64,000 nucleotides of DNA from Seonamhaeicola sp. S2-3. Its GTDB lineage: Bacteria > Bacteroidota > Bacteroidia > Flavobacteriales > Flavobacteriaceae. Where the stretch lies: the NCBI RefSeq assembly GCF_001971785.1, contig NZ_CP019389.1, positions 3,669,001 through 3,733,000 of the forward strand, given 5' to 3'. This document shows positions 1 through 64,000 of this stretch, one piece after another (the first letter of the stretch is position 1; each line of letters opens with the position of its first letter). A program made the position numbers and the translations under genes. Below the pieces are notes generated by a model. The model worked only from the letters and a program-made list of their open reading frames with translations, did no database searches and was not told the origin of the DNA.

Positions 1-1465
1 CAGTAAGTTTTGCTAATTCTTGAGTTAGTTTTGTTAGCGCAGGAACAATACCATGATCTGACAATTCTGGTGGTGTTAAATTAAAAGTAGCAGTTCTAAC
101 TCCTTTAATAATATTTGATGTAAGTTCTTTTAAATGCTCTATTTTAGATGTTGTTTTTTTTATGTCTGAAACGTCAATACTTTCTAAATTATACTTTAAA
201 CCTGTAAGCATTTGCCCAATACCATCATGAACATCCTTAGCTATACGATTTTGTTCATTTTCTTGATTTTCAATAATTTTACTGGAGATGATTTTTTGCT
301 GATTCATCTTCTCCTCAAAACTTTTTTTGGTTAACCTTTCAATTTCTAATTGCCCTTCTTTTCTTGTGGTAATATCTGAGGCAATTATTAACAATTCAGA
401 TTTATCATTTACTGGGTTAAAAGGAATTATAGCCATTTCAAGCCATACATTTTTATTGTTTTTGGTTAAAGCCTTAACCTCTCCTTGCCACCCTGTTTTT
501 TTATTTTTAGAAATTAAATTTTCAATAATTTCTTGTTCATTTTCATTAACCGAAAGTACCTGCGCAAAGTTTACAGACGCATTAAACTTACTTAAACTAA
601 AAAGCTTTGAAAACTTTTTCCCCATATGCACAACCCTACCGTCTGGTTTTATTCTGGCAAAAAGCAAAGTTTCATCCATAGCATGACTTAAAGCTCTTAA
701 TTCTTTAATAGATTTTTCTTTAGCTTCACTTAAAACATCGGCATTATAAGCCATTTCTTTGGCCTTTTTTTCGGCAAGTATTAAATCTGATAAGGTTTTC
801 TTAACCGTTTTTGCTGTAGGCAAAAAAATAAATAGAAACTCTGCTAATAAAAGTAGTAAGGTGAATACCATTAAAAACATTTCTAATTTACGCAACCACG
901 CTATTTTTTCTTCGGCCTCTAAATCGTATTGATTTACAATACCATCCATTTTGTTTAGAAAATCACCTTCGTTTAATTTTACTTGTTCTATTTGAGACTT
1001 GAAACTTTCAGTAGCTATGTTAGGTGTGTTTTCTATTTGATTTATAATGGTTTCTGAAGCATTTTTAATTGCATTAAACGCAGGGTTAATATTGTTAAAC
1101 ATAGCTGAAACCACCTTACTGTTATTACCTGGTAACCCCAAACTATCATTTCCATTTTGAAGTGCATTATGAGACAACACCCAAAGTGCTAAGGTTTGTT
1201 TTAAATTGTCTTTTATTGCAATTTTTTCTAGGCTATTTTCATTGGTTGAAAGTGATAAAATTTCTTTGGTAAGTTTTTGACTAAGCATACGTTGCCTACC
1301 AGCAACGTTAATTATTCTAGAATCACTTTCTTGATCTTTTAAATGTTTTCTAATAAGAATTTGACTAACAATAACCGAAAGTGCAATGGTACTAAGCGCG
1401 ATAATATATAAACGACGTAATCGTTCAAAAGTACTTTGGTCTAATGAATTACGATTGCTTGTCAT
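1..1465 (-). CDS. NarX-like sensor histidine kinase, 3' end cut by window
   Basis: Membrane sensor kinase, probably sensing nitrate/nitrite or redox state for the nir genes just downstream. The frame starts at an ATG at 1463-1465 and runs off the left edge, so about 488 codons are visible and the ATPase domain is mostly missing. Seen: a transmembrane helix near residues 19-38, the motif NVAGRQRMLSQ near residue 55 (typical of the NarX/PilJ-type N-terminal sensor domain), a second membrane helix near 196-218, a PAS-like domain around 250-365, and the HisKA_3 phosphoacceptor motif DVHDGIGQ with His near residue 413. Dimerisation and phosphoacceptor type match the NarX/NarL class, so a LuxR-type response regulator is expected beyond the edge. 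The start lies 12 bp from the neighbouring DUF4202 stop on the same strand, consistent with an operon. Ligand is inferred from context only. Confidence 0.85.
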   Translation of the reverse strand, partial: MTSNRNSLDQSTFERLRRLYIIALSTIALSVIVSQILIRKHLKDQESDSRIINVAGRQRMLSQKLTKEILSLSTNENSLEKIAIKDNLKQTLALWVLSHNALQNGNDSLGLPGNNSKVVSAMFNNINPAFNAIKNASETIINQIENTPNIATESFKSQIEQVKLNEGDFLNKMDGIVNQYDLEAEEKIAWLRKLEMFLMVFTLLLLLAEFLFIFLPTAKTVKKTLSDLILAEKKAKEMAYNADVLSEAKEKSIKELRALSHAMDETLLFARIKPDGRVVHMGKKFSKLFSLSKFNASVNFAQVLSVNENEQEIIENLISKNKKTGWQGEVKALTKNNKNVWLEMAIIPFNPVNDKSELLIIASDITTRKEGQLEIERLTKKSFEEKMNQQKIISSKIIENQENEQNRIAKDVHDGIGQMLTGLKYNLESIDVSDIKKTTSKIEHLKELTSNIIKGVRTATFNLTPPELSDHGIVPALTKLTQELAKLT

Positions 1466-1477
1466 TTTTATTATTTA

Positions 1478-2065
1478 TTACCCCTGTATAGCCTGCTTTA
1501 TTAAAGAAAGATTTTTATCTGAAAAACTTAATTGTAAGGCCGCCTTATGTCCTTTATCAGACATTTTTTTCCAAGTTTTTTGAAGAATATCTATAACCTT
1601 TTCATCTTCGTGTTTAGCCGCAAATTCTTCAAAATAGTAATCTAGAAAAACTAGACAAACTGTATCTTCTAGAATTTGAGATTCTTCGTTTTTCTTAATT
1701 AATTTTTTAGTAATGAGTTGTGTTATTCTTTCAATATATTGGTCATCATACCCCACCTGCTTTAAAATATCTGCAGTTATTTCAGCATGCATTTTTTTAA
1801 GTGTTTCTCGCCACTCTAAATATCCCACACGATCCATAGGATAATCATCTCTAGGAATTTGCCATCTACAAACATGTTGTGCCCTAGCTGCAATTTGTAA
1901 TGCCTTAGATGCGTTGGGTTCAAACTGTAGTAATTTGCGTGTCATTCGCTGTGAATACAGTAACTCTTTAGGATAATCTATACCTGCAACTTGGTATGTA
2001 TTAACATCTTGAGCGTTTTTTTTATCTATTAAAGCTATGGCTGTTTCAAATCGTGTTGGCTTCAT
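1478..2065 (-). CDS. DUF4202 domain protein
   Basis: A 195-residue soluble protein recognised as the DUF4202 family, whose members often lie beside nitrite reductase genes. The sequence is rich in His, Glu and Lys and mostly helical. Conserved-looking patches are ARAQHVCRWQIPRDDYPMDR near residues 61-80 and the acidic stretch LEDTVCLVFLDYYFEEFA near 132-149. The pattern of spaced His and Asp residues is reminiscent of HD-type metal hydrolases, but I cannot prove that fold. It sits between nirD (14 bp upstream) and the sensor kinase on the same strand, so it is probably co-transcribed. A role in nitrite assimilation is inferred from that position; no biochemical function is known to me. Confidence 0.8.
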   Translation of the reverse strand: MKPTRFETAIALIDKKNAQDVNTYQVAGIDYPKELLYSQRMTRKLLQFEPNASKALQIAARAQHVCRWQIPRDDYPMDRVGYLEWRETLKKMHAEITADILKQVGYDDQYIERITQLITKKLIKKNEESQILEDTVCLVFLDYYFEEFAAKHEDEKVIDILQKTWKKMSDKGHKAALQLSFSDKNLSLIKQAIQG

Positions 2066-2078
2066 TACTTTTCATAAT

Positions 2079-2456
2079 TTAATCTGAAAAGCCAATATAC
2101 ACATTTTCTTCTTCAATTTTTACAGGATACGTAGCAATAGCATCCATATCGCCATTTAAATTTTCACCATTTTCTAATGAAAATGTTTTTTTGTGCAACG
2201 GACAAGCCACTTTAGGAACTCCTTTATCATCACCAATCATTCCTCTAGACAAAACCATTTCCATTTTATGCGGACAAACATTTTGACAAGCATACCACTT
2301 ACCTATTCTAGCAAAATTAAAAACTGCAATTTGCTTGTCTTTATATTTCACACATGCACCGCCATCTACTGGAAAATCATTTACTGATGCTGCTTTAAAC
2401 CAAACTTTTACGTCTTCTATTTTGGTTGCATTATATTTTTCTAAAACTTCTTCCAT
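2079..2456 (-). CDS. nirD: Nitrite reductase small subunit, Rieske-type
   Basis: Small subunit of the cytoplasmic NADH-dependent assimilatory nitrite reductase, which reduces nitrite to ammonium with NirB. It has 125 residues, the usual NirD length. The Rieske [2Fe-2S] ligand pattern is retained here: CPH at residues 61-63 and CPLH at 85-88. Many NirD proteins of proteobacteria lack these ligands, so this copy probably carries a cluster. It follows nirB by about 20 bp on the same strand and is clearly in the same transcript. The start is the only good ATG. Confidence 0.93.
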   Translation of the reverse strand: MEEVLEKYNATKIEDVKVWFKAASVNDFPVDGGACVKYKDKQIAVFNFARIGKWYACQNVCPHKMEMVLSRGMIGDDKGVPKVACPLHKKTFSLENGENLNGDMDAIATYPVKIEEENVYIGFSD

Positions 2457-2477
2457 GTTATTTAAATTTTAGTGCTA

Positions 2478-4991
2478 TTAATTCCAAGGTTCTGGCATTT
2501 TTTGCTCTCTTATAGGAACAAAAACTAAGTTATCATCTTCTTCTTTGCTATTAACAAAATGACTGAAACGTTTCATCATTTCTGGATTATTAATAGCTTG
2601 TGTCCATTCGCATTCAAACCTGTTTACTAAGGTTTGCATTTCTTTTTCTAAATCTGTAGCAATACCTAATTTATCATCAATAATAACTTCTTTTAAATAC
2701 TCCATTCCGCCTTCTAACCGTTCTTGCCATGCAGCAGTACGCTGTAATGGTTTTGCTGTACGCATGTAGAACATTAAGTATCTGTCTAAGTATTTAATAA
2801 CTGTTTCATTATCTATTTGTTCTGCTAATAATTCTGCGTGACGAGGTGTTGCCCCACCGTTTCCGCCAACGTAAAGATTCCATCCGCCTTCCACAGCAAT
2901 TAAGCCAAAATCTTTACCGCGTGCTTCAGCGCACTCACGAATACATCCTGAAACACCGCCTTTAATTTTATGTGGCGCACGAATACCACGATAACGGTTT
3001 TCTAATTCAATACCAAAACTTACACTTTCATCCATTCCGTATCGGCACCATGTGGAACCAACGCAAGTTTTAACCGTTCTTAACGATTTACCGTAGGCAT
3101 GACCACTTTCAAAACCGTGTGATATTAAATCTTTCCATATTAATGGAAGCTGATTTAAAGTTGCTCCGAATAAATCTACACGAACCCCACCAGTAATTTT
3201 GGTATATAAATCATATTTTTTAGCAATTTCCCCCAAGGCTATTAGTTTGTCTGGTGTAATTTCTCCTCCAGGTACACGTGGTACAACAGAATAAGTACCA
3301 TTACGCTGAATGTTGGCTAAAAACCTATCATTTGAATCTTGAATAGCATATTCTTTATTTGCAGTATCTGCATGAATTGTAGCCATTAATGAAGCTATTA
3401 ATGGTTTACAGAGCTCGCATCCACAACCTTTTCCGTGATTATCTATTACTTCATTAAAAGTTCTGTATCCTTTAACTTGAATGATATCATATAATTCTTG
3501 TCTGTTTAAATCGAAATGTTCACAAATTGAATCTTTAACTTCAATACCTAAAGATTTTAAAGTAGCATCTGTAAGATCTTTAACCATTGGTTTACAACCA
3601 CCACAGCCTGTTCCTGCTTTAGTGCAAGAAACAACACTGGCTAAATCATTAGCTTCACCACTTTCAATAGCCTCACAAATTTGTCCTTTAGTAACACTTT
3701 CACAAGAACATACTTGTGCTTCATCTGGTAAATCCATTACATCACCAAAAGCAGCATTTCCATCTGCCGCAGGTAGTATTAATTGTGCAGGATCTTCTGG
3801 TATTTTCATTCCGTTAAGGTAAATTTGATGAAGCATACTATAATCTGAAGCATCACCAACTAAAATACCTCCTAGCAACTTTTTACCATCATGACTTACG
3901 TTTATTCTTTTATATAAATATTGTGTTTTGTTTTCAAAAATGATGGAGTGTCCTTTATCTGCTGGCATAAACGGCTCTCCAAAACTAGCCACATCTACAC
4001 CAATTAGTTTTAATTTTGTAGACATATCAATATCTGCAGGCATTACTACATTGGTTTCACCTAAAATTTGTTTTACGGCAACTTCGGCCATATCATAACC
4101 TGGAGCCACCAAACCATATATCATGTGATTGTATAATGCAATTTCTCCTATAGCATAAATATTTTTATCTGATGTTTTCATGGTATTATCTACAACAATT
4201 CCGCCTCTAACACCTACTTCTAAACCACATGCCTTTGCCAACTCATCTCTTGGTCTAATTCCCGCAGATACTATTAGCATATCTACATCTAATCTATCAT
4301 CTTCACCAAACTCCATTCCTGTAATTTTACCATCACCTAGAATTTGGTTGGTTGCTTTACTTAAATGAATATTTAACCCAATAGATTCTAACTTTAATTT
4401 TAAAACTTGTGAGCTTCTAGAGTCTAATTGCCTTGGCATTAATTTAGGCGCAAACTCTACAATATGTGGTTCTAAACCCATATCTAAAACAGCTTTTCCT
4501 GCCTCTAAGCCTAACAATCCGCCACCAAGAACTGCGGCTCTAGCATTGGGTTTTTCTTTATTTAGTTTAGCTGCATAAGCAAGCATACCTTCTAAATCTT
4601 CAATAGTTCTATATACAAAAACACCTTCTTTTTCAACACCTTTTATTGGTGGTACAAAAGGAGATGAACCCGTAGCCATGATTAAATAATCATAAGAAAA
4701 CTCACGGTCTTTAGCCGTTTTAATAGTTTTTGATGCTCTATTAATATCTGAAACACGCTCGCTAGTAATTAACTCTATTCCATTAGCTTTGTACCAACTT
4801 CTTGGAGCCATTTCTAGAGCTTCTGCATTTTGATTTTCAAAATATTCGCTTAAATGAACTCTATCATATGCTGGTCTTGGTTCTTCGCCAAAAACCGTGA
4901 TTTCAAAATCTTTAGATGTGTCTTGTGCTACAAATTTTTCACAAAACTTGTAACCAACCATACCGTTACCAACTACAATGATTTTTTTCAT
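2478..4991 (-). CDS. nirB: Nitrite reductase [NAD(P)H] large subunit
   Basis: Catalytic subunit that transfers electrons from NAD(P)H through FAD, iron-sulfur and sirohaem centres to reduce nitrite to ammonium in the cytoplasm. Domains in order: an N-terminal FAD/NAD(P) oxidoreductase (GNGMVGYKF at the start and VLGGGLLGLEAG in the middle); BFD-like [2Fe-2S] segments with CSCESV...CTKAGTGCGGC, then GCGCELC; and a C-terminal ferredoxin-like plus sirohaem/4Fe-4S domain with CVGSTWC and CIREC as cluster ligands. I chose the ATG at 4989-4991 (MKKIIVVGNG, 837 residues). An in-frame ATG 21 bp upstream lies on a TANNTTTG promoter box, so it is unlikely to be translated. nirD and DUF4202 follow. Confidence 0.95.
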   Translation of the reverse strand: MKKIIVVGNGMVGYKFCEKFVAQDTSKDFEITVFGEEPRPAYDRVHLSEYFENQNAEALEMAPRSWYKANGIELITSERVSDINRASKTIKTAKDREFSYDYLIMATGSSPFVPPIKGVEKEGVFVYRTIEDLEGMLAYAAKLNKEKPNARAAVLGGGLLGLEAGKAVLDMGLEPHIVEFAPKLMPRQLDSRSSQVLKLKLESIGLNIHLSKATNQILGDGKITGMEFGEDDRLDVDMLIVSAGIRPRDELAKACGLEVGVRGGIVVDNTMKTSDKNIYAIGEIALYNHMIYGLVAPGYDMAEVAVKQILGETNVVMPADIDMSTKLKLIGVDVASFGEPFMPADKGHSIIFENKTQYLYKRINVSHDGKKLLGGILVGDASDYSMLHQIYLNGMKIPEDPAQLILPAADGNAAFGDVMDLPDEAQVCSCESVTKGQICEAIESGEANDLASVVSCTKAGTGCGGCKPMVKDLTDATLKSLGIEVKDSICEHFDLNRQELYDIIQVKGYRTFNEVIDNHGKGCGCELCKPLIASLMATIHADTANKEYAIQDSNDRFLANIQRNGTYSVVPRVPGGEITPDKLIALGEIAKKYDLYTKITGGVRVDLFGATLNQLPLIWKDLISHGFESGHAYGKSLRTVKTCVGSTWCRYGMDESVSFGIELENRYRGIRAPHKIKGGVSGCIRECAEARGKDFGLIAVEGGWNLYVGGNGGATPRHAELLAEQIDNETVIKYLDRYLMFYMRTAKPLQRTAAWQERLEGGMEYLKEVIIDDKLGIATDLEKEMQTLVNRFECEWTQAINNPEMMKRFSHFVNSKEEDDNLVFVPIREQKMPEPWN

Positions 4992-5009
4992 ATCTACGTA
5001 TTTTAAACA

Positions 5010-5017
5010 CAAAACTA
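5010..5017 (-). promoter_or_regulatory. -7 box of the nirB promoter
   Basis: On the minus strand this reads TAGTTTTG, a match to the Bacteroidota -7 consensus TANNTTTG, about 20 bp before the chosen nirB start. Just upstream is the dyad AAGTA-TTTA-TACTT at 5017-5030, between the -7 box and the expected -33 box, a plausible operator position. The regulator is unknown. Confidence 0.5.
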
Positions 5018-5187
5018 AGTATTTATACTTATTTAAACTTATTTTAAAGTTTATTTTTACGTAGATAGCTGTATTATTATGAATTTCTCAAATTGAGCGT
5101 ATAATAATTAATTAAACATTAAAATTTAGATAACTGAATTGTGTATAACAAATAATTTGATAACAATGTTTACTCAAAAAGTAACAC

Positions 5188-6147
5188 TTAGATAGATTTT
5201 ATAAACTCTAAAGCTCTTTTTTCATTGTAATACACATTCCGTTTATCAATAAAAGCAACGTGACCACCGTGATTTGGCATTTCTAAAAACACATTAACAT
5301 TTGCTTTAGCCTCTTTAACAGGATAACATTCTGGAGAAAGAAAAGAATCATTTAAAGCATTTATAATAAGCGTTGGTACTTTAATATTGGGGATAAACTG
5401 TAAGCTGCTGCACTTTTTGTAATAATCTAAAGCATCTTTAAAACCATGTGCTCTAGATGTATAAACATCATCAAAATCTTTTAGGGTTTTTATATTCTGA
5501 AATTCCTCAATAGAAATAGCATCAGGGAATTTTTCTAACTTAAATTTTAATCTGTCTTTTAAATGATTTAAAAACCTAATAGCATAAAGTTTATTTTTTA
5601 ACTTATGAAGTTCTATACAAGAACCATACAAATAACAAGGTGCCGAAACTGCAATAGATGCTTTTATTTCATGAGGAACAGCATCTCTTTCCCCTAAATA
5701 TTTCAAAATTAAATTTGCACCTAAACTAATACCGTGAAAATAAATATTTGAATAATTTTTGGTGCTTAATATAAATTGAATGATATCATGTAAATCTTCG
5801 GTTGCGCCAGAATGATAACTTCTAAACTTTAAGTTGTCTTCTCCACTGCAACCTCTAAAATTTACGCAAACCGCATCAAAACCATTATTATTGAAAAGTT
5901 TAGCAGGTCCTAACATGTAGGGTCTTTTAGCATCACCTTCTAAACCATGCAAAAGAATTATAAGTTTATTTGATTTTGTTTCGGAAAAACTCCAATCTAA
6001 ATCTAAAAAATCGCCATCAGACAACGTTATACGTTCTCGTTTTTGAACCACTCCATTTACGCGCCTTATTAACCCTGAATAGACGGTTGACACAAACCCA
6101 TTCCTGAAAAAATAAGGAGCTTTATAAGCTGAATTTAATACAGGCAT
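5188..6147 (-). CDS. YheT-type alpha/beta hydrolase
   Basis: A 319-residue serine hydrolase of the YheT/ABHD group (esterase or lipase-like; substrate unknown). Seen: oxyanion-hole motif LLHGLEGDAK near residue 65, RGCSG at 98-102, nucleophile elbow GISLGAN with Ser141, candidate acid Asp267 in NALNDSF, and catalytic His296 in NHGGH. No signal peptide, so it is cytosolic or peripheral. The stop of the upstream adenine deaminase gene is 2 bp before its start on the same strand, so the two are probably co-transcribed, though the functional link is unclear. Confidence 0.88.
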   Translation of the reverse strand: MPVLNSAYKAPYFFRNGFVSTVYSGLIRRVNGVVQKRERITLSDGDFLDLDWSFSETKSNKLIILLHGLEGDAKRPYMLGPAKLFNNNGFDAVCVNFRGCSGEDNLKFRSYHSGATEDLHDIIQFILSTKNYSNIYFHGISLGANLILKYLGERDAVPHEIKASIAVSAPCYLYGSCIELHKLKNKLYAIRFLNHLKDRLKFKLEKFPDAISIEEFQNIKTLKDFDDVYTSRAHGFKDALDYYKKCSSLQFIPNIKVPTLIINALNDSFLSPECYPVKEAKANVNVFLEMPNHGGHVAFIDKRNVYYNEKRALEFIKSI

Positions 6148-6149
6148 TC

Positions 6150-7772
6150 TTAATTAACTTCTAAAGATGTGAACTTAAAATTGGTTCCGTCAAACAATCC
6201 TTTATCACTTAATTTTAATGAAGGTATCACCAATAAAGCCATGAAAGACAAGGTCATATAAGGTGCATTTAAATTAGAACCTAAATGTTTTGCCATGGCG
6301 TCTATTTCTTGATATTTTTTTGCAACAACTTCGGCGTGTTCATCGCTAATGATACCAGCAATTGGTAGCGGAAGCACCTTTTCTTGTGTTCTAGAAACGG
6401 CACAAATACCACCTTTGTTTTCAATAATTAAATTAACGGCTTTACAAAGGGTTTCATCTGAAGTTCCCACAGCAATAATATTATGAGAATCATGTCCAAC
6501 AGATGAAGCAATGGCACCTTCTTTGAGTCCAAAATTCTTTATAAATGCTAGTACTGGATGTTGGTTTTGATACCTATTAACCACAGTCATTTTTAGTATA
6601 TCATTTTCTACATCAGATACTACATTACCATTCACTATTTTAGCACTTTCAACCAACTCATTAGTTACTAATTGTCCTTCTAAAGCTTCAATAACACGCA
6701 TTTTTTCTTTAGAAGTTTCTACTTTAAAATCTGATACTTGTTTAGGTTTACAAGTAAAATTATTTATATTTTTAAAAGCCACCGATTCTATTAACGACTC
6801 TCCATTATTATACACCAAAGCACCATTAATATAAGTTTGTAGCGTTTTAAAACTCACTAAATCTTCAACCACAATAAAATCGGCTAAATCACCAACCTGC
6901 AATAAACCCACATCTAAATTATAGTGTTTTACAGGGTTTACACAAGCTGCCAGAAGTATTTTAAAAACATCTATTTCTTTAGCAATTGCTCTAGCGCAAA
7001 GTTGATTGATGTGACCAAGCATTAAATCGTCTGGGTGTTTATCATCGCTACAAAACATAATATTTTCAAAATGCTCTGGTAGCAAATCAATTAAGGCTTC
7101 AAAGTTTTTTGCAGCACTACCTTCTCTAATAAGCACTTTCATCCCTTTTTGAAGTTTCTCTAAAGCCTCATTATAGGTAAAGCATTCGTGATCTGTTGAA
7201 ATACCTGCGGCAATGTATTTTGTTAAATCTTCTCCTACAAGCCCTGGCGCATGTCCATCAATGGGTTTATTATAATGCTTTGCCCAATCCAATTTTTTTA
7301 AAACCTCTTCATCATCAAAAATTACACCTGGGTAATTCATCATTTCAGTAAGGTATTTTATGTTAGGGTTTTGCAAAAGCACTTTTATATCGTTTGCATC
7401 TATTGTTGCCCCGGCAGACTCAAAAGTGGTAGCCGGCACACAAGATGGGGCTCCAAAATTAAATTTTAGCGGTACTTGTTTCCCGTTTTCAATCATAAAT
7501 TCAACCCCCTCTAATCCGCAAACATTAGCAATTTCATGAGGATCTGATACAGTGGCAACCGTACCGTGTTTTACTGCTATTTTTGCAAATTCACTGGGTA
7601 CTAACATGGAGCTTTCAATATGGATGTGAGCATCTATAAAACCTGGAAGAATAAAATGTTCTTCATCATGATTTTTTGCTTCAATTGAAATTATACGCTC
7701 ATTTTCAACAGTTATTTCGCCTTTAAAAATGCGTTTATTTAAAACATCAACTATGTTACCTTGTAGTTTCAT
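6150..7772 (-). CDS. ade: Adenine deaminase
   Basis: Amidohydrolase converting adenine to hypoxanthine and ammonia in purine salvage. The 540-residue length is normal for bacterial Ade. The metal-binding motif DAHIHIESS sits at residues 48-55 (His49, His51), followed by the typical FMIENGKQ and [11 protein letters not shown] (residues near 240-250). The C-terminal adenine deaminase domain includes [17 protein letters not shown]. It is transcribed away from tilS with a 50-bp gap, and is followed almost immediately by the YheT-type hydrolase. Confidence 0.94.
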
Positions 7773-7823
7773 ATAATAAGTTCTGCCTAATGGAAGTTCT
7801 GCAACAATTACAGAATAACACCT

Positions 7824-9134
7824 CTATTTTAATTCAATTTTTAATATGTCTGTTGTATTTTCGGTTACCTTAAATCTATCATCGGCTCTTCTATTTAAAA
7901 TCCAAACTATTTCATTTTCAGAGCACAATAATAACGAACTTTCTTTATCTAATAACGACAATTTTTCGTCTTTAAAATACTTACTTACTCTTTTTTTTCC
8001 AACCATCCCGAAAGGGAAAAATACATCGCCCATTTGCCAATTTCTTATTTTTAAAGGAAATTTTAAGCGATTTTTATCAACAAAAATAGCTGTAGTATCA
8101 TTGGTAGACACTTTATCTACTTCAGAAAATGTTAAAACGCCAAAAGGTGTTTCTATTTCTTCATTAATATCTGAAATGAGTAAATCTTCGTATGCTTCTG
8201 TTATCAATTCGCTTAATAACAAAGTATCTCCATGCTTAATTAACCTATGGGTATTTGAAACTACGTATTTTCCAGACTGAGCATCTAGTAAATTTTGAAC
8301 GTCATTCCACTCTGTAAATCCATAATCTTTAAGCGTTTCAAACAAATAAGCTTTGGGGTTATTTTTCTTTTTAAATTCTGAAACGCTTAGAACAATTTTA
8401 TTGTCTTCAATACTTACAATAGCTTTTTCTAAAAATGCTTCCATGCAATCTTCAACAATATCAGCAGTATCACTTAAATTGTTAATGGTACCCTGATAAC
8501 TTTGAAGCAAACTTGGGTTAATTTCTTTTAAAATAGGTATTACCTCGTGGCGTAATTTATTTCTAAGGTATTTTGTTGATGCGTTACTACTATCTACCCG
8601 CCAGTTTAAATTGTTAGCCTTAGCATAATCAATTACATTTTCTCTTGAAAATGGCAATAACGGGCGCACAAATTTGTTGTTAATTTTTGGAATTCCCGTT
8701 AAACCATCTAACCCTGTACCTCTTGAAAAATTAATTAAAAAAGTTTCTAAATTATCATCGGCATGATGTGCTGTAAGAATGTAATCAAACTGCAACTGTT
8801 GTGCTAATTCATCAAACCAAAAGTAACGCATTTCCCTTGCAGCCATTTGAATAGATACTTTATTTCTAGCAGCATATGCTTCTGTATTAAAACTTTCGGT
8901 AAAGGCTTCAATATCTAAACTATTGGCAAATTCTATTACAAAATTTTCATCTTCATCGCTTTCTTTCCCTCTCAAATTAAAATTACAGTGTGCTAATGAT
9001 ATATTTAAATTAAGTTGATGACATAAATGCACCAAAACCACACTATCTACTCCCCCTGAAATAGCAATTAAAAGTCTGGCATCTTTTAAGAAACTTAATT
9101 TTGAATTAATGTGCTTTTTAAAAAGTTCAATCAT
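7824..9134 (-). CDS. tilS: tRNA(Ile)-lysidine synthase
   Basis: Modifies C34 of tRNA-Ile(CAU) to lysidine using ATP and lysine, so AUA is read as isoleucine; essential in bacteria. The N-type PP-loop SGGVDS is at residues 26-31, with the downstream motifs HCNFNLRG, AHHADDNLET and RGTGLDGLTGIP. The C-terminal domain contains RNWQMGDVFFPFGM and KRVSKYFKDEK, as in full-length TilS. Length 436 is normal. It is divergent from the sigma-like gene at 9259, with about 120 bp between them. Confidence 0.95.
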   Translation of the reverse strand: MIELFKKHINSKLSFLKDARLLIAISGGVDSVVLVHLCHQLNLNISLAHCNFNLRGKESDEDENFVIEFANSLDIEAFTESFNTEAYAARNKVSIQMAAREMRYFWFDELAQQLQFDYILTAHHADDNLETFLINFSRGTGLDGLTGIPKINNKFVRPLLPFSRENVIDYAKANNLNWRVDSSNASTKYLRNKLRHEVIPILKEINPSLLQSYQGTINNLSDTADIVEDCMEAFLEKAIVSIEDNKIVLSVSEFKKKNNPKAYLFETLKDYGFTEWNDVQNLLDAQSGKYVVSNTHRLIKHGDTLLLSELITEAYEDLLISDINEEIETPFGVLTFSEVDKVSTNDTTAIFVDKNRLKFPLKIRNWQMGDVFFPFGMVGKKRVSKYFKDEKLSLLDKESSLLLCSENEIVWILNRRADDRFKVTENTTDILKIELK

Positions 9135-9258
9135 AACTCAAAGATACAACATTGCCGAGTTTATAAAATATCTTTAATAAATATTCATATGATAAAAATC
9201 ATGTATTTTTTTTGTGAATTTCGTAAATTTAAAGAAGTAATCTAAAAAAGTTTGAGTT

Positions 9259-9951
9259 ATGTGCACCGTAGATAAATTATCAGATAAAAAAACATTAAAT
9301 AAATTTCATAAAAAAGTAGTTTCTGCAACACAACATTTACAAGCCTATGTAAAACACCGTTTATACATTGCAGAATCCACTAAAATTATTCCTAAAAACA
9401 TGTATAAATCTCATGATATTATAGATGAAGGCATTGCCAAATTTTATGAACAAGGCTACAATATTGATGCAGATGCAGCCTCAATTAAAATTGCTTTGTT
9501 TAAAATAGTGGATAGTGAATTAAACGATTTATTTAAAAAGGAAGCTTTTCATCAAAAAACCATGAGTACACATACCATTTTGGAAGATGAGTTAGACAGT
9601 CTTGAAGAAAAATTTACTGCCGATGAAGGTTTTGATTTTATTATGAACGAAGAATTAAGCGATATTTCTTATCACCAAGACCATGAAAACAAACAAGTTT
9701 TTGTTTATGATGATAAAAATGCCTCCATTCAAAATGCTTTTGAAATTTCTGATATTTCAACCAACCGAAACAAACATTTATTAGGTAAATTTTATACATG
9801 GTTACCGCTTAGAGTATCTGGTATTGTTGATTTATTTGTGTTTGGAAAATTATCGTTTGAAGAAATTGCAAAAGTTAAAAACATAGAGGATAAACGTGTA
9901 GAACGCATTTTAGAATTAGCCATTGAAGAATTTAAAGATCATCTTAATTAA
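9259..9951 (+). CDS. Sigma-70-like protein, possible region 4 at C-terminus
   Basis: A 230-residue acidic protein that I do not recognise with certainty. The last ~55 residues (WLPLRVSGIVDLFVFGKLSFEEIAKV followed by a basic helix and ERILELAIEEF) look like a sigma region 4 or a related helix-turn-helix with the sequence order of an RNA polymerase sigma factor. The N-terminal part contains a run starting AYVKHRLYIAESTKIIPKNM and an acidic linker rich in Asp and Glu. Related flavobacterial proteins are labelled sigma-like, but the classical region 2 -10 recognition motif is not obvious. It may instead be a ribosome- or polymerase-associated factor. It is monocistronic and its end overlaps the convergent pabB stop by 4 bp. 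Confidence 0.55.
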   Translation: MCTVDKLSDKKTLNKFHKKVVSATQHLQAYVKHRLYIAESTKIIPKNMYKSHDIIDEGIAKFYEQGYNIDADAASIKIALFKIVDSELNDLFKKEAFHQKTMSTHTILEDELDSLEEKFTADEGFDFIMNEELSDISYHQDHENKQVFVYDDKNASIQNAFEISDISTNRNKHLLGKFYTWLPLRVSGIVDLFVFGKLSFEEIAKVKNIEDKRVERILELAIEEFKDHLN

Positions 9952-11249
9952 TTTTCTAAAACCTCGCGCATAGCTTTTGCTTTTACCAAACATTCCTCGT
10001 ATTCATTTAACGGGTTACTTTTTGATGTAATGGCACTACCAACAGAATAGGATACGTATTTTTTTGAAGCATTGTATAAAATACTGCGGATGACTACGTT
10101 AAAATCGAAATCATTATTTGGGGTAAAATAGCCAATTGCCCCAGAATACACACCGCGTTTAGTTTCTTCTAATTTTTCAATGATTTTCATTGATGAAATT
10201 TTAGGAGCCCCTGTCATGCTTCCCATAGGAAATGTGCTCTTTATAACATCAACAGGATGGGTAGTTGCTGTAACTTTTGATGTAACAGTTGATATCATTT
10301 GGTGTACTTGCTCAAAAGTATAAACCTTACAAAGTTCTTCCACATTAACGCTACCTTTTATAGCTGTTTTTGATAAATCATTTCTAACCAAATCTACAAT
10401 CATAATGTTCTCACTACGCTCTTTTTCATCTTGTAATAAATTAGAAATAAGCTGTTTATCTTCTTTTTCGCTATCAGATCGTTTTGCGGTACCTTTAATT
10501 GGCTGAGAAACAACAATATTACCTTCCTTTTTTAAATAACGCTCTGGCGAAGCGCTTAAAACATATTTATCATGAATTTTTAAAAAAGATGCAAAAGGTG
10601 GTTTTGAAATTTTATTGAGTTTATAATACGTTTCTAAAGGGTTTATTTGTGTATCTTCTGCGTAAAATTCCTGACAAAAATTGGCTTCATAAATATCGCC
10701 TCGGTGGATGTGATTTAGCATAGTTTCCACCTTTTCAAAATAAGCATCTTTATGAATTCTAAGCTTAATTTTTATAGCATCTTCATTAAAATCATTGTTA
10801 TTAAAATAATTTACTTTTTGGCTTATAATTTCATCTAAATCTGTTTCAATTTCGTCATCAACAGCTCCCAAATATTGCATTTCAACAGCGTTTCCCTTAA
10901 ATAAAAACAGTTTTTTTGGTTGAAAAAAATAGAGGTCTGAAAATTCTAATCCATCAAAATTATTAGAGTTTAAATCTTCAACATCATTCTTTAAATCGTA
11001 AGTTAAATAACCAAAAATCCAATCTTTTGTTATGGTTTGATATTCTTTTAAATCATCAAAAGCATTGTGATAATCGGTTTTAATACAGGTAAAAGCATCT
11101 ACTGCTAAAATAGCTTCATAATTAGAATACTCTTGGTTATACTCGTTAGAATCTAACCAAACAACATCATCGAATTGTTGCGCCCAATGCAGTAGTTGGT
11201 TTTTAAATACTTCTGTATTTTTTGGCTTATAATTACTCTTTGCTCTCAA
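9948..11249 (-). CDS. pabB: Aminodeoxychorismate synthase component I
   Basis: Converts chorismate and ammonia to 4-amino-4-deoxychorismate for folate synthesis. The chorismate-binding domain occupies the C-terminal two thirds, with the motifs IYEANFCQEF, SPERYL, PIKGTAKR, MIVDLVRND, FPMGSMTGAPK and GYFTPN. Anthranilate synthase component I is the alternative, but the short length (about 433 residues), the PIKGTAKR motif and the lack of trp neighbours favour PabB. There is no ATG start: the open frame can begin at TTG 11270 or at TTG 11249. I prefer 11249 (MRAKSNY), because family members usually begin with a short MR-x-K segment. A candidate PabC-type enzyme lies at 48191. Confidence 0.88.
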   Translation of the reverse strand: MRAKSNYKPKNTEVFKNQLLHWAQQFDDVVWLDSNEYNQEYSNYEAILAVDAFTCIKTDYHNAFDDLKEYQTITKDWIFGYLTYDLKNDVEDLNSNNFDGLEFSDLYFFQPKKLFLFKGNAVEMQYLGAVDDEIETDLDEIISQKVNYFNNNDFNEDAIKIKLRIHKDAYFEKVETMLNHIHRGDIYEANFCQEFYAEDTQINPLETYYKLNKISKPPFASFLKIHDKYVLSASPERYLKKEGNIVVSQPIKGTAKRSDSEKEDKQLISNLLQDEKERSENIMIVDLVRNDLSKTAIKGSVNVEELCKVYTFEQVHQMISTVTSKVTATTHPVDVIKSTFPMGSMTGAPKISSMKIIEKLEETKRGVYSGAIGYFTPNNDFDFNVVIRSILYNASKKYVSYSVGSAITSKSNPLNEYEECLVKAKAMREVLEN

Positions 11250-11333
11250 AAAATTAAGATTAGGCAGCAAAGTTAGTTAGAATACTTAAAAAATTAAGAT
11301 TTTTGTAAGTAAGTTTAAATACCATAATAAAGT

Positions 11334-12224
11334 ATGTATTCAATAGAAAATAACAAACTAAAAGTAGCCATAAAAAAAACAGGCGCAGAACTATGTAAAA
11401 TAACTTCGGTAAAAAATAACACTGAATTTATGTGGGATGGAAACCCCGATATTTGGAATGGTACTGCCCCTAATTTATTTCCAATAATAGGAGCCTTAAA
11501 AGAAAACAGCTACACGTATGAAAACAAAATTTACACCCTACCCAAACATGGTTTTGTAAGACATAGTGAAGATATTGAGTTGTTTGAAGAAACAAAAAAC
11601 AGCTTAACTTTTAAGCTAAGTTATAATGACGATTTATTAAAAATATACCCCTTTAAATTTGAGTTTTATATTACATTTAAACTTACCAACAACACTCTTG
11701 AAGTGTTACATACAGTGAAAAACATAGATAATAAGGCGCTGTATTTTTCTATTGGTGGGCACCCCGCATTTAAATGTCCTGTATTTGAAAACGAAATATA
11801 TGAAGATTACACCCTAGAGTTTGAGCATATTGAAAACTCTAACACCCACCTTATTAACATGCAAAACGGACTTATTTCTTGTAAAACCAAACCTGTTTTT
11901 AACAATACTTCTTCATTACCCTTAAAACATAGCTTATTTAATGAAGATGCTCTAGTTTTTAAAGATTTAAAATCTAGAAAAGTAACCTTAAAAAGTGATT
12001 TAAACGGTGATATTTTAACCGTAAGTTATCCCAATTTTAATTACTTAGGTATTTGGGCAAAACCTAATGGCGATTATGTTTGCATAGAGCCTTGGTTAGG
12101 TATAGCAGATTATGAAAACACCAATCAAAATATAAAAACAAAAGACGGCATTATAAAACTAGAGGCCAATAAAACGTTTCATGCTAGTTACTTTATTGAA
12201 ATAAACAACACCCATTTGCTCTAA
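11334..12224 (+). CDS. Aldose 1-epimerase family protein (LacX-like)
   Basis: Cytosolic beta-sandwich protein of the galactose mutarotase-like superfamily, 296 residues, probably acting on a phosphorylated or free hexose. Candidate catalytic residues are visible: His in LPKHGFVRHSE near residue 63-69, His in SIGGHPAFKCP near residue 141, and Glu in VCIEPWLGIADY near residue 251. It lacks a signal peptide. It starts 60-85 bp from the pabB 5' region on the opposite strand, so the two may share a divergent promoter region. The exact sugar cannot be told from sequence. Confidence 0.82.
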   Translation: MYSIENNKLKVAIKKTGAELCKITSVKNNTEFMWDGNPDIWNGTAPNLFPIIGALKENSYTYENKIYTLPKHGFVRHSEDIELFEETKNSLTFKLSYNDDLLKIYPFKFEFYITFKLTNNTLEVLHTVKNIDNKALYFSIGGHPAFKCPVFENEIYEDYTLEFEHIENSNTHLINMQNGLISCKTKPVFNNTSSLPLKHSLFNEDALVFKDLKSRKVTLKSDLNGDILTVSYPNFNYLGIWAKPNGDYVCIEPWLGIADYENTNQNIKTKDGIIKLEANKTFHASYFIEINNTHLL

Positions 12225-12261
12225 AATAATAAGCGTAACTTTGCTGACTAAATAAAACTAC

Positions 12262-13613
12262 GTGAGCTTTCAAGATTTAAATTTAAACACACCGCTATAC
12301 AATGCCTTAAATGATTTAGGATTTACAACGCCTACCCCTATTCAAGAGCAAGCTTTTAATGTTGTGGCATCAGGTAGAGATGTTGTTGGTATAGCCCAAA
12401 CAGGAACAGGTAAAACCTTTGCCTACATGCTGCCTATATTAAGAGACTTAAAGTATTCTAGACAAGAAACCCTAGAGTTTTAGTTCTAGTCCCTACTAGA
12501 GAATTGGTTGTGCAGGTAGTTCAAGAAATTGAAAAACTCTCTAAATACATCAACAATAGAGTTTTAGGAGTTTATGGTGGCACTAACATTAATACCCAAA
12601 AGCAAGCAATAGCCGAAGGTTTAGATATATTAGTAGCAACTCCTGGTAGACTTTATGATTTGGCATTAAGCCGCGTGTTACAACTTAAATCTATTCAAAA
12701 ATTAGTGATTGATGAAGTAGATGTTATGCTAGATTTAGGGTTTCGTTATCAACTTATCAACATTTTCGATTTGCTACCAGAACGCAGGCAAAACATCATG
12801 TTTTCTGCAACCATGACCCAAGATGTTGATCTATTAATTAATGATTTTTTCAGAAACCCCATTCGGGTATCGGTTGCTGTTTCAGGAACACCCTTAGAAA
12901 ACATATCTCAAAACAGATACAACGTTCCTAATTTTTACACAAAAGTAAATTTGTTAGAATATTTATTGCATGATACTGAAACCTTCAATAAAGTTTTAAT
13001 TTTTGTAGCTTACAAACGAATGGCCGACAGGTTATTTGATGCATTAGATACACTTTTTAGAGGCGAAGTTTGCGTTATTCACTCTAACAAAACACAAAAC
13101 TACCGCCTACGAAGTATTGAAGCCTTTAGCAAAGGAAAACATAGAATTTTAATTGCCACCGATGTGATGGCACGAGGATTGGATATTGACAATGTATCTC
13201 ATGTAATAAATTTTGATACGCCAGAATATCCTGAAAATTATATGCACCGTATTGGTAGAACAGGTCGTGCAGAACGCCAGGGAGAAGCTTTGGTATTTTC
13301 AACCGAAAAAGAACAAGAAGCTATAAAAGAGATTGAAGCCCTAATGGACATGCAAATTCTGGTATTAGAATTGCCCAATATGGTTGAAATTTCTACAGAA
13401 TTGATTGAAGAAGAACGTCCGCAAATTAGAGAACGTAACAACCCTACCAAACAACGTGATGAAGATGCTCCCGGACCCGCTTTCCATGAGAAGAAAGACA
13501 AAAACAAAAAAGAAAATTTAGGAGGAAAATACCGTAGGGAAATTGTAAAAAAATACAAAAAACCTAAAACTAAGGGTGACAAGAATGCTAATAGAAGAAG
13601 GAAACGAAAATAG
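12262..13613 (+). pseudogene. DEAD-box RNA helicase, broken by a one-base frameshift
   Basis: RhlE-type DEAD-box ATP-dependent RNA helicase split into two frames. The first part (GTG start at 12262, stop at 12481-12483) carries the Q motif [10 protein letters not shown] and motif I AQTGTGKT. The second part carries PTREL, GGTN, TPGRL, motif II as DEVD instead of DEAD, SAT, ARGLDI, HRIGRTGR and a basic tail rich in Lys and Arg. Continuity is restored by adding one A in the AAA run at 12467-12469, which would give [20 protein letters not shown] sequencing or assembly error in a homopolymer is as likely as a real mutation. No slippery heptamer suggests programmed frameshifting. The rest of the coding sequence is intact, which argues for a recent loss or an artefact. 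Confidence 0.9.
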
Positions 13614-13649
13614 CAGATTTTTTTAATAAGAAAATATGACTGTTGTCAG

Positions 13650-13679
13650 TTTGCAAATGTATTTAGATACCTAAATTTG
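13650..13679 (+). promoter_or_regulatory. Promoter for the ThrE-type pair
   Basis: TTTG at 13650-13653 and TAAATTTG at 13672-13679, separated by 18 bp, match the Bacteroidota -33/-7 promoter. The ATG of the downstream gene is 24 bp past the -7 box. Confidence 0.6.
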
Positions 13680-13702
13680 TATCCTTATTAAACTTACACA
13701 TA

Positions 13703-14476
13703 ATGCCTAACTCAAAAGAATTTGAGCAAGTTTCTGATTTATTACTGGAAATTTCTGCTCTTTTAATGATTTCAGGTGCCAACACTAGGAGAATAAATTT
13801 AAGTATTGACAGATTCGCTTCTGTATTAAATTTTGATGTACATACTTGGATTAACCAAAAAACCATCATTATGACCCTAACTGATAAAGAAACAAAACAG
13901 AGCGAAACAAAAGTTTATAACCTACCTCCACACAGTTTAAATTTCAAGATTATTTCTGAAATAAGTAAAGCCAGTTGGAACGCCAAACAAGAAAACTGGT
14001 CCTTTGAGCAAATTGCTTCTGAAATTAAACGTATAAAAGGATTAAAAAAGTACTCAAAAACCACTGTACTATTTGCTGTAAGTCTTGCTGTTGCAGGGTT
14101 TTGCAATATATTTAATGGAGATTATTTAAACATGTTAGTTGCATTTGTTAGTGCTTTTTTAGGACTGTTTGTATCTCAACAAGCACACAGGTTAAATTAC
14201 AACATGTATGTTAGAACATTTTTAGCAGCATTTGCTGCCTCTATAGTGGCTTGCTTAGGAGTTATTTTAAATATTGGTGCGTATCCGCATACAGCTCTAG
14301 CCACATCAATACTTTTCCTTGTTCCTGGAGTCCCCTTAATTAACTCGTTTACCGATGTAATGGATAACAACATTTTAAATGGGGTTGTACGGTTTGCAGT
14401 TGGTGCTATGATTGTATTGGCAATTGCCACAGGTCTTTTTTTAGCTATGTATATATTTTCAATAAAACTTATATGA
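13703..14476 (+). CDS. Threonine/serine exporter family protein, ThrE N-domain (DUF1212)
   Basis: One half of a ThrE-type amino-acid exporter. It starts with a cytosolic domain (residues 1-110) bearing the family signature MISGANTRRI near residue 26-35. About five hydrophobic segments follow, from roughly residue 115 to the end (LFAVSLAVAGFCNIF, MLVAFVSAFLGLFV, FLAAFAASIVACLGVI, SILFLVPGVPLINS, AVGAMIVLAIATGLFLA). The PGVPLINS motif is characteristic. Length 257 is normal for the split form. It overlaps the next gene by 4 bp (ATGA), so the two are translationally coupled and presumably form one transporter. Threonine/serine export is inferred from the Corynebacterium ThrE family. Confidence 0.86.
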   Translation: MPNSKEFEQVSDLLLEISALLMISGANTRRINLSIDRFASVLNFDVHTWINQKTIIMTLTDKETKQSETKVYNLPPHSLNFKIISEISKASWNAKQENWSFEQIASEIKRIKGLKKYSKTTVLFAVSLAVAGFCNIFNGDYLNMLVAFVSAFLGLFVSQQAHRLNYNMYVRTFLAAFAASIVACLGVILNIGAYPHTALATSILFLVPGVPLINSFTDVMDNNILNGVVRFAVGAMIVLAIATGLFLAMYIFSIKLI

Positions 14477-14973
14477 TAGAATTATTATTACATTTTCTAG
14501 AAGTATCATTTTGGTCTGGAATAGCGGCTGTGGGTTTTGGAATTTTATTTAATATTCCTAAAAGAATAATTTTAACAGTATTTATTCTTGGGTTTTCGGT
14601 TGGTTTCATAAAATTTATGCTATTGAGTTTTAACTTTCATATAGTTTTAGCCACTTTAATTGCTGCTTTTTTTGTAGGTCTAATAAGTTATCCAATAGCT
14701 CACAAAATACATCATCCACCAGTTGTATTTTCTATACCAACGGTCATTCCTATGATTCCTGGATATTTTGCCTACGAAACTGTACTATCAATTATGAAGT
14801 TTATTTTTTTAGAAGTAGATAAAACTAAAAGATTGGAATTATTAGACGCTATTTTTACAAATGGATTTAACATGATTTACATACTTATTGCTATAACCAT
14901 TGGTGTATCCTTACCTTTATTATTACTAAACAAAAGCAGTGTAAAGCAATTAAAAAACAAATCTAATCTATAA
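14473..14973 (+). CDS. Threonine/serine exporter family protein, ThrE_2 domain
   Basis: Second half of the split ThrE-type exporter, 166 residues and almost entirely membrane-embedded, with about five hydrophobic helices. The motif VFSIPTVIPMIPGYFAYE at residues near 91-108 matches the PGxPGxxxY-like loop of the family. The ATG overlaps the stop of the DUF1212 gene, which indicates coupled translation. It ends in a basic KSSVKQLKNKSNL tail. No terminator is obvious before the convergent gene at 15044. Confidence 0.84.
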   Translation: MIELLLHFLEVSFWSGIAAVGFGILFNIPKRIILTVFILGFSVGFIKFMLLSFNFHIVLATLIAAFFVGLISYPIAHKIHHPPVVFSIPTVIPMIPGYFAYETVLSIMKFIFLEVDKTKRLELLDAIFTNGFNMIYILIAITIGVSLPLLLLNKSSVKQLKNKSNL

Positions 14974-15043
14974 CTTAAATTTTAAGTTAGCTAGAAAACT
15001 TCTCCAAATAGTAAATTATTTAAGGGGTAAGATCTTTAAATGT

Positions 15044-15745
15044 TTAATTAAAAACCCCGTTTTTTTCTTTTAAAACTTGTGGTGCCCAAATTTTAATATC
15101 ATCAAATTTTCCAGTATCATCAAAAGAGCCCACTCCTATTTTACCAGACACAAAGCGGGTGTCTTTGGCTTGTATAATAGGTTGCGTCATATCATCAAAA
15201 TAAATTTCAATAATACCCTCTTTAACTTTACGTACTACTCTTGCGGTATGCCAAGAATCTGCTTCACCCCAATTAACACCATTGGTTCTTTTAGAAGCTA
15301 TACTTATTCTGGGTTCATCATTTACAATAAATATGCTGTGAGCGTGGTCATCTGGTTTTGTAGCAATATGAGTATAATAAAAGTTAGTAGCATTGTTAAT
15401 GCCGAACATTAAACATAAATCTCTATGGTTATATTCACGTCCGTTTTGGTTTAATTTAACCTCTAAAATAAAATCACCAACAATAACATTTTTAATCATA
15501 GCAATATTAAATGGAGATCGTACAAGGGGTTCATATTTACTTTGACTTGTAAGCTCTAAAACATGTCCGTTGTTTTCTTTTGTAATTTTCCAAACCAAAG
15601 CATCAGTCATTTCAAAATCGTTTAGAGCCTGTGGCAACTCAAAATCTTGCGCGTATATCAATTTATAATTATTTGGTATAGTTGCTTGTGCCAATAATTT
15701 TATACTAAAAATAAAAACTACAAAAAAAAGGAATGGTGCTCTCAT
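15044..15745 (-). CDS. Secreted concanavalin A-like (LamG/DUF1080-type) protein
   Basis: A 233-residue exported protein with a clear signal peptide (MRAPFLFFVVFIFSIKLLAQA, cleavage after about residue 21). The mature part looks like a jelly-roll lectin/glucanase fold: alternating strands with ITKENNGHVLEL, DFILEVKLNQNG, SWHTARVVRK and the closing VSGKIGVGSFDDTGKFDDIKIW. This last segment is typical of DUF1080/LamG-like sugar-binding domains. No catalytic residues can be assigned. It is monocistronic. A role in polysaccharide binding or periplasmic glycan handling is inferred from fold only. Confidence 0.7.
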   Translation of the reverse strand: MRAPFLFFVVFIFSIKLLAQATIPNNYKLIYAQDFELPQALNDFEMTDALVWKITKENNGHVLELTSQSKYEPLVRSPFNIAMIKNVIVGDFILEVKLNQNGREYNHRDLCLMFGINNATNFYYTHIATKPDDHAHSIFIVNDEPRISIASKRTNGVNWGEADSWHTARVVRKVKEGIIEIYFDDMTQPIIQAKDTRFVSGKIGVGSFDDTGKFDDIKIWAPQVLKEKNGVFN

Positions 15746-15783
15746 AACACTTATAAATTTTAATCGAAGTTATAATAAAAAAA

Positions 15784-15809
15784 ATCCCCTTCCAAATTAA
15801 TGGAAAGGG
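15784..15809 (-). terminator. Rho-independent terminator after the MscS gene
   Basis: On the minus strand TCCCTTTCCA and TGGAAGGGGA form a near-perfect 10-bp stem with a short AT loop, followed by a run of eight T. It lies about 60 bp downstream of the MscS stop and ends the sigma/63-residue/MscS operon. Confidence 0.75.
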
Positions 15810-15869
15810 AACATATGAGTCTTTCAAATTACAGAACGTAACCAACCAAATTTTAACCCTAACTTAAAG

Positions 15870-16697
15870 TTAATCCTGTATTTTTACTTGACTCTCAACA
15901 ACATCCTTTATTGGTATAATTAATTTTCCTTTTTCTGTTTTTAACGTAATACACATATTATCAATTGCCTCTACTTCTCCTTTTATATTGTTAAATTCTA
16001 TAACCTGCCCAATTTCATAGGTTTTTCTGGCATAAAAAGTTTTTAACAATTCTCCTACCACTTTTTGTGCTCCAAGACCAAAAGCCAAAGCAAACGCTAA
16101 TAAAAAGGCACCTAATATTAATGTTATATTACTAGTAATTATTGCTGTATCAACTCCTGCTTGATTTAAGGCGGTAATTGATGTAAAAATTAAAATAATA
16201 AAAAACACTATCTGGCTTATTATTTTAGCACCAGATAAATCCATAGACTCAAAAAATGATCGCAGCCCTTTTTTAATAATATTGGCCAAAAACAAACCAA
16301 TAGTAAAAATTACTAAGGCCGAAAATAACTGTGGTAAGTACCCTAGCAAATTACTAATTTGTTGTGATATCATGGTAAGACTTAAAATATCTGAAACCAT
16401 GATGATGAGCATGATATACATCACCCATTTAACAAAACCAGATATAATTTTAACAGTATCGAAGTTTAGTTTTTTTCCTTCTACTATTTCAATTTCATTT
16501 AATTTATCATCTAGCTTATCTGCCTTTGCTAATTTTAATGCTTTTTTAATTAGTTTCACTATAAGTTTAGTAATTAACCAGCCTATTATTAAAACTATTA
16601 AAGCTCCTATTATACTAGGAAATATTTTAGTTATTTCTAGCCACATAGCGCGTAGAGACTCCATAGCTATATTTTTGTATTCTGAAACTCTGTCCAT
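15870..16697 (-). CDS. Small-conductance mechanosensitive channel, MscS family
   Basis: Membrane channel of 275 residues that opens under membrane tension. Seen: three to five hydrophobic helices (near residues 22-45, 85-108, 118-140, 158-175 and the pore-lining helix near 183-215, ending FALAFGLGAQKVVGELL). A beta-domain follows, with YEIGQVIEFNNIKGEVEAID and LIIPIKDVVESQV. The Gly/Ala-rich TM3 pattern is the MscS hallmark. It is the third gene of an operon behind an ECF sigma factor and a 63-residue protein, 22 bp after the latter, suggesting osmotic or envelope stress control. Confidence 0.88.
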   Translation of the reverse strand: MDRVSEYKNIAMESLRAMWLEITKIFPSIIGALIVLIIGWLITKLIVKLIKKALKLAKADKLDDKLNEIEIVEGKKLNFDTVKIISGFVKWVMYIMLIIMVSDILSLTMISQQISNLLGYLPQLFSALVIFTIGLFLANIIKKGLRSFFESMDLSGAKIISQIVFFIILIFTSITALNQAGVDTAIITSNITLILGAFLLAFALAFGLGAQKVVGELLKTFYARKTYEIGQVIEFNNIKGEVEAIDNMCITLKTEKGKLIIPIKDVVESQVKIQD

Positions 16698-16719
16698 TTG
16701 TTATTATATTAGTTAGGGA

Positions 16720-16911
16720 TTACTTTTTATTATTTGGTTTATTTTCTCTTCGGCTAATAACGGACTCTATAATATCCCCTATATTGTACGAAAATAAAGC
16801 AGCTAACTCCATGAGCAATTTTGCCATGGCAATATCATTCATAACCTTAGCCTTGAGTTCCTGAGGAACCTCTTTAAGCGGCTTATTTACGTACTCAAAT
16901 GGATTATCCAT
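16720..16911 (-). CDS. 63-residue hypothetical protein between sigma factor and MscS
   Basis: Small charged protein with no signal peptide and no membrane helix. The centre (MNDIAMAKLLMELAALFSYNIGDIIES) could form an amphipathic helix; the C-terminus is basic (RRENKPNNKK). Start and stop are tightly fixed: it begins 2 bp after the sigma stop and ends 22 bp before the MscS start. That placement suggests a regulator or partner of the sigma factor, but it lacks the anti-sigma signatures I know. Coding status is supported by the compact operon layout. Confidence 0.7.
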   Translation of the reverse strand: MDNPFEYVNKPLKEVPQELKAKVMNDIAMAKLLMELAALFSYNIGDIIESVISRRENKPNNKK

Positions 16912-16913
16912 TG

Positions 16914-17483
16914 TTATAGGTTATTATATACTATTATTAATTTATCTTTTGCGCGCTTAATTCTCATTTTTACCGCACTTTCTCCAATATCTAAAACATC
17001 AACTATATCTTTTATAGATAGTAAGTCTTGATATTTTAACAAAAGAATCATTTTTTCATCTGGTGAAATTTTTTCTAATGCTACTTTTAATTTATCAACC
17101 TTCATACTAAGGAAGCTATTGTCATTATCATCATCTTCCGAAAGGTTTTCAATATCTTTATAGTCTACTGCTTTTTTTTCAAACTTTTTAGCAGTGTTTC
17201 TTGTTACATAATTTACACAATGATTATATGTAAATGCATACAACCATGTTGAAAATTTAGATTTCCCTTTAAAACTTGCTAATTTAACAAACAGTTTTAA
17301 AAAAACATCTTGCGCTAAATCTTTAGCTTCATCTTCATCTTTTGCAAACCCTAAACATTTATTATAAACTAGCATTGAGTACCTATCATAAAGTATCTCA
17401 AAGAGCATAGTGTCATTAGTTTTCACTATGGCCTTTACCAAATCTTCATCAGATTGTTTATTAATGTTTTTTAGGGTTTCCAA
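16914..17483 (-). CDS. ECF-type RNA polymerase sigma factor
   Basis: A 189-residue sigma-70 family factor. Region 2 is visible as YDRYSMLVYNKCLGFAKDEDEAKDLAQDVFLKLF (residues about 32-65) followed by FSTWLYAFTYNHCVNYV. Region 4 is near residues 140-185 (ISPDEKMILLLKYQDLLSIKD...IGESAVKMRIKRAKDKL). A 25-residue acidic linker (about 115-130) separates them. It is the first gene of the sigma/63-residue/MscS operon. No recognisable transmembrane anti-sigma factor is adjacent. The 293-bp region upstream (17484-17776) holds its promoter and no gene that I can see. Confidence 0.93.
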   Translation of the reverse strand: METLKNINKQSDEDLVKAIVKTNDTMLFEILYDRYSMLVYNKCLGFAKDEDEAKDLAQDVFLKLFVKLASFKGKSKFSTWLYAFTYNHCVNYVTRNTAKKFEKKAVDYKDIENLSEDDDNDNSFLSMKVDKLKVALEKISPDEKMILLLKYQDLLSIKDIVDVLDIGESAVKMRIKRAKDKLIIVYNNL

Positions 17484-17776
17484 ATTTAGCTTTTAGCTAT
17501 GTTGTTGTTATACGTTAAGACACACACTTTTTTCTTAAGTCACAAAAAATGACAAAAAAATAAATAAACCGTAACTTAAAACAGAATGTTGTTGGATTCT
17601 TTAGTATTGCTAATATTTAAAGTATTAACAATTTTTAGCAAAAAAGAATAGTTAGGGAAAACAATCTTTTCTTATTTAATTACAAATAATATGTTTTACA
17701 AAGGTATAAAACCTTATTTTAAACATATGAATTTTCTTTATAAATTTATAATTTAGTGTTAAAAGTTAAAAAATAT

Positions 17777-20700
17777 TTACTTTTTATAATACTTAACAAA
17801 CCCTTTATAACTAAAGAAACCTAAAATAGCTACAAAACCAACTGCTACAGTAATACTTTTTAAGCTATCTAATTGTTGCCCAGACTGATAAGAATGCAAC
17901 CCTGCTAAATAAAAATTAACTCCAAAATAGGTGAAGATTATAAATGAAATGGCTATTACCGAGCAAAGGTTAAAAAACCAACGTCCGCGAAGTCCTGGTA
18001 TTAAACGCATATGAATTACAAAGGCATAAATCATGATACTTATTAGTGCCCATGTTTCTTTAGGATCCCACCCCCAATAACGCCCCCAACTTTCATTAGC
18101 CCACATGCCTCCTAAAAAGTTACCTATGGTTAACATTACTAAACCAACGGTTAAAGACATTTCATTAATAATGGTAAGTTCTTTTATGTTTAAATCCATT
18201 TTAGTTTTGTTCTTTTTAGTGGTAACCGCCATTAAAAGCAATGATACAATTCCTAAAACCATTCCTAAGGTAAACGGACCGTAACTAGCAACAATTACTG
18301 CTACATGTATCATAAGCCAATAACTATTTAAAACAGGTTGTAGGTTTCCTATAGAAGGATCCATCCATTGAAAATGAGCTACCATTAATAGCATAGACGT
18401 TACAAAAGCTGTAGATGCCAAAGTTAAATCACTCTTTCTACCAAAAATTAAACCAAACAACATGGTTGCCCAAGCCACATAAATCATAGATTCATAGGCA
18501 TCACTCCAAGGAGCATGACCAGACACATACCAACGTGCAATTAACCCTGCTAAATGCATTAAAAATAAGGCTACAATAATCCATTTTAAAACTGAAACTA
18601 AAATATCTATTGTTTTATTTTTATTTCTAAAAATCTGTATTATTAGCAGAATAAACATGACACTACTAGCGTACATATACCAGCTAAATAGCGATCTAAA
18701 AATATCAAACTTGTTGTATAATACTTCCGTATGAATTTTACCATCACTCAACATCACTTCACCGCCATACTTATGCTGTGTTTTTTTAAAGGCTTCTAGA
18801 AGTTTTTCGGCTTCAGTAAAATCACCTGTTTTTTTAGCATTATTAAGCGTAAATAAATAAGCTTGAACGCCATTTTTTATAAAGTTTCCGTAAAGGGAAT
18901 CTTTAATTTTATATTGCCCGAATTTATAATCGTAAGACGATACCCAAGTATTATTAGCATCATCTGGTATAGGGAATAGTTTTAAAGAAGCGCCTTCTAT
19001 AGTATTATATAATAAGTTTACACGCTTATGCGCTTCTTGTATTTCTTTTTGATATCCGTTAGGTTGTGTGGTACTAAAGGCATCATCTAAATACGGTTGG
19101 AGTTTATAAGTACCTCTTTCTGAAAAGAAATCGGCTAAAGTTACGTACTCATCATCAACATTGGTTCCTATAATATGCCTAATGGTATCTGCTTTTCTCT
19201 TAGCTAAATAAATTACAGGAACATTATACCAAAGTCTTGGACTTTCTTGCATTGATAAGAAAACTTGATGTGCATCAAAATCTTCATAAGTATCGTGCTT
19301 ACTCAATTTACGTAGCATTTCTGAAGCGTAAGTGCTTACAGGCTTCATTCTTCCATCTAAATCTTGAATTACTAAATGAGCAAATTTTTCGGCATGCTCT
19401 TTAGGGGTAATATTGGCCGCAAGAATAGAATCTATTTGCGCCTTAGTTGGCTTAAACTGCGTTACTGCCTGATTAGAATGATTATGTCCGTCGTTTTCTG
19501 AATGTTGCTGAGAAAACCCTGTTAATCCAATACTTAAAAAGAGTACTGTAATTAATTTTGATTTCTTTTCTTTTACCTTATTTAACTGGTTTCTTAAATC
19601 TGAAAATCTTGTTCCTTTTAAAAATAAAATAGCCAATAAACCAAAGTACAACATAAAATATCCTATGTAAGTGATTAAAGTACCCCAATAATCATGATTT
19701 ACTGATAAAATAGTACCACTCTCATCTGGGAAAAAGCTAGATTGAAAAAAGCGATATCCACGATGATTTAGGATATTATTCATATAAATTTTATAATCAA
19801 AACTCCCCTCTTCATCATCAATTACCGTAACTTGACTGGAGTAAGCCGAATTAATGTCAGAACCTGGAAATTTTTCGGCAACAAAATCATTTAATTTTAT
19901 ACTAAAAGGCAACTCTAAAACTTTAGCACCATACTGAAACGCAAAATCTAATCCGCCAACAGAAACCTGTTTAAAAGGTCTGTTCATACCTTTGCCACCA
20001 AGTACACCAACACGTTTAGTTTCGCCATTTGTGGTAACTTTAAATACCACGCCATCTTCATCATTTTTTAGTACTTGAGATTTTTGAACAATATCAAAAA
20101 CACCTTTTACAACTGGCTTTGGAAACACCATTTGCATATTACCAATTCTATAAAGCGAACGCAACCTTAAAGGTTGAATACTATCTTTAACCAACGTTCC
20201 TTGTTCTTGAGAGGCCATAACCATATAAGTACCATCAAAAGGCGAATCTATAGATAGCGAATCTCCTTGATAATGAATGTTTACAGCACCTTTAGCAGGA
20301 TTGTTTAAAGTGAATATTACATTGTGTATGCTAGCTTGTTCTCCAACTTTTAAAAAATGATTATGAGGACCACCGCCTCCAGACTCTACAATTTTTAAAT
20401 ATTCTTCACCGTTTTCGTCTGGTATAATATCTTCTTCTGCTCCAACAATAAACTTTTCTAACTCTATGGTTACAGGTTGTTTATTATAATTGGTTTCTAC
20501 TTTGAAATGGTTGTCTAATCGTTTTGAAAAATCTACCTCATATTCTAAAGGTAAACGCTGTTGCACACCATTAATTTCATAGTCTCCATCAATGTAAGCT
20601 GTTACGTAAGTTTTTTGTGACAGAAACACGTTCTCTGTAGCACCTTCAGCAATAGACATCATGCCTTCAAAGCTCACATATCTTGTTATAAAAGCACCTA

Positions 20701-20980
20701 CAAAAATAAAAATGAAGGCTATGTGTAAAATTAAAGTAGCCCATTTTTCTTTCTTATATAATCTATACCTAAATATATTACCTGCAAAATTTACAACAAA
20801 CAGCCCCATAATAGCTTCAAACCACCAAGCATTGTAAATTAAATTTCTGGTATATGGTGTTGGTGATGTATCTTGTCCTGCATCTAAAAATGTTCCTGTA
20901 ATCATTGCAGCTGCAAAAACAATAAATAAAATACCGGTAAGACGCGTTGAAAAAAGAATGTTGGCGAGTTTTTTTTGCAT
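17777..20980 (-). CDS. ccsBA: Cytochrome c biogenesis protein CcsBA (ResB-CcsA fusion)
   Basis: System II cytochrome c synthase that exports haem and attaches it to apocytochromes c at the outer face of the inner membrane. The N-terminal ResB/CcsB part has TM helices near residues 10-30 and 60-100 and a large periplasmic domain. A long linker with a second periplasmic domain follows. The C-terminal CcsA part holds about eight TM helices and the haem-handling WWD motif, WGRYWGWDPKETWAL. The 1067-residue length is normal for the Bacteroidota fusion. Start chosen at ATG 20980 (MQKKLANILF); the frame extends to 21007, but that longer start overlaps a TANNTTTG box. A truncated haemoglobin gene lies upstream on the same strand. 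Confidence 0.94.
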   Translation of the reverse strand: MQKKLANILFSTRLTGILFIVFAAAMITGTFLDAGQDTSPTPYTRNLIYNAWWFEAIMGLFVVNFAGNIFRYRLYKKEKWATLILHIAFIFIFVGAFITRYVSFEGMMSIAEGATENVFLSQKTYVTAYIDGDYEINGVQQRLPLEYEVDFSKRLDNHFKVETNYNKQPVTIELEKFIVGAEEDIIPDENGEEYLKIVESGGGGPHNHFLKVGEQASIHNVIFTLNNPAKGAVNIHYQGDSLSIDSPFDGTYMVMASQEQGTLVKDSIQPLRLRSLYRIGNMQMVFPKPVVKGVFDIVQKSQVLKNDEDGVVFKVTTNGETKRVGVLGGKGMNRPFKQVSVGGLDFAFQYGAKVLELPFSIKLNDFVAEKFPGSDINSAYSSQVTVIDDEEGSFDYKIYMNNILNHRGYRFFQSSFFPDESGTILSVNHDYWGTLITYIGYFMLYFGLLAILFLKGTRFSDLRNQLNKVKEKKSKLITVLFLSIGLTGFSQQHSENDGHNHSNQAVTQFKPTKAQIDSILAANITPKEHAEKFAHLVIQDLDGRMKPVSTYASEMLRKLSKHDTYEDFDAHQVFLSMQESPRLWYNVPVIYLAKRKADTIRHIIGTNVDDEYVTLADFFSERGTYKLQPYLDDAFSTTQPNGYQKEIQEAHKRVNLLYNTIEGASLKLFPIPDDANNTWVSSYDYKFGQYKIKDSLYGNFIKNGVQAYLFTLNNAKKTGDFTEAEKLLEAFKKTQHKYGGEVMLSDGKIHTEVLYNKFDIFRSLFSWYMYASSVMFILLIIQIFRNKNKTIDILVSVLKWIIVALFLMHLAGLIARWYVSGHAPWSDAYESMIYVAWATMLFGLIFGRKSDLTLASTAFVTSMLLMVAHFQWMDPSIGNLQPVLNSYWLMIHVAVIVASYGPFTLGMVLGIVSLLLMAVTTKKNKTKMDLNIKELTIINEMSLTVGLVMLTIGNFLGGMWANESWGRYWGWDPKETWALISIMIYAFVIHMRLIPGLRGRWFFNLCSVIAISFIIFTYFGVNFYLAGLHSYQSGQQLDSLKSITVAVGFVAILGFFSYKGFVKYYKK

Positions 20981-21004
20981 AATAGAGCCTTTTTTAAGGT
21001 CGGG

Positions 21005-21012
21005 CAAATTTA
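21005..21012 (-). promoter_or_regulatory. -7 box of the ccsBA promoter
   Basis: Minus strand TAAATTTG, matching the Bacteroidota -7 consensus, 25-32 bp upstream of the chosen ATG. It makes the upstream in-frame ATG at 21007 very unlikely. Confidence 0.5.
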
Positions 21013-21113
21013 CGTATTTAAGTTTATTTTAAAGTGTTAAAGTTTATATAAAGCTTGAAGCGTAAGGTTGAGAATGTAAAACAAAAAAAATAGAAACCGC
21101 CGCTAATTACAGC

Positions 21114-21506
21114 TTACTGACTTTGTCTAGCCTCAAATATTTTTAAATAAAGAAACGTACCCATTTTTCTGGCGCGTCGTTTCGCATTTTCGGCATAATC
21201 GCCTTCAAATAATTCTTCTATGGTTTGAAACCATAAGTTTAACCAAATACCAAAGTGTTTTTCTGTTATGGCATTATTATTGGCTTTATCAACTTTAACA
21301 TGAGTTTCTAATGGGTTTCCGTAGTATCTGGTTTTTAAAAATAAACTAGATTGCCAAAAATCTGTTAGGTTTTCAAGGTGCGCATCCCAATCTTTAATTG
21401 CATCATTAAAAAATGGACCTAAAACAGTATCTTTTCTAACTTTTTTATAGAATGATGATACTAATAAAAACACATCTTCTCTTGTTTTAATATCTGATTT
21501 TTGCAT
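21114..21506 (-). CDS. Group III truncated haemoglobin
   Basis: A 130-residue 2/2 haemoglobin. Seen: the FYxxV start region (LVSSFYKKV), LGPFFNDA, the motif NLTDFWQSSLFLKTRYYGNP typical of group III, and the proximal His in EKHFGIWLNLWFQTI. The C-terminus ends with RARKMGTFLYLKIFEARQSQ. Likely binds O2, NO or sulfide; in this family a redox or NO-detoxifying role is usual. It lies about 130 bp upstream of ccsBA on the same strand, with a separate promoter for ccsBA, so a haem-related link is only suggestive. Confidence 0.9.
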   Translation of the reverse strand: MQKSDIKTREDVFLLVSSFYKKVRKDTVLGPFFNDAIKDWDAHLENLTDFWQSSLFLKTRYYGNPLETHVKVDKANNNAITEKHFGIWLNLWFQTIEELFEGDYAENAKRRARKMGTFLYLKIFEARQSQ

Positions 21507-21565
21507 AGATACAAAGATACATTAATACACTTTTATTTACCATAATACTTACTTATTTTAGCAAT

Positions 21566-22324
21566 ATGATTTCAGTAACTATTCTTGGTGCCGGTAATGT
21601 GGCAACCCATTTATATAAAGCCTTTAAAAACGCTAATAACATTGTTGTAAATCAATGGTATAACAGAAACATTAAAGCTTTAAAAAGTTTTAAAGAAGCG
21701 GTTGAAATTACCGATGATTTAAACCAACTTAAAGATGCCAATATTTATATTATTGCTGTAAGTGATGATGCTATTGCTAATCTTTCTAAATTACTTCCGT
21801 TTGAAAACAAACTAGTTGTGCACACCTCTGGTAGTGTAAACATTCATGATTTAGACAAAAAAAATAAACGGGGTGTATTTTATCCGCTGCAAACGTTTAG
21901 TAAAAATGCAAATTTAGATTTCAGCAACATTCCTATTTGTATTGAAACTATTGATAAGGCAGACTACCATGTTTTAAAAGCACTAGCGCTTACCATTAGT
22001 AACACTGTTAAAAAAGTAAATAGCGACCAACGAAAAGTGTTGCATTTAGCTGCAGTTTTTGTAAATAACTTTACCAATCAATTATATCGTATTGGACATG
22101 AAATTACAGAAAGTGAAGGTGCAGAATTTGACTTATTAAAGCCTTTAATTTTAGAAACTGCTAAAAAAGTTCAAGATTTATCGCCGTATATGGCACAAAC
22201 AGGCCCTGCTAAACGCAATGACAAAAAAACTATTAATAAACACATAAAACTTTTAAAAAACGAACAACACAAGCTAATATATAACTTGTTAACCGAATCG
22301 ATACAAAAAACACATGGAAGATAA
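21566..22324 (+). CDS. Rossmann-fold DUF2520 protein (dehydrogenase-like)
   Basis: A 252-residue soluble protein with an N-terminal NAD(P)-binding site (ILGAGNVATHLYKAF at residues 6-20) and a C-terminal helical DUF2520 domain (VNSDQRKVLHLAAVFVNNFTNQLY, then ETAKKVQDLSPYMAQTGPAKRND). The arrangement resembles 6-phosphogluconate or ketopantoate reductase-type dehydrogenases, but the substrate is unknown. It overlaps the KdsC-like gene by 11 bp and is probably translationally coupled to it. Confidence 0.85.
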   Translation: MISVTILGAGNVATHLYKAFKNANNIVVNQWYNRNIKALKSFKEAVEITDDLNQLKDANIYIIAVSDDAIANLSKLLPFENKLVVHTSGSVNIHDLDKKNKRGVFYPLQTFSKNANLDFSNIPICIETIDKADYHVLKALALTISNTVKKVNSDQRKVLHLAAVFVNNFTNQLYRIGHEITESEGAEFDLLKPLILETAKKVQDLSPYMAQTGPAKRNDKKTINKHIKLLKNEQHKLIYNLLTESIQKTHGR

Positions 22325-22844
22325 AAGCTACAAAAAATACCTTAAAGAAATTAACACCTTTATTTTTGATGTAGATGGCGTTTTAACCGACGGAAACGTT
22401 ACCATTATGACCAACGGAGAGATGCTTAGAACCATGAACATTAAAGATGGTTATGCCTTAAAAACAGCTGTAGATGCTGGCTTTAATGTGTGCATCATAT
22501 CAGGTGGTTCTAATGAAGGGGTTAGAAAACGGTTATCTGGATTAGGAATTAAAGACATTTTTCTAGGCGCACACAATAAAATAGACCAACTAAATGAATA
22601 CTTAAACAACAAAGCTATTCAATTAGAAAATGTATTGTACATGGGCGATGATATACCAGATTATCCTGTTATGAAACTTGTTGGTTTACCGTGTTGCCCA
22701 CAAGATGCCGTACAAGAAATAAAAAATATCTCAAAATATATTTCTCATAAAAACGGCGGTAAAGGTGCTGTACGCGATGTTATTGAACAAGTGCTAAAAG
22801 TACATGATAAATGGAATGGAAATTTTAATGCTAAATATGATTAG
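22314..22844 (+). CDS. KdsC-like HAD phosphatase (3-deoxy-D-manno-octulosonate 8-P phosphatase family)
   Basis: A 176-residue C0-cap HAD-IIIA phosphatase. Motif I FDVDGVLTDG carries nucleophile Asp19 and general acid Asp21; motif II is IISGGSNEG; motif III/IV is VLYMGDDIPDYPVM. The tetramer-forming insert is absent, as in KdsC. The natural substrate is probably KDO-8-phosphate for lipopolysaccharide, though relatives act on N-acetylneuraminate 9-phosphate or other sugars. It overlaps the DUF2520 gene upstream and is followed by a UbiA prenyltransferase 60 bp on. Confidence 0.85.
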   Translation: MEDKSYKKYLKEINTFIFDVDGVLTDGNVTIMTNGEMLRTMNIKDGYALKTAVDAGFNVCIISGGSNEGVRKRLSGLGIKDIFLGAHNKIDQLNEYLNNKAIQLENVLYMGDDIPDYPVMKLVGLPCCPQDAVQEIKNISKYISHKNGGKGAVRDVIEQVLKVHDKWNGNFNAKYD

Positions 22845-22905
22845 TTTTACTAGAGTATTTTTATCAAAAAAAGTTTTATGAATTTATGTATTTAAATCTT
22901 AAACA

Positions 22906-23811
22906 TTGAACTTTCTAAACCTAATTAGATGGAAAAACTTACTTATAATTGCATTTACGCAATTACTAATAAAATATGCCTTTTTAGCATCGTTTGGTAT
23001 TAACACTGCTTTAAATGAATTAGGTATAGTTATTTTAATTCTAGCCACTGTTTGCATTGCTGCTGCTGGCAATATTATTAATGATATTTATGATGTTGAA
23101 ACCGATTTAGTAAACAAACCCAATAAAGTAATTGTAGGTAAATCTATTTCAGAAAAAAATGCATTTAATCTATTTATTGCTTTAAACATCATTGGGGTTG
23201 GTTTAGGGTATTATTTATCTTATTTAGTTGGCAAAAGTGCTTTCTTTTCAATATTTATAATCATATCGGTTTTACTTTATACATATGCTAGTTATTTAAA
23301 ACAAACACCTCTAATTGGCAATATAGTTATCTCTATTTTAGTTGGCTTAAGTATTTTAATTGTTGGTATTTTTGAATTGCTGCCCAATATAACGCCACAA
23401 AATCAGCAATTGCAATTGGTGTACTTTAAAGTTATTTTAAACTACGCATTTTTTGCATTCATTATAAATTTAATAAGAGAAATAGCTAAAGATATTGAAG
23501 ACATTGATGGCGACTATAAAGCGGGTATGAACACACTACCTATAGCCATTGGTAGAGAACGTGCCTCTAATATCTTATTTGCATTATCATTAATGGCAGT
23601 TATTGCAGTGATATATTATGTGGTTTATAAAATTTACCAGAATCAAATAGCTGTAATATATTTTTTAATAGCTGTTATAGCACCTCTTATTTATATTTCA
23701 ATTAAAACATTTAATGCAAAAACTAAAAAGCAGTTTCATCATATAAGTAACATGCTTAAATTTGTGATGTTATTAGGAATACTTTCGCTACTTTTATACA
23801 TGTATGCTTAA
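22906..23811 (+). CDS. Geranylgeranylglycerol-phosphate geranylgeranyltransferase-like UbiA protein
   Basis: Membrane prenyltransferase of the UbiA superfamily, 301 residues with about nine hydrophobic helices. The two Asp-rich Mg-prenyl-diphosphate motifs are visible: NDIYDVETD near residues 59-67 and DIEDIDGD near residues 198-205. The start is TTG at 22906 (MNFLNLIRWKN). Flavobacterial members are often labelled geranylgeranylglycerol-phosphate synthases; menaquinone- or haem-type UbiA activity is the alternative. The last 8 bp overlap the start of maf, so the two are in one operon. Confidence 0.8.
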   Translation: MNFLNLIRWKNLLIIAFTQLLIKYAFLASFGINTALNELGIVILILATVCIAAAGNIINDIYDVETDLVNKPNKVIVGKSISEKNAFNLFIALNIIGVGLGYYLSYLVGKSAFFSIFIIISVLLYTYASYLKQTPLIGNIVISILVGLSILIVGIFELLPNITPQNQQLQLVYFKVILNYAFFAFIINLIREIAKDIEDIDGDYKAGMNTLPIAIGRERASNILFALSLMAVIAVIYYVVYKIYQNQIAVIYFLIAVIAPLIYISIKTFNAKTKKQFHHISNMLKFVMLLGILSLLLYMYA

Positions 23812-24396
23812 AGAAAAACTAAAAAATTACAACATAATTTTAGCTTCGGGTTCCCCAGAAGGCAAGCATTTTTTAAAGGTTTAGGATTAGATTTTGAAGT
23901 TAGATTAAAACCTGTTAAAGAAGAACACCCAAATAGATTAACCCATTTTGAAATAAGCGATTACCTAGCGCAACTTAAAGCACTTCCTTTTAAAGATGAT
24001 TTAAAAGACAATGATATTTTAATAACCAGTGATACCATTGTTTGGCATAATAATGACGCTTTAGGAAAACCACGAAGCAAAGACGAAGCTTTTTCAATTT
24101 TAAAGTCATTAAGCAACAATACCCACGAAGTCATTACATCGGTTTGTTTCACCAATAAAAACTACAACAAAACATTACACAACATTACAAAAGTAACTTT
24201 TAAAGCACTAACCGATGATGAAATATGGTATTACATAAACACCTATAAACCTTTTGATAAAGCAGGAGCTTATGGTATTCAAGAGTGGATTGGTGAAATT
24301 GGTGTTACAAAAATTGAGGGCTCTTATTTTAATGTAATGGGATTACCCGTGCATCTTGTTTACAAAACGTTAAATGATATTGTAGACGCCTTATAA
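23804..24396 (+). pseudogene. maf: Maf-family nucleotide pyrophosphatase, broken by a one-base frameshift
   Basis: Maf proteins hydrolyse non-canonical or modified nucleotides such as dTTP/UTP analogues. The ATG at 23804 is followed by LKEKLKNYNIILASGSP, the conserved Maf start. The frame then turns to EGKHFLKV and stops. Reading one base earlier after 23857 gives RRQAFFKGLGLDFEV and the rest of the protein to the TAA at 24394-24396: SDTIVWHNNDALGKPRSKDEA, KAGAYGIQEWIG and SYFNVMGLPVHLVYKTL. One A is missing near 23857 (CCCCAGAAGG, where CCCCAAGAAGG is expected). As with the helicase this may be an assembly error. Apart from this the gene is complete at about 196 codons. Confidence 0.88.
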
Positions 24397-24426
24397 GTTC
24401 GTAAATTTATAATTAAATTTTTTAAC

Positions 24427-25359
24427 ATGAAAAAGGTTTTAAACCACTACGCTCTTATCATTATATTAGGTTTTACAGTTGCTGTTAACTCTTGCAAGCA
24501 CACCACCCCAAAAAAAGAGATAGTTGAAAGCCCTGTAAAACCTAAAAACAATACGGCACAACAATCGCTTTCAAAAGCATTTAAAGATTACTGGTATGCA
24601 GGTGAGGCTGAAATTTCATCCTACAAATTAGAACAAGCTAGGTATGGTGAAATCAGGCAAGGTAATGCTGTACTTATTTATGTTACCGAAGATTTTTTAC
24701 CTAAAGCACAAGTAAAGGCAGATTCTCAAAACCCAAACAATATTTCTATTTTAAAATTAAACACTACTAAATCTTTTAATACAGGTATTTACCCCTATTC
24801 AATCATGCAAAGTACCTTTTATCCTGTTTTAAATAACCAACATGCCTTAAAGGTTTCTGTATCTATGCAAGAATGGTGTAGCCACAGTTATATGCAACTT
24901 AATAACAGAAATGATTTTGATATCACCTTACACTCTTATTTTGAAGGAGAAGAAGACCAAAATATATCGGTAAAGAAATCCATTTTAGAAAATGAACTAT
25001 GGACGCAATTGCGCTTAAACCCAAAATCTTTACCAACCGGTGTACTGGAAATAATTCCTTCATTTGAATATTTCAGACTTAAACACATTGATATTAAAGC
25101 ATATAAAGCCAATGCCAAATTAACCAATAATACTTATACCATTCAATACCCAAATTTAAACAGAACTTTAGTCATTTATTTTACTCCAGATTTTCCTCAT
25201 AAAATTTTAGGCTGGGAAGAAACCTTTAAAAGTGGTTTTGGGGCTAAAGCTAATAATTTAACCACCAAAGCAACCTTATTAAAAACTATAAAGTCAGACT
25301 ATTGGAATAAAAAAATGAAAGTTCACGAAAATCTTAGGGATACTCTTCAACTAAATTAA
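24427..25359 (+). CDS. Conserved lipoprotein downstream of maf
   Basis: A 310-residue lipoprotein: hydrophobic stretch to residue 22 and a lipobox-like VAVNSC with Cys23. The rest is soluble, rich in Asn and aromatic residues, with SLSKAFKDYWYAGEAEISSY near residues 50-69. Homologues next to maf are sometimes mislabelled as septum formation inhibitor because of their neighbour; nothing in this sequence supports that. It lies 30 bp after maf in the same direction. Function unknown; likely anchored to the inner or outer membrane and facing the periplasm. Confidence 0.75.
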   Translation: MKKVLNHYALIIILGFTVAVNSCKHTTPKKEIVESPVKPKNNTAQQSLSKAFKDYWYAGEAEISSYKLEQARYGEIRQGNAVLIYVTEDFLPKAQVKADSQNPNNISILKLNTTKSFNTGIYPYSIMQSTFYPVLNNQHALKVSVSMQEWCSHSYMQLNNRNDFDITLHSYFEGEEDQNISVKKSILENELWTQLRLNPKSLPTGVLEIIPSFEYFRLKHIDIKAYKANAKLTNNTYTIQYPNLNRTLVIYFTPDFPHKILGWEETFKSGFGAKANNLTTKATLLKTIKSDYWNKKMKVHENLRDTLQLN

Positions 25360-25413
25360 AAATTATAATTATCATCATTGTATATTTGTTACATACTTTT
25401 AAAAACAACAAAT

Positions 25414-25959
25414 ATGTTTTTTGAAACTTATAAAAATGAGCTCATTATTTCTGGAATCATACTTGCTTCACTATTTATTATAAGGCTAATTTCTTATTTT
25501 ACAATAACTAAAGTAGCTAAAAAAAACAATATTAATATTGCCAGAGTTAGGTTAATGAAAAGATATGTTACAGTATCACTACTCTTACTTGCGGTTCTTA
25601 TAGAAGCCTTTGTTTTTGGAGCAGAATTTAAAGATTTAGCGGTTATTTTTTCTTCGGTTTTTGCCATTTTAGGTATTGCTTTATTTGCTATTTGGTCCAT
25701 TTTAAGCAACGTAACATCGGGCATTATTATGTTTTTTAATTTTCCATACAAAGTTGGAGATAAGATTGAAATACACGATAAAGATTTCCCTATTAAAGCT
25801 ATTATTGAAGATATTAGAGCCTTCCAACTACATTTAAAATTAGAAAATGGAGACTTGGTTACTTATCCAAATAACTTAATGCTTCAAAAAGCAGTTACCC
25901 TAATTCAAAAAGATGCCATTGATGATATTTCTTCTGATGACGGATCAGATTCAGTATAA
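25414..25959 (+). CDS. MscS-domain membrane protein
   Basis: A 181-residue protein with three hydrophobic segments (near residues 9-27, 45-65 and 75-95) followed by a short MscS-like domain. VTSGIIMFFNFPYKVGDKIEIHDKDFPIKAIIEDI is the TM3/beta-domain junction typical of MscS. It is shorter than the usual channel and lacks the C-terminal alpha/beta domain. I chose the ATG at 25414 because the in-frame 12-residue upstream extension lacks sequence conservation signs. It precedes corA by 32 bp, so both membrane proteins may be co-transcribed. Confidence 0.78.
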   Translation: MFFETYKNELIISGIILASLFIIRLISYFTITKVAKKNNINIARVRLMKRYVTVSLLLLAVLIEAFVFGAEFKDLAVIFSSVFAILGIALFAIWSILSNVTSGIIMFFNFPYKVGDKIEIHDKDFPIKAIIEDIRAFQLHLKLENGDLVTYPNNLMLQKAVTLIQKDAIDDISSDDGSDSV

Positions 25960-25990
25960 TAAAAATTAAATATTTATGTATTTTAACTAA

Positions 25991-27058
25991 ATGGTAAGAA
26001 AAAAATTATACCGCTCTAAAAAAAAGTTAGGTCAAGCTCCTGGTAGTGTAGTTTACACAGGTGAACGACCTAAAGAAAAATTATTTTTAGAAGCGTTTGA
26101 TTTTACCAAAGACACCTATACTGAAAAACAACTAACAAACATTGAAGATTGTTTTGAATATAAACATACAGAAACCGTTACATGGATTAATCTAAACGGA
26201 TTAAACCACGTTAATGCTATTGAAACTTTAGGGAAACACTTTGATATACACCACTTAGCACTAGAAGATATTGTAAACATTTCTCATCGACCAAAGTTAG
26301 ATGATCATGATTCCTATCTATTTCTAGTTTTAAAAATGCTTTATTACAATAATTCTCATAATTTAGTTTCAGAACAAGTAAGTTTCATCCTAGGAAAAAA
26401 CTATGTATTCTCATTTCAAGAAGCTGAAGGTGATGTATTTAACCCCATAAGAGACCGCATAAAAAATGCAAAAGGCAGAATAAGAAGTATGGCTTCAGAT
26501 TATCTACTTTACACCCTAATTGATGCTATTGTAGATCACTATTTTAACGTTATAGAAGTTTTAGGTGATAAAATAGAAGACCTAGAAACCGATGTTTTCA
26601 CCAACAAATCAAGTGATAATTTAAGTATTCGCATTCAAGATTTAAAAAGAGAAATTTTAAGAGTTAGGCGTGCCGTTTTTCCGCTTCGCGAAGTTATTTC
26701 TAAAATTGTAAAAAACGAAACCAATTTAATTCAAAATCAAACCTCAACCTATTTTAAAGATATTTATGACCACCTAACCCAAATTACAGAAAACATTGAG
26801 CTTCATAGAGAAATTATTGGTGGGTTAATGAGTATGTACTTAACAAGTATTAGCAATAAAATGAACGAAGTTATGAAAGTACTTACCATAATGGCTTCTA
26901 TTTTTATACCACTCACCTTTATTGCTGGCGTTTACGGAATGAATTTTAAATACATGCCAGAGTTAGAATTTAAATACGGTTACTTTGCTATTTGGGGCTT
27001 AATGGTTATTGTTTTTTTAGTGCTATTATTCTATTTCAAAAGAAAAAAATGGCTTTAG
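25991..27058 (+). CDS. corA: Magnesium/cobalt transporter CorA
   Basis: Pentameric divalent cation channel. A large cytosolic funnel (residues 1-290) with the long stalk helix precedes two C-terminal membrane helices. The signature GMN (YGMNF) is near residues 317-319 at the end of TM1, followed by PELEFKYGYFAIWG before TM2 and the basic end KRKKWL. Length 355 is typical. It follows the MscS-domain gene by 32 bp. Confidence 0.93.
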   Translation: MVRKKLYRSKKKLGQAPGSVVYTGERPKEKLFLEAFDFTKDTYTEKQLTNIEDCFEYKHTETVTWINLNGLNHVNAIETLGKHFDIHHLALEDIVNISHRPKLDDHDSYLFLVLKMLYYNNSHNLVSEQVSFILGKNYVFSFQEAEGDVFNPIRDRIKNAKGRIRSMASDYLLYTLIDAIVDHYFNVIEVLGDKIEDLETDVFTNKSSDNLSIRIQDLKREILRVRRAVFPLREVISKIVKNETNLIQNQTSTYFKDIYDHLTQITENIELHREIIGGLMSMYLTSISNKMNEVMKVLTIMASIFIPLTFIAGVYGMNFKYMPELEFKYGYFAIWGLMVIVFLVLLFYFKRKKWL

Positions 27059-27203
27059 TTTAGTTACAACAACCTACTTTACTATTCTTTTATCTATGTC
27101 ACTTTGGCACTTAAAAAAATGCAATAAATACTAGGGTTTTATTTGGTATATTTTTTGAGTTTACGCCCTTGTTAAAGCATGTATAATTTAAAAATAAAAC
27201 AAG

Positions 27204-27671
27204 ATGAAAACATTGCAGCTTATACCATTGTTTTGTCTTTTATTTTTTAATTGTTCAGGACAAAACAAACAAAAACAGGCAGAAGACACTAAAATTAAGC
27301 CAGATGAAAACATTACCGTAAATAAAGAATATGATGAATTTGGCAACTTAATACGTTATGATTCTATTTACTCTTACAGCTATTCTTCAAATGGAAAATT
27401 AAGCGATAGCCTCAAACTAAAATTTCAAAAACATTTTAACAATCATTCTTTTTTTGATGACTCTTTTTTTGATGATTTTTTTGGAAAAGACTCAATTACA
27501 GGTGGTTTTTATCCAGAAAACTTTTTCTATAACGGATTTAAAAACCATAATAAACACATTGAAAACATGATGAAACGCATGGATTCAATACAACAACTAT
27601 TTTTTTACGATGAACCAAAAACCCTTATACCCAAAACATCAAAAAAAGAGAAAACTTTAAATAAAGTTTAA
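27204..27671 (+). CDS. Asn/Phe-rich lipoprotein, hypothetical
   Basis: A 155-residue protein with a short signal and lipobox (LLFFNC, Cys17). The mature part is hydrophilic and has a low-complexity patch FFDDSFFDDFFG near residues 89-100. Not a family I can name. It stands alone and is followed by a clear hairpin terminator. Confidence 0.65.
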   Translation: MKTLQLIPLFCLLFFNCSGQNKQKQAEDTKIKPDENITVNKEYDEFGNLIRYDSIYSYSYSSNGKLSDSLKLKFQKHFNNHSFFDDSFFDDFFGKDSITGGFYPENFFYNGFKNHNKHIENMMKRMDSIQQLFFYDEPKTLIPKTSKKEKTLNKV

Positions 27672-27710
27672 CTAATACACCCTATTGTTAAATACTGTTA
27701 AATAAAGATT

Positions 27711-27733
27711 AAAACCAGTCTTATGGCTGGTTT
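27711..27733 (+). terminator. Rho-independent terminator
   Basis: AAACCAG (27712-27718) and CTGGTTT (27727-27733) form a 7-bp stem with an 8-base loop followed by T-rich sequence, 40 bp after the lipoprotein stop. Confidence 0.65.
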
Positions 27734-27769
27734 CTTTGTTTATATTTGAGACTTAGCTAAATAAAAACT

Positions 27770-30295
27770 ATGCGAAAATATTTGCTCCTTTTAGGCTTTG
27801 TTATAATTTCTCAAATTAACGTGTTAGCCCAAAAACCCGTAACACCATCATCATCAAAAATTTACGAATCTATTCAAAAATTAAATTTTTTGGGTTCTGT
27901 ATTATATGTTGCAGCACACCCAGATGATGAAAATACACGTTTAATTGCCTACATGTCTAACCACATAAAAGCAAGAACTGCTTATTTATCACTCACAAGA
28001 GGTGATGGTGGGCAAAACCTTATTGGCCCTGAAATTAGAGAACTTTTAGGCGTTATAAGAACGCAAGAACTTTTAGCAGCAAGACGCGTTGATGGCGGCG
28101 AACAAATTTTCTCTAGAGCCAATGATTTTGGTTATTCTAAACACCCCGAAGAAACACTCTCTATTTGGGATAAAGAACAAGTGTTAAGCGATGTGGTTTT
28201 AGCCATAAGAAAGTTTAAACCAGATGTAATTATAAACCGGTTTGACCATAAAAGAGCAGGTAAAACTCACGGGCATCATACTGCTTCAGCATTATTGAGT
28301 ATTGAAGCTTTTGATCTTGCAGGCGATAAAAACGCATATCCAAACATGTTAAATTATGCCAGTACCTGGCAGCCAAAACGTTTATTTTACAACACGAGTT
28401 GGTGGCGCTATGGCAGTCAAGAAAACTTTGATAAATTAGACAAAAGCAATATGATAAGTTTTGATATTGGGGTGTATTATCCGCTTAAAGGTTTGTCAAA
28501 TAATGAAATTGCTGATATTGCCAGAAGCCAACACCTATGTCAAGGTTTTGGTAAATTATCACAAAGAGGGTCTCAAAAAGAATATATCGAGTTTATAAAA
28601 GGTGAAGCTCCCGAAGGAGATGATATTTTTTCGGGCATTGACACTTCTTGGAATCGTATAAAAGGCGGTAAAGCTATTGGAAATATACTATACGAAGTTG
28701 AAAACAACTTTAATTTCACAAACCCTTCTACTCATTTACCACAGTTAATAAAGGCATATAAATTACTTCAAAACATTGATGACCAGCATTGGAAAACAAT
28801 AAAAACCAAAGAACTGAAACATATTATTGAAATGTGTGCTGGTTTGTATCTAGAAGCATCTGCATCAACACCTGCAATTGCTGCTAATAACAACGTTAAA
28901 ATAAACATTGAAGCCTTAAATAGAAGCACCGCCAATATTACACTAAAAAGTATCAAAATTGCGCCTTTAAACCAACAAGAAAATACTGATGTTTCACTTC
29001 AAAACAATAAAAAATTCACATATACTTTTAATAGTATTATCCCTAAAAATACCGCAACTACCAATCCGTATTGGTTAAATGAAAAAGGTACTTTGGGTAT
29101 GTATAAAGTTGATGATAAAACCCTTATTGGAAACCCTGAAACCAAAAGAGCGCTTCAAGCTAATTTTGTGTTAGATTTTGATGGATACACTATTAATTTT
29201 GAAAAAGACGTTATTTACCGTTATTCAAAACCAGACAAAGGCGAATTGTATCGTCCGTTTGAAATTATCCCCGAAGCATCAGTTAAAATTTCAGAAAAAG
29301 TTATCATTTTCAACAATGACAAACAACAAGATGTTTCAGTAATTGTAAAATCAGGAAGCAATAATTTAGAAGGCTATGTAGAAATTTGTCATCCTGATGG
29401 TTGGAGCGTTTACCCTAAAAACCAAAAAGTTTCTATAAAACATAAAGGCGAAGAGCAAACCTTGGTGTTTACCGTAATTCCTCCTAAAAATGAAAGCGAA
29501 GGTTTTATTAGCCCCATAGTTCATGTTGGAGATAAAAGTTACACTAAAGAATTGATAGATATAAGTTATGAGCATATTCCTCATCAAACTGTTTTACTGC
29601 CAAGTGAAAGCAAAGTAGTACGCTTAGATATTAAAAAACGAGGTAAAAATATTGCTTATATACATGGTGCAGGCGATGTAGTTCCTGAAAGTTTAGAGCA
29701 AATTGGTTATAATGTACGCATTATTAAAACCGAAGAAATAACAGCCGAATTATTAAGTAATTTTGATGCCGTAGTTGTTGGTATTAGAGCCTACAATACT
29801 TTAGATGCGTTAGATTTTAAACAGCAAACGCTATTTGATTTTGTTGCTAAAGGCGGTAATATGATTGTGCAATACAATACATCGCACAGGTTAAAAACAA
29901 AACAATTAGCGCCATATCATTTAATGTTATCACGAGATAGAGTAACCGATGAAAACGCCAACGTTACCTTTTTAAACCCAAAACATGAGGTGCTTAACTT
30001 CCCCAATAAAATAACACAACAAGATTTTGATGGTTGGACCCAAGAACGCGGTTTATATTTCCCTAATGCATGGGGAAAAGAATTCACACCTATCCTGTCT
30101 ATGCATGATAAAAATGAAAGCCCAAAAAACGGAAGTTTATTAGTAGCTAAACATGGAAAAGGGTATTATATTTATACCGGTTTAAGCTTTTTTAGAGAGT
30201 TTCCCGCGGGTGTATCGGGGGCTTACCGCCTCTTTGCTAACATGCTTTCTTTAGGAAAAAAAGACCTTAAACTTGAAGCTAAATTAAACGATTAA
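27770..30295 (+). CDS. PIG-L family deacetylase
   Basis: An 841-residue exported protein. It starts with a signal peptide (about 20 residues, ending VLAQ). The PIG-L/LmbE domain follows with zinc motif AHPDDE (residues near 45-50), TRGDGGQN and THGHHTAS further on. A long beta-rich middle region comes next, and the C-terminal ~180 residues look like a ThuA/GATase-like domain (IAYIHGAGDVVPESLEQIGY, VVVGIRAYN). Large PIG-L proteins of this type are common in Bacteroidota and probably deacetylate N-acetyl sugars in the periplasm. It leads a run with a 36-residue membrane protein and an SSS symporter, suggesting uptake and processing of an extracellular compound. Confidence 0.86.
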   Translation: MRKYLLLLGFVIISQINVLAQKPVTPSSSKIYESIQKLNFLGSVLYVAAHPDDENTRLIAYMSNHIKARTAYLSLTRGDGGQNLIGPEIRELLGVIRTQELLAARRVDGGEQIFSRANDFGYSKHPEETLSIWDKEQVLSDVVLAIRKFKPDVIINRFDHKRAGKTHGHHTASALLSIEAFDLAGDKNAYPNMLNYASTWQPKRLFYNTSWWRYGSQENFDKLDKSNMISFDIGVYYPLKGLSNNEIADIARSQHLCQGFGKLSQRGSQKEYIEFIKGEAPEGDDIFSGIDTSWNRIKGGKAIGNILYEVENNFNFTNPSTHLPQLIKAYKLLQNIDDQHWKTIKTKELKHIIEMCAGLYLEASASTPAIAANNNVKINIEALNRSTANITLKSIKIAPLNQQENTDVSLQNNKKFTYTFNSIIPKNTATTNPYWLNEKGTLGMYKVDDKTLIGNPETKRALQANFVLDFDGYTINFEKDVIYRYSKPDKGELYRPFEIIPEASVKISEKVIIFNNDKQQDVSVIVKSGSNNLEGYVEICHPDGWSVYPKNQKVSIKHKGEEQTLVFTVIPPKNESEGFISPIVHVGDKSYTKELIDISYEHIPHQTVLLPSESKVVRLDIKKRGKNIAYIHGAGDVVPESLEQIGYNVRIIKTEEITAELLSNFDAVVVGIRAYNTLDALDFKQQTLFDFVAKGGNMIVQYNTSHRLKTKQLAPYHLMLSRDRVTDENANVTFLNPKHEVLNFPNKITQQDFDGWTQERGLYFPNAWGKEFTPILSMHDKNESPKNGSLLVAKHGKGYYIYTGLSFFREFPAGVSGAYRLFANMLSLGKKDLKLEAKLND

Positions 30296-30297
30296 TT

Positions 30298-30408
30298 ATG
30301 GCAAAAGAAAACCAACCAAAACAACCTTGGCTTAAACTCTACTCTATTGTTTTAATAGCTAATGCCTTTTATTTCATTTTGTTTTACCTAGTCATGAAAG
30401 CCTTTTAA
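30298..30408 (+). CDS. 36-residue single-pass membrane protein
   Basis: Small protein beginning 2 bp after the PIG-L stop and ending 1 bp before the symporter ATG. It has a charged N-terminus (MAKENQPKQPW) and one membrane helix (YSIVLIANAFYFILFYLVM). The tight packing in the operon shows it is translated. Position suggests a small accessory subunit of the symporter, which is an inference only. Confidence 0.7.
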   Translation: MAKENQPKQPWLKLYSIVLIANAFYFILFYLVMKAF

Positions 30409-30409
30409 T

Positions 30410-32119
30410 ATGCAACTAAATTGGATAGATTGGATTGTTTTAGGCATCACACTATTAGCTATTGTATCCTATGGAACATGGCAAACAAGAGGTAGTAAAA
30501 ATGTAAAAGATTATTTAAGAGGCGGCAATAAATCAAAATGGTGGACTATTGGTTTATCGGTTATGGCAACACAAGCTAGTGCTATTACCTTTCTTTCAAC
30601 ACCAGGACAAGCTTTTAATGATGGTATGGGTTTTGTACAATTCTACTTTGGGTTGCCTATAGCTATGGTAGTAATTTGTATGGTATTTATCCCCTTATAC
30701 CACAGACTTAAAGTATATACAGCCTACGAGTTTTTAGAAAGAAGATTCGATTTAAAAACCAGAGCCCTCACAGCTATTTTATTTTTAATTCAACGTGGGT
30801 TAGCTGCGGGCATCACCATTTTTGCTCCTGCTATAATTCTATCGGTTGTATTAGGATGGGATTTATTAACTCTAAATATTGTTATTGGGTGTTTAGTAAT
30901 AATCTACACGGTTTCTGGCGGAACCCGAGCCGTAAACGTTACTCAAAAACATCAAATGGTAGTTATCTTTTTTGGTATGCTAACCGCCTTTTTCATTATT
31001 TTTAGTAAACTTCCAGAAGATATTACCTTCACAAAAGCATTAAGCATTGCTGGAGCTAGCGGTAAAATGGAAATCTTAGATTTCTCTTTCAGTTTAAATA
31101 ACAGATACACCTTTTGGAGCGGTATTATTGGCGGTACATTTTTAATGCTTTCTTATTTTGGAACCGACCAAAGTCAAGTGCAACGCTACCTATCTGGTAA
31201 ATCTGTAAAAGAAATGCAGTTAGGTCTCATTTTTAATGGTTTATTAAAAGTGCCCATGCAATTCTTTATTCTGTTGGTGGGTGTTATGGTATTTGTGTTT
31301 TACCAGTTTAATGAAGCTCCTGTTAATTTTAATCCCACTGCTACTGAAATGATTTTAAATTCTGATTATGCAGACGATTTTAAAGCTCTCCAAGAAGAAC
31401 AAAAAAGTATTTTTAATGATAAACAGAAAATTATACATTCTTTCATTAACAATACTCATGATAAAGCAGCTCAATATATAGCATTTGCTAATGAGGCTAA
31501 TGATGATATTAGAAACGAAGCTAAATTACTTATTGATAAAGTTGCTAAAGAAAACAATATAAAAGTTGAAAGCAACGATAAAGATTATGTGTTTATTCAT
31601 TTTATTTTAAATAACCTTCCTCGCGGACTAATAGGGTTATTATTAGCGGTTATTTTAAGTGCAGCCATGTCTAGTACTGCCAGTGAATTAAATGCATTAG
31701 GCTCTACCACAACCATAGATTTATACATTAGAAATAGTGGTGAAAAAACAGAAAAAGAAAAGGTTAAAGCATCGCGTTGGTTTACATTTATCTGGGGTAT
31801 TTTAGCCATTGGGGTTGCTTGTGTTGCTAATCTTGCCGAAAATTTAATTCAGCTTGTAAACATTATTGGCTCTATATTTTACGGTAATGTTTTGGGTATA
31901 TTTTTATTAGCATTCTTTTTTAAATTTGTAAAAGGCAATGCTGTATTTATAAGTGCCTTAATTACACAAGTAATTATCATTGCGCTTTATTTTTTAAATG
32001 AATATGAAATAATAAATTTGCCTTTTTTATGGCTCAATTTTGTGGGTTGTATTATTGTAATTGCCATAGCTTGTTTACTTCAATCGTTTAACTTAAACAA
32101 CAAAGAAATTGAAAAATAA
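30410..32119 (+). CDS. Sodium:solute symporter (SSS family)
   Basis: A 569-residue secondary transporter with about 14 hydrophobic helices. Family signs: GGNKSKWWTIGLSVMATQASAITFLSTPG near residues 38-66, IYTVSGGTRAVNVT, the TDQSQVQRYLSGKS signature near residues 252-265, and LSAAMSSTASELNALGS near residues 418-434. An insert of about 80 hydrophilic residues (315-400) lies in a loop, a common variant in Bacteroidota. Substrate is unknown; neighbours suggest a sugar or sugar derivative. It overlaps the Gfo/Idh/MocA gene by 11 bp. Confidence 0.9.
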   Translation: MQLNWIDWIVLGITLLAIVSYGTWQTRGSKNVKDYLRGGNKSKWWTIGLSVMATQASAITFLSTPGQAFNDGMGFVQFYFGLPIAMVVICMVFIPLYHRLKVYTAYEFLERRFDLKTRALTAILFLIQRGLAAGITIFAPAIILSVVLGWDLLTLNIVIGCLVIIYTVSGGTRAVNVTQKHQMVVIFFGMLTAFFIIFSKLPEDITFTKALSIAGASGKMEILDFSFSLNNRYTFWSGIIGGTFLMLSYFGTDQSQVQRYLSGKSVKEMQLGLIFNGLLKVPMQFFILLVGVMVFVFYQFNEAPVNFNPTATEMILNSDYADDFKALQEEQKSIFNDKQKIIHSFINNTHDKAAQYIAFANEANDDIRNEAKLLIDKVAKENNIKVESNDKDYVFIHFILNNLPRGLIGLLLAVILSAAMSSTASELNALGSTTTIDLYIRNSGEKTEKEKVKASRWFTFIWGILAIGVACVANLAENLIQLVNIIGSIFYGNVLGIFLLAFFFKFVKGNAVFISALITQVIIIALYFLNEYEIINLPFLWLNFVGCIIVIAIACLLQSFNLNNKEIEK

Positions 32120-33083
32120 GGTTATTAACTGGGGCATTATTGGCTGCGGAAATATTGCCAATAAATTTGCCAAAGATTTACTTACTATAGAAGATGCAAC
32201 GTTATACGCAGTTGCTTCTAGAACACAAGAAAAAGCAGATGCTTTTGCATATGAATATAATGCTAAAAAAGCCTATGCTAGCTATGAAGCATTGGTGAAA
32301 GATAATAATATAGATGCTGTTTATATAGCTACTCCACACGCACTTCATAAAGAAAACACTTTACTTTGTTTAGAACATGGTATAGCAGTTTTATGCGAAA
32401 AACCCTTTGCTATGAATAGCAATGAAGTGAATGAAATGATAGCTAAGGCTAAAGAAAAGAACGTGCTTTTAATGGAAGCGCTTTGGACCTATTTTTTACC
32501 GCATTACCAATATGTTTTAGATTTATTAAACAATAAAACTTACGGTGAAATTTTAAAACTTAAAGCCGATTTTGGTTTCTACAGAGCATTTAATAACAAT
32601 GCGCGCCTTTTTAATAAAAACCTTGGCGGCGGTAGTTTATTAGATATTGGTATTTACCCTATTTTTTCAGCATTATCAACTTTAGGTATGCCTAAAAATA
32701 TTAAAGCTGATGCTACTTATTTTGAAAATGGTGCCGACTCGTCATGCCGTATGACTTTTAATTACGAAAATGGTGCCACTGCATTGCTAAAAAGTACCTT
32801 AGTTGAAGATACCCCAACCGAAGCTACATTTTATTGCGAAAAAGGAACTATTAAAATTAATTCTATGTTTCATGCGCCTTCTACTGTAACTATAACTTTA
32901 AATGGAAAAGATGTTACTAAAGACTTTGGTTATAATACCATTGGCTATAACTACGAAACTATTCATTTTAATGAGTTACTAAGGCAAGGAAAGACCGAAA
33001 GTGATGTGATGACATTTGATTTTAGCAGAAACCTTATTAAACTACTTGATGATGTTAGAAACATTATTAATCTTCATTATTAA
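32109..33083 (+). CDS. Gfo/Idh/MocA family oxidoreductase
   Basis: NAD(P)-dependent sugar or inositol-type dehydrogenase of 324 residues. N-terminal Rossmann fold with GIIGCGNIANKFAKDL (residues 9-24). The signature CEKPFAMN is near residues 96-103, and the catalytic-type GGGSLLDIGIYP is near residues 173-184. The start is a TTG inside the symporter 3' end (11-bp overlap), indicating coupling. Together with PIG-L and the symporter this looks like a small sugar-utilisation operon. Confidence 0.88.
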   Translation: MKNKVINWGIIGCGNIANKFAKDLLTIEDATLYAVASRTQEKADAFAYEYNAKKAYASYEALVKDNNIDAVYIATPHALHKENTLLCLEHGIAVLCEKPFAMNSNEVNEMIAKAKEKNVLLMEALWTYFLPHYQYVLDLLNNKTYGEILKLKADFGFYRAFNNNARLFNKNLGGGSLLDIGIYPIFSALSTLGMPKNIKADATYFENGADSSCRMTFNYENGATALLKSTLVEDTPTEATFYCEKGTIKINSMFHAPSTVTITLNGKDVTKDFGYNTIGYNYETIHFNELLRQGKTESDVMTFDFSRNLIKLLDDVRNIINLHY

Positions 33084-33136
33084 CTATTAATTTACTTAAG
33101 TAATTTTAAATTCTTTGGTGTGTTGATTAAACATAA

Positions 33137-33248
33137 AACGCCATGGAAAAGAATAAATATGTACCATCTACGGTAGTATTATTAAAAATAGCGAAGCTTT
33201 TTTAGAAAGTCTGTTGAAGAGATTTTCTTTTTAGATGATACTTACTAA
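33137..33248 (+). pseudogene. Remnant of an HTH (XRE-type) regulator
   Basis: NAMEKNKYVPSTVVLLKIAKLF from 33137 followed, after a frame change near 33203, by KSVEEIFFLDDTY and a TAA at 33246-33248. This matches the C-terminal half of short YozG-like Cro/C1-type regulators, in which the helix after the HTH reads xxEKxKYxPSLxLAxKIAxxF and then SVEEIF. The N-terminal half is missing and the frame is broken by one base, so it is a dead fragment. It lies 50 bp after the Gfo/Idh/MocA gene. Confidence 0.6.
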
Positions 33249-33275
33249 TATTTTAAAATACCGTTAGCAAACATG

Positions 33276-33363
33276 CCCGCGTTAGGGATTGCAGTGAAAA
33301 GCCCACAGTGAGGTACGAACGAGGACTTGTAACGTAAAGCCCGACCCGATAGGGTAACGCCCA
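33276..33363. other. GC-rich structured intergenic element
   Basis: About 88 bp much richer in G+C than its surroundings. GCGTTA at 33279-33284 pairs with TAACGC at 33355-33360. Inside are the hairpin ACCC-GATA-GGGT (33344-33355) and two copies of the AAAGCCC motif in direct orientation. It has no reading frame. I recall similar intergenic elements in other Flavobacteriaceae but cannot verify this. It could be a dispersed REP-like repeat or a structured RNA. The rest of 33084-33426 holds only the HTH remnant and a terminator. Confidence 0.5.
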
Positions 33364-33379
33364 AATTATTACAAAAAAA

Positions 33380-33402
33380 AGCGCAACGTTAAAAGTTGCG
33401 CT
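33380..33402 (-). terminator. Bidirectional hairpin terminator
   Basis: AGCGCAAC and GTTGCGCT form a perfect 8-bp stem with a 7-base loop. The A-run to the left gives a T-tract on the minus strand, so it serves the DUF2911 gene. Confidence 0.8.
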
Positions 33403-33426
33403 ATGTTTATTTTAAAGCTACAAAAA

Positions 33427-34275
33427 CTACAGCGCTCCCCATTCTTTTAGAGAGTCTTGATTCATTTTTATATAACCTTTATTACCTTCTTTTTCTGCTA
33501 ACTTTAAAGATGCTTTTGCTGCGGCAATGGCTCCTTTTTTATCTCCTGCCTTGGCATGAATTAAGGCTTGTTTTCTTAAAATCCAAAAACGAGGTTGGTC
33601 TTTAGTCATTTCTACAGCTTTATCAATCCATTCCATTGCTTTTTCAATGTTTTTGTTAGATTCTAGATAATAAGTTGCTGCTGCATAATAATCGTTAACA
33701 CTTGGTCCGCCCATTACCTCATTTATACTTGCCAAAACGCCCTCATCTGTAGGAACGGTAAATGGTACTGCTACATAGGTTTTTTCCCAAATGAATTCAA
33801 GGTGCCCGCCGTTATTGGTAATATTATTAATATCCATAGCAAAGGTTTCTACATTAAAAGGAACTGGATACGATTTTGCAGTGGTTTTTAAGGCTACTTT
33901 AGTTTCATCCCATTCTTTTGGTACCCCCCAGTTGTTGGTGTCTTTATAAAAATAAACCTCCCAAGACTCTTCTCCTGGTTTGGTAAATATAGCGTAACTA
34001 CCCGCTTTTAATGTTTGCCCATCTATGGTAGCATTAGTACTAAAGGTAATTATTGTATTTTTATTTGCACCTGTACGCCACAGTTCTCCGTAAGGTACTA
34101 AACCGCCAAATACTTTTCTTCCTTTTACTCCTGGTCTAGAATATTCAATAGTAATATCTGTTAAACCTACCTTTTGCTCTAATTTAGCCGTAGGACTAGG
34201 TTGTGGTGCTTTTACTTGAGCCTGAACCGAATACACGGTAACACATGTGATTAAAAGTAATAGTAATTTTTTCAT
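33427..34275 (-). CDS. DUF2911 domain protein with C-terminal TPR-like region
   Basis: A 282-residue exported protein: signal peptide to about residue 19 (ending VQAQ), then the DUF2911 domain (IEYSRPGVKGRKVFGGLVPYG, LWRTGANKNT, LKAGSYAIFTKPG). The C-terminal 90 residues resemble TPR helices (AATYYLESNKNIEKAMEWIDKAVEM). Function of DUF2911 is not known; location is periplasmic or outer membrane-facing. It is monocistronic and ends at a strong terminator. Confidence 0.83.
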   Translation of the reverse strand: MKKLLLLLITCVTVYSVQAQVKAPQPSPTAKLEQKVGLTDITIEYSRPGVKGRKVFGGLVPYGELWRTGANKNTIITFSTNATIDGQTLKAGSYAIFTKPGEESWEVYFYKDTNNWGVPKEWDETKVALKTTAKSYPVPFNVETFAMDINNITNNGGHLEFIWEKTYVAVPFTVPTDEGVLASINEVMGGPSVNDYYAAATYYLESNKNIEKAMEWIDKAVEMTKDQPRFWILRKQALIHAKAGDKKGAIAAAKASLKLAEKEGNKGYIKMNQDSLKEWGAL

Positions 34276-34502
34276 TGTTTTAGTTTTTTAATAATTAGGT
34301 TTTGCTTGTCTAAAATTAAGGATTATAGCATTGGTTAATGTTAATAAAAGCTTAAAAGTAGTTGTTTTAAAACGCTTTATAATTGATACATCCTTAACTA
34401 GCTTAAATTCAAACAATACAGTATTGATAGTATTTAAGTGCCTTTTAAGACCATTTATGATAGAATTTACTTATAGTCATATAAATTATTTTGTTTAACT
34501 TT

Positions 34503-34534
34503 TTTGGTTATTAATTAAACAAACAGTATATTTG
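34503..34534 (+). promoter_or_regulatory. Promoter for the TetR-led operon
   Basis: TTTG at 34503-34506 and TATATTTG at 34527-34534 with 20 bp between them. The in-frame TTG at 34532 lies within the -7 box, which supports translation from the ATG at 34550. Confidence 0.55.
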
Positions 34535-34549
34535 AGTAAATATTTTTTC

Positions 34550-35206
34550 ATGTCTGATAAAAAAAGAATTTCAAAGCAAGATATTATTAAGCAGTTTATG
34601 AACTATGTTCTAGAGCATAATGCTAATCCTAATTCTGTGTATACTTTTGCTAAACTAAATGGCTTTAATGAAGCCGAATTCTACAAGTATTTTGCTTCTT
34701 TTGAAGCCATTGAGAAAGATATTTTTGAAACGTTCTCTACAAATACAATTAAGGTTTTAAATAGTAGTGAAGATTATAATGCTTTTGATGCAAGAAACAA
34801 ACTATTAAGCTTTTATTACACTTTTTTTGAAAATCTAACCGCTAACAGAAGTTATATTAAACTTATTTTAAATAAACATAAAAACTCTTTTAAGGGCTTA
34901 AAAACACTAAGTGGTCTAAAACAACATTACACAAACTATGTGGGTGAATTAGACATACAAACACTAGATGTTAAACAAGAACAGTTAGAAAAACTCCAAG
35001 ATAGCGCCTTAAAAGAATCGGCGTGGATACAACTTTTAATAACCATAAAATTTTGGTTAGAAGATACTTCTGTTTCATTTGAAAAAACCGATGTATTTAT
35101 AGAGAAATCTGTAAACACCACATTTGATGTTTTAGATGTAGCTCCATTAAAAAGTGTTATAGACTTGGGTAAATTTCTTTTTAAGGAGCAATTTCAAATG
35201 AATTAA
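34550..35206 (+). CDS. TetR family transcriptional regulator
   Basis: A 218-residue regulator with an N-terminal HTH-like segment (ISKQDIIKQFMNYVLEHNANPNSVYTFAKLNGFNEAEFYKYFAS, residues about 5-48) and a helical ligand domain. Start chosen as the ATG at 34550, because the upstream TTG lies on the promoter. It is separated by 6 bp from the ABC1 kinase gene and probably regulates that gene and the stress cluster beyond. The ligand is unknown. Confidence 0.8.
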   Translation: MSDKKRISKQDIIKQFMNYVLEHNANPNSVYTFAKLNGFNEAEFYKYFASFEAIEKDIFETFSTNTIKVLNSSEDYNAFDARNKLLSFYYTFFENLTANRSYIKLILNKHKNSFKGLKTLSGLKQHYTNYVGELDIQTLDVKQEQLEKLQDSALKESAWIQLLITIKFWLEDTSVSFEKTDVFIEKSVNTTFDVLDVAPLKSVIDLGKFLFKEQFQMN

Positions 35207-35212
35207 ACTACT

Positions 35213-36523
35213 ATGAAAACCATTGATAATATACCCACATCTAAAATTCAACGAGCAACCAAATTGGTTTCTACCGGTGCAAAAGTTGGTGTAAACTATT
35301 TAAAATATTATGGCGATAAAATTGTAAATACCGAAGAAGAAGCAAAAAAGCGTTTAAATAAAAAAAATGCGTCAGACATTTACAACGGGTTAAAACAATT
35401 AAAAGGCAGTGCTCTTAAAGTGGCTCAAATGCTTAGCATGGAAAAAAGTATTTTACCTCAGGCTTATGTTGAGAAATTCTCTCTAGCCCAGTTTTCTGTA
35501 CCACCCTTATCGCCTCCTCTAGTTATAAAAACATTTAAAAAATATTTTGGTAAACACCCCAATGAATTATTTGATACTTTCAATGCAACTTCTGTGAATG
35601 CTGCAAGCATCGGTCAGGTGCACATAGCAACTAAGAATGGGAAAAAACTTGCTGTGAAAATCCAATATCCAGGAGTTGCAAAAAGTATTGCATCAGATTT
35701 AGCCATGGTTAAACCTGTTGCCATGAGTATGTTTAATATTAAAGGAAAAGATTCTGATAAATACTTCAAAGAAGTAGAGCATAAACTTATTGAGGAAACC
35801 AACTATATTTTAGAGCTGCAACAAAGCAAAGAAATTGCCTCCGCTTGTACCCACATTAACAATTTAAGATTTCCTGAATATTACCAAGCATTATCTTCTG
35901 AACGTATTATTACCATGGATTATATGGATGGCGAACACCTTTCAGAATTTACATTGCACAATACCAATCAAGATACTGCAAATAAATTAGGACAAGCCCT
36001 TTGGGATTTTTACATGTACCAAATTCATAATTTAAAAAAGGTACATGCAGATCCACATCCTGGGAATTTTCTAATTTCTAAAAAAGGTGAATTAATAGCT
36101 TTAGATTTTGGGTGCATGAAATCTATTCCGGTTGAATTTTACATCCCTTATTTTGAATTAGCAAAACAAAAAAACATTGCTAATCCCGATTTTTTTATAG
36201 CTAAACTTCATGAGCTAGAAATTTTAAAAGCTAGTGATTCTAAAGAAGAAAAAGAATTTTTTACTAATATGTTTCACGAGATGCTAAGTTTGTTTACCCA
36301 ACCTTTTCATCAAGAAAATTTCGACTTTTCTAATGCAGATTTCTTTGGGAAAATCGCACAATTAGGAGAACGCTATTCTAAAAATACCGATTTAAAAAAG
36401 ATGAATGGTAACCGTGGTTCTAAACATTTCATTTATATAAATAGAACATTTTTTGGTTTGTATAATTTAATGTTCGATTTAAAAGCGCAAAACATCAAAA
36501 TAAACAACTACTTAAAATTATAA
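35213..36523 (+). CDS. ABC1/AarF (UbiB-type) atypical kinase
   Basis: A 436-residue protein-kinase-like ATPase. Seen: KxGQ-like region (LKGSALKVAQMLSME near residues 63-77), SIGQVH (residues near 128-133), AVKIQYPGV with the ATP-binding Lys, and the catalytic KVHADPHPGNFLI and LDFGCMK (residues near 279-305). UbiB members support quinone synthesis; in this lineage quinone or lipid homeostasis is a fair guess. It directly follows the TetR gene (6 bp), so both are probably one transcript. Confidence 0.87.
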   Translation: MKTIDNIPTSKIQRATKLVSTGAKVGVNYLKYYGDKIVNTEEEAKKRLNKKNASDIYNGLKQLKGSALKVAQMLSMEKSILPQAYVEKFSLAQFSVPPLSPPLVIKTFKKYFGKHPNELFDTFNATSVNAASIGQVHIATKNGKKLAVKIQYPGVAKSIASDLAMVKPVAMSMFNIKGKDSDKYFKEVEHKLIEETNYILELQQSKEIASACTHINNLRFPEYYQALSSERIITMDYMDGEHLSEFTLHNTNQDTANKLGQALWDFYMYQIHNLKKVHADPHPGNFLISKKGELIALDFGCMKSIPVEFYIPYFELAKQKNIANPDFFIAKLHELEILKASDSKEEKEFFTNMFHEMLSLFTQPFHQENFDFSNADFFGKIAQLGERYSKNTDLKKMNGNRGSKHFIYINRTFFGLYNLMFDLKAQNIKINNYLKL

Positions 36524-36587
36524 TACTTAACAAAAATTAAAAATAACGCTACGGATGCAAAAACCCCAAGGCATTAATACAAAATAA

Positions 36588-38018
36588 ATGACTATTCTAG
36601 TAACAGGAGCTACCGGCTACATAGGCAAACGCTTAATACCTTTGTTATTAAACCAAGGGCATAAGGTGGTTTGTGTGGTTCGCGATAAATTACGTGCCGA
36701 TAAAAGTTACATAGAAGACCAAAATGTTTTAGTTATTGAAGCTGATTTTTTAAACCTTAAAACACTAAAAAACATTCCCCAGAATATAGATGTTGCTTAT
36801 TATTTAATTCATTCTATGTCAAACTCTTCCAAAGATTTTGGGGCTTTAGAAGCACAATGTGCTGTTAACTTTAAAAATTACATAGAAACCACACAAACAA
36901 AACAAGTTATATACCTAAGTGGTATAACCAATGAAGATTATCTTTCTAAGCATTTACAATCTAGAAAAAATGTAGAAGATATATTAAAATCTAAAAACTA
37001 TGCTTTAACCATTTTTAAAGCAGGCATCATAGTGGGTTCAGGGAGTTCTTCTTTTGAAATTATTAGGGATTTAGTTGAAAAACTCCCCATTATGGTAGCT
37101 CCAAAATGGTTAGATACCAAAACACAGCCCTTAGCTGTTAGAGATGTTTTAACCTTTTTATTTAGAGCCGCAGGAAATGAAAACGTATTTAACCAAACGT
37201 ATGATGTTGTTGGCCCAGAAATAATTACATATAAAGAAATGTTACTGCAATTTGCCGAAGTACGAGGTTTAAAACGATATATTTTAACCGTACCAGTAAT
37301 GACGCCTAAATTATCTTCTTACTGGCTTTATTTTGTAACCTCAACGTCTTACAAGCTAGCCACTACTTTGGTAGCTAGTATGGGCGTACAAATTATAGGT
37401 AAACCAAGCAACATTAATACCATTTTAGATGTTAATCCAATTACATACAAAGCGGCCGTAAAACTAGCTTTTGAAAAAATTGAGCAAAATAGTATTGTGT
37501 CTAGTTGGAAAGATTCTATGGTTAGTAGTGGCAAATTAAGAAACCGTTTACACCAATACGTGAATGTTCCCAAATTTGGATGCTTTACAGATTATAAAGA
37601 GCGCCCCATCATGAATGCAGAAAAAACCATTAATAAAATTTGGAGCATTGGTGGAAAAAACGGCTGGTACTACGGTAATTTTTTATGGCGTACTAGAGGC
37701 TATATTGACAAACTTTTTGGTGGTATAGGCTTAAGGCGCGGACGTACTAACCCCAACCAACTAGACGCTGGAGATGCTTTAGACTTTTGGCGTGTTATTT
37801 TTGCTAATAAAAAGCAACAAAAGCTGTTGCTATATGCCGAAATGCGTTTACCCGGAGAAGCTTGGTTAGAATTTAAAATAGAAGAAAATAAACTTAAACA
37901 AACAGCAACCTTTAGACCGCGCGGACTTTGGGGCAGGTTGTATTGGTACTCTGTATGGCCATTTCATGGCTTAATTTTCTCTGGTATGATTAATAAACTG
38001 GCATACGTAGAAAATTAA
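36588..38018 (+). CDS. NAD(P)-binding SDR-type protein with C-terminal DUF2867
   Basis: A 476-residue fusion. The N-terminal 290 residues form an atypical SDR domain (VTGATGYIGKRLIPLLL at 5-21, YLIHSM, the absence of a strict YxxxK site). The last 150 residues are DUF2867 (WSIGGKNGWYYGNFLWRTRGYIDKLFGG, then DALDFWR). Such fusions often occur in photo-oxidative stress clusters beside photolyase or SRPBCC genes. Reaction unknown. Confidence 0.85.
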   Translation: MTILVTGATGYIGKRLIPLLLNQGHKVVCVVRDKLRADKSYIEDQNVLVIEADFLNLKTLKNIPQNIDVAYYLIHSMSNSSKDFGALEAQCAVNFKNYIETTQTKQVIYLSGITNEDYLSKHLQSRKNVEDILKSKNYALTIFKAGIIVGSGSSSFEIIRDLVEKLPIMVAPKWLDTKTQPLAVRDVLTFLFRAAGNENVFNQTYDVVGPEIITYKEMLLQFAEVRGLKRYILTVPVMTPKLSSYWLYFVTSTSYKLATTLVASMGVQIIGKPSNINTILDVNPITYKAAVKLAFEKIEQNSIVSSWKDSMVSSGKLRNRLHQYVNVPKFGCFTDYKERPIMNAEKTINKIWSIGGKNGWYYGNFLWRTRGYIDKLFGGIGLRRGRTNPNQLDAGDALDFWRVIFANKKQQKLLLYAEMRLPGEAWLEFKIEENKLKQTATFRPRGLWGRLYWYSVWPFHGLIFSGMINKLAYVEN

Positions 38019-38098
38019 AGTAGAGCCACCTCTTTTGCATACAGTTAATTTATTACCAATTAATAATATTATAACTAAATTAAAAAATAATTAAACAC

Positions 38099-38320
38099 AT
38101 GGATATAATAAACAAAGCTTTAGAATTTGAACAAAGAAAATTAAGATCGCTTTCAACAAGTGATCGTGTTAAAATTTCAAGAGAAGCCAAAGCGCTCATT
38201 TTAGGTTTAAATCAAATATATAAAGAAAAAAAAGATGAGAAAATTATGGATATCATGAAGCGCTTAACCACTATTAAAAGAAAGGTAGAAAAACGATTAA
38301 AAGGTCATATATCTATTTAA
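38099..38320 (+). CDS. 73-residue helical protein, paralogue A
   Basis: Small, highly charged protein, probably two helices (DIINKALEFEQRKLR, then AKALILGLNQIYKEKKDEKIMDIMKRLTTIKRKVEKRLKG). It is clearly paralogous to the protein at 40862-41080: ALEFEQRK, KALIL, YKE, MKRLT and EKRLKG are shared in order. Not a family I can name. It is spaced between two SDR-type genes in the same direction. Role unknown; a small regulator or stress protein is possible. Confidence 0.7.
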   Translation: MDIINKALEFEQRKLRSLSTSDRVKISREAKALILGLNQIYKEKKDEKIMDIMKRLTTIKRKVEKRLKGHISI

Positions 38321-38347
38321 GTCAACAAATTAAAAGACCGGGATACA

Positions 38348-39031
38348 ATGAGAACAATTATTGTAATTGGCGGAAGCAAAGGCATAGGTAACGCTATAAT
38401 TACCAAACTTCTTACTTTCTGCAAAGTGATAAACATAAGTAGAACATCTCCTGAACTAGCACATAAAAATTTAACTCATTTTAGCTGCGATGTTACTCAG
38501 GATGAACTCCCTAATATTAAGAATGCAGATACATTAATTTATTGTCCCGGAAGTATAAACTTAAAACCTATTTCTAGGTTATCTATTGATGATTTTAAAA
38601 ATGATTTTGAAATAAACGTCCTTGGTGCTGTTAAAGCCATTCAAAAATACTTACCCATTCTTAAAAACGCCTATGCTCCCTCAATTCTCATGTTTAGTAC
38701 TGTTGCAACTAAACTAGGCATGCCTTTTCATGCCAGTATAGCTGTGGCAAAATCTGCTGTAGAAGGTTTAGTGAAATCTTTAGGTGCAGAATTAGCTCCC
38801 AAATTTCAAATTAATGCCATAGCCCCAACAATTACCAATACACAATTGGCATCAAAACTACTTAGGAATGACAAGATGATTGAAAATATTAAGAAACGGC
38901 ACCCTCTTAAAAAATTCTTATCCCCTACTGAAGTAGCTGATATGGCGCTATTTTTAATATCTGATAAAAATACATCTATTTCTGGGCAAATATTTGAAAT
39001 GGATTGTGGTATAGTAAGTTTTAAAATTTAA
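38348..39031 (+). CDS. Short-chain dehydrogenase/reductase
   Basis: A 227-residue classical SDR. The nucleotide site is VIGGSKGIGNAI (residues 5-16); ANADTLIYCPGS and the Ser of STVATKLG are visible. The catalytic Tyr of YxxxK is not found: the expected segment reads HASIAVAKSAVEGLVKSLGAE, with Ala or Val where Tyr should be, although the Lys is kept. So activity may be altered or the protein may be a binding partner. It sits 5 bp before glutathione peroxidase. Confidence 0.83.
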   Translation: MRTIIVIGGSKGIGNAIITKLLTFCKVINISRTSPELAHKNLTHFSCDVTQDELPNIKNADTLIYCPGSINLKPISRLSIDDFKNDFEINVLGAVKAIQKYLPILKNAYAPSILMFSTVATKLGMPFHASIAVAKSAVEGLVKSLGAELAPKFQINAIAPTITNTQLASKLLRNDKMIENIKKRHPLKKFLSPTEVADMALFLISDKNTSISGQIFEMDCGIVSFKI

Positions 39032-39036
39032 ATATA

Positions 39037-39570
39037 ATGGATGTACTCAAAACTTTTATAGCCACCCTTGGCAACAAAAAAAAGCCTCATAAACTACCTG
39101 TTAATTCTATTTATGATATTAGCATCAATGCTCTTAATGGTAGCCCTATAAATTTATCTAAATTTAAAGGAAAGTATATACTGTTTGTTAATGTTGCCTC
39201 TAAATGCGGTTTTACACCACAATACCAAGATTTGCAAAAACTACATGAAACTTACAGCGATAATTTACAAGTTATTGGTGTGCCTTGTAATCAATTTGGA
39301 GGACAAGAACCTGGTAATACAGAAGAAATAAAATCGTTTTGCGAAATTAATTATGGTGTTAGTTTTCTAATTACTGAAAAAATAGATGTTAAAGGAAAAA
39401 AACAACACGCTTTATACACTTGGTTAACCCAAAAAATTAACAACGGTAAAACAAACTCTAGCGTTAAGTGGAACTTTCAAAAATACTTAGTAGACCCAAA
39501 TGGTAACTTAATTGATTTCTATTTGCCTTATACCAAACCATTAAGTAAAAACATTATTAAACATTTATAA
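39037..39570 (+). CDS. Glutathione peroxidase-like thiol peroxidase
   Basis: A 177-residue thioredoxin-fold peroxidase with catalytic Cys in VNVASKCGFTPQY (Cys near residue 59), the resolving-type motif GVPCNQFGGQEPG and the closing WNFQKYLVDPNG. The active residue is an ordinary Cys codon (TGC), so not selenocysteine. Reduces peroxides, probably with thioredoxin. It is in the stress cluster downstream of the SDR. Confidence 0.9.
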   Translation: MDVLKTFIATLGNKKKPHKLPVNSIYDISINALNGSPINLSKFKGKYILFVNVASKCGFTPQYQDLQKLHETYSDNLQVIGVPCNQFGGQEPGNTEEIKSFCEINYGVSFLITEKIDVKGKKQHALYTWLTQKINNGKTNSSVKWNFQKYLVDPNGNLIDFYLPYTKPLSKNIIKHL

Positions 39571-39590
39571 AAACCAAAAAATATATTGAT

Positions 39591-39770
39591 ATGTTCTCAT
39601 TTTTTAAAAGAAAATCTAAAAAAGAAAAATTAGAAATTAAATTCAAAAAGCTTATGCAAGAATGGCATCAACTATCATCTGTTAATAGAGCTGCTAGTGA
39701 TGAAACGTATGCAAAAGCCCAATTAGTTGCAGCTCAAATAAAATCTCTTAAACATGAACAACTTGACTAA
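39591..39770 (+). CDS. Lacal_2735-type small protein (DUF6435-like)
   Basis: A 59-residue basic protein, MFSFFKRKSKKEKLEIKFKK then LMQEWHQLSSVNRAASDETYAKAQLVAAQIKSL. It fits the short Lacal_2735 family of flavobacteria: a phenylalanine/basic start and two amphipathic helices. No membrane helix. It overlaps the TspO gene by 17 bp in another frame and follows glutathione peroxidase by 20 bp, so it is translated within this operon. Confidence 0.72.
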   Translation: MFSFFKRKSKKEKLEIKFKKLMQEWHQLSSVNRAASDETYAKAQLVAAQIKSLKHEQLD

Positions 39771-40218
39771 ATACATCATTGTTTTTTTAATTATAAATTT
39801 TTTAGCCCTTGCCTTAGGTAATTGGCTCATGGCAGGTGGCCCTCAAAAAGACTGGTATTTATCATTAAACAAAGCACCGTGGACGCCACCTGGGTGGGTA
39901 TTTGGAGCTGCTTGGTTTACTATTATGGTGTGCTTTTCAATTTTCATGGCCTATCTATACAAGTTACACCCCAAACCCGAAGTTATTATACTGTTTATTG
40001 TTCAGTTTTTATTAAATGTAAGTTGGAATTACGTGTTTTTTAATAGGCATTTAATAGGGATTGGATTTATTGTAATCCTCATGCTTACCGCTGTTGTAAG
40101 TATATTTATGGTATTATACCAGAAAACTTTAGGCACCACCACCCTACTCATTATACCTTATTTTATTTGGCTATTAATAGCTTCATCTCTTAATGGCTAT
40201 ATTTTCTTTAAAAATTAA
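39754..40218 (+). CDS. TspO/MBR family tryptophan-rich membrane protein
   Basis: A 154-residue five-helix membrane protein. Signature residues: LSLNKAPWTPPGWVFGAAWFTIMV (near residues 35-58) and NVSWNYVFFNRH in TM4. TspO proteins bind porphyrins and are linked to light, oxidative or haem stress. It lies between the Lacal_2735-type gene and an SRPBCC gene, consistent with a photo-oxidative stress cluster. Confidence 0.9.
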   Translation: MNNLTKYIIVFLIINFLALALGNWLMAGGPQKDWYLSLNKAPWTPPGWVFGAAWFTIMVCFSIFMAYLYKLHPKPEVIILFIVQFLLNVSWNYVFFNRHLIGIGFIVILMLTAVVSIFMVLYQKTLGTTTLLIIPYFIWLLIASSLNGYIFFKN

Positions 40219-40219
40219 C

Positions 40220-40687
40220 ATGAAAATTTACACCCTACATAAAACTCAAAAGTTCCCAATTTCAGTTACTGAAGCTTGGGATTTTCTAAGTAATCCAAAA
40301 AACTTAAAAACAATAACACCCAATTACATGGGGTTTCACATTCTATCTGGAGCAGATAAAACCATGTATGCTGGTCAAATAATTCAATATATAGTAACAC
40401 CTGTATTAGGAATTAAAACCAAATGGATTACAGAAATTACTCATTGTAAAGACCAGGTTTATTTTGTTGATGAACAACGTTTTGGCCCTTATGCCCTGTG
40501 GCATCATAAGCACTTTTTAAAACCTATTGATGGCGGTGTTGAAATGGAAGATATCATTGATTATAAACTGCCTTTAGGATTTATTGGCCAACTGTTCCAC
40601 CCTATTTTAGTAAAACCTAAATTAGAAGAAATCTTTAATTATCGCCAGAAAAAATTAATAGCATTGTTTGGAGAATACCAAAACTAA
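40220..40687 (+). CDS. SRPBCC (START-like) family protein
   Basis: A 155-residue helix-grip protein. Features: FPISVTEAWDFLSNPKNLKTITP near residues 10-32, WITEITHCKDQVYFVDEQRFGPYALWHHKHFL, GGVEMEDIIDYKLPLG and RQKKLIALFG. Family members are often labelled cell-division inhibitors, wrongly perhaps. Start chosen as the ATG at 40220, 1 bp after the TspO stop; a start at 40193 is possible but overlaps TspO. Ligand unknown, probably a hydrophobic molecule. Confidence 0.86.
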   Translation: MKIYTLHKTQKFPISVTEAWDFLSNPKNLKTITPNYMGFHILSGADKTMYAGQIIQYIVTPVLGIKTKWITEITHCKDQVYFVDEQRFGPYALWHHKHFLKPIDGGVEMEDIIDYKLPLGFIGQLFHPILVKPKLEEIFNYRQKKLIALFGEYQN

Positions 40688-40861
40688 AAATCTGCTACAA
40701 CATAATTAAGTAATCTATTTAAGTGAATAATTATAAAAAAAGGTTAAATATTTAATTTCGTACAATAAATACTATAAAAAAACATAAGTTTGGGAAATTT
40801 TGTTATATTGTGAAAATACAATAAAATTTATTGTAATTAGTATTAATAATTGAAAATGATT

Positions 40862-41080
40862 ATGGAATTGATAGATAAAGCTTTGGAGTTTGAGCAACGC
40901 AAACACACTTTTAAAACTACTAGCGAGCGTATTGAATCGTCTCGTGAAGTAAAGGCTCTTATTTTAGAAATAAACAATGTTTATAAAGAAAATAAAGATC
41001 CTGAACTTATGGACTTAATGAAACGTTTAACAGTAATAAAACAAAAAATTGAAAAGCGTTTAAAAGGTAGAAATGTATAA
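40862..41080 (+). CDS. 72-residue helical protein, paralogue B
   Basis: Paralogue of the 73-residue protein at 38099. It starts MELIDKALEFEQRK and ends TVIKQKIEKRLKGRNV, with SREVKALILEINNVYKEN in the middle. I chose ATG 40862; the frame extends upstream through ATG 40856 to a TTG at 40850. It closes the stress cluster and is followed by a perfect terminator. The long AT-rich leader (40688-40861) holds no other gene and probably its own promoter. Confidence 0.72.
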   Translation: MELIDKALEFEQRKHTFKTTSERIESSREVKALILEINNVYKENKDPELMDLMKRLTVIKQKIEKRLKGRNV

Positions 41081-41104
41081 ATCAATATACACTTTAACCA
41101 AAAC

Positions 41105-41135
41105 AAAACGCCTCAATAAAATTGAGGCGTTTTGT
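41105..41135. terminator. Bidirectional terminator
   Basis: A perfect 14-bp stem (CAAAACGCCTCAAT / ATTGAGGCGTTTTG) with loop AAA, flanked by A and T runs, between the convergent paralogue B gene and murA. Confidence 0.9.
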
Positions 41136-41156
41136 TTTTAAGTACTTTAAGAATAG

Positions 41157-42467
41157 TTATTCTAAACGTTCAATTTTAGCACCAATAGCACGTAAACGTT
41201 CATCTATATTTTCGTAACCTCTATCTATTTGTTCTATATTCATTATAGTTGATGTTCCTTTAGCAGATAAGGCTGCAATAAGTAAGGATACACCAGCACG
41301 AATATCAGGCGAGGTCATAGTAGTTGCTTTCAAAGTAGATTTAAAATCATGCCCTATTACAGTAGCTCTATGCGGATCGCACAAAATAATTTTAGCCCCC
41401 ATATCTATTAGTTTATCTACAAAGAATAAGCGGCTTTCAAACATTTTTTGATGGATTAAAACGCTACCTCTTGCTTGGGTTGCTACTACCAAAATTATAC
41501 TTAATAAATCTGGTGTAAACCCAGGCCACGGTGCATCAGAAACAGTTAAAATAGATCCATCTATAAAACTTTGTATTTCATAGCCATTGGTATGCGCTGG
41601 TATATGAATGTCATCGCCTTGTTTTTCAACGGTAATACCTAATTTTCTAAACACATTTGGTATTAATCCTAAATCATCCCAAGAGACATTGGTAATGGTT
41701 AATTCGCTTTTGGTCATTGCCGCTAAACCAATCCAACTACCAATTTCAATCATGTCTGGTAGCATGGTGTGCTCTGTACCTCCTAAACTTTCAACACCAT
41801 CAATAATTAACATATTAGAGCCCACTCCACTAATTTTGGCTCCCATTCTATTTAGCATTTTACAAAGCTGTTGTAAGTAAGGTTCGCAAGCCGCGTTATA
41901 TATAGTGGTTTGTCCTTCAGCCAAAACCGCTGCCATAACAATATTAGCGGTTCCTGTAACAGAGGCTTCTTCTAGTAACATATAAGTACCTTTAAGTTTT
42001 TTGGCTTCTACACCATAAAACTGGTCTTCTTTACTGTAACCAAATTTAGCTCCTAACTTTATAAAACCTTCAAAATGGGTATCTAACCTACGGCGTCCTA
42101 TTTTATCGCCACCAGGTTTTGGAATATAACCTCTACCAAAGCGTGCCAATAAGGGGCCTACAATCATTATGGAACCACGTAAACCACGACCATCAATTTT
42201 AAATTCGTCAGATTCTAAATATTCTAGGTTAAGATGATCTGCTTGAAATGAGTAAGTGCCTTTTGAAAGTTTTTCAACCTTAACACCTAATTTTTTTAGC
42301 AGATTAATAAGTTTATTAACATCAACAATATCTGGTATATTATTAATGGTAACTTTTTCTGGAGTTAGTAAAACAGCACATAAAATTTGTAATGCTTCGT
42401 TTTTTGCACCTTGTGGTTGTATGCTTCCTTTAAGCTGATGACCACCTTCTATTTTAAATACTCCCAT
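41157..42467 (-). CDS. murA: UDP-N-acetylglucosamine 1-carboxyvinyltransferase
   Basis: First committed step of peptidoglycan synthesis: transfers enolpyruvate to UDP-GlcNAc. It is 436 residues, with two inverse-alpha/beta domains. Key motifs: GGHQLKGSIQPQGAKNEALQ at the start, the active-site loop YIPKPGGDKIGRRRLDTH, and AKIILCDPHRATV and DIRAGVSLLIAALSAKGTS near the end. At the position of the usual catalytic/fosfomycin-target Cys (Cys115 of E. coli) this protein has Asp121. In mycobacterial and chlamydial MurA such an Asp makes the enzyme insensitive to fosfomycin. DUF4290 follows its start by 7 bp upstream on the same strand. Confidence 0.95.
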   Translation of the reverse strand: MGVFKIEGGHQLKGSIQPQGAKNEALQILCAVLLTPEKVTINNIPDIVDVNKLINLLKKLGVKVEKLSKGTYSFQADHLNLEYLESDEFKIDGRGLRGSIMIVGPLLARFGRGYIPKPGGDKIGRRRLDTHFEGFIKLGAKFGYSKEDQFYGVEAKKLKGTYMLLEEASVTGTANIVMAAVLAEGQTTIYNAACEPYLQQLCKMLNRMGAKISGVGSNMLIIDGVESLGGTEHTMLPDMIEIGSWIGLAAMTKSELTITNVSWDDLGLIPNVFRKLGITVEKQGDDIHIPAHTNGYEIQSFIDGSILTVSDAPWPGFTPDLLSIILVVATQARGSVLIHQKMFESRLFFVDKLIDMGAKIILCDPHRATVIGHDFKSTLKATTMTSPDIRAGVSLLIAALSAKGTSTIMNIEQIDRGYENIDERLRAIGAKIERLE

Positions 42468-42474
42468 GCTTTAA

Positions 42475-43104
42475 TTAATAGCGTTTTCTTTGTCTGTTCT
42501 TTTTATGGTGCTTTTTGCCAGAATACTTGGTTTTAGTTCTTATTAAGCTTGAAGCATCTGATAGATCTTCTTCTGAGTCTCTTAGGTTTATTTTCCCATC
42601 AGATAATTCAAATAAATGGTCATATATAACAATATCTTCAACAGTGTCTTTATTCCAATTTAAAAAACACTTTTTCATGTGGTTAGCAATAGTATAAACC
42701 AAGGCTTGTTTAAGTTCGCCTTCTTCCCATGTATTTGCCACATCAATCATGGTTTTTATATTGTTTCCGTAAAAACGATATTTTGGATGATTTTGTGGGT
42801 ATTTTAAAGGCTCTGGGCGTTCTGTTAATAATTCTTTGGTTGGTTTTGTATAGGGAGAATCTACATCTAATTCAAAATTAGACATAATGAACAGCTGATC
42901 CCAAAGTTTATGCTGAAAGTCTGGAACATCTCGTAAATGAGGTTGCATATTTCCCATTACAGATATAATGGCTTTAGCTAGTTTATTACGTTCTTCTCTA
43001 TCTTCAACGGTTTTAGCATGGTTTATCATTTTTTGCATATGACGACCATATTCAGGAATAATTAAGTGCTCCCGTTCTGTATTGTATTCTAAAGTATTTG
43101 TCAA
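42475..43104 (-). CDS. DUF4290 domain protein
   Basis: A 209-residue cytosolic protein of the Bacteroidota-specific DUF4290 family, which usually precedes murA. The body has EYNTEREHLIIPEYGRHMQKM near residues 5-25, PHLRDVPDFQHKLWDQL and RFYGNNIKTMIDVA; the C-terminus is very basic (KYSGKKHHKKNRQRKRY), suggesting nucleic-acid or ribosome contact. Stop is 7 bp before the murA ATG, so co-transcription is expected. Function unknown. Confidence 0.85.
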   Translation of the reverse strand: MTNTLEYNTEREHLIIPEYGRHMQKMINHAKTVEDREERNKLAKAIISVMGNMQPHLRDVPDFQHKLWDQLFIMSNFELDVDSPYTKPTKELLTERPEPLKYPQNHPKYRFYGNNIKTMIDVANTWEEGELKQALVYTIANHMKKCFLNWNKDTVEDIVIYDHLFELSDGKINLRDSEEDLSDASSLIRTKTKYSGKKHHKKNRQRKRY

Positions 43105-43170
43105 AATATTTGTGTGGAATTAAAATTTATGCACGTAGTTATTTATGCTTTTGCAAAATACAAAAAAATT

Positions 43171-43464
43171 CTAAAGACTTATAACGCCTTCAACTTTTTC
43201 TGCAACTTCTTTATACTTTTCTATAACGCTGTTTGGGTCTCTCATTAATAAATTAACAGATACACTGGTGTATTTACCGTTTTTAGACTCAACCGTATTA
43301 ATAACAGCGCCCATATTATTAAATATAGCTTCTATTTTTGCTATTTTTTTAATATCTGATTTTACAATGAATTTATATAAATATTCTGCTGGCCAACTGG
43401 TAGTTTCGTAAAGCTGCCCTCTTAATTTATTATAAAATTCTTCTGATTTTTGTGATGCTTCCAT
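43171..43464 (-). CDS. DUF493 family protein
   Basis: A 97-residue small alpha/beta protein of the YbeD-like DUF493 family: FYNKLRGQLYETTSWPAEYLYKF near residues 11-33 and KYTSVSVNLLMRDPNSVIEKYKEV near residues 65-88. It resembles ACT-like ferredoxin folds. Function unknown. It is upstream of DUF4290 and murA on the same strand with a 66-bp gap. Confidence 0.84.
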   Translation of the reverse strand: MEASQKSEEFYNKLRGQLYETTSWPAEYLYKFIVKSDIKKIAKIEAIFNNMGAVINTVESKNGKYTSVSVNLLMRDPNSVIEKYKEVAEKVEGVISL

Positions 43465-43654
43465 AGCTATTTTATATGCTGCAAATATACACTTTCATGA
43501 ATTTATTTTGTTGTTTTTTTAATGTTTCATGTAGGCTTGGGTTATAAAAATTAGCTTCTCCTTATATTTTGACGATAATTTAAATTACGTAGATTTAAAT
43601 TCTATTTTTTTTATCAATTGTAAATTCCGATTTTTACAGATAAATTATAAGGCA

Positions 43655-44188
43655 TTGAGAGCAAAAAAAGTTGTAATTACAGGAGGGCCTGGAACTGGAA
43701 AATCTACTATTATAAATGAACTTATTAAAAGAGGGTTTTATTGTTTTGAAGAAATATCAAGACAAGTTACCCGAGAGGCTCAAAAAGAGGGTATAGAGCA
43801 GCTTTTTTTAACAAACCCATTATTGTTTAGTGAACGCCTTTTACATGGCAGACACAAACAATTTATTGACGCTTTAAATGCCGATTCTGAGCTTGTTTTT
43901 TTAGACCGAGGTGTTCACGATGTGCTAGCCTATATGGATTTTATTGGTGATACTTATCCGCAACATTTTGTTGATGTATGCAATAACAGCACTTATGATA
44001 GTGCCTTTATTTTAAAACCTTGGGAAGCTATTTACACTAGCGATAATGAACGTTATGAAAATTTTGAACAGGCATTAAAAATTCACGAACACCTTTTAAA
44101 CACCTATCAATCTTACAATTACAATTTAATAGATGTACCCTTTGGAACTGTAAAAGAACGTACCGATTTTATTCTAAATTCGCTTTAA
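43655..44188 (+). CDS. AAA_28-type ATPase/kinase-like protein
   Basis: A 177-residue P-loop protein with Walker A GGPGTGKST at residues 9-17 and EEISRQVTREAQKEG next to it. It then has FLDRGVHDVLAYMDF and AFILKPWEAIYTSDNERYENFEQA. This resembles small NTPase/nucleoside kinase-like proteins (NadR kinase-like). The start is TTG at 43655. It precedes recQ by 6 bp and is probably co-transcribed. Substrate unknown. Confidence 0.8.
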   Translation: MRAKKVVITGGPGTGKSTIINELIKRGFYCFEEISRQVTREAQKEGIEQLFLTNPLLFSERLLHGRHKQFIDALNADSELVFLDRGVHDVLAYMDFIGDTYPQHFVDVCNNSTYDSAFILKPWEAIYTSDNERYENFEQALKIHEHLLNTYQSYNYNLIDVPFGTVKERTDFILNSL

Positions 44189-44194
44189 TGACTT

Positions 44195-46099
44195 ATGGAG
44201 CACCCAATTAACATATTAGAGCGTTATTGGCATTTTACTTCTTTTAAAAATAACCAAGAAGCCATTATAGAATCGGTTATTGCAGGAGAAGACACTTTTG
44301 TTCTTTTACCCACTGGTGGAGGCAAATCGTTATGTTATCAAATTCCAGCGTTAGCAAAAAAAGGTATTTGTATTGTTATTTCGCCACTTATAGCTTTAAT
44401 GAAAGACCAAGTACAAACCTTAAACAACAAGGGTATTAAAGCTTTAGCCATAACAAGTGGTATTTCTCATAACGATTTAGATACGCTTTTAGATAATTGT
44501 ATTTATGGCAATTACAAGTTTTTATATTTATCGCCAGAGCGTTTACAACAAGAGTTGGTACAAGATCGTATTAGGCAAATGCATGTAAACCTTATTGCTG
44601 TAGATGAAGCTCATTGTATCTCTCAATGGGGTAATGACTTTAGGCCTGCTTATAAAAACATTGCACTTTTAAGGCAGCTTCAACCTTCTGTAAATGTTGT
44701 AGCTTTAACGGCTTCGGCCAAAACGGAAGTAGTAGAAGATATTATTAAAGAACTAGATTTTATTCAACCTAAAATCTTTAAACAATCCTTTCTAAGACCC
44801 AATATTGGGTACATGGTTTATCATGAAAATGATAAATATTACAGGTTAGAAACCATTTTAAAAAAATATACGCAATCATCTATTGTATATGTTAGAAATA
44901 GAAAATCTACCTTAGAAATTAGTTCTTTTTTAAATTCTAAAAACATTACTGCTACTTATTATCATGGCGGACTCTCAAATGCCGAAAAAGAAACCAATAT
45001 GGCAGCGTGGTTAAATAACCAAAAACAAGTTATGGTTGCTACAAATGCTTTTGGAATGGGGATTGATAAACCCGATGTAAAAACCGTAATTCATATAAAT
45101 TTACCCGAAAGTATTGAAAGTTATTTTCAAGAAGCAGGAAGAGCAGGAAGAAATGGTGAAAAATCTTTTGCTGTTATTTTAAAAAATAATAGCGATTTAC
45201 AATTAGTTAAAAACCAGTTTTTAAATGTTTTACCTACGGTAGATTTTATAAAACAAGTATACCGAAAACTGTGTAATTACTTTCAAATATCATATGGTGA
45301 AGGCGCATACACTACGTATGATTTTAACTTTAACACCTTTTGTAAAACCTATAAATTTAGTTCTGTTTTATGTTACAATGCCATTCTAATACTAGATAGA
45401 AATAGCATTATTAATCTTTCTAAACAGTTTAAAAACAAGGTTACTGTACAATTTATTATGTCTAACACTGCTATTTTTAATTATTTAGATCATCATCCAG
45501 ATTTAAACATCATAGTTAAATCTATGCTTAGAATGTATGGCGGTATTTTTGATTACGAAACCAAAATAAATACACTTAAAGTAGCAGAAAAAGCATCGGT
45601 TACAGAAGCTACATTAATTAATGCATTACAAAGGTTAGAAAAAGACCACGTTATTAACCTTAATTTAGCCAAAACAGATGCACAAATAACTTTTATTGAA
45701 CCTAGGGAAGATGAAAAAACTATTAATAGAATTGCCCCTACTGTAAAACAACAAAACCATATAAAACAAGGTCAAGTTAAAGCTATCTTAGATTATATAG
45801 AAAATGATAGTGTTTGCAAAAGCATGCAACTTCTCTCCTATTTTGGCGAAAAAGAATTAGCCCCTTGTGGTATTTGTTCCGTGTGTATTTCAACTAAAAA
45901 AAAGACCGAAAAAGTTGATTACAACATATTAAAAAACCGTATTATTGAACTCTTAGAACAAGGCGATTTATCATCCAGAGCTATCGTTTCAAAATTACAT
46001 TGCTCTGAAAAAGATTTAAAAACTACATTAAAACTTTTGTTAGAGCATCATATTATTACAATTACAAAAACAAACACCTATAAATTAAATCCATCATGA
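44195..46099 (+). CDS. recQ: ATP-dependent DNA helicase RecQ
   Basis: 3'-5' DNA helicase of recombination repair, 634 residues. Seen: Q-motif-like start RYWHFTSFKNNQEAIIESV, Walker A LLPTGGGKSLCYQ (residues near 37-49), DEAH in AVDEAHCISQWGNDFRP, motif VI QEAGRAGRNGE, and a zinc-binding module with CKSMQLLSYFGE...CGICSVC. No HRDC domain is visible at the C-terminus, which is common in Bacteroidota. The stop overlaps the fmt start by 4 bp. Confidence 0.95.
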   Translation: MEHPINILERYWHFTSFKNNQEAIIESVIAGEDTFVLLPTGGGKSLCYQIPALAKKGICIVISPLIALMKDQVQTLNNKGIKALAITSGISHNDLDTLLDNCIYGNYKFLYLSPERLQQELVQDRIRQMHVNLIAVDEAHCISQWGNDFRPAYKNIALLRQLQPSVNVVALTASAKTEVVEDIIKELDFIQPKIFKQSFLRPNIGYMVYHENDKYYRLETILKKYTQSSIVYVRNRKSTLEISSFLNSKNITATYYHGGLSNAEKETNMAAWLNNQKQVMVATNAFGMGIDKPDVKTVIHINLPESIESYFQEAGRAGRNGEKSFAVILKNNSDLQLVKNQFLNVLPTVDFIKQVYRKLCNYFQISYGEGAYTTYDFNFNTFCKTYKFSSVLCYNAILILDRNSIINLSKQFKNKVTVQFIMSNTAIFNYLDHHPDLNIIVKSMLRMYGGIFDYETKINTLKVAEKASVTEATLINALQRLEKDHVINLNLAKTDAQITFIEPREDEKTINRIAPTVKQQNHIKQGQVKAILDYIENDSVCKSMQLLSYFGEKELAPCGICSVCISTKKKTEKVDYNILKNRIIELLEQGDLSSRAIVSKLHCSEKDLKTTLKLLLEHHIITITKTNTYKLNPS

Positions 46100-47043
46100 A
46101 AGATTTAAGTATTGTTTTTATGGGAACTCCAGATTTTGCTGTTGCCACCTTAAAAACGTTAGTAGATAATGATTATAACATTGTAGGGGTAATTACAGCC
46201 CCAGACAAACCTGCTGGTAGAGGCAGAAAGCTTAATGAAAGTGCTGTTAAAAAATATGCTAAAGAAAACAACCTTAATATTCTGCAGCCTACCAATTTAA
46301 AAAGCGAATCTTTTTTAAAAGAACTAAAAGCACTTAACGCCAACCTTCAAATTGTAGTAGCTTTTAGAATGTTACCTAAAGTAGTTTGGCAAATGCCCAA
46401 ATATGGTACGTTTAATTTACACGCCTCGTTGTTACCAAACTATCGTGGTGCTGCCCCTATTAATTGGGCTATTATTAATGGCGAAACAAAAACGGGTGTA
46501 TCAACATTTTTTATTGATGAAAAAATTGATACTGGTGAAATGATTCTTCAAGAAGCCGTTGCCATTGACCCCAAAGAAAATGCAGGTAGTTTACACGATA
46601 AATTAATGACTATTGGTAGCCAATTGGTTTTAAAAACCGTTGCTTTAATTGAAAATGGCACCGTTAAAACTACACCTCAGGTTGATACCGATGCCATTAA
46701 AACTGCTCACAAACTCAATAGAGACAATTGTAAAATAAATTGGAATGACACCATTGATAATATTTACAATTTAATACGTGGCTTAAGTCCGTATCCAGCC
46801 GCTTGGTGTACACTAATTAATGGTGATGACCAATTAGATGTTAAAATTTATGAGGTAGAAAAAGAAATAGAACCCCACACTATGGAGGTTGGCAGCATTA
46901 TTTCAACCAAAAACCAATTAAAAGTAGCTGTTAAAAATGGGTATATATTAGTGAAGGAAATAAAACTTCCGGGTAAACGTACAATGCATGTAGGAGCTTT
47001 ACTAAATGGCTATTCTATAGAAAAAAATGCCAAAATGCTCTAA
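46096..47043 (+). CDS. fmt: Methionyl-tRNA formyltransferase
   Basis: Formylates initiator Met-tRNA. It has 315 residues: N-terminal formyltransferase domain with FMGTPDFAV (residues 8-16), the folate-binding NLHASLLPNYRGAAPINWAI near residues 111-130 and the C-terminal OB-like domain (INWNDTIDNIYNLIRGLSPYPAAW). Coupled to recQ by a 4-bp overlap. Confidence 0.96.
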   Translation: MKDLSIVFMGTPDFAVATLKTLVDNDYNIVGVITAPDKPAGRGRKLNESAVKKYAKENNLNILQPTNLKSESFLKELKALNANLQIVVAFRMLPKVVWQMPKYGTFNLHASLLPNYRGAAPINWAIINGETKTGVSTFFIDEKIDTGEMILQEAVAIDPKENAGSLHDKLMTIGSQLVLKTVALIENGTVKTTPQVDTDAIKTAHKLNRDNCKINWNDTIDNIYNLIRGLSPYPAAWCTLINGDDQLDVKIYEVEKEIEPHTMEVGSIISTKNQLKVAVKNGYILVKEIKLPGKRTMHVGALLNGYSIEKNAKML

Positions 47044-47092
47044 ACCCTTACTAACAGTGATATTAGAAAAATATCGGTGAAATACACTACCT

Positions 47093-47177
47093 TTATTAAC
47101 AAATACCCTAAGTTATTAACAAATATGGGTTTTTCCCTTGCTATTACTTGCGTGATTACATAATCCGTATAAATTTG
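47093..47177 (+). promoter_or_regulatory. HU gene promoter with upstream 13-bp repeats
   Basis: TTG at 47148-47150 and TAAATTTG at 47170-47177 with 19 bp between form a Bacteroidota promoter. Upstream, TTATTAACAAATA occurs twice (47093-47105 and 47113-47125), 20 bp apart, two helical turns. This is a candidate activator site. Confidence 0.55.
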
Positions 47178-47231
47178 TAGAGGATTTAACAAAATTGTTT
47201 AACCAATTTATTAATAATTAAACTTTATATT

Positions 47232-47504
47232 ATGAACAAAACAGATTTAATCGATGCTATGGCAGAACATGCAGGAATTACTAAGGCAGCTGCTAAAAAG
47301 GCTTTAGAATGTGCTCTTATAGAAATAGAAGGTGCTTTACAAAAAGGTAACAGAGTTTCTTTAGTTGGTTTTGGTTCTTGGTCAGTTTCTAAAAGAGCTG
47401 CTAGAGAAGGAAGAAACCCACAAACTGGTGAGACTATCAAAATAAAAGCAAAAAATGTTGTTAAATTTAAAGCTGGTGCAGATTTATCAAACGCTGTAAA
47501 CTAA
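47232..47504 (+). CDS. HU family DNA-binding protein
   Basis: A 90-residue nucleoid protein that bends DNA as a dimer. Family motifs: MNKTDLIDAMAEHAGITKAAAKKAL, then the arm VGFGSWSVSKRAAREGRNPQTGE with the Pro that intercalates DNA. Monocistronic with its own promoter and a strong terminator 27 bp after the stop. Confidence 0.95.
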   Translation: MNKTDLIDAMAEHAGITKAAAKKALECALIEIEGALQKGNRVSLVGFGSWSVSKRAAREGRNPQTGETIKIKAKNVVKFKAGADLSNAVN

Positions 47505-47530
47505 TTAGTTAACAACTTATTATAACATTA

Positions 47531-47557
47531 AAAAGCCTTCAAATTTTGAAGGCTTTT
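47531..47557 (+). terminator. Terminator of the HU gene
   Basis: AAAAGCCTTCAAA and TTTGAAGGCTTTT form a stem followed by TT, 27 bp after the HU stop. Confidence 0.85.
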
Positions 47558-47630
47558 TTGTTTCACATTGGTAAATAGTTGCTTTTTTAATAAATAAATA
47601 CTAGATTTAATTACTAAATCATTAAAAAGC

Positions 47631-48194
47631 ATGATTACAATAAAGCCCAAAAAAGGAAATTTGTTAATCGCTGAGCCTTCCATAATTGGTGATGTTTCTT
47701 TTAATCGTTCTATTGTACTTATTGCAGACTATTCAGAAGAAGAAGGTTCTATAGGTTTTATTCTAAATAAGCCCTTAGATTATACTATTAATGAACTAGT
47801 TCCTGAAATTAAGTCTGATTTTAAAGTTTACAATGGCGGACCTGTAGAGCAAGACAACCTATATTTTATTCACAAAATACCCGATTTAATACCAAACAGT
47901 ATTGAAATATCTTTAGGTATATATTGGGGAGGCGATTTTAACAAAGTAGCAGAACTTATTGCTAACCAAAGTATAGACGAGAGAGATATTAAGTTCTTTT
48001 TAGGATATTCTGGATGGAGTGCCTATCAGTTAGAAGACGAACTTAGAGCCAACTCTTGGGTAGTTACTGAAAATATTTATAAAAAGAACATTATAGAAAA
48101 AGATTACAAATCTTTCTGGAAAGAAAAAATGTTAGAATTTGGTGGTGAATATAGTATTTGGTCTAACGCACCAGAAAACCCAAATTACAACTAA
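47631..48194 (+). CDS. YqgE/AlgH family protein
   Basis: A 187-residue cytosolic protein. Family motifs: GNLLIAEPSI near residue 9, IVLIADYSEEEGSIGFILNKPL (residues near 30-51), YNGGPVEQDNL and FFLGYSGWSAYQLEDEL. Function unclear; the family may handle redox or nucleic-acid processes. Its stop overlaps the stop of the convergent aminotransferase by 4 bp. Confidence 0.92.
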   Translation: MITIKPKKGNLLIAEPSIIGDVSFNRSIVLIADYSEEEGSIGFILNKPLDYTINELVPEIKSDFKVYNGGPVEQDNLYFIHKIPDLIPNSIEISLGIYWGGDFNKVAELIANQSIDERDIKFFLGYSGWSAYQLEDELRANSWVVTENIYKKNIIEKDYKSFWKEKMLEFGGEYSIWSNAPENPNYN

Positions 48195-49033
48195 TTTAAT
48201 CTTATTTTAGCGTTTAACTTCCCTATTATTTCTTTAGCAACTCCTGTTGAAAACTGTTTCTTTCGGTATTTTGATATTGGCTGAATACCCACAATGACAT
48301 TGGTAATAAAAATTTCATCAGCTTTTTGAATCTCAAAAGGCGAAACCGATGCTTCTTCAATTTCATAATTAGGTATTTTACTAAGAATATCTATAATTTG
48401 TTTTCGCATAATACCTTTTAAGCAACCATCAGAAATTGGTGGGGTTTTAATAACATTCCCTTTTACTAAAAACACATTACCATTTAAGGCTTCTACAACA
48501 TGTTTATTGGTATTTAAAATTAAACAGTTATTTAGTTTGTTTTCTTTTGCAAAAATACTACTAACCACATTTAATGCTTTGTTATTAGTTTTTAAGGTTG
48601 ATAATAAACTTGGAGATAGGTAATAATCTTTAAACAAATCTACTTCATAAAAATCATCACTTAAGGTGTAAAAATCATCTTCTAAAGGTTTAACAGCTAC
48701 TACAAAGCTAACATTGTTATTTGATGGTGTGTACAAACCTCCTTCCTCTCTAAAAACGGTAAATTTTACTCTAGCAGCAGCCTGCATTAGATTATTTTTT
48801 TCTAAAGTTAAAAGCATTTGAGATTCTAAATATTCCATAGTAAAATTCATAGGAATTTCCATTCTCATAATTCTCATAGAAGCCATTAATCTAAAATAAT
48901 GATCTTCTAAAAATAATATTTTACCATGGCTTGCTTTTATAGTTTCAAAAAGTGCATCGCCATAGGCAAAGCCTCTATTTTCAGTAGAAATAACCTTGTT
49001 ATTTTCTAAAATAGTACCGTTATAATTTATCAT
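48191..49033 (-). CDS. Aminotransferase class IV (likely 4-amino-4-deoxychorismate lyase)
   Basis: PLP-dependent enzyme of 280 residues, with GTILENNKVISTENRGFAYGDALFETIKA at the start, LKTNNKALNVVSSIFAKEN carrying the PLP Lys near residue 148, LNTNKHVVEALNGNVFLVK and EEASVSPFEIQKADEIFITN. PabC is the best guess because pabB is at 9948 and no other class IV gene is in the window; branched-chain or D-amino-acid aminotransferase cannot be excluded. It ends overlapping YqgE. Confidence 0.82.
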   Translation of the reverse strand: MINYNGTILENNKVISTENRGFAYGDALFETIKASHGKILFLEDHYFRLMASMRIMRMEIPMNFTMEYLESQMLLTLEKNNLMQAAARVKFTVFREEGGLYTPSNNNVSFVVAVKPLEDDFYTLSDDFYEVDLFKDYYLSPSLLSTLKTNNKALNVVSSIFAKENKLNNCLILNTNKHVVEALNGNVFLVKGNVIKTPPISDGCLKGIMRKQIIDILSKIPNYEIEEASVSPFEIQKADEIFITNVIVGIQPISKYRKKQFSTGVAKEIIGKLNAKIRLN

Positions 49034-49098
49034 AAAAAAATCCCATTTTCATGGTTATTGAAAACAGGACAAATATAATTTAATTATATGATTTAAAC

Positions 49099-49491
49099 TT
49101 ATGCTGAACCTAATACCTGCTTTAAATCTGATATTTGATTTTCCCAAAGCATTTTAGCTTCGTCAATTTCATCTTCTTCAGCAAAATCTGTTATCATTAA
49201 AGATACGTCTTTGGTAATTTCATCAACTTGAATTCTAATTTCAAAATAATAAGAGGCACCTTCTTCTTCATCGGTTAACCATCTAAATTTAACACGTTCA
49301 CCACTTTTTTTACTTAACAATTTAGCCTGTTCTTCGCTATCGTCCCAAATAAATGTAAATAACTCACCACGCGAGTTTACGTTATCTGAGAACCATTCTG
49401 ACAAACCAGAAGGCGTTGAAATATACTGATACAATAACTGCGGCGAAGCCTGAATTGGAAATTCTATATCAAATCTAATTTTATCGTCCAT
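49099..49491 (-). CDS. START-like domain protein
   Basis: A 130-residue helix-grip protein of the flavobacterial START-like/AHSA1 group: FDIEFPIQASPQLLYQYISTPSGLSEWFSDNV near residues 7-38 and a C-terminal helix IDEAKMLWENQISDLKQVL. Binding partner unknown. It is separated from the aminotransferase by 65 bp on the same strand. Its upstream neighbour is the tRNA-Met locus in the other direction. Confidence 0.87.
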   Translation of the reverse strand: MDDKIRFDIEFPIQASPQLLYQYISTPSGLSEWFSDNVNSRGELFTFIWDDSEEQAKLLSKKSGERVKFRWLTDEEEGASYYFEIRIQVDEITKDVSLMITDFAEEDEIDEAKMLWENQISDLKQVLGSA

Positions 49492-49578
49492 ATGTACTTT
49501 AAAAATTTAACGTTGCCTAATATATACATTAATTGATAAGTAGCGTAATTTTTTTAATAATATTTTCTTTGACATATA

Positions 49579-49609
49579 TTTGCTGAGATTAATATTGTTT
49601 TTATATTTG
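49579..49609 (+). promoter_or_regulatory. Promoter of tRNA-Met
   Basis: TTTG at 49579-49582 and TATATTTG at 49602-49609 with exactly 19 bp between. It lies 12 bp before the tRNA 5' end. Confidence 0.7.
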
Positions 49610-49621
49610 CAGCCACAAAAT

Positions 49622-49695
49622 GGCGAGGTAGCTCAGTTGGTTAGAGCGTCGGATTCATAACCCGGAGGTCTCGAGTTCAAATCTCGATCTCGCTA
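49622..49695 (+). tRNA. tRNA-Met (CAU)
   Basis: A 74-nt cloverleaf. Acceptor GGCGAGG pairs with TCTCGCT (two G-U pairs), discriminator A at 49695 with CCA not encoded. D stem GCTC/GAGC, anticodon loop TTCATAA with CAT at 49656-49658, T arm TCGAG-TTCAAAT-CTCGA. No C1-A72 mismatch, so it is not the initiator; elongator Met is likely, tRNA-Ile(k2CAU) is the alternative. It is the attachment site of the island to its right. Confidence 0.95.
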
Positions 49696-49774
49696 CAACA
49701 GGAAAATCATCTAAAATCAACGGTTTAGTTCACTCTAAACCGTTTTTTTATGGAAAATATTTTAGATTTAATTA
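49653..49774 (+). repeat. Left attachment repeat, attL (tRNA 3' half plus terminator)
   Basis: 122 bp from the anticodon loop of tRNA-Met through its terminator, repeated at 54738-54859 with a single mismatch (T at 49712, C at 54797). The offset is 5085 bp. Confidence 0.9.
49719..49749 (+). terminator. tRNA-Met terminator
   Basis: ACGGTTTAG (49720-49728), loop TTCACT, CTAAACCGT (49735-49743), then T7. The same hairpin recurs at 54805-54834 in the right repeat. Confidence 0.85.
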
Positions 49775-50055
49775 TGGGACTGTATCGTCCTAGTATCTTT
49801 TATATACCTAGTAGTTTATTCCCAAATGCTTCTGAGAAAGCTAAAGAAGGTTTTAAAGAATTTAGAGTTACAGATGAGCTTGCTGTTTTAAAAATAACAG
49901 GAGATATTTCATATGTTGAAAACTGTATTCCTACTATAGAACTTCTTAATAAGCAAAACAATTTAGATAATAACATTTTTCAATTACATAAATTTCAAGA
50001 TCAACTCAAAAAAGATTCTTTTGAATTTATTTTGAATAATGTAAGCTTCCCTTAA
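49750..50055 (+). CDS. 101-residue island protein, hypothetical
   Basis: Soluble protein I do not recognise. Its first eight codons (MENILDLI) lie inside the attachment repeat; the rest (MGLYRPSIFYIPSSLFPNAS onward, ending EFILNNVSFP) is unique to the island. So the frame was created or completed by integration. Start could also be the Met at residue 9 (ATG 49774). It begins right after the tRNA terminator T-run with no obvious promoter, so expression is uncertain. Stop overlaps the convergent lipoprotein stop by 4 bp. Confidence 0.5.
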   Translation: MENILDLIMGLYRPSIFYIPSSLFPNASEKAKEGFKEFRVTDELAVLKITGDISYVENCIPTIELLNKQNNLDNNIFQLHKFQDQLKKDSFEFILNNVSFP

Positions 50056-50300
50056 AATCGAACTGTTAATTCCTCCAATTTATTTTCATCGTCTCGTGAA
50101 AGATGATATTTTGCTTTTTCTTTTAAATAAAAATCTAAACTATCTTGCTCTATTGACCAATCAATACTGTTTTTAGAACCACTTCTTATCTCTAGTTCCT
50201 CAATAAAAATTGAGAAATCCTGAAGATACTTAGATTTATTGTTTGGTGAAGAGCAACCAACGAACAAACAAATAACAAGAAAAAAAAATCGATTAATCAT
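50052..50300 (-). CDS. 82-residue lipoprotein, hypothetical
   Basis: Short signal and lipobox FLVICLFVGC (Cys16). The mature part is charged, with WSIEQDSLDFYLKEKAKYHL near residues 48-67. Unrecognised; short DUF-type lipoproteins of flavobacteria have a similar layout. Island-encoded and convergent with the 101-residue gene. Confidence 0.6.
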   Translation of the reverse strand: MINRFFFLVICLFVGCSSPNNKSKYLQDFSIFIEELEIRSGSKNSIDWSIEQDSLDFYLKEKAKYHLSRDDENKLEELTVRF

Positions 50301-50462
50301 AAAAAAATAAACTAAAATTATAATGGTAAAATTAAAATTGTGTGTTCTATTTTTTTTACGGCAAACCGTAATTCAATAAAAAGCGTCTCATTTTAGTGCT
50401 TTATAAAAACTGTTAAGTTATATTTCTACGCCTCAAAAAGAACTCGTGTATATAATGTCTCC

Positions 50463-50570
50463 TCAATCAATTTGTGAATGTCTTTGTTTCTTATTATAAA
50501 TAGCTGTTTTAGGTGTGAACTCCATATTTAAAACACAAAAAACAAGGAATGATACTAATAATAGTTTCAT
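50463..50570 (-). CDS. 35-residue exported peptide candidate
   Basis: Begins MKLLLVSFLVFCVLN, a plausible signal sequence, and ends TAIYNKKQRHSQID before TGA. Too short to be sure. It directly follows the 54-residue lipoprotein gene on the same strand (28 bp gap), so the two may be a pair. Confidence 0.35.
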   Translation of the reverse strand: MKLLLVSFLVFCVLNMEFTPKTAIYNKKQRHSQID

Positions 50571-50597
50571 TCCTCTAAAGTAATAGCCAATGGTGAA

Positions 50598-50762
50598 TTA
50601 TCCACCTGTATTTGGAGGCGGAGGAGGAATATTCCCTCCATTACCACAACACGCTTCCTCCCCATCTGAAACTACTCCATCAACTTGATTCCCTTCTGGC
50701 GTACAAGAAAATAAGACTATATTAAAAAAGAGCATAAACAGTATTAAAGATATTTTATTCAT
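50598..50762 (-). CDS. 54-residue small lipoprotein with CC and PPPPP motifs
   Basis: MNKISLILFMLFFNIVLFSC is a signal with lipobox VLFSC (Cys20). The mature part (TPEGNQVDGVVSDGEEACCG, then NGGNIPPPPPNTGG) has a vicinal Cys pair, Gly/Asn-rich sequence and a Pro5 run. Start and stop are clean and codon use is coding-like. Not a known family. It resembles short exported peptides of Bacteroidota that act outside the cell, which is a guess. Confidence 0.6.
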   Translation of the reverse strand: MNKISLILFMLFFNIVLFSCTPEGNQVDGVVSDGEEACCGNGGNIPPPPPNTGG

Positions 50763-50840
50763 CTTATTTGATTTTTAAAATTTGACAATAGTGCTGCCTG
50801 TCGCTTTTTAGCAACAATTTTGTTTCATGACAACACATGA

Positions 50841-50947
50841 ATTAAGTAGTAGAGACGTCTCTCTTATGGGAAGTATGAAGCGTTGAAGTAAAGTGCTATG
50901 ATTACTTCCCAAAAAACATAGCCGCTCCACTTCTCTACTTCATTAAT
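50841..50947. other. Nested inverted repeats, candidate structured element
   Basis: Outer arms 50841-50855 (ATTAAGTAGTAGAGA) and 50932-50947 (TCTCTACTTCATTAAT) are near-complementary. Inner arms GGGAAGTA (50868-50875) and TACTTCCC (50903-50910) match perfectly. The 12-bp palindrome AGAGACGTCTCT is at 50851-50862. No reading frame fits. Could be a leader RNA, a MITE-like repeat or an operator block for the flanking genes. The remainder of 50763-51101 shows nothing else except a 6-bp hairpin at 51035-51050. Confidence 0.4.
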
Positions 50948-51101
50948 GAATTGTAAGCTCTTTAAAGATTTATAATTCGAAGACAAAAAAAGAAAGAATA
51001 AGCTGTTATGAGTGGAAGTTTAAAGGAAGTAATTAGGAAAATTGTTTCCTGAACGTTTCCTAGAGATTTTTTGTAGATTTATAGCACTTAAACCAAAACT
51101 A

Positions 51102-51788
51102 ATGCACAAAGATGTAGTTATTAAAGCCTTTGAAAAGGCACAAAAAGACATACCTGGAAAAACGAGTATAACAAATTGCTCTGAGCATATTTCAACAGTT
51201 TTATTGGATGAATTACATTATCAAATCAGTGGAAAAACTTTAAGAAATTTATATAAGGAAGCTACATCGTCTGGAGAAAACGACATAAACATTAACTCAA
51301 GACACATAATAAATTTGTGTGATTATTTAGGATATAAGAATTACGAGGATTTTTTAAGCCATAACTCATCAAAATGTAATTCTCAAAAACGAAATACTTT
51401 TTTTGATTTTTTAAAAAGAAACAAAGCCAGTTTAATAATAGGTTTTATTGCTGTTTTGTTAGCTTATTTCATTACTTCTTTTAATAAACAAAGGTGGATG
51501 ATATGGCAAGATACAGAATATGTAGAAGTTGAATTTGACACCGAAAAGTACACTCTTTCACAACTAAGAATATACAATACAGATAGAATTGACAACTTTA
51601 AAAAAATTGAACCAAATTGTGAAACACAGTTCTTTAATGAGAAAAATGAACCCCTTATTTGGTATGGCAAAAATTTTGATGGCACCTACGAATATTTTAC
51701 CGGACTTGGTAAGCATCCACAAACTGGAAAAACCCTAAAAGCTATTACTGTTTATATAATACGAAAGTATATTTGTGATACTTATTAA
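51102..51788 (+). CDS. Single-pass membrane protein, hypothetical, flavobacterial type
   Basis: A 228-residue protein with a cytosolic N-terminal domain (KDVVIKAFEKAQKDIPGKTS, then ISTVLLDELHYQISGKTLRN, about residues 1-100), one membrane helix (SLIIGFIAVLLAYFITSF) and a periplasmic C-terminal domain of about 95 residues ending in IRKYICDTY. The N-terminal domain looks like a DNA-binding or sensing module found in flavobacterial orphan proteins; I cannot name it. Start chosen at the ATG at 51102; the TTG at 51042 lies in a hairpin loop and is unlikely. Confidence 0.6.
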   Translation: MHKDVVIKAFEKAQKDIPGKTSITNCSEHISTVLLDELHYQISGKTLRNLYKEATSSGENDININSRHIINLCDYLGYKNYEDFLSHNSSKCNSQKRNTFFDFLKRNKASLIIGFIAVLLAYFITSFNKQRWMIWQDTEYVEVEFDTEKYTLSQLRIYNTDRIDNFKKIEPNCETQFFNEKNEPLIWYGKNFDGTYEYFTGLGKHPQTGKTLKAITVYIIRKYICDTY

Positions 51789-51863
51789 TAAAACTAATAC
51801 AATTTTAAAAGAATTATTTTTTAGAGATTAAATAAAATCTCTTATATTTAAATTAATTTTTTT

Positions 51864-51970
51864 ACTAACAAAAGTGAACACAAAACTGAACTCGTTTAGG
51901 GACACGATTTTTAATATAAACCTCTATAAATTATAGAAAATAAGCTAAATAACTACACTTTTTGTAATTC
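51864..51970. repeat. Island internal repeat R1 (107 bp)
   Basis: Copy of the right-end sequence at 54635-54741, with about 12 mismatches (near 89% identity by my count). It holds three degenerate 12-bp iterons at 51876-51911: GAACACAAAACT, GAACTCGTTTAG, GGACACGATTTT. The 3' end of the methylase stub lies within it. Confidence 0.85.
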
Positions 51971-52198
51971 CAACTTTTGCTTTTTGGGTTTATCGGTTTC
52001 ATAGTCGGTATAGACAATAGTAAAATCACGTTCCATATCATCTAAATCAAAACCATACTCTTCATTCAGCATCAAAATAACCGATTGTAGGTTGTTTTCT
52101 TTGGCGCTAATTTTTTTGGGTTGATTTGTGAGCACACAGAGTAATTGATTATCCTCTAATACTGTGCTGTCTTTTTTCTCTAATATTTCTATTGCCAT
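51953..52198 (-). CDS. N-terminal stub resembling an N6-adenine DNA methylase (HsdM-like), truncated
   Basis: An 81-residue product. VLTNQPKKISAKENNLQSVI followed by LMLNEEYGFDLDDMERDFTI resembles, from memory, the N-terminal domain at the start of Bacteroidota type I or IIG restriction-modification methylases. After KPKKQKLELQKV it stops, and that end lies inside repeat R1. The catalytic domain (NPPY motif) is missing. It follows the AbiEii gene by 7 bp on the same strand. I think it is a remnant of a restriction-modification gene cut off by recombination, not a functional protein; a small independent protein is the alternative. Confidence 0.5.
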   Translation of the reverse strand: MAIEILEKKDSTVLEDNQLLCVLTNQPKKISAKENNLQSVILMLNEEYGFDLDDMERDFTIVYTDYETDKPKKQKLELQKV

Positions 52199-52205
52199 TG
52201 ACTGA

Positions 52206-53054
52206 CTATATTTTTATTTGGTTGTTTATATTTTCTATGCTTTTAAAAACCTCTTCATAACTTAAACTCTTATGGGTTTCCAATATTTGATTGATGAGTT
52301 TGCTTTCTTCTTTTTTACCCACTTCACTTGAAAGTAACTCCTTAATACTTTGTTTAGCTTCTGGATAGTTTTCTAATACCTGATTGATATGAATCCCCAA
52401 TAGGACAGCTCCACCCTTAACTATGGTATGGTCATCAGTATAAACTGCTTCAAAATGTTCTAGCGATTCGTCTCGATGGATTTCTAAATAGTTTTGCAGG
52501 ATAAAAGCGATATCATCGGCATCTTTATTAGTTTTGTGATTTCGGTCTTTCCATGCCACTATTTTAAGGAGCCCTATACCTGCTAAAGATGCTATTTGGA
52601 TGTCGATATCCTCATCGATATTAACCTTTAATGCGGCATCGTTTACTGCAGGAAAGCCAAGTACGGACATTGCGAATTCTTCGTCTGGGGGCCAGAAGAT
52701 TTTATCATCTTCTTTCATAATATGACCAAAAGGCACGATATCTAAATCGAACTTGCCTAAATATTGGAAGCGTTGTTTTTGGTCTGGGTCTTTGGTGAAA
52801 TTGGGTAGTTGTGTGATGCCTTCTTCAACAGTTTTGTATTGCTCCCAATCGTTGATGGTGATGGCAATATCCAAATCGTGTGTTAAACGTCCGGAACTTT
52901 CATCATGCAACTCCATAATAATATCACGCGCTGTCGCCCCAATGACAAAAAAGGAAATATCAGATGCCTTGAAATAGTCGGTTAATTCCTGAAGAATAGG
53001 CTTTAATAGCGGATGGTTGAATTTTTTACTGGATATGCTGTAACTCATTTTCAA
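52206..53054 (-). CDS. AbiEii-like nucleotidyltransferase toxin
   Basis: A 282-residue DNA polymerase beta-like nucleotidyltransferase, the toxin-type partner of AbiEi systems. Seen: FFVIGATARDIIM (residues 35-47) giving the G-A/S core and THDLDIAI (residues 58-65) with catalytic-type Asp60 and Asp62. Further Asp and Lys residues lie in LKIVAWKDR near 163-171. AbiEii-type proteins block growth during phage infection by nucleotidyl transfer to tRNA or other targets. It overlaps the AbiEi gene by 29 bp, so translation is coupled. Start could be either ATG, 53054 or 53048. Confidence 0.8.
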   Translation of the reverse strand: MKMSYSISSKKFNHPLLKPILQELTDYFKASDISFFVIGATARDIIMELHDESSGRLTHDLDIAITINDWEQYKTVEEGITQLPNFTKDPDQKQRFQYLGKFDLDIVPFGHIMKEDDKIFWPPDEEFAMSVLGFPAVNDAALKVNIDEDIDIQIASLAGIGLLKIVAWKDRNHKTNKDADDIAFILQNYLEIHRDESLEHFEAVYTDDHTIVKGGAVLLGIHINQVLENYPEAKQSIKELLSSEVGKKEESKLINQILETHKSLSYEEVFKSIENINNQIKI

Positions 53055-54030
53055 ATATTTGATTCGCTATTTCCACATTTCTACCATAGCCGCTATTCAT
53101 TAAATCGGTATAAATCAATAAGGCTGGCACCGTGCTTTGATTCCAGTTGTTGTTTTGCCAAAACTTTTGGCGCACTTCCACATTACCTGTTTTATCAGGA
53201 ACTAAACGCAATGTTTTTGCTATTTCAGGTAATTCCAGATTGCTATAGATGGTAAATTCTTGCGGTCTTAAATTATCGGTTAGGATGGCTCCTGCAGGCT
53301 CACCACCCCAAAGGATCTCACTACCTGTTTGATTTAAAATTGTGTGACGCCAATTTTGAGCCATATCAGAACCTATAAACTTCATTCGGCTTCTTATAAT
53401 TCGAGGTTTTAAAACGGTATTGAACTCCACCAACCATCGTTCCAAAAGTTCTTCCTTATTTTTAAGTACTCTTTTATCTTTGGTTTTAATCAAATAATTT
53501 AATTCTTCCAGTTCTGCCATCACATTACTTACAGAACCTAAAGATACGCCTACTTTTTCTGCGATTATTCTGTATGAATCCTGTAAGTTTTCAGGTTCGT
53601 TTAACAGATGGAAGATTATTTTAACTCCAGCCTCTTGAAAGGCTCTAGATTGATTGGTTTTATGCTTAACCCTTCTTTTTTGACCTTCTACAAAAATCAT
53701 TACATCGTCTTTACTAATAAAAGCGTTGCCAGCAGTATCTATATAATTAAAGCCCCTCTCCTTTAGCTGTTTTGCCGCCTCTTTAGATATATATTGTGCA
53801 ATTAATATAATTGGCTTATTACTTCGATTTCTAATTTCTTCAAGCTGTGACAGTACCAATCCCTGATTAGAGGTTCTCATAGCTGATTTAGCCTCTACCA
53901 CAAACTGCATGTTTTTGATATTCAAAATAGCATCATATTTAGCTCTTGAGGTTTCAATATCAATTGGTATATTGATAACGCTCTCCAAATTTGCTACAGC
54001 TTGATAAATAAAATCGTTATTGCGATACAT
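53026..54030 (-). CDS. AbiEi-type antitoxin with winged helix and nuclease-like N-terminus
   Basis: A 334-residue protein. The first ~115 residues have KYDAIL (Asp33) and FVVEAKS (Glu46, Lys48), a D...ExK arrangement like PD-(D/E)XK nucleases. A winged helix-turn-helix follows (residues about 131-190: QEAGVKIIFHLLNEPENLQD, then SYRIIAEKVGVSLGSVSNVM). The C-terminal ~140 residues match AbiEi_2-type antitoxins (WGGEPAGAILTDNLRPQEFTI). AbiEi proteins bind inverted repeats in their own promoter and oppose the AbiEii toxin. It is first in the operon and has an operator-like array just upstream of its ATG (54028-54030). The nuclease-like part could also be only a structural remnant. Confidence 0.8.
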   Translation of the reverse strand: MYRNNDFIYQAVANLESVINIPIDIETSRAKYDAILNIKNMQFVVEAKSAMRTSNQGLVLSQLEEIRNRSNKPIILIAQYISKEAAKQLKERGFNYIDTAGNAFISKDDVMIFVEGQKRRVKHKTNQSRAFQEAGVKIIFHLLNEPENLQDSYRIIAEKVGVSLGSVSNVMAELEELNYLIKTKDKRVLKNKEELLERWLVEFNTVLKPRIIRSRMKFIGSDMAQNWRHTILNQTGSEILWGGEPAGAILTDNLRPQEFTIYSNLELPEIAKTLRLVPDKTGNVEVRQKFWQNNNWNQSTVPALLIYTDLMNSGYGRNVEIANQIFENELQHIQ

Positions 54031-54035
54031 AATCT

Positions 54036-54090
54036 ATTGTTCATTTATTTTTATCGTTCAGTGACAATGAACATTCAAATATATTGAACA
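54036..54090 (-). promoter_or_regulatory. Putative AbiEi operator
   Basis: TGTTCA at 54038-54043, CGTTCA at 54055-54060, TGAACA at 54068-54073 and TGAACA at 54085-54090: two half-sites in each orientation, centred about 35 bp upstream of the AbiEi start. This is the layout expected for the autoregulatory sites of AbiEi antitoxins. Confidence 0.55.
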
Positions 54091-54207
54091 TTAAATTAAA
54101 AAACAAGGAAAACATAAAGGAAAGCAAACATGGTTATATTTCAATACGGAAAAGCGTAAACTAAAGGTCACAAATAATTGAACAAGCTTTTAATTAAATC
54201 TTAGGCA

Positions 54208-54385
54208 TCATGTTAATTTCCTGATTGAAATCAAAAAATTACAATCAACGAATTGCTTCAATAATTTTTCTGAGACCCTAGATGTTTGGGTAATGTGCAT
54301 ATATTTTTTTGCAATCATGCCCCCTTCAAATCCTTTTGGACACAAAATCTAACATTCCATTTATAATTTTAAGTTGACTTTGTAA
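54208..54385 (-). pseudogene. Remnant of a Fic-family protein C-terminus
   Basis: On the minus strand LQSQLKIINGMLDFVSK, then after a frame change GFEGGMIAKKYMHITQTSRV followed by SEKLLKQFVDCNFL. This resembles, from memory, the C-terminal winged helix of Fic proteins (ENxRQLKVINRMLD...GFEGGM...KKYxxITKTSxxTAxRDL). There are stops on both sides, so only about 60 codons remain. Rest of 54091-54634 shows no coding sequence that I can recognise. Confidence 0.45.
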
Positions 54386-54634
54386 TTAAACTTGGTCCAT
54401 ACGCCAATTAACAAAATTAATTGAAGAAAGGATAATCACCCCATACTAAAACATTTAGGAATGAATTTTATATTATTTTTTTAATCATCCGATTCCATTA
54501 ATTATTACAAATACATTTTTACTATTATCACCTAGTATACCAAAAACCAACTTGTGAAGTAATGGGGCGACAAAAAATCGCAAATTTTGAACAAAAGTAA
54601 GCACGTGATTTTATATATTTACTTTTCAAAAAAC

Positions 54635-54741
54635 ACTAACAAAAGTGAACACAAAACTGAACACGTTTTGGAACACGATTTTCAATACAGACCTCTATAA
54701 ATTACAGAAAACAAGGCGAATAACTACCCTTTTTGTAATTC
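54635..54741. repeat. Island right-end repeat R2 (107 bp, three 12-bp iterons)
   Basis: Second copy of R1. The iterons are perfect in their first six bases: GAACACAAAACT (54647-54658), GAACACGTTTTG (54659-54670), GAACACGATTTT (54671-54682). It joins directly to the tRNA-derived repeat, overlapping by 4 bp, so it marks the element's right end. Confidence 0.85.
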
Positions 54742-54859
54742 ATAACCCGGAGGTCTCGAGTTCAAATCTCGATCTCGCTACAACAGGAAAATCATCCAAA
54801 ATCAACGGTTTAGTTCACTCTAAACCGTTTTTTTATGGAAAATATTTTAGATTTAATTA
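54738..54859 (+). repeat. Right attachment repeat, attR (tRNA 3' half)
   Basis: Copy of 49653-49774: anticodon-loop to T-arm of tRNA-Met, terminator hairpin (54805-54834) and the first codons of an ATG frame. It is not a functional tRNA because the 5' half is absent. Confidence 0.9.
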
Positions 54860-54865
54860 CGGATC

Positions 54866-54964
54866 ATGACCAAAAGTTGTGTTTTATGCAAAAATTGTAG
54901 TTATTCTAAAGAGAAAGAATTGAATCAAGTCCAAAAGTTGTGTGTAGATTGTATAAATAGTTAA
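54866..54964 (+). CDS. 32-residue Cys-rich peptide candidate
   Basis: MTKSCVLCKNCSYSKEKELN then QVQKLCVDCINS. The CxxCxxC plus CxxC layout could bind zinc. It is short, lies within the inverted-repeat element and shares bases with its ends, so it may be chance. Confidence 0.2.
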   Translation: MTKSCVLCKNCSYSKEKELNQVQKLCVDCINS

Positions 54965-55115
54965 ATGATTCTCTTAAAAAAGACAACGTATTGAAACTTG
55001 CACTAGACACACTAAAAGTTTGTATTGCCTAATAATATTATTGTATTTAATAATCTGTATAGCTATTTTAGGACGGGTCACACTCACTACTCACCACTCA
55101 CTATTCACTTCTCAC

Positions 55116-55188
55116 TCCTATAGATGTCCTATAGATATCCTATAGATGTCCTATGGATGTCCTATGGATGTCCTATGGATGTCCTATG
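55116..55188 (+). repeat. 11-bp tandem repeat (TCCTATRGATG, 6 full copies plus a partial)
   Basis: Units at 55116, 55127, 55138, 55149, 55160 and 55171, then TCCTATG at 55182. Units 1-3 carry A at position 7, units 4-6 carry G; unit 2 ends in A. It is preceded by a CACT/TCAC-rich low-complexity tract at 55078-55115. Non-coding, likely variable in copy number. Confidence 0.9.
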
Positions 55189-55463
55189 CTTTACCTATGA
55201 GTAAAATTATTGAATTTTCCCAGCTCATAACCAATTGTTGTGTTTAGGAAAAAATTGGTCATAATCCATACAAATGAAGAATTTCGTTAGTTTTAGTGTG
55301 TTTCACTAAATCGAAATTGTTAATTAAAAATTCAGGTAAAAACAGTTTTAATAGGTTAAGGTAAGTTCTAATACAATAATTTTAAAACTTCAAAACTAAA
55401 ACGATCTTTATTCACACACAACTTTTGGGGTTAATCCAAAATAACTAAAAAAATGCAAAAATA

Positions 55464-55490
55464 AAGGCTGCCTTTTCAGACAGCCTTTTT
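55464..55490. terminator. Hairpin terminator beside tRNA-Gly
   Basis: AAAGGCTG and CAGCCTTT form an 8-bp stem with a 10-base loop. A- and T-rich flanks on both sides make it usable for tRNA-Gly on the minus strand. Confidence 0.75.
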
Positions 55491-55492
55491 AG

Positions 55493-55565
55493 AGCGGGAG
55501 ACCAGGTTCGAACTGGCGACATTCAGCTTGGAAGGCTGACGCTCTACCAACTGAGCTACTCCCGC
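55493..55565 (-). tRNA. tRNA-Gly (UCC)
   Basis: A 73-nt cloverleaf on the minus strand: acceptor GCGGGAG/CTCCCGC, D arm AGCTC/GAGC, anticodon loop CTTCCAA with TCC, T arm CCAGG-TTCGAAC-CTGG, discriminator T; CCA not encoded. Confidence 0.95.
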
Positions 55566-55614
55566 CTTTGTGGGTACAAATATAAATAAACTGTTTTATT
55601 ATATGCAAAAAAAC

Positions 55615-56040
55615 CTACAACTTTTTTAAAAAATGAAAGCCTAAAATTTTAAAGCCTTCATTAAAATAGAATTTGTGAGAGGCACTATTTGATACATAGG
55701 TATTTAGCTCCATAACTTCGTAACCTTTATCGTTTACATAATTGTAAATCCAGTCAAAAAATTGCTTCCCCAAACCATTTCCTCTATAACTTTTTTTAAT
55801 ATAAAGATGATCTGGCTCTACACTTCTTCCTGAATAATGTCTTGTACAAAACCACAAACCACAAACTCCAACCAATTTTTCATTATCATAAACAACGGCG
55901 CATTCATAGTTATTAGAAATCATTTCTGAAAAACGCTGTTTTAAAATGGTTTTTGAAATTTTGCCTTCATTAAGTTTATAAACCAATGGTACAACAGTGT
56001 GTATTTTTTCTTTATCTAGAATTTTAAAGATGTATGACAT
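55615..56040 (-). CDS. GNAT family N-acetyltransferase
   Basis: A 141-residue acyltransferase. Acetyl-CoA-binding motif A is visible as HLYIKKSYRGNGLGKQFFDWI (R/QxxGxG/A type), plus VMELNTYVSNSASHKFYFNEGFKILGF at the C-terminus. I chose ATG 56040 (MSYIFKIL); a start 24 bp upstream is possible. Substrate unknown. Confidence 0.88.
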   Translation of the reverse strand: MSYIFKILDKEKIHTVVPLVYKLNEGKISKTILKQRFSEMISNNYECAVVYDNEKLVGVCGLWFCTRHYSGRSVEPDHLYIKKSYRGNGLGKQFFDWIYNYVNDKGYEVMELNTYVSNSASHKFYFNEGFKILGFHFLKKL

Positions 56041-56179
56041 AAACTTATTTTTAAAAAACACCAAAGCAAATGTAAGTGACTTTTATTAAAACTAGTGTCT
56101 TAATATTACAAACAAACATGATTTATAACTTACACTAATATATTTTGTAAATTTAGTACCCTAATAGATATTATTAAAT

Positions 56180-56947
56180 ATGAGAGGAAGAAATCTTAAA
56201 ATTAGATTATTAATAGGTGCTGCTATTGCTATATTTTTTGTATTAAAAAGATGTAGTCAACGAGAAGTTAACCCATATACAGGACGTACCCAAACTATTT
56301 CTATGAACGCCAATGAAGAAATTGCTATTGGCTTACAAAGTGCTCCTCAAATGGCAGAACAACATGGTGGTTTATATCCTAACAACGAATATCAAGCATT
56401 TGTTGATAATGTTGGTAACAAATTAGTTAATAATAGTATTGCTAAAGAAACGCCTTATAAATACGAATTTCATTTACTTGCAGATGCAAACACAATTAAC
56501 GCTTTTGCGCTTCCTGGAGGACAAATTTTTATTACCTATGCTTTATTTTCTAAACTAGAAAATGAAGACCAATTAGCAGGTGTTTTAGGGCATGAAATAG
56601 GTCATGTTTTAGGGAGACATAGTGCAGAACGTATAGCAGAAAGCGAATACTGGCAAGGTTTAGCAACTGCTGGCTCTGTTGGTGCAGACATGGGAGGTTT
56701 AGTTAGCGGTATTGGTCAGCAAACATTACTTACTAATGGTAGAGATGATGAATTAGAAAGTGATGATTTAGGAGTACTCCTTATGTTAAAATCTGGGTAT
56801 AACCCAGAGGAAATGATTGGAGTTATGGAAATTTTAAAAGCCGCCGCAGGTCCTAACAGAGTTCCTGAATTCCAAAGTACACACCCAGACCCTGACAATA
56901 GAATTGAAAAAATAAAAGAAGCTATAAATAAATATAAAAACCAATAA
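56180..56947 (+). CDS. M48 family zinc metalloprotease
   Basis: A 255-residue membrane-anchored or exported protease: N-terminal hydrophobic helix IRLLIGAAIAIFFVL with Cys at residue 25 nearby, the zinc motif GHEIGHVLGRHSAE (HExxH near residues 139-143) and the third ligand region DDELESDDLGVLLML. Family members (BepA/LoiP-like) degrade misfolded envelope proteins. It is followed by a strong terminator. Confidence 0.9.
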   Translation: MRGRNLKIRLLIGAAIAIFFVLKRCSQREVNPYTGRTQTISMNANEEIAIGLQSAPQMAEQHGGLYPNNEYQAFVDNVGNKLVNNSIAKETPYKYEFHLLADANTINAFALPGGQIFITYALFSKLENEDQLAGVLGHEIGHVLGRHSAERIAESEYWQGLATAGSVGADMGGLVSGIGQQTLLTNGRDDELESDDLGVLLMLKSGYNPEEMIGVMEILKAAAGPNRVPEFQSTHPDPDNRIEKIKEAINKYKNQ

Positions 56948-56977
56948 AAAAAGCCTCGGTTCCCGGGGCTTTTTTTA
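56946..56977 (+). terminator. Terminator of the M48 gene
   Basis: AAAAAAGCC and GGCTTTTTTT form a stem with CGG/CCG inside, followed by the T-run; it starts at the stop codon. Confidence 0.85.
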
Positions 56978-57017
56978 GACTAACTAACTCAAAATAATTA
57001 CATAAAAATTATTATAA

Positions 57018-57422
57018 TTACTTTCTCTTTTTCTTCTTTAAACTTTCTTTAATAATAGCTGCGGCTTCATTAGCACCATGTAATTCGGCATATTTAAGCG
57101 CTGTATAATTTCTATTAGAACATCTCAATTTTAAATTAGCTCCCTTTTCAATTAAAAGCTTTAAAATTTCAGTTCTGTTAAATTTTGCTGCATACATTGC
57201 AGGAGTCATTCCGTTAGAGCGTTGATTTACATCTGCGCCTCTTTCAATGAGTTTCTTTACTGTATCAAAATCGCCTTTAGCAATAGATACACAAAAAGAA
57301 TTTACTTTAAAAAAATACTCAAAAGAACTATTGTTATCAATAGTTGAAGTAGCAGAATTTGCGTTAACCGAAACAACGGCAACACACAAAGCAAGTGCGG
57401 TGGTAATGATTGTTTTTTTCAT
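57018..57422 (-). CDS. Exported ankyrin-repeat protein
   Basis: A 134-residue protein with a signal peptide (MKKTIITTALALCVAVVSVNA, cleavage near residue 22). Three ankyrin-like units follow: GDFDTVKKLIERGADVNQRSNG, MTPAMYAAKFNRTEILKLLIEKGANL and NYTALKYAELHGANEAAAIIKE. A basic tail KKKKRK ends it. Probably a periplasmic scaffold; partner unknown. Divergent from gpmI. Confidence 0.85.
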   Translation of the reverse strand: MKKTIITTALALCVAVVSVNANSATSTIDNNSSFEYFFKVNSFCVSIAKGDFDTVKKLIERGADVNQRSNGMTPAMYAAKFNRTEILKLLIEKGANLKLRCSNRNYTALKYAELHGANEAAAIIKESLKKKKRK

Positions 57423-57551
57423 GATGAAAGGTTTTAATTTGATTAATATAATTCGTTTCTTGATACACTAAAGAGACGATTATTTTTTGAAATTGTTACA
57501 CGCTTTCTTTTTTATAACACTTTTTTAACGTTCATTTTACAAACTATTAAC

Positions 57552-57563
57552 GAAAACGTTTTC
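57552..57563. promoter_or_regulatory. 12-bp palindrome GAAAACGTTTTC, LacI-type operator candidate
   Basis: A perfect palindrome with a central CG, as in operators bound by LacI/CcpA-type regulators, about 110 bp before the gpmI ATG and 130 bp before the ankyrin gene. It could control either gene. Confidence 0.35.
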
Positions 57564-57641
57564 TTTAAAAACTTTATGAAAAAGCTAGAAAAATTAAGGT
57601 TTTTCAGCGTTTTTTATACACGCTATTAAAGCAAACTTCTG

Positions 57642-57649
57642 TATCTTTG
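57642..57649 (+). promoter_or_regulatory. -7 box of the gpmI promoter
   Basis: TATCTTTG, 23 bp before the gpmI ATG. The -33 box is weak. Confidence 0.5.
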
Positions 57650-57672
57650 TGTAGTCTTAAAATTTATTAAAA

Positions 57673-59190
57673 ATGAACAAAAAAGTTATCTTAATGATAC
57701 TAGATGGCTGGGGAAATTCTCCCGATCCAAAAGTATCTGCAATAGACCATGCTAATACACCTTTTATAGATGCTCTTTACACCAAATACCCATACGCTAC
57801 TTTAAGAACAGACGGACTTCATGTTGGGCTTCCCGAAGGGCAAATGGGAAATAGCGAAGTTGGACACATGAATCTTGGAGCCGGCAGAATTGTATATCAA
57901 GATTTGGTTAAAGTTAATTTAGCTGTTGAAAACAAAACACTTAACAACGAAAAAGTATTAGTTGATGCTTTTAATTACGCTAAAGAAAACAATAAAAATG
58001 TTCATTTTTTAGGTTTATTAAGTGATGGTGGTGTTCATTCCCATATTAATCATTTATTAGGGTTAATTGATGCTGCTAACGATTTTGGTATTGAAAACTC
58101 TTATGTTCATGGCTTTACAGACGGTAGAGATGTAGACCCTAAATCTGGTGCAGGATTTGTAAAACAACTACAAAATCATATTGAAAATACAAACACCCAA
58201 ATAGCTAGTGTTTCAGGACGTTATTATGCCATGGATAGAGATAAACGTTGGGAACGCATTAAACTAGTTTATGACGCGCTAGTAAATGGCAATGGCGTAA
58301 CTTCAACAGATATTATTGGCAGTATTGAAGAAAACTACGCCAATGATGTAACCGATGAGTTTATTAAACCCATAGTAGCCGTTAACAATGATAACAAACC
58401 TGTTGCTACTATTAAAGAAGATGACGTGATTATCTTTTTTAATTTTAGAACAGACCGCGGACGTGAATTAACTGAAGCTTTATCGCAAACTGATTTTCCT
58501 GAGCATAATATGAAAAAACTTAAATTATATTATGTTACACTCACAAATTATAATGACACTTATAAGAACATTAACGTAATTTTCAATAAAGAGAATTTAA
58601 CAGAAACTTTAGGTGAAGTTTTAGAAAAAAATAACAAGAAACAAATAAGAATTGCTGAAACCGAAAAATACCCACACGTAACATTCTTCTTTTCTGGCGG
58701 ACGTGAAGAACCTTTTAAAGGCGAAAAACGTATTTTAAGAAACTCTCCAAAAGTTGCTACTTACGATTTAAAACCAGAAATGAGTGCCTATGAATTACGT
58801 GATGCTTTAATTCCAGAATTAGAAAAAGGTGATGTAGATTTTGTTTGCTTAAACTTTGCTAATGGTGATATGGTTGGGCATACTGGTGTTATGGAAGCTG
58901 CAATAAAAGCCTGCGAAGCTGTTGATGAATGTGTTAAAGATGTGGTTACAACTGCTTTAGAAAATGATTACACAACACTTTTAATAGCAGATCATGGTAA
59001 CTGTGAAACCATGATTAACCCTGATGGTACACCAAATACCGCTCATACAACCAACCCTGTTCCTGTTATTTTAATTGATAAAGAATTAACAGAAATTAAA
59101 GATGGTATTTTAGGTGATATGGCACCTACCATTTTAAAACTTATGGGAGTTAAACAGCCAGAAGCTATGACACAACACGCTTTAATATAG
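57673..59190 (+). CDS. gpmI: 2,3-bisphosphoglycerate-independent phosphoglycerate mutase
   Basis: Interconverts 3- and 2-phosphoglycerate in glycolysis with two Mn ions, without a 2,3-BPG cofactor. 505 residues is normal. Seen: MILDGWGNSP at residues 7-16 (metal ligand Asp), nucleophile Ser in GQMGNSEVGHMNLGAGR (near residue 63), the substrate site GFTDGRDVDP and C-terminal ligands in NFANGDMVGHTG and LIADHGNCE. Monocistronic and followed by a terminator. Confidence 0.96.
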   Translation: MNKKVILMILDGWGNSPDPKVSAIDHANTPFIDALYTKYPYATLRTDGLHVGLPEGQMGNSEVGHMNLGAGRIVYQDLVKVNLAVENKTLNNEKVLVDAFNYAKENNKNVHFLGLLSDGGVHSHINHLLGLIDAANDFGIENSYVHGFTDGRDVDPKSGAGFVKQLQNHIENTNTQIASVSGRYYAMDRDKRWERIKLVYDALVNGNGVTSTDIIGSIEENYANDVTDEFIKPIVAVNNDNKPVATIKEDDVIIFFNFRTDRGRELTEALSQTDFPEHNMKKLKLYYVTLTNYNDTYKNINVIFNKENLTETLGEVLEKNNKKQIRIAETEKYPHVTFFFSGGREEPFKGEKRILRNSPKVATYDLKPEMSAYELRDALIPELEKGDVDFVCLNFANGDMVGHTGVMEAAIKACEAVDECVKDVVTTALENDYTTLLIADHGNCETMINPDGTPNTAHTTNPVPVILIDKELTEIKDGILGDMAPTILKLMGVKQPEAMTQHALI

Positions 59191-59214
59191 TTACAAACTC
59201 CTCATTATATAATT

Positions 59215-59246
59215 AAAAACCTCGCATATTTGCGGGGTTTTGTTTT
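59215..59246 (+). terminator. Terminator of gpmI
   Basis: CCTCGCA (59220-59226), loop TATT, TGCGGGG (59231-59237), flanked by A5 and T-rich sequence. Confidence 0.85.
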
Positions 59247-59308
59247 TACCTTAATATCAAAAAATCTCTCATAAAAAATATTGTATTTTTGCGTAAACTC
59301 AAGTCTAA

Positions 59309-59710
59309 ATGAATTTCAGCAAACACTTAATTATTGCAGTAGATTTTGATGGTACCATTGTAGAAGATGCTTACCCTGGTATTGGTAAACCTAAGTTATT
59401 TGCTTTTGAAACCTTAAAAAAACTACAAGATAAAGGCCACAGACTTATTTTATGGACCTACAGACATGGCTCTAAACTTGATGAGGCTGTAAACTTTTGC
59501 AAAGAACATGGCATTCATTTTTATGCCGTAAATAAAAGCTTTCCTGAAGAAAACTTTAATAACGATGTAAGCCGAAAAATTCATGCAGACATTTTTATTG
59601 ATGACAGAAACTTTGGTGGATTTCCTGGTTGGGGAGAAATTTACCAACAACTAACAAACACTACGCCTAAACTTCAAAAGAAAAAAGGATTTTTAGGATT
59701 GTTTAAATAA
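59309..59710 (+). CDS. BT0820-type HAD phosphatase
   Basis: A 133-residue C0-type HAD hydrolase. Motif I IIAVDFDGTIVED has Asp12 and Asp14; motif II is LILWTYRHG; the acidic motif near the end is FIDDRNFGGFPGWGEIYQ. This arrangement is typical of small BT0820-like phosphatases of Bacteroidota. Substrate unknown. A TATTTTTG box lies at 59284-59291, 25 bp before the start. Confidence 0.85.
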   Translation: MNFSKHLIIAVDFDGTIVEDAYPGIGKPKLFAFETLKKLQDKGHRLILWTYRHGSKLDEAVNFCKEHGIHFYAVNKSFPEENFNNDVSRKIHADIFIDDRNFGGFPGWGEIYQQLTNTTPKLQKKKGFLGLFK

Positions 59711-59738
59711 TCTTTTTTACATATTTAGAGTATCTTTG
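59708..59738 (+). promoter_or_regulatory. Promoter of map
   Basis: TATCTTTG at 59731-59738, 17 bp before the map ATG, with a T-rich stretch about 19 bp further upstream acting as -33. Confidence 0.5.
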
Positions 59739-59754
59739 CCATTATTTTTGAAGT

Positions 59755-60573
59755 ATGATAGTAATAAAAACTAAAGAAGAAATTGAGTTAATGCGCGAAA
59801 GTGCACTAATAGTATCTAAAACATTAGGAGTTTTAGCTAAAGAAATAAAGCCTGGTGTTACCACTTTACAATTAGACAAAATTGCAGAAGAACATATAAG
59901 AGACCACGGTGCAGAACCCGGTTTTTTAGGGTTATATGATTTCCCTAACACGCTCTGTATGAGTCCTAATGAGCAGGTAGTTCATGGTATTCCCAATGCA
60001 ACCCCTTTAGAAGAAGGCGATATTATTTCTATAGATTGTGGCGCACTAAAAAATGGATTTTACGGAGACCACGCCTATACTTTTGCTGTTGGAAATATAG
60101 ATTCTGAAACCGAAAAACTATTAAAAATCACTAAAGAATCACTATATGTTGGTATTAGAGAATTTAAAGCTAATAACCGCGTTGGTGATGTAGGTTACGC
60201 TATTCAACAATACTGTGAAGCCCATGGTTACGGTGTTGTTAGAGAATTGGTTGGTCATGGATTAGGTAAAAAAATGCATGAAGATCCTGAAATGCCAAAC
60301 TATGGCAGACGCGGAAAAGGGAAAAAATTTATTGAAGGTATGGTAGTAGCTATAGAACCTATGATTAATATGGGTACACACCGTATAAAACAACATAGAG
60401 ATGGTTGGACTATTACTACATTAGATAAAAAACCTAGTGCACACTTTGAGCATGATGTAGCTTTAGTTGATGGTAAACCAGAACTGCTTTCAACATTTGC
60501 TTATATATATGATGCCTTAGGAATTGAAAGTGATGAAGAAGCCGAATTTAGGCAAGAAGCCCTAGTGCTTTAA
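59755..60573 (+). CDS. map: Methionine aminopeptidase, type I
   Basis: Removes the initiator Met from nascent proteins. 272 residues. Metal ligands are visible: Asp in IISIDCGALKNGFYGDHAYTF (two Asp near residues 97 and 108), His in LVGHGLGKKMHEDPEMPNYG, Glu in VAIEPMINMG and Glu near residue 239 in the last strand. It follows the HAD gene but has its own promoter box; the methyltransferase starts 5 bp after its stop. Confidence 0.95.
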   Translation: MIVIKTKEEIELMRESALIVSKTLGVLAKEIKPGVTTLQLDKIAEEHIRDHGAEPGFLGLYDFPNTLCMSPNEQVVHGIPNATPLEEGDIISIDCGALKNGFYGDHAYTFAVGNIDSETEKLLKITKESLYVGIREFKANNRVGDVGYAIQQYCEAHGYGVVRELVGHGLGKKMHEDPEMPNYGRRGKGKKFIEGMVVAIEPMINMGTHRIKQHRDGWTITTLDKKPSAHFEHDVALVDGKPELLSTFAYIYDALGIESDEEAEFRQEALVL

Positions 60574-60578
60574 TACCC

Positions 60579-61343
60579 ATGAAAAAACTTTTTAGGCTTG
60601 TATTAAACTTAGTACCTAGACCTATTTTAATTAGGTTAAGTTACCTAGTTAGACCTATTTTAGCTTTCTTTTTAAAGGGAAATAACTTTACTGACCCTAT
60701 TGATAATAAAGGTTTTAAATCTTTCTTACCGTATGGTTATGGCAACCAACGTAATAATGTGCTTTCACCCTCTACCCTTTCATTAGAAAGACACAGATTA
60801 CTTTGGCTATATTTAAAAAATGAAACCAATTTTTTTACTTCGCCAAAAAAAGTGCTTCACTTTGCCCCTGAACAAGCGTTTTATAAAAGGTTTAAAAAAA
60901 TGGCAAATTTAGACTATGTTACTACAGATTTAAATTCGCCTTTAGCCGATGTAAAAGCCGATATTTGTAACCTTCCTTTTAAAGATAATGAGTTTGATGT
61001 TATTTTATGCAATCATGTTTTAGAACATATTCCTAATGACACCAAAGCTATGGAAGAGTTATTTAGAGTTTTAAAAGTTGGTGGCATGGGCATCTTTCAA
61101 ATACCACAAGATTTGTCTAGAAAAACAACTTTTGAAGACAACAGCATTACCGATAAAAAGGAACGCGCAAAAATATTTGGACAGTATGATCATGTTAGGG
61201 TGTATGGACGCGATTACTTTAATAAACTAAGAAGTATTGGCTTTAAAGTTGATGAAGTTGATTATACCTCTCAATTTTCAGAAAAAGAAATTGAAAGATA
61301 TTGTTTAGCTAAAGGAGAAATAATTCCAGTTGTTTACAAATAA
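60579..61343 (+). CDS. Class I SAM-dependent methyltransferase
   Basis: A 254-residue enzyme. SAM motif I is degenerate (VLHFAPEQAFYKRF near residues 92-105), then VTTDLNSPLADVKADICNLPF and the post-I motif FDVILCNHVLEHIPND. The first 30 residues are basic and hydrophobic. It is 5 bp after map, so co-transcribed. Substrate unknown; similar proteins methylate small molecules or lipids. Confidence 0.87.
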   Translation: MKKLFRLVLNLVPRPILIRLSYLVRPILAFFLKGNNFTDPIDNKGFKSFLPYGYGNQRNNVLSPSTLSLERHRLLWLYLKNETNFFTSPKKVLHFAPEQAFYKRFKKMANLDYVTTDLNSPLADVKADICNLPFKDNEFDVILCNHVLEHIPNDTKAMEELFRVLKVGGMGIFQIPQDLSRKTTFEDNSITDKKERAKIFGQYDHVRVYGRDYFNKLRSIGFKVDEVDYTSQFSEKEIERYCLAKGEIIPVVYK

Positions 61344-61352
61344 TTTAAAGCC

Positions 61353-61721
61353 ATGACTCAAGATATTATTATTATTACTGGAGCCCTATTTGGTATGCTA
61401 TCAGTAGTTTTTGGTGCCTTTGGCGCACATGCTTTAAAGAAAATATTATCTAAAGAGCAATTAAAAAGTTTTGAAACCGGTGTAAAGTACCAAATGTATC
61501 ATGCGTTAGCACTACTAATGTTAGGTTTTAACTTTAATTATTGTACACAAGCTATGTATTGGTGTTTTACTTTAGGCATCATCTTTTTTTCATTTAGCAT
61601 TTACGGGTTGGTTTTAAGTGATGCTAAAGGAAATAAGCTTAGGTTGTTAGGACCAATTACACCTTTGGGTGGTTTACTTCTAATTATTGGATGGGTACAA
61701 ATTATACTTAATCTTTTATAG
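61353..61721 (+). CDS. DUF423 family membrane protein
   Basis: A 122-residue membrane protein with four hydrophobic helices. Family motif FGAFGAHALKKILSKEQLKSFETGVKYQMYHALALL at residues 21-57, and GPITPLGGLLLIIGW near the end. Function unknown. It is 9 bp after the methyltransferase and ends 2 bp from the convergent apbE stop. Confidence 0.9.
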   Translation: MTQDIIIITGALFGMLSVVFGAFGAHALKKILSKEQLKSFETGVKYQMYHALALLMLGFNFNYCTQAMYWCFTLGIIFFSFSIYGLVLSDAKGNKLRLLGPITPLGGLLLIIGWVQIILNLL

Positions 61722-61723
61722 AA

Positions 61724-62704
61724 TTATTCATCAGGAAATCCATTTAAAGCTAAAGTATCAAAGTCTTTATTTTCATTTTCAAAAATTAAAAACACCTTCA
61801 GTTCGGGGTGAGACTTTAAAAATGTTTTTACCTTATCAATGCCCATAGCTTTAAAAGCTGTAGCATAGGCATCGGCCGTCATACAATCATTAGCTATAAC
61901 AGAAACACTTAACAAATTAGTTTTACTTGGGTATCCGGTTTTGGTATTAATAATGTGAGAGTATCTATTACCATTTTCATCTATCTTAAATTTTCTATAA
62001 GTACCTGAAGTAGCCATTGCAGCATCTTTCAATTTTATAGCTTTTAAAATAGATTGTTGTCCGTCAAAATGAGGCTTTTCTACACCAAGTGTCCATGGTA
62101 ATTGTTTTTCAACATTTTTGCCTTTTACTCTAATTTCTCCTCCAATTTCAACCAAATAATTCACTATGTTTTTACTTTCTAGAAATTCACCTATAACATC
62201 AACACCATAACCTTTAGCAATGGCATTAAATTCTAAATAAATATTTGGGTTAGTTTTTTCAATTGAATTTTCATGTCTTTGGGTTTTGTTAAAACCAACA
62301 AACTGCATTAAACTATCAATTTTTAAACTATCTACTTTTTTTATGGTATGGTCTGCCCCAAAACTCCATGCATTAACAATATTACCAATAGTAGGATCAA
62401 AAGCACCATTGGTTTCATTAAAAATTACTTTAGAGGCATCATAAACTCTAATAAAATGTGAATCTATTTTAACAATCTCATTTCTATTTAACCTTGAAAT
62501 ATCTGAGTTTGCCTGATAAGTTGATAACGATTTATTAAGCACATTAAATAAACTATCAAACTCTTGTTGGTAGTTTATTTCAGAATTATATATTACAGAA
62601 TATGAGGTACCAAATACAGCCCCAGTAATTTTAGTGTTTTTAGTATTCTTAGCACATGAAGTAATGAACACTCCTAAAAAACAGATAAATACAATTTTCT
62701 TCAT
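61724..62704 (-). CDS. apbE: FAD:protein FMN transferase (lipoprotein)
   Basis: Attaches FMN covalently to Thr residues of NqrB/NqrC or Rnf subunits. 326 residues; N-terminal signal with lipobox FITSC (Cys17). Core motifs: VFGTSYSVIYN, FDPTIGNIVNAWSFG, EFNAIAKGYGVDVIGEFLE, YLVEIGGEIRVKG, ATSGTYRKF and DCMTADAYATAFKAMG. Its upstream neighbour is a small protein often found near Na+-NQR genes. Confidence 0.93.
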   Translation of the reverse strand: MKKIVFICFLGVFITSCAKNTKNTKITGAVFGTSYSVIYNSEINYQQEFDSLFNVLNKSLSTYQANSDISRLNRNEIVKIDSHFIRVYDASKVIFNETNGAFDPTIGNIVNAWSFGADHTIKKVDSLKIDSLMQFVGFNKTQRHENSIEKTNPNIYLEFNAIAKGYGVDVIGEFLESKNIVNYLVEIGGEIRVKGKNVEKQLPWTLGVEKPHFDGQQSILKAIKLKDAAMATSGTYRKFKIDENGNRYSHIINTKTGYPSKTNLLSVSVIANDCMTADAYATAFKAMGIDKVKTFLKSHPELKVFLIFENENKDFDTLALNGFPDE

Positions 62705-62706
62705 AA

Positions 62707-63084
62707 TTAATTTAGGTGTGTATCTAAAACTTGTATTCCGTTGTACTCTAACAAGTATTCTTCATTTAAATATATGGGTAAACTTTCTCCTTTAGGATTT
62801 CCCAAACCAACTCCTGCATATAACACTTTAGCCTTATGTTCTCTAGCGTGTTTTTTAAAAGATTCCATCCAAACAACATCATAGTTATTAGGATTATCTG
62901 GTAGTAACACAGCCTTTACTATAACAAAATAGTACTGACTATTCTTGTCAATACACACAAATTGTGGGTGTTTTTTTAATTTACTGTTAACGGCTATAAA
63001 TTCAAAACCACGTTGTTCTAAATCTTTTCCAACATGATTCATTGCTAAATTATGCAACTCTTGTTCTGTAAGTGGTTTACTCAT
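62707..63084 (-). CDS. Conserved 125-residue protein upstream of apbE
   Basis: Soluble protein with EQELHNLAMNHVGKDLEQRGFEF near residues 6-28, KLKKHPQFVCIDKNSQYYFVIVKAVLL and VWMESFKKHAREHKAKVLYAGVGL. Homologues are sometimes labelled subunit F of Na+-NQR, but there is no ferredoxin or FAD domain here, so that label is wrong; it may be a restriction-endonuclease-like fold (D and K pattern), which I cannot prove. Stop is 2 bp from the apbE start, so co-transcribed. A link to NQR flavinylation is inferred. Confidence 0.8.
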   Translation of the reverse strand: MSKPLTEQELHNLAMNHVGKDLEQRGFEFIAVNSKLKKHPQFVCIDKNSQYYFVIVKAVLLPDNPNNYDVVWMESFKKHAREHKAKVLYAGVGLGNPKGESLPIYLNEEYLLEYNGIQVLDTHLN

Positions 63085-63173
63085 ACTACAAATTTACATT
63101 TTTTAAAAAAAGATGATGACATTTTTATACAGTTTCGATGTATGGATATAAAACGATATTAAATCTAGTTATT

Positions 63174-64000
63174 ATGAAAACCTTATGCTACACCCTAACA
63201 CTAATGTTATTATTTTTTTCTTGCGGAGATAAACAAAATAAGAATGATTTTGCCAATGTTGATTTTGAACCTGAGTCCTTCTTTGATGACGAAATGGTTA
63301 ATAATTACAAAACTGTTAATAAGGCAAATAAACTAACTAATACCCAAAACGCATTAAAAGACTACAAAGTAATGAGTAAACAATTTGGAATTCCTGTTGG
63401 GGTAATGCCCATACCAAGAGACTGGAAAGTAAAACAGAAAAATAAAGAAGGGCTTTTATTTGAATCTGATAATGGTGTAAAAGTTTACGCAGAACGTTTT
63501 ATCTCATACTTTTATTCAAATAATCAACAACTTAATTATTTAACTCAACAAAGCGGAAGACCTATTGCCCCTGTAAAAAATATAAACAGGATAATAAGTG
63601 AAGATATTTTACCTTATGCAGAATCTCAAGGAGAGCAACTAATAAACCAATATCCCCTACCCCAATTAGCACGATTTGATAAGCGCTTTGATAGTTACTT
63701 GTTTAAAGGTTTTCCAGAGAACAAACAATATGAGTGTATGGCTACAGAATGGGTTGATAAAAATGGGGAGAAATCAATTGTTATTATTCGCTATTTTACA
63801 AATCAATATCCAACCACTGGGGGAATGGATTGGGGTTACACTTTAAATGCTATGGGTGCACCTGCTCAAGAATTTGAAACAGCTAAAAAAGCATTCATTA
63901 ATTCGCTAGTGAATTTTCAAATTAATCCGCAATGGCTACAAACCAATAACAACTATTATTTACAAAAAACAAGACAAAGTAATACGCAGCATCAACAACG
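63174..64000 (+). CDS. Conserved lipoprotein, 3' end cut by window
   Basis: Starts MKTLCYTLTLMLLFFSC, a signal with lipobox LFFSC (Cys17). About 275 codons are visible and the frame is open to the window edge. Features: IPRDWKVKQK, then VKVYAERFISYFYSNNQQLN, and a second domain with FKGFPENKQYECMATEWVD and YFTNQYPTTGGMDWGYTLNAM. The C-terminus is Gln/Asn-rich (QKTRQSNTQHQQR). Not a family I can name. Confidence 0.7.
   Translation, partial: MKTLCYTLTLMLLFFSCGDKQNKNDFANVDFEPESFFDDEMVNNYKTVNKANKLTNTQNALKDYKVMSKQFGIPVGVMPIPRDWKVKQKNKEGLLFESDNGVKVYAERFISYFYSNNQQLNYLTQQSGRPIAPVKNINRIISEDILPYAESQGEQLINQYPLPQLARFDKRFDSYLFKGFPENKQYECMATEWVDKNGEKSIVIIRYFTNQYPTTGGMDWGYTLNAMGAPAQEFETAKKAFINSLVNFQINPQWLQTNNNYYLQKTRQSNTQHQQ

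Follow-up and report, generated by a model that had tools for sequence, protein, structure and literature searches.

The best-described relative of the element studied here is Flavo-1 RNA, which was first reported by Weinberg et al. in 2010 (available sections of PMC2864571) and is held by Rfam as RF01705 with the type 'Gene; sRNA'. By copy count it is listed as one of the commonest small-RNA families of bacteria, with no function given in the available text of PMC9029176, and in a F. psychrophilum transcriptome Flavo-1 hits were found irrespective of transcript strand (excerpts of PMC9723704). Short DNA repeats offer a second comparison. REP/RAYT sequences of the GTAG and CGTC families, as portrayed in the available part of PMC3733652, are short, palindromic, intergenic, multi-copy and often located 3' of genes, all of which our element shares; however, they are hairpins of 20-40 bp, whereas the element is an 84 nt three-way junction with no fixed GTAG or CGTC end tag across 185 copies, and many of its carriers have no Y1 transposase. 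With Frpo/ssi single-strand promoters (excerpts of PMC11541004) it shares a proposed form as folded single-stranded DNA (ssDNA) beside anti-restriction genes on some plasmids, but it differs in having dozens of chromosomal copies and no promoter boxes recognised by eye. It resembles MITEs in its dispersal and lack of coding capacity, although target duplications were not observed, and 3.2 Mb of DNA yielded no longer version carrying a transposase gene. The REP and MITE literature searched for these bacteria contained no title or abstract opening describing the element, and as most subscription journals lay outside this search, this absence is weak evidence.

The window, a 64,000-nucleotide stretch of the Seonamhaeicola sp. 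S2-3 chromosome, carries the element on the + strand at 33279-33362 (84 nt), with the core GCGTTA...TAACGCCC. It was matched at 33278-33364 with 104.8 bits by R1, a model built in this analysis from 18 copies including the window sequence itself, and at 33270-33350 with 33.1 bits by RF01705. The outer stem of the original prediction, here P1, is formed by GCGTTA (33279-33284) and TAACGC (33355-33360), its pairs being conserved except for the last (A-U), which is often A-G. Next comes P2 (33285-33342), the Flavo-1 hairpin, with GGG/CCC, conserved purine-rich internal loops and an apical GAGGTACGA, as delineated by the Rfam match, alignment and covariation. The predicted inner hairpin ACCC-GATA-GGGT was located at 33344-33355 and corresponds to P3, a side hairpin that varies among copies yet remains paired by alignment and covariation; T33355 is common to P3 and the 3' strand of P1. 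CCAAA (33361-33365) forms a conserved 3' edge, beyond which the information profile of 185 copies shows no conservation. Its base composition is as distinct as had been claimed, with a GC content of 0.54 against 0.22-0.39 in non-overlapping 100-base windows on either side. RNA folding of 33279-33362 gave the junction from the + strand and a different fold from the - strand, at an unexceptional folding energy (z -0.42).

The window copy matched all 76 positions of the RF01705 model (1-76), covering the full-length P2 hairpin with its internal loops, at E 2.3e-5 in 401 bases; the 33.1 bits do not reach the gathering score of 42, which eight other copies in the same genome pass. Judged by this similarity, the window element is a divergent Flavo-1. 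It has the P2 hairpin and the same internal-loop motifs over the 76 model positions in common with the Rfam family, but adds P1 and P3, whose pairing is absent from the Rfam model, and the family as found here also extends outside Bacteroidota. A MAFFT alignment of 18 copies, made without reference to structure, revealed this larger conserved unit, in which P1 encloses P2 and the variable P3; 97.2% of its 399 cells were paired. Since these sequences had been chosen for carrying the core, the pairing test was repeated on further sets. Among 96 loci-derived copies, 96.4% of 2120 cells were paired, with both-sided change in 22 of 23 pairs, and 54 viral-contig copies gave 93.2% of 995 cells and both-sided change in 17 of 23 pairs, both of these alignments being fitted to the model and therefore leaning towards structure. 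The paired percentages and covariation scores were reached by none of 500 shuffles in each of the three alignments, which is the outcome of the covariation analysis proposed with the original prediction. The last P1 pair was unpaired in 40 of 51 cases in the viral-copy alignment, frequently as A-G, and G-U cells numbered 37 against 21 A-C cells in an alignment leaning towards structure. Covariation thus supports a three-way junction of P1, P2 and P3, and would look alike for RNA and ssDNA.

Searching the element's own genome by blastn returned 22 matches, and the model search 51 copies at E<=0.001. Seven single-contig genomes held 51 (own), 58, 85, 29, 29, 17 and 23 copies, and at least one copy was present in 204 of 299 sampled family genomes and in 165 of 236 genera, so that a single copy without conservation, the outcome that would have spoken against the original prediction, is excluded. 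Scanning named genomes gave at least 119 stretches; among the matches listed, all but two titles name Bacteroidota, the two being MAGs, one from Treponema and one with the label Bifidobacterium, which may reflect contamination. Of the proposed 'dispersed repeat or non-coding RNA of Flavobacteriaceae', the dispersal and the kinship with an Rfam 'sRNA' family stand, whereas the confinement to Flavobacteriaceae does not, as the element also occurs in other Bacteroidota, on plasmids and on viral contigs.

At the window locus, the intergenic gap is flanked by an oxidoreductase-like gene on the + strand (32109-33083) and a gene on the - strand (33427-34275) that we take to be of DUF2911 type. A bidirectional terminator-like hairpin lies between these convergent genes at 33380-33402, outside the element. 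Some 30 bp upstream of the element, as predicted (33248 versus 33279), lies the relic of an XRE-type HTH gene on the + strand (33143-33248). Its first part (33143-33202) translates to MEKNKYVPSTVVLLKIAKLF and, after a frame break between 33202 and 33207, 33207-33248 encodes KSVEEIFFLDDTY followed by a stop codon, confirming the predicted frameshift; the fragment is N-terminally deleted as well. Two of the seven genus genomes (G001, G002) have an intact two-gene operon at the same intergenic site, encoding a small membrane protein and a complete HTH protein containing INAMEKNKYVPSTV...PVEEIFFLEDED. In the window genome nothing but the 3' half of the HTH gene is left, alongside the element, and the fragment is therefore a deletion relic. 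Its original label, 'YozG-like', is loose, since no NCBIfam model scored above its cut-off, and 'XRE-type HTH' is safer. The operon's small membrane protein likewise had no NCBIfam family match. In the remaining genus genomes this operon is absent or reduced (L079 versus L085, L087). The element is found at this locus in two of the seven genomes: G006 carries one of another sequence type at the same place and in the same orientation, without the HTH gene, and G003, G004 and G005 have neither HTH gene nor element.

We propose, giving it an even chance of being correct, that we are dealing with mobile DNA, namely a non-autonomous repeat without genes and a full-length Flavo-1 variant, which would act as folded sense-strand ssDNA moved by a trans-acting enzyme. 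Mobility is suggested by the patchy distribution and decay of copies, by their passage onto plasmids and phage-like contigs, and by the absence of gene signals. Single-stranded sense DNA is the favoured working form because the purine-rich internal loops could pair on the sense strand only and because ssDNA phages carry the element on their coding strand. A putative enzyme acting in trans would recognise the junction and the conserved internal loops of this folded strand, and would move or copy the element into gaps where it is tolerated, for the most part 3' of genes. Such recognition would keep the structure, and copies no longer recognised would decay. The window copy may have settled between the oxidoreductase gene and the terminator shared with the DUF2911-type gene, where the HTH/membrane-protein operon had been deleted.

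Orthologous sites bear on this proposal in both directions. At several loci, orthologous copies have the same orientation across genera, and their persistence could indicate a local function, which argues against mobility. Between xylB and xylA, 14 of 29 readable loci (30 fetched) contain the element or a decayed form of it (4 of the 14), always directly downstream of xylB and in antisense orientation to both genes (14/14), and the remaining 15 have just a 10-63 bp gap. One clade of 11 in the xylA tree (support 98/99) includes 10 carriers with three apical types, as assigned by eye, and two apical types occur within one genus (G062, G282), a pattern suggesting that the apical module was either replaced in place or brought in by re-insertion at one spot. 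In the own genome, the copies at 1146405 and 1723500, two unrelated old loci, match perfectly over 72 nt while their orthologues in G006 and G012 differ, a single case hinting at homogenisation between copies (concerted evolution). The relatives compared, which differ by 14-30% in DNA, showed neither a base-exact empty site nor a target duplication.

Regarding the mobilising enzyme, no Y1 transposase (PF01797) was found in the own genome. PF01797 was present in 93 of 204 carrier genomes as compared to 23 of 95 non-carriers (odds ratio 2.6, p 5e-4, uncorrected for kinship), a modest association, and was absent from 111 of the 204 carriers. We therefore rejected an origin from RAYTs, since many carriers, including the own genome, lack this transposase. 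The 3.2 Mb of fetched DNA contained no autonomous parent element with a transposase gene; the element halves lay 30-160 nt apart, and no copy was split by a gene.

Plasmids and viral contigs supply the transfer evidence, and also a second explanation. Plasmid matches came from 84 records, nearly all of them from Bacteroidales, and 81 of the 84 cover at least 80% of the query; the element in Moraxella ovis pMOV1 is complete and has 80 nt inserted at its apex (E 8.7e-12). Plasmid copies lie beside opposite-strand genes for ArdC (L055, L056) or JAB-domain proteins (L241, L242, L243). An ArdC, JAB/RadC-type or anti-restriction gene recurs on the 5' side and opposite strand at the plasmid and phage copies L055, L056, L241, L242, L243, L256 and L429. 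For viral contigs, a 5'-half pattern with a longer tail found 2 stretches and was replaced by a shorter one; 54 matches were obtained in 80 loci, from low- and high-GC genomes, and the 'phages' collection gave no element match. L277 is a microvirus-like genome with Rep (phrog_942), capsid (phrog_514) and pilot protein genes, and L270 and L272 are filamentous-phage-like; each time the element is on the strand of the Rep and virion or assembly genes. When L272 was compared with named phages by tblastn, Acinetobacter phage M02 had the highest identity among the 15 matches listed (47% over 53% of the query), and for the microvirus and one inovirus the searches brought up no relatives apart from the genomes themselves.

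Of the 49 viral copies examined (54 minus 5 duplicates or weak matches), 13 lie just after a TerL gene in one orientation (L256, L262, L265, L268, L273, L276, L430, L442, L450, L465, L473, L481 and L482). TerL was named from phrog_2 hits (L256, L276), one sub-threshold Pfam hit and mutual similarity, and a PDB search with the TerL profile gave no match. Only 2 of 80 TerL relatives had the element, both already in the set, and a conserved function beside the terminase or packaging site was thus rejected in favour of sporadic insertion. Copies adjacent to TerL show a directional insertion preference.

The second explanation, to which the plasmid and ssDNA-phage copies give rise, is a portable single-strand initiation site, similar to Frpo/ssi or a complementary-strand origin. 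The sense strand, when single-stranded, would fold and allow host RNA polymerase or primase to initiate on it; this would benefit conjugative plasmids and ssDNA phages, and the copies on chromosomes would be relics that had settled or integrated there. The complementary-strand origin of phiX174 and G4 directly follows the capsid gene, and the copy in L277 is comparably placed, between capsid and pilot gene. The strand shared with Rep and virion or assembly genes in L270, L272 and L277 agrees with this explanation, as do the opposite-strand ArdC and JAB neighbours, the layout that a leading-region promoter should show, provided that transfer involves the sense strand. We nevertheless consider it unlikely: it leaves at least 50 chromosomal copies per genome unaccounted for, no -33/-7 box was recognised by eye in the stem, the antirestriction gene of pMOV1 is 3' rather than 5' of the element, and no copy is present in L567, a related inovirus whose Zot-family protein is 52% identical. 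Nor is there a replication-strand bias as a general trait: the sense strand was opposite the leading strand in 24-25 of 30 copies in the own genome (a post hoc count with ori and ter taken from GC skew), but the count was 68 of 136 in six further genomes (136 listed of 241 copies). In the own genome, some 1.4 Mb separate dnaA (21465-21950) from the minimum of the GC skew (1.32-1.50 Mb), placing the presumed origin far from dnaA.

A small RNA acting in trans, or an RNA element acting in cis, as the Rfam classification implies, would account for the strong covariation, for a junction formed by the sense strand alone and for the conserved position at some loci. The surroundings of the copies make it distinctly improbable. 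Edges are sharp in 185 copies, conservation running over about 84 nt from 2-3 nt before CGTTA (TG-CGTTA) to 4 nt after ACGCC (ACGCC-CAAA), and outside them no conserved promoter-like or T-run/terminator-like signal was found; a 5' GCAA...TTGC hairpin was dropped, its motif occurring in 20 copies versus 16 in a control stretch. Of 90 copies examined (from 96, leaving out plasmid, duplicate and partial rows), 87 were intergenic. The copies were antisense to both flanking genes in 28 of 85 cases, as well as throughout xylBA, where decay and loss also argue against a small RNA, and the strandless transcriptome hits mentioned above count against it further. The neighbouring genes were arranged in tandem in 54 cases, convergently in 25 and divergently in 6, as compared to 52.7, 11.7 and 20.6 expected from intergenic length (p 2.6e-6; gene calls crude and ORF-based); divergent (promoter) regions are avoided and convergent ones favoured. 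Such an excess close to the 3' ends of genes, with few copies upstream of divergent ones, could also be that of a 3'-end or terminator element shielding mRNA ends or ending transcription, which is very improbable as no T-run follows the element, the window has a separate terminator hairpin and, at xylBA, the copies lie within a gene pair that resembles an operon.

Returning to the mobile repeat, a broader claim, which we put forward tentatively and hold to be somewhat doubtful, is that Flavo-1 as a whole is a class of mobile elements and not a small-RNA family: a gene-less junction of ~84 nt whose folded sense strand would serve as an ssDNA initiation or mobilisation site, common to chromosomes, conjugative plasmids, and tailed and ssDNA phages of several phyla, with the apical module exchanged in place. 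If the element is indeed mobile DNA, the Flavo-1 small-RNA count and many genome annotations would be wrong, and Bacteroidota would have an abundant repeat class linking chromosomes, plasmids and phages.
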